From: a virus
Strand: one strand, 5' to 3'
Length of the DNA: 23,034 bases
Virus record (IMG/VR): IMGVR_UViG_3300001768_000023
Coordinates: 1-23,034 of that record
The position numbers were made by a program, and so were the translations under genes. Every line of letters begins with the position of its first letter. Positions within the stretch are counted from its first letter, which is position 1. The notes under the pieces are model-generated. The model was not told the DNA's origin and made no database searches. It worked only from the letters and a program-made list of their open reading frames with translations. This document shows, in pieces, positions 1-23,034 of this stretch.

Positions 1-903
1 TTTGATCTCTTTCTGGGTCTGGACTGGAGTGAAGATGAGAAAACGCTCTTGTTGGAAAATGTGGATGCATTCCCTATCGATGCGCTCTCTCGTATCTTAA
101 AGAGCCCAGCGACCCGCGCAAAAATTGGGGCCGTGGAATTTGATAGCGATGGTTACCCTGAATTTAAATGGGAGCAAGAGAAAACAAGTCAGTTTCTCAA
201 AAGGCTGATATATGATTCGCTCCCGCAATTTGCGGCCGACCCTGGGGTGGGTGGTAAGAAAAAAGCTCGACTGAATACTCGTACAACAAATAGTCAAGTC
301 GAAATCGGTGAGTACTTGGATTCATTGCCCGATGAGGTAAAACCCACTCCTAGTGGCCAGGTCACGTCCGCAAAAGATCTGGTAAAGCCGGAAGAGCCCA
401 GCAAAAATCCAGATAATGATCAGCCTACTAAGAAACGGACACCTAGGGCTCCTAGAAAGAAACCAAGCCCGGCACTCCAAGCTGACATCGAATGCACATT
501 GAAAAATGACAAGGCTCGAATTCTCCTGGAGGAACTGCAGGCCATAAAACCCGACGAGTTTCCCACCGCAACAGCTTTGCTTTTACGGGCCTTGCTGGAA
601 GTCGCATTGATCGCCCGTATGCGGCTTTCAAATACCTGGGGCGATTGCATAGCGAAGCATGCGCCCGCTAATTTTCCTGGGTTCGTTCCGGGCTTGGATA
701 AGATATTAACATTTGCCTCTACTAGTGAAAAAACCATACCTGACGACAATTTGAGAAAGGCGCTAAAAGATCAGCGTACCGTTCCAAAGGACTTCTTGAA
801 TCTGGTTGCTCATAATGACCAGCACCTACCTGTTGCTAGCGATGTGAAAGAAATAGCAACAAGGCTAACCCCTTTGCTCAGGTTCCTTCTCGGTGGTCAA
901 TGA
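1..903 (+). CDS. Partial accessory protein, possible ParB-like / HEPN-like (5' end outside window)
   Basis: The reading frame is open from base 1, so the true start lies upstream; a TTG at 49 is only an internal codon. The visible 300 residues fall into three parts. The N-terminal part (VDAFPIDALSRILKSP, then a basic stretch ending in EIGEYLDSLPDE) resembles, from memory, the region after the ParB/sulfiredoxin-like fold in mobile-element proteins annotated as ParB N-terminal domain-containing. A Lys/Arg/Pro-rich linker follows at about residues 125-157. The helical C-terminal part contains ALLLRALLEVALIARM and ends FLNLVAHNDQHLP...LLRFLLG, a pattern seen in HEPN-like helical domains. The gene is AT-richer than the phage genes and lies 66 bases before the methylase on the same strand, suggesting one accessory unit. 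A role in DNA binding or phage defence is inference. Coding is certain; the family is tentative. Confidence 0.6.
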   Translation, partial: FDLFLGLDWSEDEKTLLLENVDAFPIDALSRILKSPATRAKIGAVEFDSDGYPEFKWEQEKTSQFLKRLIYDSLPQFAADPGVGGKKKARLNTRTTNSQVEIGEYLDSLPDEVKPTPSGQVTSAKDLVKPEEPSKNPDNDQPTKKRTPRAPRKKPSPALQADIECTLKNDKARILLEELQAIKPDEFPTATALLLRALLEVALIARMRLSNTWGDCIAKHAPANFPGFVPGLDKILTFASTSEKTIPDDNLRKALKDQRTVPKDFLNLVAHNDQHLPVASDVKEIATRLTPLLRFLLGGQ

Positions 904-904
904 T

Positions 905-935
905 CGATGGCCATCGGTATTTTTTTTTGATACCG
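905..935 (+). terminator. Palindrome plus T-run between the two accessory genes
   Basis: A perfect 12-bp palindrome CGATGGCCATCG (905-916) directly follows the stop codon and is followed by nine T residues (920-928). The T-run is itself framed by CGGTAT (915-920) and ATACCG (930-935), a 6-bp inverted repeat. It could be a weak intrinsic terminator for the upstream gene or an operator for the methylase. The short stem makes the terminator reading uncertain. Confidence 0.3.
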
Positions 936-969
936 TTGTCACAGGTTTCACTTTCTCAAGGTCCAAGTT

Positions 970-1983
970 ATGACGCGGCGAAGCACCTCATTCGAATGTC
1001 AGTCAGCTAAAGAGTTTTGGCTGGAAGAGTTTGTCACCGCCTACCAGATGAAAAAGCTGCCCAGGGACTCTACGCCACTCAGATACCCAGGCGGGAAAGG
1101 GTCTTTGAAATACTTTTTGGCGAATGTCGTTAATGTAAATGGTTTGCGTGGGAAAAGTATCGTTGAGCCGTTCTGCGGCGGGGCAGGGGCGTCTATCCCT
1201 TTACTTTTGGCCGGTGTTGTAAATGAACTTCATCTGAATGATGCGAACCCCGCAATCGCATCGTTTTGGAAGGCCGTTGTGCACGACACGGACGCGTTGG
1301 TCAACCTTATCAAGTACACCCCGGTTACTGTTGATCAATGGCGGTGGTGGAAAGACGTGCTAAGTAGCCCAGATGACGCGTCGGATATTGAGCTGGGTTT
1401 CGCTGCTTTCTTTATGAATCGTTGTAACCGGTCGGGGCTTTTAGCGGGCGGCCCTATTGGGGGGCTTGATCAGTCAGGTTCGTATAAAATTGACTGTCGC
1501 TTCAATCGTGAGGCGTTAGTCAAGCGCATTGAAGCTATCGCTGCTCACCGAGACAAAATTTTTGTACATAACGCTGACGCATGTGACTATCTAAAGTCGT
1601 TGGATCAGGACGTGGTTCAGAACTCGCTTATCTTTATCGACCCTCCTTATGTGGTGCAAGGTAAAAATCTTTATAAAAGCACGGTGTTTGACGAGCCCAA
1701 GCACCGAGAGCTTTCGGAATACATCAAGCTTAAGGACTGGCGCTGGCTGATTACTTACGACGACCACCCGCTGATTCACCAGCTTTATGCTGAGAGAACT
1801 CGCGGTGTTTTTGAGTTGAGTTACCTTATGCAGCAGGCGAAGGTTGGTAGGGAGTTGCTTGTAGCTTCTACCCACTGCCGCGTGCCGCTGCCCCATGCTC
1901 CATCGACAGGCTTCAATGAACTGTCGCTAGAGGCCAGTCGCGGTATGCAGGACACAGGAGAGCAGGCTCTGGCTAGTTGTTAG
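970..1983 (+). CDS. dam: DNA adenine N6-methyltransferase, D12 class (Dam-like)
   Basis: This 337-residue protein should transfer a methyl group from S-adenosylmethionine to the N6 of adenine in DNA. The D12-class motifs are all present in order: YPGGK at residues 39-43 (motif X), EPFCGGAG at 66-73 (AdoMet-binding motif I), the typical block FFMNRCNRSGLL...GGPIGG at about 147-165, and DPPY at 224-227 (catalytic motif IV). The ATG at 970 has AAGG upstream. An internal ATG at 1048 would also keep every motif. No restriction endonuclease is visible beside it, so it could be an orphan methylase that protects or regulates phage DNA, or part of a defence unit with the upstream gene. It converges on tail gene D, and the two overlap by four bases. 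The target sequence cannot be read from the gene. Confidence 0.93.
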   Translation: MTRRSTSFECQSAKEFWLEEFVTAYQMKKLPRDSTPLRYPGGKGSLKYFLANVVNVNGLRGKSIVEPFCGGAGASIPLLLAGVVNELHLNDANPAIASFWKAVVHDTDALVNLIKYTPVTVDQWRWWKDVLSSPDDASDIELGFAAFFMNRCNRSGLLAGGPIGGLDQSGSYKIDCRFNREALVKRIEAIAAHRDKIFVHNADACDYLKSLDQDVVQNSLIFIDPPYVVQGKNLYKSTVFDEPKHRELSEYIKLKDWRWLITYDDHPLIHQLYAERTRGVFELSYLMQQAKVGRELLVASTHCRVPLPHAPSTGFNELSLEASRGMQDTGEQALASC

Positions 1984-3182
1984 CTTGTGTAGCTGTTGCC
2001 TAACCGCTCAAACTCCCTCTTAACCGCTCGCTCTGCACTGGCCTGGCTCGCATACAAGTGAGTCAGGCGTAGCGGGCTGGTCAGATCCCCCTCTGTGATC
2101 TTCTGCTGGTTGCCGTCTTTGTCGCGGTACCAGGCAATTACCCCGGTGTACTCCGTCTCTACCAGGGCGGCCAGGTCTCCATCTTCTGCCAGCTGGTTTT
2201 CCAGCTCCAGGGCAACGGTGTAGCCGCTTTCACTCACCTGGTGCATTACCCGCCGGCATAACCACACCACCGCGCTGATCTCCGGTTTGATGCCGCTGAG
2301 GCCAAAGGTCATTTCCGGTATCAGGTCGGCCCGGCCACGGGCCAGGGTGTAGCTGAGTGTGGCTGCGCCGCGTTGCAACCGGCGCCACTCACTGCGCACG
2401 GCCTGCAGGGCACTGGCCTGGTCTGCGTAGACGTGACGCAGGGTTTTGACGTTGTCATCGGTGCCGATCAGCGCTTCCAGCCGCTCTGCGCTGTTGGGCT
2501 GGTAGTAGTGGGCGCGCACGCCGGTGTAGGCGTCGCGGTCTGCCTGCAAAAAGCGGTGGCTGTCGCCGCTGCTGCGAGTGAATTGCACGTGGGGCAGGGC
2601 CAGACCGCTGGCGGTTCTGGCTGCGCCCACGGGGGTGACCAGCAGGTGCCCGGCCTTGATGGTGGCAATGGCGTCGTGCTCTTGCGCCAGGCGGGTGAGT
2701 AGGTTGGCGTCTGACTCGTTGGCCTGGTCCTGGTGGGCGAGGGGTAGGGCGGCCAGCACTACGTCTATTACCGGTTTTAGGCTGTAGGCCTCGGCGATGG
2801 TGTGCAGCACGTCGCCCAGGGTGACGCTGTGCCAGCTGCGCTCGCGCTTGCGGCTGAGCTCGGCGCGCAGATCCGCGCTGCGGGCGCGGATGCTGAGTGT
2901 GTCTGGTGCGCCGCTATGCTCGGTTTCGTCTACTACGTAGCTGCCTTTGTACACCAGCCCGGTATCTGACCAGCCGAGCCACAGATCGACCTGCGCCCGG
3001 CGGGGCGGTATGGCCAGCTGGCTGTCGTGGTCTGACAGGGTGATGTCCAGCTGGTCTGCCTCCAGCCCTCTGTTATCGGTCAGGGTGAGGCTGATCAGCC
3101 GCGGGCTGATCTTGCTGGTGATGTCTTGCCCGTTGACGACGACGCGATACGCGGGGGCGGGGTGGCTGCTGAGGTTTATCAT
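1980..3182 (-). CDS. D: Tail hub protein / late control protein D (P2 gpD)
   Basis: This 400-residue protein matches the P2 gpD family (phage late control D; gp27-like hub related to VgrG). It is close to P2 gpD in size. It forms the hub joining the tail tube to the baseplate and spike. Recognisable features are the N-terminal HPAPAYRVVVNGQDIT, the hub-like SLTLTDNRGLEADQLDITLSD, and the central AYSLKPVIDVVL...HQDQANESDANLLTRLAQEHDA, which is strongly conserved in this family. The ATG overlaps the stop of U by four bases, so translation is probably coupled. It is the last gene of the FI-D tail operon. Its stop codon interlocks with that of the convergent methylase, leaving no room for a terminator or for ogr. 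Confidence 0.95.
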   Translation of the reverse strand: MINLSSHPAPAYRVVVNGQDITSKISPRLISLTLTDNRGLEADQLDITLSDHDSQLAIPPRRAQVDLWLGWSDTGLVYKGSYVVDETEHSGAPDTLSIRARSADLRAELSRKRERSWHSVTLGDVLHTIAEAYSLKPVIDVVLAALPLAHQDQANESDANLLTRLAQEHDAIATIKAGHLLVTPVGAARTASGLALPHVQFTRSSGDSHRFLQADRDAYTGVRAHYYQPNSAERLEALIGTDDNVKTLRHVYADQASALQAVRSEWRRLQRGAATLSYTLARGRADLIPEMTFGLSGIKPEISAVVWLCRRVMHQVSESGYTVALELENQLAEDGDLAALVETEYTGVIAWYRDKDGNQQKITEGDLTSPLRLTHLYASQASAERAVKREFERLGNSYTS

Positions 3183-3610
3183 CGCAGGATGTTGCCGAGG
3201 GTGCTGAGCAGGCTGCCGAGCAGCTCGATCTGGCTGTCATCCACGCGCTGCAGGGTGAGCGTAAACTCAATGCGCCGGGGCGCGCCATCGCGGAAAAACA
3301 GGGTGTTGGTTTCTTGCAGGTTTTCGATGATCCACAGGCCGTAGATGCGACCGGTGCCCTCGACAAGGGGCCACGCTTTGCCGCTGTCTGCCATGAGGCG
3401 TAGGGCATCCAGCGACAGCCGTTGGCCGCTGATCTCGGGCAGTATGAGCCCGCTCAGGGTGATGGTGTCGTCGCCTTTGCCAACGAACTGACGGGCCGGC
3501 AGCGCGCCCACGCGCGGGTTGCTGGGGTGGCGCCAGCCGGTTTGCCGCTGCAGCTGCTGGTAGGCGGTGGTAGAGAGGCTGAACACGTAGAGTCCGAGGG
3601 CCATCATCAT
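3179..3610 (-). CDS. U: Tail terminator-type protein U (P2 gpU)
   Basis: The 143-residue product matches P2 gpU: MMxALGxxVFxLxT at the start, then HPSNPRVG, ITLSGLILPEISG, LRLMADSGKAWPLVEGTGRIYG and FFRDGAPRRIEFTLTLQRVDDS, all in the P2 order. gpU is an essential tail protein, thought to act at the tube end and to be needed for sheath assembly. Three consecutive ATG codons stand at the start, preceded by GGAG at a good distance. The gene lies between T and D as in P2 and overlaps D by four bases. It is slightly shorter than P2 gpU at the C-terminus. Confidence 0.95.
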   Translation of the reverse strand: MMMALGLYVFSLSTTAYQQLQRQTGWRHPSNPRVGALPARQFVGKGDDTITLSGLILPEISGQRLSLDALRLMADSGKAWPLVEGTGRIYGLWIIENLQETNTLFFRDGAPRRIEFTLTLQRVDDSQIELLGSLLSTLGNILR

Positions 3611-3616
3611 GGGGCT

Positions 3617-6130
3617 TTACTCCTGGTCATACAGGCTACTGCGCGCGCGAGCGCCGGCGGCGCGCTCGCGGCGGTCCAGCTCGGCGGCGACGGCGTGGGC
3701 GATGGCTTGCGGGCTCATGCCATCAGCGGCGTGAATGTGGATCTCGTAGCGGCTGCCGGTGCTACCGGCGTAGGCCGGGCGCGCCGATAGCGGGCGTCGG
3801 CCATCAAAGCGAATGCCGTCGGCGGCGCTGGCCATGCGTTGGGACACGCCGGCCACGGCGGCCAGCGGCTCGCCCTGTTGGCGCTGAATGCCCTGCGCCA
3901 AGCCCTGCATGGTGAAGCCGCCCAGCTCGGCAAATACACGGCTTGGGCTGTGGATGCCGAGCACCCGCTTTACGCTGGCAGGCAGCATGGATGCGATTTT
4001 GCTGAGCGCAGAGACAAGCCCGGGCGCCAGGCGCTTGAGGCCGGCTACCAGCCCGTCAATCAGGTTGCCGGGCAGCTCTACGCCAAACCAGCTCATGACG
4101 GCGGCAAAGGCCTTGTAGAACATGCCCAGCGGTGACCAGTTGGCAATGAGCTGGCCCACGCCCAGAATGCCGCCGTCAAAGGCGGTGGTGATCTCGGCCC
4201 AAATGGCTTTTGCGCCCCTGCCCAGATCTGCCCACAGGGCTTTCAGCCCGCCGATGACGCCGTCCCAGTTTTTGTACAGCAGCCAGCCGGCGGTCACCAA
4301 CAGGGTGATGGCCAGGCCAATGGGGTTGAGCAGCAACGCGCGGCCGAGCCACATAAACGCCGTGCCCACTGCCTTGAGAATGGGCAGCAGGCCCATGGCT
4401 TTGACGCCGAGCAGGCTCAGGCCCAGACGGATCATGGCGAAGGGGCCGAGGATGGACGCCAGCGCAATGGTCAGCGCGCCAAACAGCGTAATGAGCGCTG
4501 CCAGGCCAATGGCGATTTTGATCAGTGCGCGGGCCAATAGCGGGTTCTCGACCATCCACTGGCGAATGCCACGTACCATCTCAGCCAGTGCTTGAATCAT
4601 GCCGCGCAGGTCGCTGTTGGCGGTGTCCTGCATCTGGATGCCCAGGTCTGCCCAGACGCTTTTCAGCGCGGCGATATCGCCGCCGAGGTTGTCGCCCATT
4701 ACCTGGGCGGTGCGTGCGGCTTCGCCCTGGGCGGTGCGCAGCTGACCGATCAGCGTCTGCAGGCCACCGTTGCCAGCCTGCTGTGTGAGCACGGTGAGCG
4801 CGCTGCCTGCCTCTTCGCCGGCAATGGCCTTGAGAATGGCGCCGCGCTCTGTAGAGCCCAGCGCGGCGGTGCGGTCGTGGATCTCTTTGAGCAGGTCGGG
4901 CAGGGGGCGCATGTTGCCCTCGGCGTCTGCTACCTGCAGTCCTAGTTCGGCAATGGCGTCTGCCGCCATCCTGGGGGGCGCGGCCAAGCGGCTAAGAATG
5001 GCACGCAGCGCGGTACCGGCCATGCCGCCCTGAATGCCGGCGTCGCCCAGCTTGCCGGCTGCCGCGGCCATGATCTCGATGTCTTGCCCGTAGGCCGCAG
5101 CGTTTGGGGCGGCGTATTTCATGGTTTCGCCGAGCATTTCCAGCGAGGTATTGGAGCGGGTGAACGCGGCGGTAAGCACGTCGCTTACGCGCGTCATGTC
5201 GCGGGCTTGCAGGTTGAAACCGGTGAGGATGTTAGACGCGATATCCGCCGTGGCGGCCAGCTCGACGTTGCCGGCTTTGGCGGCATCGAGCATCGCCGGC
5301 ATCGCGTCCATGATGGCCTGGGGGGAGAAACCAGCCATGGCCAGAAAGCCTTGGCCCTGTGCCGCTTCGTTGGCACTGAACTGGGTAGCAGCGCCCAGCG
5401 CACGTGCCTGGGCTCGCAGCGCTGCCAGCTCGGCGCTGTCGCGCTCCAGCCGGGCCAATGCCTGCACCCGACTGACGTCTGCATCAAACTCAATGCCCGG
5501 TGCCAACAGCCGTGCCCCGCTGTACAGCATGGCGCTGCCGGTGGCCAAGCCTGCGGCCCCGGTACCGGCCATGGCACCGGTCATCGCCTGGGTGCGCTGG
5601 TACTGCTGTTTGGCACGCGCCAGACGCTGCTGCTGGGCCGTGACGGCCTTGAGCCTGCGCTCTTGCTCTTGCAGCTGGTTGTTGGTGCTGTCGATGCGTT
5701 GGCGCAGGGTGCGCTCATGCTCACCCAGGTTGCGGGTGCTGATGCCGGCTTCATTCAGCTTGCCGCGCAGCCCCTGCAGCTGCCGTTGCTGCTCCTGGTG
5801 CTTTTGCTTGAGGGCGTGGGCTTCGCGCACGGCGCGGCGAAAATCGTTGCTCAGTGCACGGGTGGGTGTGCTGGTTTGTGCCATCTGGCGCGAGAGCTCG
5901 CGCACGCGGTCACGGTTGGCGCTGATGGCTTGGGTGGTTTGCTTGGTGGCGTTGTTGAGGGTGCGCCAGCTGCTGATGTCGCCCTGTTGGCGCTGCAGCT
6001 GCTTGAGCTGGTCGCGGGTGGTCTTGAGCTCACGCCCCAGCCCCACGCTGCCCTGGGTGATGGCGCGGATGGGCTTGGTTGCGCGGTCGAGCGCTTGCAG
6101 CACGACCTCAAGTTTCAGCTTTTGCGCCAT
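3617..6130 (-). CDS. T: Tail tape measure protein T (P2 gpT)
   Basis: At 837 residues this is the longest gene here and close to P2 gpT in size. It sets tail length and fills the tube before ejection. The N-terminal 200 residues are Gln/Arg-rich and probably coiled coil (for example QLKQLQRQQ and HKQKHQEQQRQLQGLRG-like stretches). A TP901-type tape measure core follows at about 215-420, with FSANEAAQGQGFLAMAGFS and AAGKLGDAGIQGGMAGTALRAIL. A hydrophobic segment at about 535-630 (ALITLFGALTIALASILGPF and neighbours) could form membrane-spanning helices. The C-terminus has HSPSRVFAELGGFTMQGLAQGI, a common tape measure ending. Its start lies inside the E' reading frame. Large plus-strand open frames opposite this gene are shadows. 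Confidence 0.96.
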   Translation of the reverse strand: MAQKLKLEVVLQALDRATKPIRAITQGSVGLGRELKTTRDQLKQLQRQQGDISSWRTLNNATKQTTQAISANRDRVRELSRQMAQTSTPTRALSNDFRRAVREAHALKQKHQEQQRQLQGLRGKLNEAGISTRNLGEHERTLRQRIDSTNNQLQEQERRLKAVTAQQQRLARAKQQYQRTQAMTGAMAGTGAAGLATGSAMLYSGARLLAPGIEFDADVSRVQALARLERDSAELAALRAQARALGAATQFSANEAAQGQGFLAMAGFSPQAIMDAMPAMLDAAKAGNVELAATADIASNILTGFNLQARDMTRVSDVLTAAFTRSNTSLEMLGETMKYAAPNAAAYGQDIEIMAAAAGKLGDAGIQGGMAGTALRAILSRLAAPPRMAADAIAELGLQVADAEGNMRPLPDLLKEIHDRTAALGSTERGAILKAIAGEEAGSALTVLTQQAGNGGLQTLIGQLRTAQGEAARTAQVMGDNLGGDIAALKSVWADLGIQMQDTANSDLRGMIQALAEMVRGIRQWMVENPLLARALIKIAIGLAALITLFGALTIALASILGPFAMIRLGLSLLGVKAMGLLPILKAVGTAFMWLGRALLLNPIGLAITLLVTAGWLLYKNWDGVIGGLKALWADLGRGAKAIWAEITTAFDGGILGVGQLIANWSPLGMFYKAFAAVMSWFGVELPGNLIDGLVAGLKRLAPGLVSALSKIASMLPASVKRVLGIHSPSRVFAELGGFTMQGLAQGIQRQQGEPLAAVAGVSQRMASAADGIRFDGRRPLSARPAYAGSTGSRYEIHIHAADGMSPQAIAHAVAAELDRRERAAGARARSSLYDQE

Positions 6131-6290
6131 GCACCTGGTTCCATTGCTTGATTGCGCGGTTGCGCCAGTCCATCAGCTCTGGCAGGCCGAGGCGGTCCAT
6201 CTCGCTCGGCCCCCAGTGATACACCAGGGCGATATCGCCCATGGCTTCTTCTACGCTTCGAGGGAGGCCTGCCGCGCTTTCTTCGTCAGC
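6108..6290 (-). CDS. E': Tail assembly chaperone extension E' (GpE family), made by -1 frameshift
   Basis: This frame encodes the P2 GpE-type domain, with the core MGDIALVYHWGPSEM followed by LPELMDWRNRAIKQW. As in P2 it should be made as a C-terminal extension of E when ribosomes slip back one base at 6290-6296. Sixty codons follow the slip, giving a fusion of about 163 residues from the E start chosen here. The long and short chaperone forms are thought to coat the tape measure protein during tail assembly. An ATG at 6242 could allow separate initiation of a 44-residue form, but it is not preceded by a strong ribosome binding site. The frame ends 23 bases inside T. Confidence 0.85.
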   Translation of the reverse strand, partial: ADEESAAGLPRSVEEAMGDIALVYHWGPSEMDRLGLPELMDWRNRAIKQWNQVHGAKAET

Positions 6291-6598
6291 AAAAAACTGG
6301 CCACGGCGACCCCGCATTGCATCAGGTCTGCCGGGTCCATGCGGCCGACCTCAACGTCGGTCAGGCTTGGGCTGCTGATGCGTGGCAGCACTTTGCGCAG
6401 GGCTTGCACGTCCATCTGGGCCAGCTCCATGAGGCTGACGCCGCGCAGCTCGCCGGATACGGGCTTGCGCAGGGTCACTTCGGTGATCTCGGTAGTGCCG
6501 CGCTTGATGGGCTCGTCCAGCTCGATGACCTGGTTGTTGTCGTCAGCGGTGGTGGGCTGGCTTTGGGCCTCGGCCTTGGGTTGTTCTGGGGTATCCAT
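6251..6598 (-). CDS. E: Tail assembly chaperone E (P2 gpE-like)
   Basis: The 115-residue product has the mark of phage tail assembly chaperones: an acidic/Gln-rich leader, then DEPIKRGTTEITEVTLRKPVSGELRGVSLMELAQMDV, then LMQCGVAVASFLL. The frame extends upstream to a GTG at 6661, but the ATG at 6598 is preceded by AAAGGAA eight bases away and is preferred. It lies between the tube gene FII and the tape measure gene T, the universal position of tail assembly chaperones. Near its 3' end it carries the slippery heptamer that yields the E-E' fusion. It is not part of the virion in related phages. Confidence 0.9.
   Translation of the reverse strand: MDTPEQPKAEAQSQPTTADDNNQVIELDEPIKRGTTEITEVTLRKPVSGELRGVSLMELAQMDVQALRKVLPRISSPSLTDVEVGRMDPADLMQCGVAVASFLLTKKARQASLEA
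6290..6296 (-). other. Programmed -1 frameshift slippery site T TTT TTG (E to E')
   Basis: On the minus strand the heptamer T TTT TTG occurs with the E reading frame positioned as TTT TTG, the canonical X XXY YYZ phase. After a -1 slip the frame reads GCT GAC GAA and continues without a stop through E' to 6108. In the zero frame E terminates at 6251. This is the same heptamer known for P2 E/E'. Confidence 0.9.
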
Positions 6599-6622
6599 GG
6601 TGCGTTCCTTTGTTGAGAGCGG

Positions 6623-6642
6623 CCCCGGCATGCGCGCCGGGG
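6623..6642 (-). other. GC-rich hairpin between FII and E
   Basis: CCCCGGC (6623-6629) and GCCGGGG (6636-6642) form a 7-bp stem with a 6-base loop. There is no T-run on either side, so it is more likely an mRNA-stabilising or attenuating hairpin downstream of the tube gene than a full terminator. Confidence 0.5.
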
Positions 6643-6664
6643 GTGTGTTGTGGTGGCTCACGGG

Positions 6665-7180
6665 TTAGATGCCGAGGGCGGCGCGCTGGTCGGCGAGGAT
6701 GTCTTCACCGTTGACGATCTCGACCATGTTGAGAATGTCGATCTCGACCAGGACCTCACCGTCCACACTCAGCTTGTAGTAGGTGCAGGTGGTGGTGATG
6801 CTGTGCTCTGTATCGCCGCCGGGCTCTGCGTTGCCAAAGTCGATCTCTTCATGCCGGCCGCGCATGACTACCTCAACCGCCTGGGTGGCGCCGGTGTCGT
6901 CTTGCTGCACGGCGCCGGTAAAGCGCAGGGCCACGGCACTGGCGCTGGTGGCGCCCCACTGGCGAATGGCGAGCAAGTCCCAGCCGCCAAGGGTCCATTC
7001 CACCTGAATGCCATCGTCGGACAGGCCCATGTCGGCTTTGACTGGGCCGTTCATGCCGCCGCCCCGGTAGGCCTCCATTTTGCGGGCGAGGGTGGGCAGG
7101 GTGATGTTTTTGGCGATGCCCTGGTAGCTGTTGGCATCGTTAAAGATGTTGAAGTTCTTGAGCTTGCGCGGCATGGCCAT
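6665..7180 (-). CDS. FII: Major tail tube protein FII (P2 gpFII)
   Basis: The 171-residue product begins MAMPRKLKNFN, the same opening as P2 FII, and continues with NSYQGIAKNITLPTLARKMEAYRGGGMNGPV, the conserved core of the P2 tube family. The later stretch TCTYYKLSVDGEVLVEIDILNMVEIVNG fits the family's C-terminal beta strands. It polymerises as hexameric rings to form the inner tube through which DNA passes. It lies just after FI, separated by a strong hairpin and followed by another, consistent with a highly expressed message. Length and position leave little doubt. Confidence 0.97.
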   Translation of the reverse strand: MAMPRKLKNFNIFNDANSYQGIAKNITLPTLARKMEAYRGGGMNGPVKADMGLSDDGIQVEWTLGGWDLLAIRQWGATSASAVALRFTGAVQQDDTGATQAVEVVMRGRHEEIDFGNAEPGGDTEHSITTTCTYYKLSVDGEVLVEIDILNMVEIVNGEDILADQRAALGI

Positions 7181-7200
7181 TTGGGCGCTCTCCAGTAGTT

Positions 7201-7221
7201 AGCCCCGGTGCGGCCGGGGCT
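7201..7221 (-). other. GC-rich hairpin between FI and FII
   Basis: AGCCCCGG (7201-7208) and CCGGGGCT (7214-7221) form a perfect 8-bp stem with a 5-base loop in the 47-base gap between sheath and tube genes. No T-run follows. Likely roles are protection of the upstream mRNA 3' end or tuning of expression between the two genes. Confidence 0.55.
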
Positions 7222-7227
7222 GGGTGA

Positions 7228-8400
7228 TCAGGCGTTGATGCGGCTGGCAAAGTCCGCCAGGTAGCGGTCAGTGATGCGCTGGCGCAGCGTGAGGTTTTCC
7301 AGCGGCGGTACCGGCGTGTAGTCGTAGTCGATCAGCAGCTGGCCATCTTTGAGGGTGGCGGCGCTGTTGGCGGCTTCGTCGTACCAGGCGCTGGCGTCGA
7401 TGATGTAGCCACCGGACTTGAGCTCGCGGAACTTGGCGTTGATGCCCTCCAGAATGTCGCGCACCAGGCTGGGGTGCATGGGCTTGTCGACCGCCCACAT
7501 GTGCGCCTCGGCGATGGTGTCGGCCAGTACCTGGGCGGTGCGGGTGCTGGACTCGAAAGCAAACAGCGGGTCATCACTGCAGGTACGCGAGCCCCAGAAG
7601 CGGAAGCCGTCAGCGCGCACCAGGGTGGTGATGTCGTTCTCGTTGAGGTAGCCGGCATCGGTGGCGGGGTTTTGCAGATCCCAATACACGTCGTGGCTGA
7701 TGCCGGTGACGCCGTTAACACCGACGTTGGACAGGGTTTTGTGCCAGCCGGTTTGCTGGTCGATTTTGGCGCGCAATCCGAGGGCGCGAGCTACTGCGGA
7801 GGCCTCGGTTGTGGTGCTGGTCGTGGTATCCCAGTTCAGGAAGTCTGGCCAGATGAGCATGAGCTCGCGCGCGCTGAAATTCTCGCGGTAGGCAAGGGCT
7901 TCTTCCCTGGTGGCGCAGTCCCAGCAGCTGGCATAGGCCATGGCTCGCAGCTGCTGCGCGATGCTGACCAGCTCGGTGGCTACCGGCAACGTATCCAGCC
8001 CCGGGACGCCGATGATGCGCGGAGTGACACCCAGCTGTGCCTTGGCTGCCAGCAGCGCCTTGAGGCCGGTGAACTGGCCGCCAGCGGTAACGGTGCCGAC
8101 GATATTGCTGGTGGTCTCGGCCTCGTCTGCACCCTGTGCTGCGCGCACGACGACGGTCAAGGGGCTTGCGTTGTCTGCAATCGCGTCCAGGCTCTTAGCC
8201 AGCGTTCCGGTGTCACCAGCTTGGCCCACGGCGGTGAGTACATCGGTCAGCAATACCGGTTTGTTCAGAGGAAATACGGCCTCGTCTGCATCTTCTGCAG
8301 TGCAAACCATGCCGACAACGGCTGTGCTGATGGTGCGAATGGGGCGAACGCCCTCGTTAATCTCGACGACGCGCACGCCGTGATGATAAGCGGCTGGCAT
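7228..8400 (-). CDS. FI: Contractile tail sheath protein FI (P2 gpFI)
   Basis: This 390-residue protein is close to P2 FI in size. It opens HHGVRVVEINEGVRPIRTISTAVVGMV, the sheath family N-terminus, and contains VFPLNKPVLLTDV, the repeat-like SREELMLIWPDFLNWDT region and the C-terminal NDITTLVRADGFRFWGSRTCSDDP typical of P2-type sheaths. It stacks around the tube and contracts during injection. It starts a transcription unit: a 158-base gap upstream holds the candidate late-activator site, and GCAGGAGCC before the ATG is a good ribosome binding site. Confidence 0.97.
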   Translation of the reverse strand: MPAAYHHGVRVVEINEGVRPIRTISTAVVGMVCTAEDADEAVFPLNKPVLLTDVLTAVGQAGDTGTLAKSLDAIADNASPLTVVVRAAQGADEAETTSNIVGTVTAGGQFTGLKALLAAKAQLGVTPRIIGVPGLDTLPVATELVSIAQQLRAMAYASCWDCATREEALAYRENFSARELMLIWPDFLNWDTTTSTTTEASAVARALGLRAKIDQQTGWHKTLSNVGVNGVTGISHDVYWDLQNPATDAGYLNENDITTLVRADGFRFWGSRTCSDDPLFAFESSTRTAQVLADTIAEAHMWAVDKPMHPSLVRDILEGINAKFRELKSGGYIIDASAWYDEAANSAATLKDGQLLIDYDYTPVPPLENLTLRQRITDRYLADFASRINA

Positions 8401-8477
8401 GGGTGGCTCCTGCAGTACGTTGACCTGTGAGCCTTGAGGGTGACGCGCGGGCGAGGGGTGAGCCAGTTGGCAGCGGT

Positions 8478-8495
8478 GGTGCGGGGGGCGTTACA
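8478..8495 (-). promoter_or_regulatory. Candidate Ogr/Delta-type activator site for the FI-D tail operon
   Basis: On the minus strand this reads TGT, twelve bases (AACGCCCCCCGC), then ACC, one base off the P2 consensus TGT-N12-ACA. A very similar sequence stands before O, and the GC core recurs before V. The centre is about 86 bases upstream of the FI start codon. P2 late activators bind near -55, which would place transcription about 30 bases before FI. No convincing -10 box is visible, but CCCTCAA (8434-8440) recurs at a similar distance in the O region. Confidence 0.5.
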
Positions 8496-8541
8496 CGGCG
8501 GGCGAAGAACCCCGCCGAAACGGGGGCGCTTACTTCGACCT

Positions 8542-8566
8542 AAGCCTGGCTGATGCTATCAGGCTT
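8542..8566 (-). terminator. Imperfect hairpin at the end of the fibre operon
   Basis: AAGCCTG (8542-8548) and CAGGCTT (8560-8566) can form a 7-bp stem overlapping the stop codon of the last fibre-module gene. An alternative inner stem CTGAT/ATCAG competes with it. There is no T-run after it on the minus strand, so it would be a weak or factor-dependent terminator. It sits at the boundary between the V-to-fibre operon and the FI operon. Confidence 0.3.
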
Positions 8567-8795
8567 TGATGATGTAGGGCAGTGATTCGCCGCTGCGATC
8601 TGGCAGCAGCGGATCTGCACCGGATACGCCAAAGGGGTTGCCCTCTGCGATCAGCATATCGCGCAGGTTGTCGGCGGTGCCTGCGGCCAGTGCTGAGCCG
8701 TCGCACAGCAGCCAGCCGGGTGGCGGTGTGGCGCTGACGGCATAGACCACTTCAACGCCCGGCAGGTGCTCCCACATTTCCAGAACTTGGCTCAT
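8559..8795 (-). CDS. Free-standing mini tail-collar domain protein
   Basis: This 78-residue protein consists almost wholly of a short version of the phage tail-collar domain: ATPPPGWLLCDGSAL, then GNPFGVSGADPLLPDRSG, ending YIIKA. The fibre H carries the same motif as ATPPAGWLKANGALI. It overlaps the preceding gene by four bases (ATGA) and closes the fibre operon, where P2 carries the fibre assembly gene G. It may be an extra fibre tip, a small adhesin or a chaperone-like partner of H. Recognition of the collar motif is secure; the function is inference. Confidence 0.75.
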   Translation of the reverse strand: MSQVLEMWEHLPGVEVVYAVSATPPPGWLLCDGSALAAGTADNLRDMLIAEGNPFGVSGADPLLPDRSGESLPYIIKA

Positions 8796-9079
8796 TGCTG
8801 TTGCTCCTCGATCAGGGCTTGCACGTCTGGGTTATCCGCCAGGAAGGCGGCCAGCTTGGCGGCGGGGCTGGGTTGCTCGGTTTGTTGCGGGCGGTTGACC
8901 AGCGCCCAGGCGGCGCCCGTCCAGCGGGGCCACTTGTCTTCTGGCCAGTCATCCGGCGGCGGGGTTTCTACCGCGCCGGCGGGCAGCAGGTAGACGCCGG
9001 GTTCCAGCGGGGATTCGTCGGCCTCGACAGGCCCCAGCAGCAGGCCGGCGCGGTTGGTTTGGTAGACGGTTTTGGTCAT
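8792..9079 (-). CDS. Small tail fibre assembly-type protein
   Basis: The 95-residue product starts MTKTVYQTNRAGLLLGPVEADESPLEPGVYLLPAGAVETPPP, the pattern of small proteins encoded after tail fibres and annotated as tail fibre assembly proteins or tail assembly chaperones. WPRWTGAAWALV follows. The C-terminus is helical (PAAKLAAFLADNPDVQALIEE). The frame is open upstream to 9250, but the ATG at 9079 follows GAGG at the correct distance and the upstream residues have no likeness to a protein family. It lies directly after H, the position of P2 G, which helps fold or attach fibres. It is much shorter than P2 gpG. Confidence 0.75.
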   Translation of the reverse strand: MTKTVYQTNRAGLLLGPVEADESPLEPGVYLLPAGAVETPPPDDWPEDKWPRWTGAAWALVNRPQQTEQPSPAAKLAAFLADNPDVQALIEEQQQ

Positions 9080-9086
9080 GGCAGCC

Positions 9087-10463
9087 TCAGAACTTGATGC
9101 AGGCGAGTAGCGCGACGTTGCGGGGGCGGGTTTCGTTGCCGCCGGTGGCATCGGTTGACGAATGGTCTTGGCGCGGCCCGACGTAGTCCTGTCGATCCTG
9201 CACCGGGTGCAACGCTGAGCGCAGGTACTTGGCCGCCTCTGCGGTGCCACCCACGCGGGGCGGTGAGACGTAGAAGTCGGTGGCGTGCCAGTGGCTTTTC
9301 AGGGCGTCAGCCTGCGTTGTGCCAAACACCCGGCCAATGTCCACGCCGCGCCCGTCGTCATGCCCCCGAACAAACTCGCCGCGCAGATCCGGCAACTTGA
9401 AGGTGTTAAAGCCGTCGCCGGCGCCAAACGATTCGCCCAGGGCGGCGAACAGGCGTGCATAAGCGGTACGGCTGATCAGTGCGCCGTTGGCCTTGAGCCA
9501 GCCGGCTGGGGGTGTGGCCATTGCGAAGTACGCAATCTGGCCCGCTGGGGCAAGCAGATCGGATTCCTCTTTGCTGTAGACGCCCAAGTTAGCGCGGCCT
9601 GCAGGCTTGTCGGGCACGTCGCCCAGGTTGCGGTCGCGCTCCAGCGGGGGCGAGGCCATGTTGCTGGGCTCATTCTGCGCCATCAGCACCTTGGCGCCGG
9701 CGGGCCAGCTCTTGCCGAGAATGATTGATGCGTCCTCGTCTGCGGGGTTCTTCTCCCACTCGGTCGCCAGCGCGCCCTGGTTGATGCGGACGCCTTCAAT
9801 GTAAACAGCAAGGCCGCGCGTGGTGCAGACGGCAAGGTCGATTTGCGTTTGGCCTGCTGCGAGGGTATGGCGTTCTTCGATCATATCGACGGTGACGTTG
9901 GCGGCGTCGGGATCCTCCCAGTCAACATCGCCGTCGGCGTTGCTCTGTTTGGTGAGCACCTGGCCCGTGTTGCCGCCGGGCAGCAGCTGGGCGCTGGTGA
10001 AGTTGTTCATGATCCAGGTGCGGGTGGCAACGATGGCAGAGGGGTCAATCTGGAACGTGATGTCGTCCGCGTTGGTGACCAGAAACTCCATGCGCACCAC
10101 GGTATCGCTGTAGGCGCCGTCGGCCTCGGCCGGTTTTTGCGCGTCTGGCAGGTTAGCCACGGCAAACAGGGTGCCGTTGCTGTCGAAAACGCCCGCTTCA
10201 CGCATCACAAAGCCGCCAATAGATACGGGAATGACGAGTTCTACCGTCCAGCGGTTGGGCTCGCCCGGGTGCTGAGTGGCGCTGTTGATGGTTGCGCGGT
10301 AACGCTCGCGCACCAGGCCGGTGGTGAGGTCTTCCGGTGCAACGGGGTTGCCGTTGCCATCACCCACGGCCATTTCTACCAGGTTGATGGGCGAGCCGCT
10401 GGCTTGCGCTGCGGCCATCATGGCCAGGCCGGCGGGGGTGTGGACTGTGCGGTATGGGTTCAT
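9087..10463 (-). CDS. H: Tail fibre protein H with N-terminal attachment and C-terminal collar domain
   Basis: This 458-residue protein begins NPYRTVHTPAGLAMMAAAQASGSPINLVEMAVGDGNG, the N-terminal phage tail-collar fibre domain (DUF3751 type) that anchors P2-like fibres to the baseplate. Residues up to about 155 complete this domain. A linker and a beta-rich shaft follow. A tail-collar domain starts with PAGWLKANGALI and FNTFKLPDLRGEFVRG. The end, GGNETRPRNVALLACIKF, is the classic collar-fibre C-terminus, with His-rich residues nearby. It determines host-surface recognition. It is shorter than P2 gpH. The two genes upstream of it are not part of the P2 I-H order. Confidence 0.92.
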   Translation of the reverse strand: MNPYRTVHTPAGLAMMAAAQASGSPINLVEMAVGDGNGNPVAPEDLTTGLVRERYRATINSATQHPGEPNRWTVELVIPVSIGGFVMREAGVFDSNGTLFAVANLPDAQKPAEADGAYSDTVVRMEFLVTNADDITFQIDPSAIVATRTWIMNNFTSAQLLPGGNTGQVLTKQSNADGDVDWEDPDAANVTVDMIEERHTLAAGQTQIDLAVCTTRGLAVYIEGVRINQGALATEWEKNPADEDASIILGKSWPAGAKVLMAQNEPSNMASPPLERDRNLGDVPDKPAGRANLGVYSKEESDLLAPAGQIAYFAMATPPAGWLKANGALISRTAYARLFAALGESFGAGDGFNTFKLPDLRGEFVRGHDDGRGVDIGRVFGTTQADALKSHWHATDFYVSPPRVGGTAEAAKYLRSALHPVQDRQDYVGPRQDHSSTDATGGNETRPRNVALLACIKF

Positions 10464-10472
10464 GAGGTTACC
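10461..10472. repeat. Direct repeat copy 1 flanking the two-gene fibre insert
   Basis: Plus-strand catgaggttacc matches catgtggttacc at 11551-11562 in 11 of 12 bases, in the same orientation. This copy contains the H start codon. The pair brackets exactly the two genes absent from the P2 I-H order. Confidence 0.6.
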
Positions 10473-11035
10473 TACGGCTTGCGAATACGACGGCAGGGAA
10501 TGACGCGCGTTGACGCTGTTTTATCTGCGGAGCTGTATGTGCCTGGATCATCACTGCCAGGTGGGTAGTCAGCGATCAGGAACCAGCGCCGGTACTTTGT
10601 GACCAGCTGCTGCAGCGATGTGGAGACGTACGTCGTCATGTTGTATGCGGGTAGCAGGCCGCGATTTAGCCATACAAGCTGCACCTCTAATGGGGACGGC
10701 AGATACCAGTCATCGTGCCCCTCCCGCGAGTAGTTCACGCAAAACTCAGCGGCGGGATAGGCGGCAATGCCATCAGCGATGATTGCAGCGGTATTGCTTG
10801 CGCCATTGCGGTCGCTATCTGCGCCTGGGGTAGCCGTTGCGCTGGTCTTGTATGGCAAGCTGACAGCGGGTGTTGGCGGGGCAAAAATGATGGCGTACAC
10901 CCCGGCGTCGGGGCCATCCACCAGGGTTAGATCGCCGACGTAATACCCACCCCCGAACGCTTCCCCTATGGTCTCTGGCAGTTCTATAGCAGGTGCCAGT
11001 GGCGGTGCTGACGCCGCAATAGTGCCTCTGATCAT
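10472..11035 (-). CDS. DUF1566-like (Lcl C-terminal) tail-associated protein, possible receptor binder
   Basis: The 187-residue product has an N-terminal IGEAFGGGYYVGDLTL...GVYAIIFAPP, then NTAAIIADG...PAAEFCVNY, then HDDWYLPSPLEVQLVWLN, ending ASTRVIPCRRI. The DWYLPS block and the closing arginine-rich R-V-x-x-x-R-R pattern are hallmarks of DUF1566/Lcl-type domains found in secreted and phage tail proteins. The ATG at 11035 overlaps the previous stop codon by four bases; a longer frame to 11218 runs through the upstream gene and is not credible. Family members are often thought to mediate surface binding, which fits the fibre module. Exact function is unknown. Confidence 0.75.
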   Translation of the reverse strand: MIRGTIAASAPPLAPAIELPETIGEAFGGGYYVGDLTLVDGPDAGVYAIIFAPPTPAVSLPYKTSATATPGADSDRNGASNTAAIIADGIAAYPAAEFCVNYSREGHDDWYLPSPLEVQLVWLNRGLLPAYNMTTYVSTSLQQLVTKYRRWFLIADYPPGSDDPGTYSSADKTASTRVIPCRRIRKP

Positions 11036-11553
11036 TCCGCTGCCTCCAGCGAACCAAACAGCGTCCACAGGTCTGCGCCCAGGCGCTTGAGGGTAACGGG
11101 TGCGCCTTTTTTGCGGGTGGTCAACGTCTCTTCGGTGATGATGGTGACGGCGCTGGCGTCGATGGTGACCTGGCCGTCGCCGATCTGCTGAATGTAGATC
11201 TCGGTGTTGGCTGGCCATTCAACGGTCGCCTGGGCTGGCAGCGTCAGGGTGATGGCGGTGGCGCTGTCTACTGCCAGATACTGGCTGGCGTCGGCCAGTA
11301 CCAGCGCGCGGCTGGCGTTGACAATTTGCACGGGCACCGGTGCCGGTTTGGACTCCAGCGCGGTGAGCCGCTGCAGAATATCGGCTGTGTCGAACTCTTC
11401 GCCTACGCTGGCCCGCAGCTCGGCCATCAGTTTTGCAAAGCTGGCAACGGGGCCGCCTTCGGTATCGGCGGTGGTGTTCTCGTCGCCGTGGATGATCTGG
11501 TGCGCCAGGGCGACGTCTGCCTCAAATTGTTCAACGCTGTTGTACAGGCTCAT
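11032..11553 (-). CDS. Fibre-module protein with helical N-terminus and beta-rich tip
   Basis: I do not recognise a named family for this 173-residue protein. Residues 1-75 look helical (VEQFEADVALAHQIIHGDE, then SFAKLMAELRASVGE and LQRLTALES). After a Pro-rich hinge, residues 85-170 are beta-rich with regularly spaced Thr/Val/Ile (SATAITLTLPAQATVEWPAN, YIQQIGDGQVTIDASAVTII, TLKRLGADLWTLFG). This layout resembles small fibre tip domains that follow a trimeric coiled coil. The gene follows I by a 4-base gap, overlaps the DUF1566-like gene by four bases, and is bracketed with it by a direct repeat. A role as shaft or adaptor for the next protein is inference. Confidence 0.7.
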   Translation of the reverse strand: MSLYNSVEQFEADVALAHQIIHGDENTTADTEGGPVASFAKLMAELRASVGEEFDTADILQRLTALESKPAPVPVQIVNASRALVLADASQYLAVDSATAITLTLPAQATVEWPANTEIYIQQIGDGQVTIDASAVTIITEETLTTRKKGAPVTLKRLGADLWTLFGSLEAAE

Positions 11554-11562
11554 GTGGTTACC
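11551..11562. repeat. Direct repeat copy 2 flanking the two-gene fibre insert
   Basis: Plus-strand catgtggttacc, matching copy 1 with one mismatch. It contains the stop codon of I and the start codon of the first inserted gene. Recombination between the copies would restore a clean I-H junction. Confidence 0.6.
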
Positions 11563-12211
11563 AGTAGCCCGGTGCGGGCAGTGTTGTGTGAACGAGGGTG
11601 TGCAGCCGGTCGGCAGCGTTCTGCGTTTGCGTTTGGCCGTTGGCTTGCGCCTCCATCAGCAGAGCCAGACTACTCACGGCGTAAGTGACGCCGATGTCGT
11701 GCCCGCTGACGCTGACGGCAGCGCTGCGCAGCGTGGCCACTGTGGTGGCACTGAGCTGGGCCAGGGTCATGTGGCTGCGCAGGTTTTTGGATTGCTCCAG
11801 CACGGCAATGACGCGGTGCAGGTTCTCCAGGGTGACCGGGTACTGGCTGGCGTTGATCAGCAAGTGGAACGTGCCCGGTTCGCCTTGCGGGATCTGCGCG
11901 AACCACTCTTGCACGCGCACGTTAATGCCGATGCCGGCCAGCCCTGCGCGCACGGCACCAATGGTGCCTTTGTGCCGGTGCACGGCAATGGCGGCGGCAA
12001 TAGCGCCGCGCCGCTGGTCTTCTGCCCAGTTAGTGTCCCACTCGTCTACTGAATACTCCCAGGCCAGCCATGGCAGCAGCGCCTCGGGGGCGGTGTCTGC
12101 GTCGTGCAGGGTGCGATGCGGCACTGGCAGCGCGGTCAGCCGCGCAGCACTGGCTGCAAGCGCACGCTCGGCGGTGCTGGCGTTGGGCGGCAGCAGGGAG
12201 GCATCAGACAT
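11558..12211 (-). CDS. I: Baseplate wedge / tail protein I (P2 gpI)
   Basis: The 217-residue protein matches the P2 gpI family: SLLPPNASTAERALAASAARL at the start, then LPWLAWEYSVDEWDTNWAEDQRRGAIAAAIAVHRHKGTIGAVRAGLAGIG, the defining block, and later GTFHLLINAS and TLENLHRVIAVLEQSKNLRSH. gpI joins gpJ in the baseplate wedge and helps hold the fibres. The ATG at 12211 lies within the end of J (8-base overlap). The longer frame to 12316 is shadow coding from J. The protein is somewhat longer than P2 gpI, with an Ala/Thr-rich C-terminus. Confidence 0.93.
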   Translation of the reverse strand: MSDASLLPPNASTAERALAASAARLTALPVPHRTLHDADTAPEALLPWLAWEYSVDEWDTNWAEDQRRGAIAAAIAVHRHKGTIGAVRAGLAGIGINVRVQEWFAQIPQGEPGTFHLLINASQYPVTLENLHRVIAVLEQSKNLRSHMTLAQLSATTVATLRSAAVSVSGHDIGVTYAVSSLALLMEAQANGQTQTQNAADRLHTLVHTTLPAPGYW

Positions 12212-13124
12212 CGGGCACCTCGGCCAGGGTGATGTTGATGGCTGTGCAATAGGCGGCCTCGGCATCGCTGATTGCCAGCAGCCTGCCCTCGGCATCAGCT
12301 GCTGGGGTGGCGCCAATCAGGCGCACGCGCTGAGCGCCAGGCTTGTGCAGTGCGGCCAGCACGCCGGACAGGGTCACGTCGTAGCCCAGGCGGTGAACGC
12401 TATCCACATAGGTTTGCAGGGCAGCATGCGCAGCAGCCACAACCAGGCCGGCGTCTGGGCCTGGGTAGGGCGTGAGTTCAGCCTCGATCTGGTATTCAAC
12501 GATGGACGCCGACAACACGGTGACCAGATCCGTCATGGGGCGCACTTGCTCGGCGTTAAGTGCGGCCAGCACGTCGGCCAATAGAAACTCATCAGCGGCG
12601 CCATCAGCGGTGCGGGACAGCACATAGACGGTGACCTGCGTAGGTGCGGGGCTGGTGGCTGAGGCGTCGCGCACCTGCCCGCTGGCTGACAGCGCGTGAT
12701 AGATGTAACTGCCGGTTGAGCCTGCCGTTGTGAACGCCTCAAAGCTGAGCTGGATACGCCGGCGGAAATCGTCGTCTGGCTCATAGGTGGCGGGCACCGG
12801 CGGGATTGCGGCGGCGTCACCAGGATCAACAACCAGGCGCTCGACATCGTAGCGGGCGCCGATGTGGTCCAGATCGGCATCGTCGGCAAAGGCCAGCATG
12901 GTGGCAAGCGCGGATTCGTTAATGCGTTGGCGCAGGTGCAGCTCACGATAGGCCAGTACCTCGGCGATTTTATAGGCCGGGTCGGACTCGACCAGCGCGT
13001 CGAACTCTGGATACACCCCCTGCAGATCCGCCAGCACGTTAGCCAGTATGGTTTCAAAGTCCAGCTGCTCGATGACATCGGGCGGCGGCAGCTGCGATAG
13101 ATCAACCCCTGTAAACGCGCTCAT
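12204..13124 (-). CDS. J: Baseplate assembly protein J (P2 gpJ)
   Basis: This 306-residue protein is close to P2 gpJ in size. It starts SAFTGVDLSQLPPPDVIEQLDFETILANVLADLQGVYPEFDALVESDPAYKIAEVLAYRELHLRQRINE, a very conserved gpJ opening, and contains FRRRIQLSFEAFTTAGSTGSYIYHALSASGQVRDASA, the second family hallmark. It forms the baseplate wedge with W and I. The ATG at 13124 overlaps the stop of W by four bases. An upstream open extension to 13547 is rich in His and Arg and only mirrors W in another frame. Confidence 0.96.
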   Translation of the reverse strand: MSAFTGVDLSQLPPPDVIEQLDFETILANVLADLQGVYPEFDALVESDPAYKIAEVLAYRELHLRQRINESALATMLAFADDADLDHIGARYDVERLVVDPGDAAAIPPVPATYEPDDDFRRRIQLSFEAFTTAGSTGSYIYHALSASGQVRDASATSPAPTQVTVYVLSRTADGAADEFLLADVLAALNAEQVRPMTDLVTVLSASIVEYQIEAELTPYPGPDAGLVVAAAHAALQTYVDSVHRLGYDVTLSGVLAALHKPGAQRVRLIGATPAADAEGRLLAISDAEAAYCTAINITLAEVPDV

Positions 13125-13465
13125 GCGGCCCCCAGTTGCAGCGGCACCTGCAGGCTGACTGCGTTGCCGGTTTCGGTGTTCTCGCCTTCCAGGTCCAGCA
13201 CGGCGGCGCCGGCGTCGGTGTGGGTGATAGCCACCCGGCTGAGGCGCACACGCGGCTCCCAGCGCATCAGCGCGCTGGTGATGGCGCTGTACAGGCGCAC
13301 GGTGGTGGCATTGTTCTGGGGCGCGTCGATCAGCGAGGGCACCAGGCTGCCGTAGTCGCGGCGCATGACGCGGGTGCCGATGGGGGTGGTGATGATGTCG
13401 GCGATGGACTGGCGTAGGTGCTCCAGACCACTGATGGGTTTGCCGGTGGTGCTCATGCCGTTCAT
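13121..13465 (-). CDS. W: Baseplate protein W (GPW/gp25 family)
   Basis: The 114-residue product is close to P2 gpW in size and matches the gp25-like family: LEHLRQSIADIITTPIGTRVMRRDYGSLVPSLID, the defining signature, then YSAITSALMRWEPRVRLSRV. gp25-like proteins form the inner baseplate wedge and trigger sheath assembly. The first ATG (13465) overlaps the V stop codon; a second ATG three codons later is also possible. Both overlaps point to coupled translation in the V-W-J-I operon. Confidence 0.95.
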   Translation of the reverse strand: MNGMSTTGKPISGLEHLRQSIADIITTPIGTRVMRRDYGSLVPSLIDAPQNNATTVRLYSAITSALMRWEPRVRLSRVAITHTDAGAAVLDLEGENTETGNAVSLQVPLQLGAA

Positions 13466-14016
13466 TGCGGGCCGCCTGTTGGGCCAGGCGCTGAGCTGCC
13501 GCCGGTGATGGGGTGTTTATGTGTGTTGCCGATATTGACGCCGCCATGGGCGACCTGCAGGCCGTTGAAGAAGATGCCCGACTCGTTGATGACGATGGAG
13601 CTGCCGTTGCTGACCAGGCTGATGGCGGTGCGGTCTGCGCTGATCTCGGTAGGGCCGTTCACAAAGCGCATGCGGTGGGCGCCTTCGTCGTAGCCAAACC
13701 ATGCACCGTCGCTGAAATGGCTACTGTGCAGGGCCGGGTTGCTGTGCGGTGCGGGGAACTGATCAGCGTTGATGCCGACAAGTACCAGGCCTGCGGCCAT
13801 TTCACCGCTGGGGCTGAGTACCAGGCATTGTTCGCCGGTGGTTGGGTGTTCGACATCGCGGCGGGATCCGGCGCGGTGCACAAAGTACGGCAGCCAGTCG
13901 GTCAGCAGCTCGCCGGATTTGACGCGGCAGCGGGCCTGCGATGCGTCCACGGCGTAGATGGTGCCAGGGCGCAGCAGGTTGTCGAGACGGCGGTGCAGTT
14001 CGGCGATGGGGTTCAT
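13462..14016 (-). CDS. V: Baseplate spike protein V (P2 gpV)
   Basis: The 184-residue protein matches the gpV/gp45 spike family. The N-terminal OB-fold part reads NPIAELHRRLDNLLRPGTIYAVDASQARCRVKSGELLTDWLPYFVHRAG, close to P2 gpV. VEHPTTGEQCLVLSPSGE and an Ile/Ser-rich beta-helix stretch (SLVSNGSSIVINESGIFFNG) follow. Near the C-terminus NTHKHP gives a His-x-His pair like the one that binds an iron ion at the P2 spike tip. It punctures the outer membrane. The ATG at 14016 has only a weak ribosome binding site and lies close to a candidate activator site. An in-frame extension to 14052 has no family support. Confidence 0.94.
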   Translation of the reverse strand: MNPIAELHRRLDNLLRPGTIYAVDASQARCRVKSGELLTDWLPYFVHRAGSRRDVEHPTTGEQCLVLSPSGEMAAGLVLVGINADQFPAPHSNPALHSSHFSDGAWFGYDEGAHRMRFVNGPTEISADRTAISLVSNGSSIVINESGIFFNGLQVAHGGVNIGNTHKHPITGGSSAPGPTGGPQ

Positions 14017-14064
14017 GCGGGCCAGAATTGCCCACCCGCGCGCGCGGCGCACGGGTCTGGTGTC

Positions 14065-14082
14065 TGAGCGGGGGGCGCGTGA
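14065..14082 (-). promoter_or_regulatory. Candidate late-activator site upstream of V
   Basis: The 71-base gap between S and V holds, on the minus strand, the same CGCCCCCCGC core found before FI, flanked by TCA on both sides rather than TGT and ACC. Its centre is about 57 bases from the V start codon, closer than at FI or O. P2 has a late promoter at this position. The match is weaker than the other two. Confidence 0.35.
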
Positions 14083-14087
14083 CGGGG

Positions 14088-14537
14088 TTAGGTCAGGTGG
14101 TTGAGCAGGCTGGTGCGAATCATGTCCAGGTCATCGGCGGTGAGGCCGAGCAGCTCGCGCTGGGGGTAGTCGATCTCTGGGCCGCCCTTGGCTGCGGTGT
14201 CGCGCAGGCCGCGTTGGTGTACGCGGGCAATGCGGGCGGTGCGGCCGACGAACTCGACGCTGAGCCCGTCGGCGGTGGCCTGGGTCTTGAGGTACTTGGC
14301 CTGGCTCAGTTTGGTGAACATCTTGCGCTGGCGAATGCGGCCGGACTTGGCGCGCAACTGCTTTTTGCGCGGGGCGTAGGGCGTGCCATCCGGGTTGCGC
14401 TGCGCCCTGATGCGCTGCTGCTGGCTGCGGCGCAGATCGCGGGCGATGCTCTGGCAGAGCTGGCGGCGCGCCTTGGGCTCAAGGCGGTTGAGCAGGGCGC
14501 CGGCCCAGTCTTCGAGGGCGCGGAGGTTGTCAGTCAT
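14088..14537 (-). CDS. S: Tail completion protein S (P2 gpS)
   Basis: The 149-residue protein is almost the same length as P2 gpS and matches the phage virion morphogenesis family: LRALEDWAGALLNRLEPKARRQLCQSIARDLRRSQQQRIRAQRNPDGTPYAPRK is the defining block, with VGRTARIARVHQRGLRD and YPQRELLGLTADD later. It is needed for head-tail joining. The ATG at 14537 overlaps the R stop by eight bases. An extension to 14684 is shadow coding from R. It ends the O-to-S operon, before the V promoter gap. Confidence 0.94.
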   Translation of the reverse strand: MTDNLRALEDWAGALLNRLEPKARRQLCQSIARDLRRSQQQRIRAQRNPDGTPYAPRKKQLRAKSGRIRQRKMFTKLSQAKYLKTQATADGLSVEFVGRTARIARVHQRGLRDTAAKGGPEIDYPQRELLGLTADDLDMIRTSLLNHLT

Positions 14538-15045
14538 CGGTGGTGGTGCCGTAGGCGTCGAATGGCGGGCGGCTCTCCCACTCGGCCAGCAGATAACCGC
14601 TTTCTGTCTGCAGCCTGTAGGTGCCCGCAGGTAGGAACGGTTCGAGCTGTGGCTCTGGCGGGTGGCTGACGTTGAGCTCGCCACCGGCTTGGGATTTGAC
14701 GATCACCCGCTCGGTCAGCGGCAGGCTGATCTCGATGTCTACAAGGTCATTGGCGAGCACCTCGGCGTTAAAGCTGATGGCCTGCTGCCGTTGCTCGTGG
14801 TTGTCCAGTAGCTCGCGCTGGTGCTCACCGACCCACGCCAGCAGGGGGATGAACACGGCGTCCGGATGGCCGGCGTAGTCTGTGATGATCAGGGTGAGGG
14901 TGTAGCGGTATTCAAATGACAGGCCGGGGGCGCTGGAGCACACGACGTTACCCTCATCCATGAACACCAGCACCCGATCGGGGCTGCGCTGCAGCTCCTT
15001 AACGCTGCTGATCAGGTACTGCTTGAGGCTGCTGGGTTTGTACAC
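14530..15045 (-). CDS. R: Tail completion protein R (P2 gpR)
   Basis: The 171-residue product matches P2 gpR: MYKPSSLKQYLISSVKELQRSPDRVLVFMDEGNVVCS, then LSFEYRYTLTLIITDYAGHPDAVFIPLLAWVGEHQRELL. gpR works with S in tail completion and head joining. It starts at GTG (15045) with AGGAG eight bases upstream; the site lies inside the end of the outer spanin gene, which overlaps R by 47 bases. It is slightly longer than P2 gpR because of a C-terminal stretch (PPEPQLEPFLPAGTYRLQTE, ending FDAYGTTTDD). Confidence 0.92.
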   Translation of the reverse strand: MYKPSSLKQYLISSVKELQRSPDRVLVFMDEGNVVCSSAPGLSFEYRYTLTLIITDYAGHPDAVFIPLLAWVGEHQRELLDNHEQRQQAISFNAEVLANDLVDIEISLPLTERVIVKSQAGGELNVSHPPEPQLEPFLPAGTYRLQTESGYLLAEWESRPPFDAYGTTTDD

Positions 15046-15298
15046 GGCGTTGCTCCTGGTGCTGGTAAACCATATCGACTTTGGCGGCGCACTCGGCCCA
15101 ATCGGCCTCGATTACGTCTGCGTCATTCAGCAGGTGGCCGTTGGCCTGTGGCTGCGTTGGTGACAGGGTGCAGGGCGTTACGGCGGGACAGCCAATCTCG
15201 ATAGTCTGCGGCGCCGGTGATGGCTGGACGGTGCCGCAGGCGGCGAGCAGCGACAGGCAGATCAACATCAGCCCACTGGCGTAGCTCTTGGTTTTCAC
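14999..15298 (-). CDS. lysC: Outer-membrane spanin lipoprotein (Rz1/LysC type), nested with the inner spanin
   Basis: The 99-residue product starts MKTKSYASGLMLICLSLLAACG, a lipoprotein signal with lipobox LAAC and the modified cysteine at residue 21. A Pro/Thr/Gln-rich mature part follows (VQPSPAPQ...TPCTLSPTQPQ). It starts at GTG with GAGG nine bases upstream, inside the inner spanin gene in another frame, the hallmark of Rz/Rz1 pairs. Inner and outer spanins bridge the periplasm and fuse the membranes at the end of lysis. Unlike most Rz1 genes it runs past the end of Rz and into R. Confidence 0.87.
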   Translation of the reverse strand: MKTKSYASGLMLICLSLLAACGTVQPSPAPQTIEIGCPAVTPCTLSPTQPQANGHLLNDADVIEADWAECAAKVDMVYQHQEQRRVQTQQPQAVPDQQR

Positions 15299-15584
15299 GT
15301 TTCAGCACCTCGATCTGTTGTTGACTGGTGCGCAGCGCTTGGCGGATGCCTGCTTGCTGTGCTTGTAGCTGCTGCTGTGCGCTGCGCTCGGAATCCAGCG
15401 CGGCGGTCAGTGAGTTGATGGTTTGCTGGCGGCTTGCACTCTGCTGCTCTGCTGTCTGGGCGCGCTCGGTTGCCAGCTTGGTGGCGCTCTGGGCGATCTG
15501 CACGCGCTGGTGCTGCATGTACAGCATGCCGGCCAGCGCCGCTAGCAGGGCGAGGCCGTAGAGGCTTTGGCGTAGGGTGGTCAC
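15123..15584 (-). CDS. lysB: Inner-membrane spanin (Rz/LysB type)
   Basis: The 153-residue product has one N-terminal membrane anchor at about residues 7-23 (SLYGLALLAALAGMLYM), followed by a long Gln-rich coiled coil from about 25 to 100, with no second membrane segment. This is the i-spanin architecture. The C-terminal part (WADVDLPVAARRLRHRPAI) resembles LysB proteins of P2-like phages. It starts at GTG overlapping the previous stop (GTGA). The outer spanin is encoded in another frame over its last third. Sequence identity between spanins is low, so the call rests on architecture, nesting and position. Confidence 0.87.
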   Translation of the reverse strand: MTTLRQSLYGLALLAALAGMLYMQHQRVQIAQSATKLATERAQTAEQQSASRQQTINSLTAALDSERSAQQQLQAQQAGIRQALRTSQQQIEVLKRENQELRQWADVDLPVAARRLRHRPAITGAADYRDWLSRRNALHPVTNAATGQRPPAE

Positions 15585-16057
15585 TGTAAAAACTCCCCCA
15601 GATAGAGATGCCGAAACTGCTCAGGGGTGTGAGTTTGCCGAGCCTCATCAATGGCGCTTTGAATATCAAAGGGCCAATAGAACCTTTCGAAATGCCCCTG
15701 CGCTGCTTTGACCAGCTGCAGCAGCAGATCATCCTCGTTTGCGGTGTCTCCGAGCCTTCGGAGAAAGCGCGGGGTGGTAGCGTAGTAGCCGCCTGCCTTT
15801 ACTTCGACGCCTTCAAGCCAGTCGAACTCATCATAGAACCAGACCACCTCATCAGGCTCGACGATAGCGGGGAGCGGCTGTTCTTGCCGCAGTACGAACA
15901 CGTCAGGCATTTGCTGTTGAAACTGATCTACAAGCCCATCAAAGGTAACGAACGCGACGGGGCGGCCCGTTGCTGCGCACTCATTTGCCAGCTTGATCAG
16001 CCGGGTTGATTTGCCGGTTTGGCGTGGGCTGATGTCCAGGTAGACGATGTGCGTCAT
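15581..16057 (-). CDS. Mini terminase-like P-loop ATPase in the lysis cassette
   Basis: This 158-residue protein has the ATPase motifs of large terminases in compact form. Residues 10-18 read SPRQTGKST, a Walker A of the terminase S-R/P-x-x-x-G-K-S/T kind. At about 70-79 VVWFYDEFDW is a Walker B with the catalytic Glu. YYATTPRFLR at about 90-100 matches the terminase coupling motif S/A-T-T/x-P. The end, TPEQFRHLYLGEFLQ, recalls the Y-L-G-E-F step at the start of terminase nuclease domains. No nuclease domain follows. The phage already encodes P and M, so this is not the main motor. It is coupled by 4-base overlaps to both neighbours. The ATPase fold is well supported by motifs; the terminase link and any role are inference. 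Confidence 0.75.
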   Translation of the reverse strand: MTHIVYLDISPRQTGKSTRLIKLANECAATGRPVAFVTFDGLVDQFQQQMPDVFVLRQEQPLPAIVEPDEVVWFYDEFDWLEGVEVKAGGYYATTPRFLRRLGDTANEDDLLLQLVKAAQGHFERFYWPFDIQSAIDEARQTHTPEQFRHLYLGEFLQ

Positions 16058-16269
16058 TTGCGGTACCAGCCGGCGGCGTTCATGTCCGCCTCGGACAGTT
16101 TGTCGATCGGCCCACCGATCACCAATACACGCTGTGGCGGCGAGACCAGTTCTCGCAGGGTGTCCATGAATTGGTTGATGTCGGACGGGCTTACGTCTTG
16201 GGGGAGCACCAGGACGTCGCCATCTTCGATCTTCAGTTTGCGGATTGCGTCCAACTGAGTTTCGGTCAT
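16054..16269 (-). CDS. Small protein of unknown function, partner of the P-loop protein
   Basis: I do not recognise the family. The 71-residue product has an N-terminal helix (TETQLDAIRKLKI), a beta strand (GDVLVLP), a helix (PSDINQFMDTLRELV), a second strand (QRVLVIGG) and a short C-terminal helix, so a small alpha/beta fold is likely. There is no signal peptide or membrane segment. Both ends overlap neighbours by four bases, placing it between endolysin and P-loop protein in one coupled unit. Small phage proteins with the pattern GDVLVL and VLVLxGG near the lysis genes are known to me only as hypothetical. Confidence 0.75.
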   Translation of the reverse strand: MTETQLDAIRKLKIEDGDVLVLPQDVSPSDINQFMDTLRELVSPPQRVLVIGGPIDKLSEADMNAAGWYRK

Positions 16270-17102
16270 GCGGGCACCTCTGCGGTTTGTTCCTGGTAAC
16301 GCTGATAGGCGCGGGCCAGCTTTACGTCGTACAGGTTGCGGGCGTAGGCGGGGCCGTTGTAGCGGCGGGCGAACTCGGTCCAGCGTTTGGCTTTGAGCGC
16401 TTTGTGCAGGGCTGGGTCTGCCTCAATGAAGCGGATGAAGGCTTCAAAGTGTTCGTTTTCGTCTTTGGCCATGCGCTGGGTGAAGTCGTCAATGCTGGCG
16501 TAGCCCAGGCGCTCGGCGTGGTAGCCCATGATCTGGAAGGCGCCCCAGCTGGCGGACTCTGGCGCGCACAGCGCATCGATCATGCAGGCCTGGGCCAGGC
16601 GCTGATGTTCTGCGGTACCGCCGGCGTAGCCGCCTACACGCGGGTTAACCAGGTTGGGGTAGAGGGTGGCCAGCTCATCGGCGTAGGCCTTGAGGGCGGC
16701 TGCGTCGTCGCTTTCGTGGCGCTGCAGGCTAAGCCGCTGGTGCATGACGTGCCGCTCAAACAAAATCTTGGGCTTGCCGTTGCTGAGAAAGCCCTCACCC
16801 CGGCTTTCTACCTCGGTTACGGCGTAGATGGCTGCAACATCGGCACCCAGCCGCGTGGCGGCCGCCAGTACGGCGTTGTTTTGCAGCAGCTGGCAGCAGT
16901 CACCCCCGCCCAGGGCGCGCAATGTGCTGGGGCCGGCGATGCCATCGGCGACCAGGCCGGCGCGCACTTGGTATGCCCGCACGGCCTGTTCGGTCAGGGG
17001 GCCGTAATGCCCATCAGGAAACAGCTTTGCACCGGCAGCATTGAGCTTGTGCTGCAGCTGTAGGACGGCGCTACCGGTGCTGCCGTGTTTGAGTACGGTC
17101 AT
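16266..17102 (-). CDS. Endolysin: N-acetylmuramidase with peptidoglycan-binding domain
   Basis: The 278-residue protein has an N-terminal peptidoglycan-binding domain at about residues 5-65 (GSTGSAVLQLQHKLNAAGA, DGHYGPLTEQAVRAYQ, DGIAGPSTLRAL). An N-acetylmuramidase domain (DUF3380 type) follows at about 85-270. Its signature is VTEVESRGEGFLSNGKPKILFERHVM, with E99 the likely catalytic acid, plus CAPESASWGAFQIMGYH and ARRYNGPAY. It should cut the glycan backbone of peptidoglycan. There is no signal peptide, so export depends on a holin. The ATG at 17102 overlaps the holin stop; a longer frame to 17420 is holin shadow. It replaces the lambda R-like K endolysin of P2. Confidence 0.94.
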   Translation of the reverse strand: MTVLKHGSTGSAVLQLQHKLNAAGAKLFPDGHYGPLTEQAVRAYQVRAGLVADGIAGPSTLRALGGGDCCQLLQNNAVLAAATRLGADVAAIYAVTEVESRGEGFLSNGKPKILFERHVMHQRLSLQRHESDDAAALKAYADELATLYPNLVNPRVGGYAGGTAEHQRLAQACMIDALCAPESASWGAFQIMGYHAERLGYASIDDFTQRMAKDENEHFEAFIRFIEADPALHKALKAKRWTEFARRYNGPAYARNLYDVKLARAYQRYQEQTAEVPA

Positions 17103-17377
17103 GGGGTGGGCCTCAGCAGGGCGGCTAGGTTGCCGCGTGAGCGATACACCAGGATGAGCAACAGGATGGCCAGCGAGCCCTGCCACAGGGTGACCGGCTG
17201 GCGGTAGATGATGATGTCCACCGCGTTGCACAGCAGGGTGCCGATCAGCAGCGCGGCCAGCAGTGAGATACCCCGGCGGATCCGCGCGCCGCGCCGGCGG
17301 TAACACACCAGGCGCAGGGCAGTGATGATGTGGGTGGCGGCTACCAGGGTGGCGAACAGGGTGCTGAGCATGGTCAT
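17099..17377 (-). CDS. Phage holin, three membrane segments
   Basis: The 92-residue product has three hydrophobic segments: about residues 3-25 (MLSTLFATLVAATHIITALRLV), 37-57 (GISLLAALLIGTLLCNAVDII) and 62-78 (VTLWQGSLAILLLILVY). An Arg-rich loop (CYRRRGARIRRG) separates the first two. This fits the 3-TM phage holin family of P2-like phages of Pseudomonas. It lies immediately before the endolysin and overlaps it and the upstream gene by four bases each. It would oligomerise in the inner membrane and release the endolysin. Confidence 0.82.
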   Translation of the reverse strand: MTMLSTLFATLVAATHIITALRLVCYRRRGARIRRGISLLAALLIGTLLCNAVDIIIYRQPVTLWQGSLAILLLILVYRSRGNLAALLRPTP

Positions 17378-17739
17378 TCTCCCTTGCCCCTTTTGAGCCA
17401 GCCGGGCACCAAGCTGGCAAAGTCGGTTTTCTCGATCACCTCAAGTGCCTTGAGTGCCACGGGCACAACCAGCACGGCGCCGAGGAACGCAGCGGGCGCG
17501 GTGCGGGTGATGGGGGTTTGGGTGACGATTTCGGCGGCGCTGACGTACCCGGCGCCAATGGAGATGAGCAAGCCAAGCATGCGCTGCCAGGCCTTGAGGT
17601 CTCGCTGGTTCACGGCGATGAGGGCGGCGCCGATGATGGCGCCAAACAGGGCGTTGCCGTCCAGCTGGGGGATGAAGGCAGACAGGCCAACGCCGGCTAC
17701 GGCGGTGGCAACGACGGTGCTGGTTGTGGGCTCGGCCAT
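17374..17739 (-). CDS. Second holin-like membrane protein
   Basis: The 121-residue product begins MAEPTTSTVVATAVAGVGLSAFIPQL and has hydrophobic stretches at about 8-24, 29-45 (ALFGAIIGAALIAVNQ), 54-70 (MLGLLISIGAGYVSAAE) and 82-98 (APAAFLGAVLVVPVALKAL), followed by a charged tail (WLKRGKGE). This resembles putative phage holins of P2-like phages. The ATG at 17739 is preceded by AAGGA at a good distance; the long extension to 18189 has no family support. With the next gene it forms a two-protein holin/antiholin-type pair; which one makes the lethal hole cannot be told. Confidence 0.78.
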   Translation of the reverse strand: MAEPTTSTVVATAVAGVGLSAFIPQLDGNALFGAIIGAALIAVNQRDLKAWQRMLGLLISIGAGYVSAAEIVTQTPITRTAPAAFLGAVLVVPVALKALEVIEKTDFASLVPGWLKRGKGE

Positions 17740-17750
17740 GATGCGTCCTT

Positions 17751-17957
17751 TCAGTCCCAGAGGTTGAGCGTTTGGGTTTGGTTGGTAGCGGGTTGATCTG
17801 GCAGCTGAATGAGCGTGCCGGTGGCGATGATGGGGCCGTGGTCGGCCAGGCCCGGGTTGAGTTGCAGCAGCTGCTCGACCACGCCGGCTGTGCGGCCAAA
17901 CTGCCGCCATGCGATGGCGTCCAGGGTGTCGCCTTGCTGGGCGCGGGCGGTGGCCAT
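17751..17957 (-). CDS. X: Tail protein X (P2 gpX, LysM-like)
   Basis: The 68-residue product has almost the same length as P2 gpX. It is a small LysM-like protein: QGDTLDAIAWRQFGRTAGVVEQLLQLNPGLADHGPIIATGTLIQLP is the typical pattern of gpX and related tail proteins. It is essential for tail formation, probably joining the tail hub region. The ATG overlaps the stop codon of L by one base, and the lysis genes follow after 11 bases. Confidence 0.94.
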   Translation of the reverse strand: MATARAQQGDTLDAIAWRQFGRTAGVVEQLLQLNPGLADHGPIIATGTLIQLPDQPATNQTQTLNLWD

Positions 17958-18418
17958 CAGATGAGCTCAATGGTGGCGTGGCGGGTGCCGAGCAGGTCGC
18001 GCAGGGCGTGGCGATAGTCCCGGCGGTAGTCATCAGCAGTGGGCAGCTGCTCGGCGTCTTCTCGCACGCCGCTGGCGGTGGCGTCGTAGCCGCGGTACCG
18101 CTCTGCAAACTCGGCGGCAACGAGGGCACGCACGGCGCGGGTGTACAGCTGCTCAAGGACGTTTCTGTCTGCGATGGCTGCAGGGTCAACTTGTGCCAGG
18201 GCGGTGTAGCCAGCGGCGAGCCACTCGGCCTTTTGGTCTTTGAGCTCGCGGTTGATGGTGAGCATGGCGTCGACGATGGCGGTTTCGAGACGCTTGTCTG
18301 ATACGTCGCCAGACAGACGCACGGAGGCGCGCAGGTCCGTGGCGTCGATCTCAGGGAAGAAGGGGTCGTTGCTGAGAACGAAAGGTTGGGTGGTCGCTTG
18401 GCCGATGAATCCGCTCAT
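17957..18418 (-). CDS. L: Head completion / stabilisation protein L (P2 gpL)
   Basis: The 153-residue product matches P2 gpL: NDPFFPEIDATDLRASVRLSGDVSDKRLETAIVDAMLTINREL, then WLAAGYTALAQVD and LYTRAVRALVAAEFAERYRGYDATASG, ending DDYRRDYRHALRDLLG. It completes filled heads and makes them competent for tail joining. The ATG at 18418 has AAGGG nine bases upstream; an in-frame extension to 18472 is unlikely. A 99-base gap separates it from M. Confidence 0.95.
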   Translation of the reverse strand: MSGFIGQATTQPFVLSNDPFFPEIDATDLRASVRLSGDVSDKRLETAIVDAMLTINRELKDQKAEWLAAGYTALAQVDPAAIADRNVLEQLYTRAVRALVAAEFAERYRGYDATASGVREDAEQLPTADDYRRDYRHALRDLLGTRHATIELI

Positions 18419-18517
18419 GGGGCTGCCCTTATAGTCGGCGGTGGTCGGGGCGTCACAGCAGGAAAGGAACAAACCGCTGATCAGCCCCGAGCCGCCGGTG
18501 CGTGGGGAGACGCTCTG

Positions 18518-19225
18518 TTAGCCGTTGTTGACGGCGTGTTTTTTCAGGAGACGGGTGACGCCTTCCAGTGTTTTTTTGCCACCGCACTTGTCGTGCAGTT
18601 CGATGGCTCGGGTGAGGTGTTCGCTTGCGCTTTCCAGCAGCTCTGCCTGGTCTTCGGTGAGCTTCTCGCCTTCGATGCCGTGGGCTTGTGCGCTGCCGAT
18701 GGCCAGGTGCAGTTTTGCGCGGGCCTGGTCGGGCATGTCGTGCCCTTGGGTAATGCGCAGGGCGTCGAGCAGCGGCGCAACCGGGAAACTGTGGCCGGCC
18801 TTGATGGCGCGCAGGGCCAGCTCAGCGGGCTCTTCGGCGATCAGGCAGGCGGCGCTGCGGTTGAATCGGTCGGGCATGGTGAGGCTGTGCTCGAGCACGT
18901 ATTCACCGATGCGCATGCCGGCGGCGTAATCACCGGCGTCAAAGTGCCAGAGCATGACGGTGGTGAGCACTTCATCCTGGGCGCCTTTGCCAGCAGTGAG
19001 CACGCCCTCAACGTAGGGGGCGTAGTCGGGCAGAATGCGGCGCTTGAGCTCGGCTTTCTGCTCCTGGCTTTGGACTTGCTTGAGCTGCAAGCGGTGCTGG
19101 TGCAGCTGGGCGAGTTGGAGCTCGTAGGCGGTGGCGCCTTCCATTGTTTGGCTCGGGCCAGTCGCAGCGGCCGCGAGTGCGGCGCGCTTGCGTTGCTGTG
19201 CCCGTTGGGCGGGTGACAGCGGCAT
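18518..19225 (-). CDS. M: Terminase small / endonuclease subunit M (P2 gpM)
   Basis: The 235-residue protein is close to P2 gpM in size. It opens LSPAQRAQQRKRAALAAAA and includes LAQLHQHRLQLKQVQSQEQKAELKRRILPDYAPYVEGVL and VLTTVMLWHFDAGDYAAGMRIGEYVLEHSLTMPDRFNRSAACLIAEE, both hallmarks of the family. In P2 this subunit supplies the cos-cutting nuclease activity and works with the ATPase P. It follows N after two bases. Confidence 0.95.
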   Translation of the reverse strand: MPLSPAQRAQQRKRAALAAAATGPSQTMEGATAYELQLAQLHQHRLQLKQVQSQEQKAELKRRILPDYAPYVEGVLTAGKGAQDEVLTTVMLWHFDAGDYAAGMRIGEYVLEHSLTMPDRFNRSAACLIAEEPAELALRAIKAGHSFPVAPLLDALRITQGHDMPDQARAKLHLAIGSAQAHGIEGEKLTEDQAELLESASEHLTRAIELHDKCGGKKTLEGVTRLLKKHAVNNG

Positions 19226-19227
19226 GG

Positions 19228-20238
19228 TTATACCTCGGCGATGTTCTCGACCAGGGCGACCAGGCCGAAGTCTTCGATGACGTAGGCGTCGTTGGAGGAC
19301 TGGTAGTCCGCAACGCGGTCGTATTCCGGTTCGTCCTTGATGTGGCGACGGCGGCCGCCTTCCTGCCAGTAGATCGACAGGTTGCTCAAGGTGGTGACCA
19401 GCACGGTGTTGTCCGGGAAGTAGGGCGCGTCATACGGGCGCAGGCCACCCAGGCGGGCCTTGCTGATGATCTCATCGGCGGCCAGCTCTTCTTCGTTGGA
19501 CTCGGCTCCGCGCTCTACGGCTTTCAGCAGCTTGCCGTGCAGCAGGTTGCGCGAAACCATGACGATCAGATCCGGGTGGTTGCGGTGCCAGGGGTCAAGC
19601 ATCTGCACGGCGTCGTACACCAGGGCATCCAGCGACTTGTAGTCGCCAGTGGCACCAATAGTGACTTCGCCGGATGCGTCGACCACTTCATCCATCACGC
19701 GGTCCGGCGCGCCAAGGCGGATTTTCTCCAGCCAGCCGATGTTGATGTCCTGCCCGAGCGGGTTGGCATCGATGTCAGTGGTGACCGCGGCGCTGGTGCC
19801 GTTGAAGCCGACCATGATGCGGTCCAGCCCTTGGCGCTTGGCGATAGCGCTGCTCAGTCGTGCCTGGAAGTCTTTGAACTTGGCCCATTGATCCAGCAAC
19901 TGGTAGGGGAAGGCCGAGTCATAGTCGGTCTTCTTACAGTTGTAGGTGTCTTTGGTCAGCGCGCTGCGATCCTTGGGATTGCGGCGGGCACCGCCAGCGG
20001 TGTTGGTGCGGCTGGCAATGGGGCCGTTCACACCCAGCAGTAACGCTTCGCCCGACTGCTCGGTAACGCCGAGGATGTTGATCCGGCCGAGCATGTCGGT
20101 GGATTCCTGAATCCCGGTTTCCAGCGATTGCTGGATAGTGGGTTCTACGTTGAACTTCTGCACTGCCTCTGCCACGCGGTTGAGCTTGGCAATCTGGCCG
20201 CAGTAGGCGTTGAAGGCAATTCGGGTTTGGTTGCGCAT
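19228..20238 (-). CDS. N: Major capsid protein N (P2 gpN)
   Basis: The 336-residue protein aligns from end to end with P2 gpN from memory: MRNQTRIAFNAYCGQIAKLN, TGIQESTDMLGRINILGVTE, PIASRTNTAGGARRNPKD, KRQGLDRIMVGFNGTSAA, SLDALVYDAVQ, IVMVSRNLLHGK, APYFPDNTVLVTTLSNLSIYWQEGGRRRHI and DYQSSNDAYVIEDFGLVALVE. P2 gpN is cut near its N-terminus by O to give the mature capsid protein, so a similar cleavage around residues 25-35 is likely here. It assembles the icosahedral shell. Confidence 0.97.
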   Translation of the reverse strand: MRNQTRIAFNAYCGQIAKLNRVAEAVQKFNVEPTIQQSLETGIQESTDMLGRINILGVTEQSGEALLLGVNGPIASRTNTAGGARRNPKDRSALTKDTYNCKKTDYDSAFPYQLLDQWAKFKDFQARLSSAIAKRQGLDRIMVGFNGTSAAVTTDIDANPLGQDINIGWLEKIRLGAPDRVMDEVVDASGEVTIGATGDYKSLDALVYDAVQMLDPWHRNHPDLIVMVSRNLLHGKLLKAVERGAESNEEELAADEIISKARLGGLRPYDAPYFPDNTVLVTTLSNLSIYWQEGGRRRHIKDEPEYDRVADYQSSNDAYVIEDFGLVALVENIAEV

Positions 20239-20294
20239 GAGGTGCTCCGTCCGTGCGTCAGGGTTGGTCTGGCAATGTCAGCGTTAGGTCAGGG

Positions 20295-21128
20295 TCAGTA
20301 AGAGGCCAGGATCTGGCCCTCTCCACCAGTCGCCGGTGGGCGCTTGGTGTAGTCCTGATCGGGTTCGTTTTCGAGCTTCTTGAGTTGCTCGGATGCACTC
20401 TTGAAGTCGGTGCGCAACGAGTCCAGGTCGGTCTTGAGCTGGTTGAGCTGCTTGTCCTGGTCAGCCAGGTGCTGGGCGATGGCTTCGACGCTGTTGCCCA
20501 GCTCGTTGAAGAGTTCGGCGTCCTTGCCGTCCTTGTCCTTCTGTTTGCCCATGAGCTCGCGCACTCGGGCGAAAAGGCCGTCGGCTTTGCTCGGCTCGGC
20601 GGGGGTGACGTCTTCGAAGTCGAGCTCGACTTCCAGCGCCTCGGTAAACAGGTTGTCCTTGTGCTGCTTGCGGCCGGCCAGCGGGTTAACGTCAGGGTTC
20701 TGGGCCGAGAAGGTGAGCATTTCGGTACCCAGGCTGGCGGGGCTGTCGGTGACTGCCAGGCCTTCCATATACGCCTTGCCGGTATCGGAGAAGCGCGGGT
20801 TGATCTCGATGCTGGTGAACAGCTTCTGACGCTTTTTGTTGATGGCGATCAGCTCGTCGGTGGGCTCGATCTGCGCGAACAGCGCCAGGCGTTTCTGACC
20901 GGCAACCTCGACCTCTTCAGTCTTGAGGGCTACCACGTCGCCGTAGGCGCGGAAGGGGCCGTCGGCAGTGATGCTGCGGAAGTGCTCCATCCAGACACGC
21001 GCACTGTAGGTGTTGGTGTTGTAGTTGGCGGCGGCATCTTCGAGCCACTGGCGCTCGATTTTGCGGCCGTCGGTGGTACCGCCTTCAACGGCGACGCGGA
21101 AGAACTTCGAGCGAGATTTGGTTGCCAT
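20295..21128 (-). CDS. O: Capsid scaffolding protein and maturation protease O (P2 gpO)
   Basis: The 277-residue protein is close to P2 gpO in size. The N-terminal half is the serine protease; the P2 triad Asp19/His48/Ser107 corresponds here to Asp20 (TTDGRKIER), His49 (WMEHFRSI) and Ser106 (FTSIEINPRF). VTDSPASLGTEML is a conserved family block. The C-terminal half is a charged coiled-coil scaffold (for example QHLADQDKQLNQLKTDLDSL). It shapes the procapsid, cuts N and L and then itself. The ATG at 21128 follows GAGGA at good spacing and is preferred to a TTG at 21143. It begins the large O-to-S operon, divergent from P. Confidence 0.96.
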   Translation of the reverse strand: MATKSRSKFFRVAVEGGTTDGRKIERQWLEDAAANYNTNTYSARVWMEHFRSITADGPFRAYGDVVALKTEEVEVAGQKRLALFAQIEPTDELIAINKKRQKLFTSIEINPRFSDTGKAYMEGLAVTDSPASLGTEMLTFSAQNPDVNPLAGRKQHKDNLFTEALEVELDFEDVTPAEPSKADGLFARVRELMGKQKDKDGKDAELFNELGNSVEAIAQHLADQDKQLNQLKTDLDSLRTDFKSASEQLKKLENEPDQDYTKRPPATGGEGQILASY

Positions 21129-21211
21129 GCCTTGCGTCCTCAATCCTGAAACCAGATAGGTGTTGAGGGCATGGTCGGCAGTGGGCGCGCTGCCAGCAAC
21201 GCAGCACAGGT

Positions 21212-21229
21212 GGGGCGGGGGACGCTACA
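21212..21229 (-). promoter_or_regulatory. Candidate Ogr/Delta-type activator site between O and P
   Basis: On the minus strand this reads TGT, twelve bases (AGCGTCCCCCGC), then CCC, embedded in a wider match to the site before FI (CCCGCC shortly before, CCACC after). The centre is about 92 bases upstream of O. A CCCTCAA heptamer (21163-21169) lies about 54 bases downstream, as before FI. P2 has late promoters for both O and P in this gap; only one clear site is visible and its orientation favours O. Confidence 0.5.
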
Positions 21230-21276
21230 CCGTGGCGGGTGAGCGGAGTACGCGCGCGGGCGTCAGCATCTGCTGC

Positions 21277-23034
21277 ATGAACGCTATCGCACAGCCCCAG
21301 ATCGACAACCGCCGGCACGCTCGCTTCCTGTATTGGACCGGGTGGCGCGTCTGCGACATTGCGGACTATCTGGGCGAGAACGCGAAGACCATCCACAGCT
21401 GGAAGGACAGGGACAGCTGGGACCGCGCCGATACTGTAGAGCGGGTGGGCGGTGCATTGGAAGCCCGTTTGGTCCAGCTGATTCTGAAAGACCCGAAGAC
21501 CGGCGGCGACTTCAAAGAGATAGACCTGCTGCACAGGCAGCTTGAGCGCCAGGCGCGGATCCAGCGTTATCAGGGCGGCGGTACCGAGACCGATCTAAAC
21601 CCGAACATCGCGGCACGCAACGCGGGGGCGAAGAAGGCGCCAACGCGCAACGAGCTGAGCGAAGAGCAGATCGAGCAGCTGGTCGATGCCTTCCGCGAAG
21701 GGTGCTTCGATTACCAGCTGGACTGGTACCGCGCGGGCAATATGCGCACCCGGATGATTCTTAAGTCTCGGCAGATCGGTGCTACGTACTATTTCGCACG
21801 GGAAGCGCTGATCGATGCCATCACCACCGGCCGCAACCAGATTTTCCTGTCAGCCAGCAAGGCCCAGGCGCACCAGTTCAAAACCTACATGCAGGCGTTT
21901 CTCAATGACGTGGTGGGCGTCAAGCTGACCGGTGACCCCATCGTGCTGTGGAACGGGGCAGAGCTGCACTTTCTGGGTACCAACTACCGGACGGCTCAGG
22001 GGCGCAGCGGCAACTTCTACTTTGATGAGTTCTTCTGGGTGCATGGCTTCCAGCAGATCAACAAGGTGGCTTCGGGTATGGCGCTGCACAAAAAGTGGCG
22101 CAAGACCTATTTCAGCACCCCATCCACCATGGCCCATGAGGCCTACCCGATCTGGACCGGTGAGCAGCGCAACAAGCGCCTGCCGGCTGACAAGCGGGTG
22201 CGCATCGATGTGAGCCACGACGCCCTGGCGCAGGGGCGGCTGTGTGAAGACCGGGTGTGGCGGCAGATCGTCACGATTCTGGATGCTGAGGCGCGCGGGT
22301 GTGACCTGTTCGACCTGGAAGAGCTGCGCGAGGAATATGACGCCGACGCTTTTGCCAACCTGCTGATGTGCCTGTTCATCGATGACGGCGACTCGATATT
22401 CCCGCTCAAGCTGTTGCAGCCCTGCATGGTCGATACCTGGGAAGTGTGGGACGACTATAAACCGTTTGCGCCACGGCCAGTGGGTGAGCGGCCCGTCTGG
22501 GTGGGGTACGACCCATCGGAGAGCGGCGACAGCGCGGGGTTGATTGTGGCTATGCCGCCGCTGGTTGCGGGTGGGCATTTCCGGGTGCTGGAGCGCCACC
22601 AGTTCAAAGGTATGGATTTTCAGGCCCAGGCCGAGTTCATCCGCAAGGTGACGCAGCGCTACCGGGTGACCTATATCGGGCTTGATACCACGGGCATGGG
22701 CACCGGCGTTGCCCAGCTGGTGCGCCAGTTCTTCCCGGGGCTGACCACGTTCAGCTACTCGCCCGAGGTCAAGGTGCGTCTGGTGATGAAAGCCATGGAC
22801 GTGATCCGCAACGCCCGTCTGCAGTTTGATGCCGGCTGGACCGATCTGGCCGCCAGTCTCATGGCGATCCGCAAGACGATGACCCCCAGCGGTCGGCAGA
22901 TGACTTTTGTCGCTGGCCGCACAGATGAGACCGGCCACGCGGATCTAGCGTGGGCGCTTTTCCACGCACTACACAACGAACCGCTGGAAGGGCGCACCGG
23001 CGCCAATACAGCGCGCATGGAGATTATTGGATGA
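21277..23034 (+). CDS. P: Terminase large subunit ATPase P (P2 gpP)
   Basis: The 585-residue protein is close to P2 gpP in size and powers DNA packaging. Residues 10-50 hold a helix-turn-helix-like DNA-binding region (RHARFLYWTGWRVCDIADYL, KTIHSWKDRDSW). The family's variant Walker A, KSRQIGAT, is at 163-170, and Walker B FDEFFW at 249-254. The coupling motif YFSTPS is near 275-280. The C-terminal part has VWVGYDPSESGDSAGL and YIGLDTTGMGTGV, the RNase H-like nuclease core with its acidic residues. The ATG at 21277 fits the family's N-terminal length but has a weak ribosome binding site; an in-frame GTG at 21232 is an alternative. The stop codon is the last codon of the window. Confidence 0.97.
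   Translation: MNAIAQPQIDNRRHARFLYWTGWRVCDIADYLGENAKTIHSWKDRDSWDRADTVERVGGALEARLVQLILKDPKTGGDFKEIDLLHRQLERQARIQRYQGGGTETDLNPNIAARNAGAKKAPTRNELSEEQIEQLVDAFREGCFDYQLDWYRAGNMRTRMILKSRQIGATYYFAREALIDAITTGRNQIFLSASKAQAHQFKTYMQAFLNDVVGVKLTGDPIVLWNGAELHFLGTNYRTAQGRSGNFYFDEFFWVHGFQQINKVASGMALHKKWRKTYFSTPSTMAHEAYPIWTGEQRNKRLPADKRVRIDVSHDALAQGRLCEDRVWRQIVTILDAEARGCDLFDLEELREEYDADAFANLLMCLFIDDGDSIFPLKLLQPCMVDTWEVWDDYKPFAPRPVGERPVWVGYDPSESGDSAGLIVAMPPLVAGGHFRVLERHQFKGMDFQAQAEFIRKVTQRYRVTYIGLDTTGMGTGVAQLVRQFFPGLTTFSYSPEVKVRLVMKAMDVIRNARLQFDAGWTDLAASLMAIRKTMTPSGRQMTFVAGRTDETGHADLAWALFHALHNEPLEGRTGANTARMEIIG

Follow-up and report, generated by a model that had tools for sequence, protein, structure and literature searches.

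A predicted terminase-type ATPase without a nuclease domain, encoded as a stand-alone gene in P2-like prophages and large virulent phages

The closest described systems to the small ATPase analysed here are the large subunits of phage terminases (TerL), i.e., those of P74-26, D6E, Sf6, HK97, and T4 (gp17), and the Pfam family Terminase_6N. In the terminase of D6E, R44 is the cis-acting loop arginine, residues 230-241 form the linker to the nuclease, and without the nuclease the kcat rises from 7.8 to 457.7 per min (PMC5727402). The protein described here resembles TerL in the fold predicted over its full chain and in a P-loop arginine, Walker A and B motifs, a TT coupling-type motif, lid helices, and a junction motif at its end. 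In contrast to TerL, it lacks the RNase H nuclease, comprises only 158 aa, and has almost nothing before the P-loop, as the chain begins only 8-9 residues ahead of it and lacks the preceding N-terminal region of terminases. It also differs in showing neither a significant Pfam match nor a sequence link beyond the P-loop, and its gene does not adjoin a small terminase gene. A terminase-type ATPase is a known kind of protein, but a stand-alone family of nuclease-less ones is new and would add a free-standing branch to the terminase-type ATPases, common to temperate P2-like and to large virulent phages.

The window, i.e., the whole stretch of 23,034 nucleotides that was analysed (IMG/VR virus record IMGVR_UViG_3300001768_000023), is a P2-like prophage, and Pseudomonas abyssi MT5 holds a gene identical to that of the window ATPase. 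A sequence-only reading had described a 158-residue protein with four motifs in terminase order and without a nuclease domain. Indeed, an open reading frame occupies exactly 15581-16057 on the minus strand and contains all four motifs (Table 1), no nuclease domain is matched, and the chain ends at the boundary between ATPase and linker. The ORF lies in a late operon and shares 4 bases with each of its neighbours, the 71-aa ORF upstream and the Rz ORF downstream; it is no chance reading frame. Upstream of the ATPase gene, the 71-aa ORF is followed by the genes for the N-acetylmuramidase and two holin-type proteins, tail gene X (assigned from its similarity to known X genes), and head gene L, whereas Rz, Rz1, R, and S are situated downstream. 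The full terminase that had been noted elsewhere in the phage is present as gpP, encoded as a separate gene in an operon of the opposite strand. It shows the same order of motifs (SRQIG, YFDEFFW, YFSTPS, and FANLLMCLF) as the small ATPase, but differs from it by extra N-terminal and nuclease domains and by a deviant P-loop, KSRQIGATYYF, which as in P2 lacks the usual GK lysine, while the P-loop of the small ATPase is canonical.

Table 1. Positions in the window of the ATPase gene, its motifs, and related genes
Feature	Position	Strand	Remarks
Stand-alone terminase-like P-loop ATPase	15581..16057	-	158 aa, ATG start
P-loop SPRQTGKS, residues 10-17	16007..16030	-	terminase-type loop arginine R12, lysine K16
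Walker B WFYDEFDW, residues 73-80	15818..15841	-	putative catalytic E77
Coupling-type (TT) motif YYATTPR, residues 91-97	15767..15787	-	
C-terminal junction motif FRHLYLGEF, residues 148-156	15590..15616	-	
71-aa neighbour ORF, phrog_10352	16054..16269	-	optional companion, same slot as ATPase
Rz-like inner-membrane spanin (LysB), downstream neighbour of ATPase	15123..15584	-	phrog_89 5.2e-31
N-acetylmuramidase endolysin, upstream of ATPase	16266..17099	-	PF11860 3e-60
Own full terminase large subunit gpP	21277..23034	+	Terminase_6N, 6C, Terminase_5

Loss of Walker residues in homologs had been named beforehand as an argument against ATPase function. Among 52 aligned family members no such loss was found: R12, K16, R19, D76, and F78 are each present in 52/52, E77 in 51/52, T95 in 50/52, and T94 in 48/52. 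The median dN/dS is 0.23 over 58 close pairs of family members, which indicates purifying selection, and relatives retain the catalytic residues. An xGE-type C-terminal ending occurs in 42 of the 52 members, and position 87, just ahead of the TT strand, is R or K in 46 of them and is lost in distant members. The junction motif is nearly the same as YRHIWLGEP of Sf6 and also resembles FRQEHTAAF of T4 and FKNLFMCEF of P2, and the TT motif has its counterparts in YFSTPS of gpP and ITTTPN of T4.

An AlphaFold2 model of the ATPase built from the 52-row alignment reaches a pLDDT of 93.3 and a pTM of 0.88. Comparison of a predicted structure with terminase ATPase domains had been proposed as a check, and large terminases are found at the top over the whole chain. 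With VIA-align, the best PDB matches are the ATPase domains of large terminases from six phage lineages (Z 8.1-11.5 over 142-147 residues, model residues 1-158), i.e., P74-26 (Z 11.5 over 144 residues, 3.0 A, model residues 2-158), D6E (10.5), Sf6 (10.3), HK97 (9.9), a T7-like terminase (8.6), and T4 (8.1), and helicases reach a Z of up to 8.8. Among the predicted viral structures of BFVD, terminases are the commonest named matches, mostly at a query TM of 0.5-0.68. Foldseek alone is ambiguous on the PDB, where E values of about 0.002-0.01 are shared by RecA, SRP GTPases, thymidine kinase, and terminase. The last residue of the model aligns to residue 232 of D6E, within the linker of that terminase, and the ATPase therefore stops where terminases change domain. 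From the model, the fold is very probably of the terminase type, consisting of an ASCE core and lid helices and ending at the point of the nuclease linker. For a distant member from a large phage (L077), a model of pLDDT 65, whose alignment comprised only window and viral-contig sequences, matches DEAD-type helicase domains at Z 9.8 and terminases at Z 9.2; since it fits helicases at least as well, the terminase link is loose across this branch as a whole.

Sequence comparisons give a fainter picture. The window protein has no match to a terminase or a nuclease domain in Pfam or PHROG, and a few relatives show weak matches to terminase profiles (best E 0.0012). In hmmsearch, gpP stays at noise level against the ATPase family; hhalign to gpP gives a probability below 1%, yet all four motifs are in register, and in profile-profile comparison with T4-type terminases only the P-loop aligns. 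As these comparisons yield noise or the P-loop only, homology to terminases rests on structure together with motif order. A terminase-type ATPase without a nuclease is thus supported by the predicted structure and the order of motifs, and not by sequence profiles alone. It had also been suggested that the protein was trimmed from a T4/HK97-type terminase. Descent from the T4/HK97 type is unproven, given that the sequence link is confined to the P-loop and that the protein belongs to an old and diverse family of its own, so that trimming of a terminase is only one possible origin.

No family match to the window ATPase exists in Pfam, PHROG, NCBIfam, or PADLOC, and searches of PDB sequences and of plasmids returned no match. 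One profile scan of IMG/VR yielded 74 viral-contig loci with relatives, and a second scan, in which distant members were included, extended the reach of the family to large virulent phages. In a direct search of 50,697 phage records, relatives were found only in Aeromonas phage LPM4 and Pseudomonas phage Cygsa01. The LPM4 member, the hypothetical protein UGC97277.1, occupies the same slot, in the order N-acetylmuramidase, ATPase, and LysB, but is only about 27% identical to the window ATPase, longer, and of another C-terminus. The ATPase is part of an old, diverse phage family which, as far as found, is undescribed; the open-access literature, which is not the whole literature, yielded no description of it. 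In two large phages, the family members (L075, 5818-6501; L077, 5821-6504) have N-terminal extensions of about 60 residues and are encoded directly after a RecA/UvsX-like gene.

The sequence-only reading had placed the gene in a lysis cassette, and in the window it indeed lies between the endolysin and spanin genes; the family as a whole is often found far from lysis genes. Across 76 loci the gene is near the endolysin gene in 48 and directly between L and R in at least 14, and the 14 loci left unplaced by this rule include some short contigs. Recurrence in lysis cassettes of P2-like prophages had been proposed as a check, and a place in such a cassette is seen in the 48 loci, but not in those between L and R. 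Phylogenetically, the two positions in P2-like phages form a coherent pattern (four changes over three labels). In one L-R case (L041), the order is L, ATPase, R, S, sheath, and tube, followed by lysozyme (PF00959) and Rz at 3.3 kb from the ATPase gene; S, sheath, and tube are what we take these genes to be from reading their sequences. Large phages carry the gene beside a RecA/UvsX-like gene and a DNA polymerase (L075 and L077), near a sliding clamp (Cygsa01), or near SbcD-like and Dda-like genes (L278 and L282), where the identities in unannotated contigs are again presumed from their sequences. Stable residence in lysis cassettes was not found over this whole set of loci, as others lie between L and R or in replication regions, and for the same reason lysis is not the common thread of the ATPase family. 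A position in a lysis cassette can thus mislead about the role of a gene.

The ATPase gene is optional, low in GC, and rare in sequenced isolates. Its GC content is 0.553, that of the 71-aa ORF 0.579, and that of the whole window 0.625. In Pseudomonas phage Dobby, the gpP of which is 77% identical, the endolysin gene is joined straight to LysB with no ATPase gene, and in D14A the slot holds a relative of the 71-aa ORF and nothing else. A gpP relative is present in 340 phage records, of which direct search found the ATPase only in those of LPM4 (two records), and in a survey of the host family, centred on the Pseudomonas abyssi genome, it occurs in 3 of 298 genomes. The 71-aa ORF accompanies 33 of the 48 lysis-slot loci, upstream of the ATPase in 16 and downstream in 17, and was undetected in 15. 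In other phages this ORF (phrog_10352) lies on the opposite side of the ATPase or is present without it.

We propose that the protein is a large-terminase-type ATPase with a single domain, in which the whole catalytic set is kept. For binding and hydrolysis of ATP, K16 and T/S17 would act on the phosphates, E77 would activate water, and R12 would move the lid as the loop arginine in cis. If the protein forms a ring, R/K87, immediately ahead of the TT strand, may supply its trans finger. Position 87 resembles the site of the D6E trans finger R158, in a mapping by the order of elements only. Judging from the conserved catalytic residues, the protein is likely an active ATPase, and the increased kcat of D6E upon removal of its nuclease implies that a nuclease-less form can be one. 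As it has no nuclease, it should not cut DNA, and it may act in trans on DNA or on a packaging complex. P2-like phages would make it with their late proteins, and large virulent phages along with those of replication. What the genomic contexts have in common is the handling of DNA and the DNA of the virion; we therefore favour an ATPase that acts in trans on DNA or on packaging, most likely a small DNA-handling ATPase at the step from replication to packaging. To this role we assign a probability of roughly 40%, ahead of packaging interference, an immune decoy, a nucleoside kinase, and a lysis factor. If packaging is touched, the protein would offer a natural motor domain of 158 aa for studies of the coupling of ATP to DNA without a nuclease, and might represent a level at which phage packaging is controlled or subject to competition. 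Rather unlikely is the wider proposal that phages of several lineages carry a stand-alone nuclease-less motor working in trans, be it on packaging complexes of the phage itself or of rivals, or on immune sensors of terminase; if true, it would constitute a previously undescribed kind of ATP-driven genome-packaging regulator.

The foremost alternative, although unlikely, is interference with packaging, in which a defective motor subunit joins or blocks terminase rings and thereby slows packaging of its own phage or poisons that of a superinfecting phage or satellite. The predicted terminase-type fold with ATP site and lid kept and the nuclease absent would suit such a subunit, as would an optional late gene of lower GC than the window that is absent from the nearest isolates. 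In addition, the family occurs in LPM4, which is the same as Prophage 3 of Aeromonas salmonicida, a prophage reported to make its host less sensitive to virulent phages (PMC8621227). However, LPM4 has many other genes, and this effect is therefore a lead and no more. A dead subunit would not need full conservation of its catalytic residues, and a gene of the late operon should be silent in the lysogen. Furthermore, the known defence hotspot of P2-like phages is situated near cos and not in the slot of the ATPase (PMC9122126), and virulent phages carry the ATPase among replication genes.

Host sensors of the Avs1-3 type recognise the large terminase (PMC12724215; PMC12931631), and a mimic of the terminase ATPase that retains the predicted fold and the ATP site might titrate them as an immune decoy. 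However, such a mimic might equally trigger the sensor, and PADLOC returned nothing relevant, i.e., only chance-level matches to Cas2c and Cas3d and no defence model that fits, so that we consider a decoy quite improbable.

It appears just as improbable that the gene encodes, instead of a motor ATPase, a thymidine-kinase-type enzyme that phosphorylates nucleotides or nucleosides. Type II thymidine kinases have a similar P-loop core and match the model at Z 8.0-10.2, the best over 129 residues; one thymidine kinase is also found in BFVD at a query TM of 0.51, and two distant members show weak matches to phrog_592 thymidine kinase (best E 0.0033). However, the terminase matches score higher and cover more of the chain, whereas those of the kinases stop short of the C-terminal lid, and at a threshold of E 0.05 none of the 52 members has a thymidine kinase match in Pfam. 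A fit to terminases is also seen in the P-loop arginine, which type II thymidine kinases are not known to have, and in the TT and junction motifs. A clearly better match to another P-loop family, by which the link to terminases was to be judged, was not found, with thymidine kinases at Z 10.2 and P74-26 at 11.5.

Least probable is the lysis or membrane role that had been suggested, such as an ATPase tuning the timing of holin, endolysin, or spanin from within the lysis cassette, which would agree with the 48 loci between endolysin and spanin and with the corresponding slot of P2, where lysA is annotated as affecting lysis timing, but not with a second P2-like clade that keeps the gene between L and R with its lysis genes elsewhere, the replication or recombination regions that hold it in large virulent phages, or a predicted domain that looks soluble.

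One candidate was kept out of the family, a 111-aa protein of Acinetobacter phage vB_Ab-P-7, a podophage (L297, 2995-3330), because of its deviant loop ASGRTTRM and the lack of a DE motif. In one distant member of the ATPase family it matches the N-terminal half, and it may be a degenerate relative. Its gene adjoins those for a DNA polymerase and an exonuclease.
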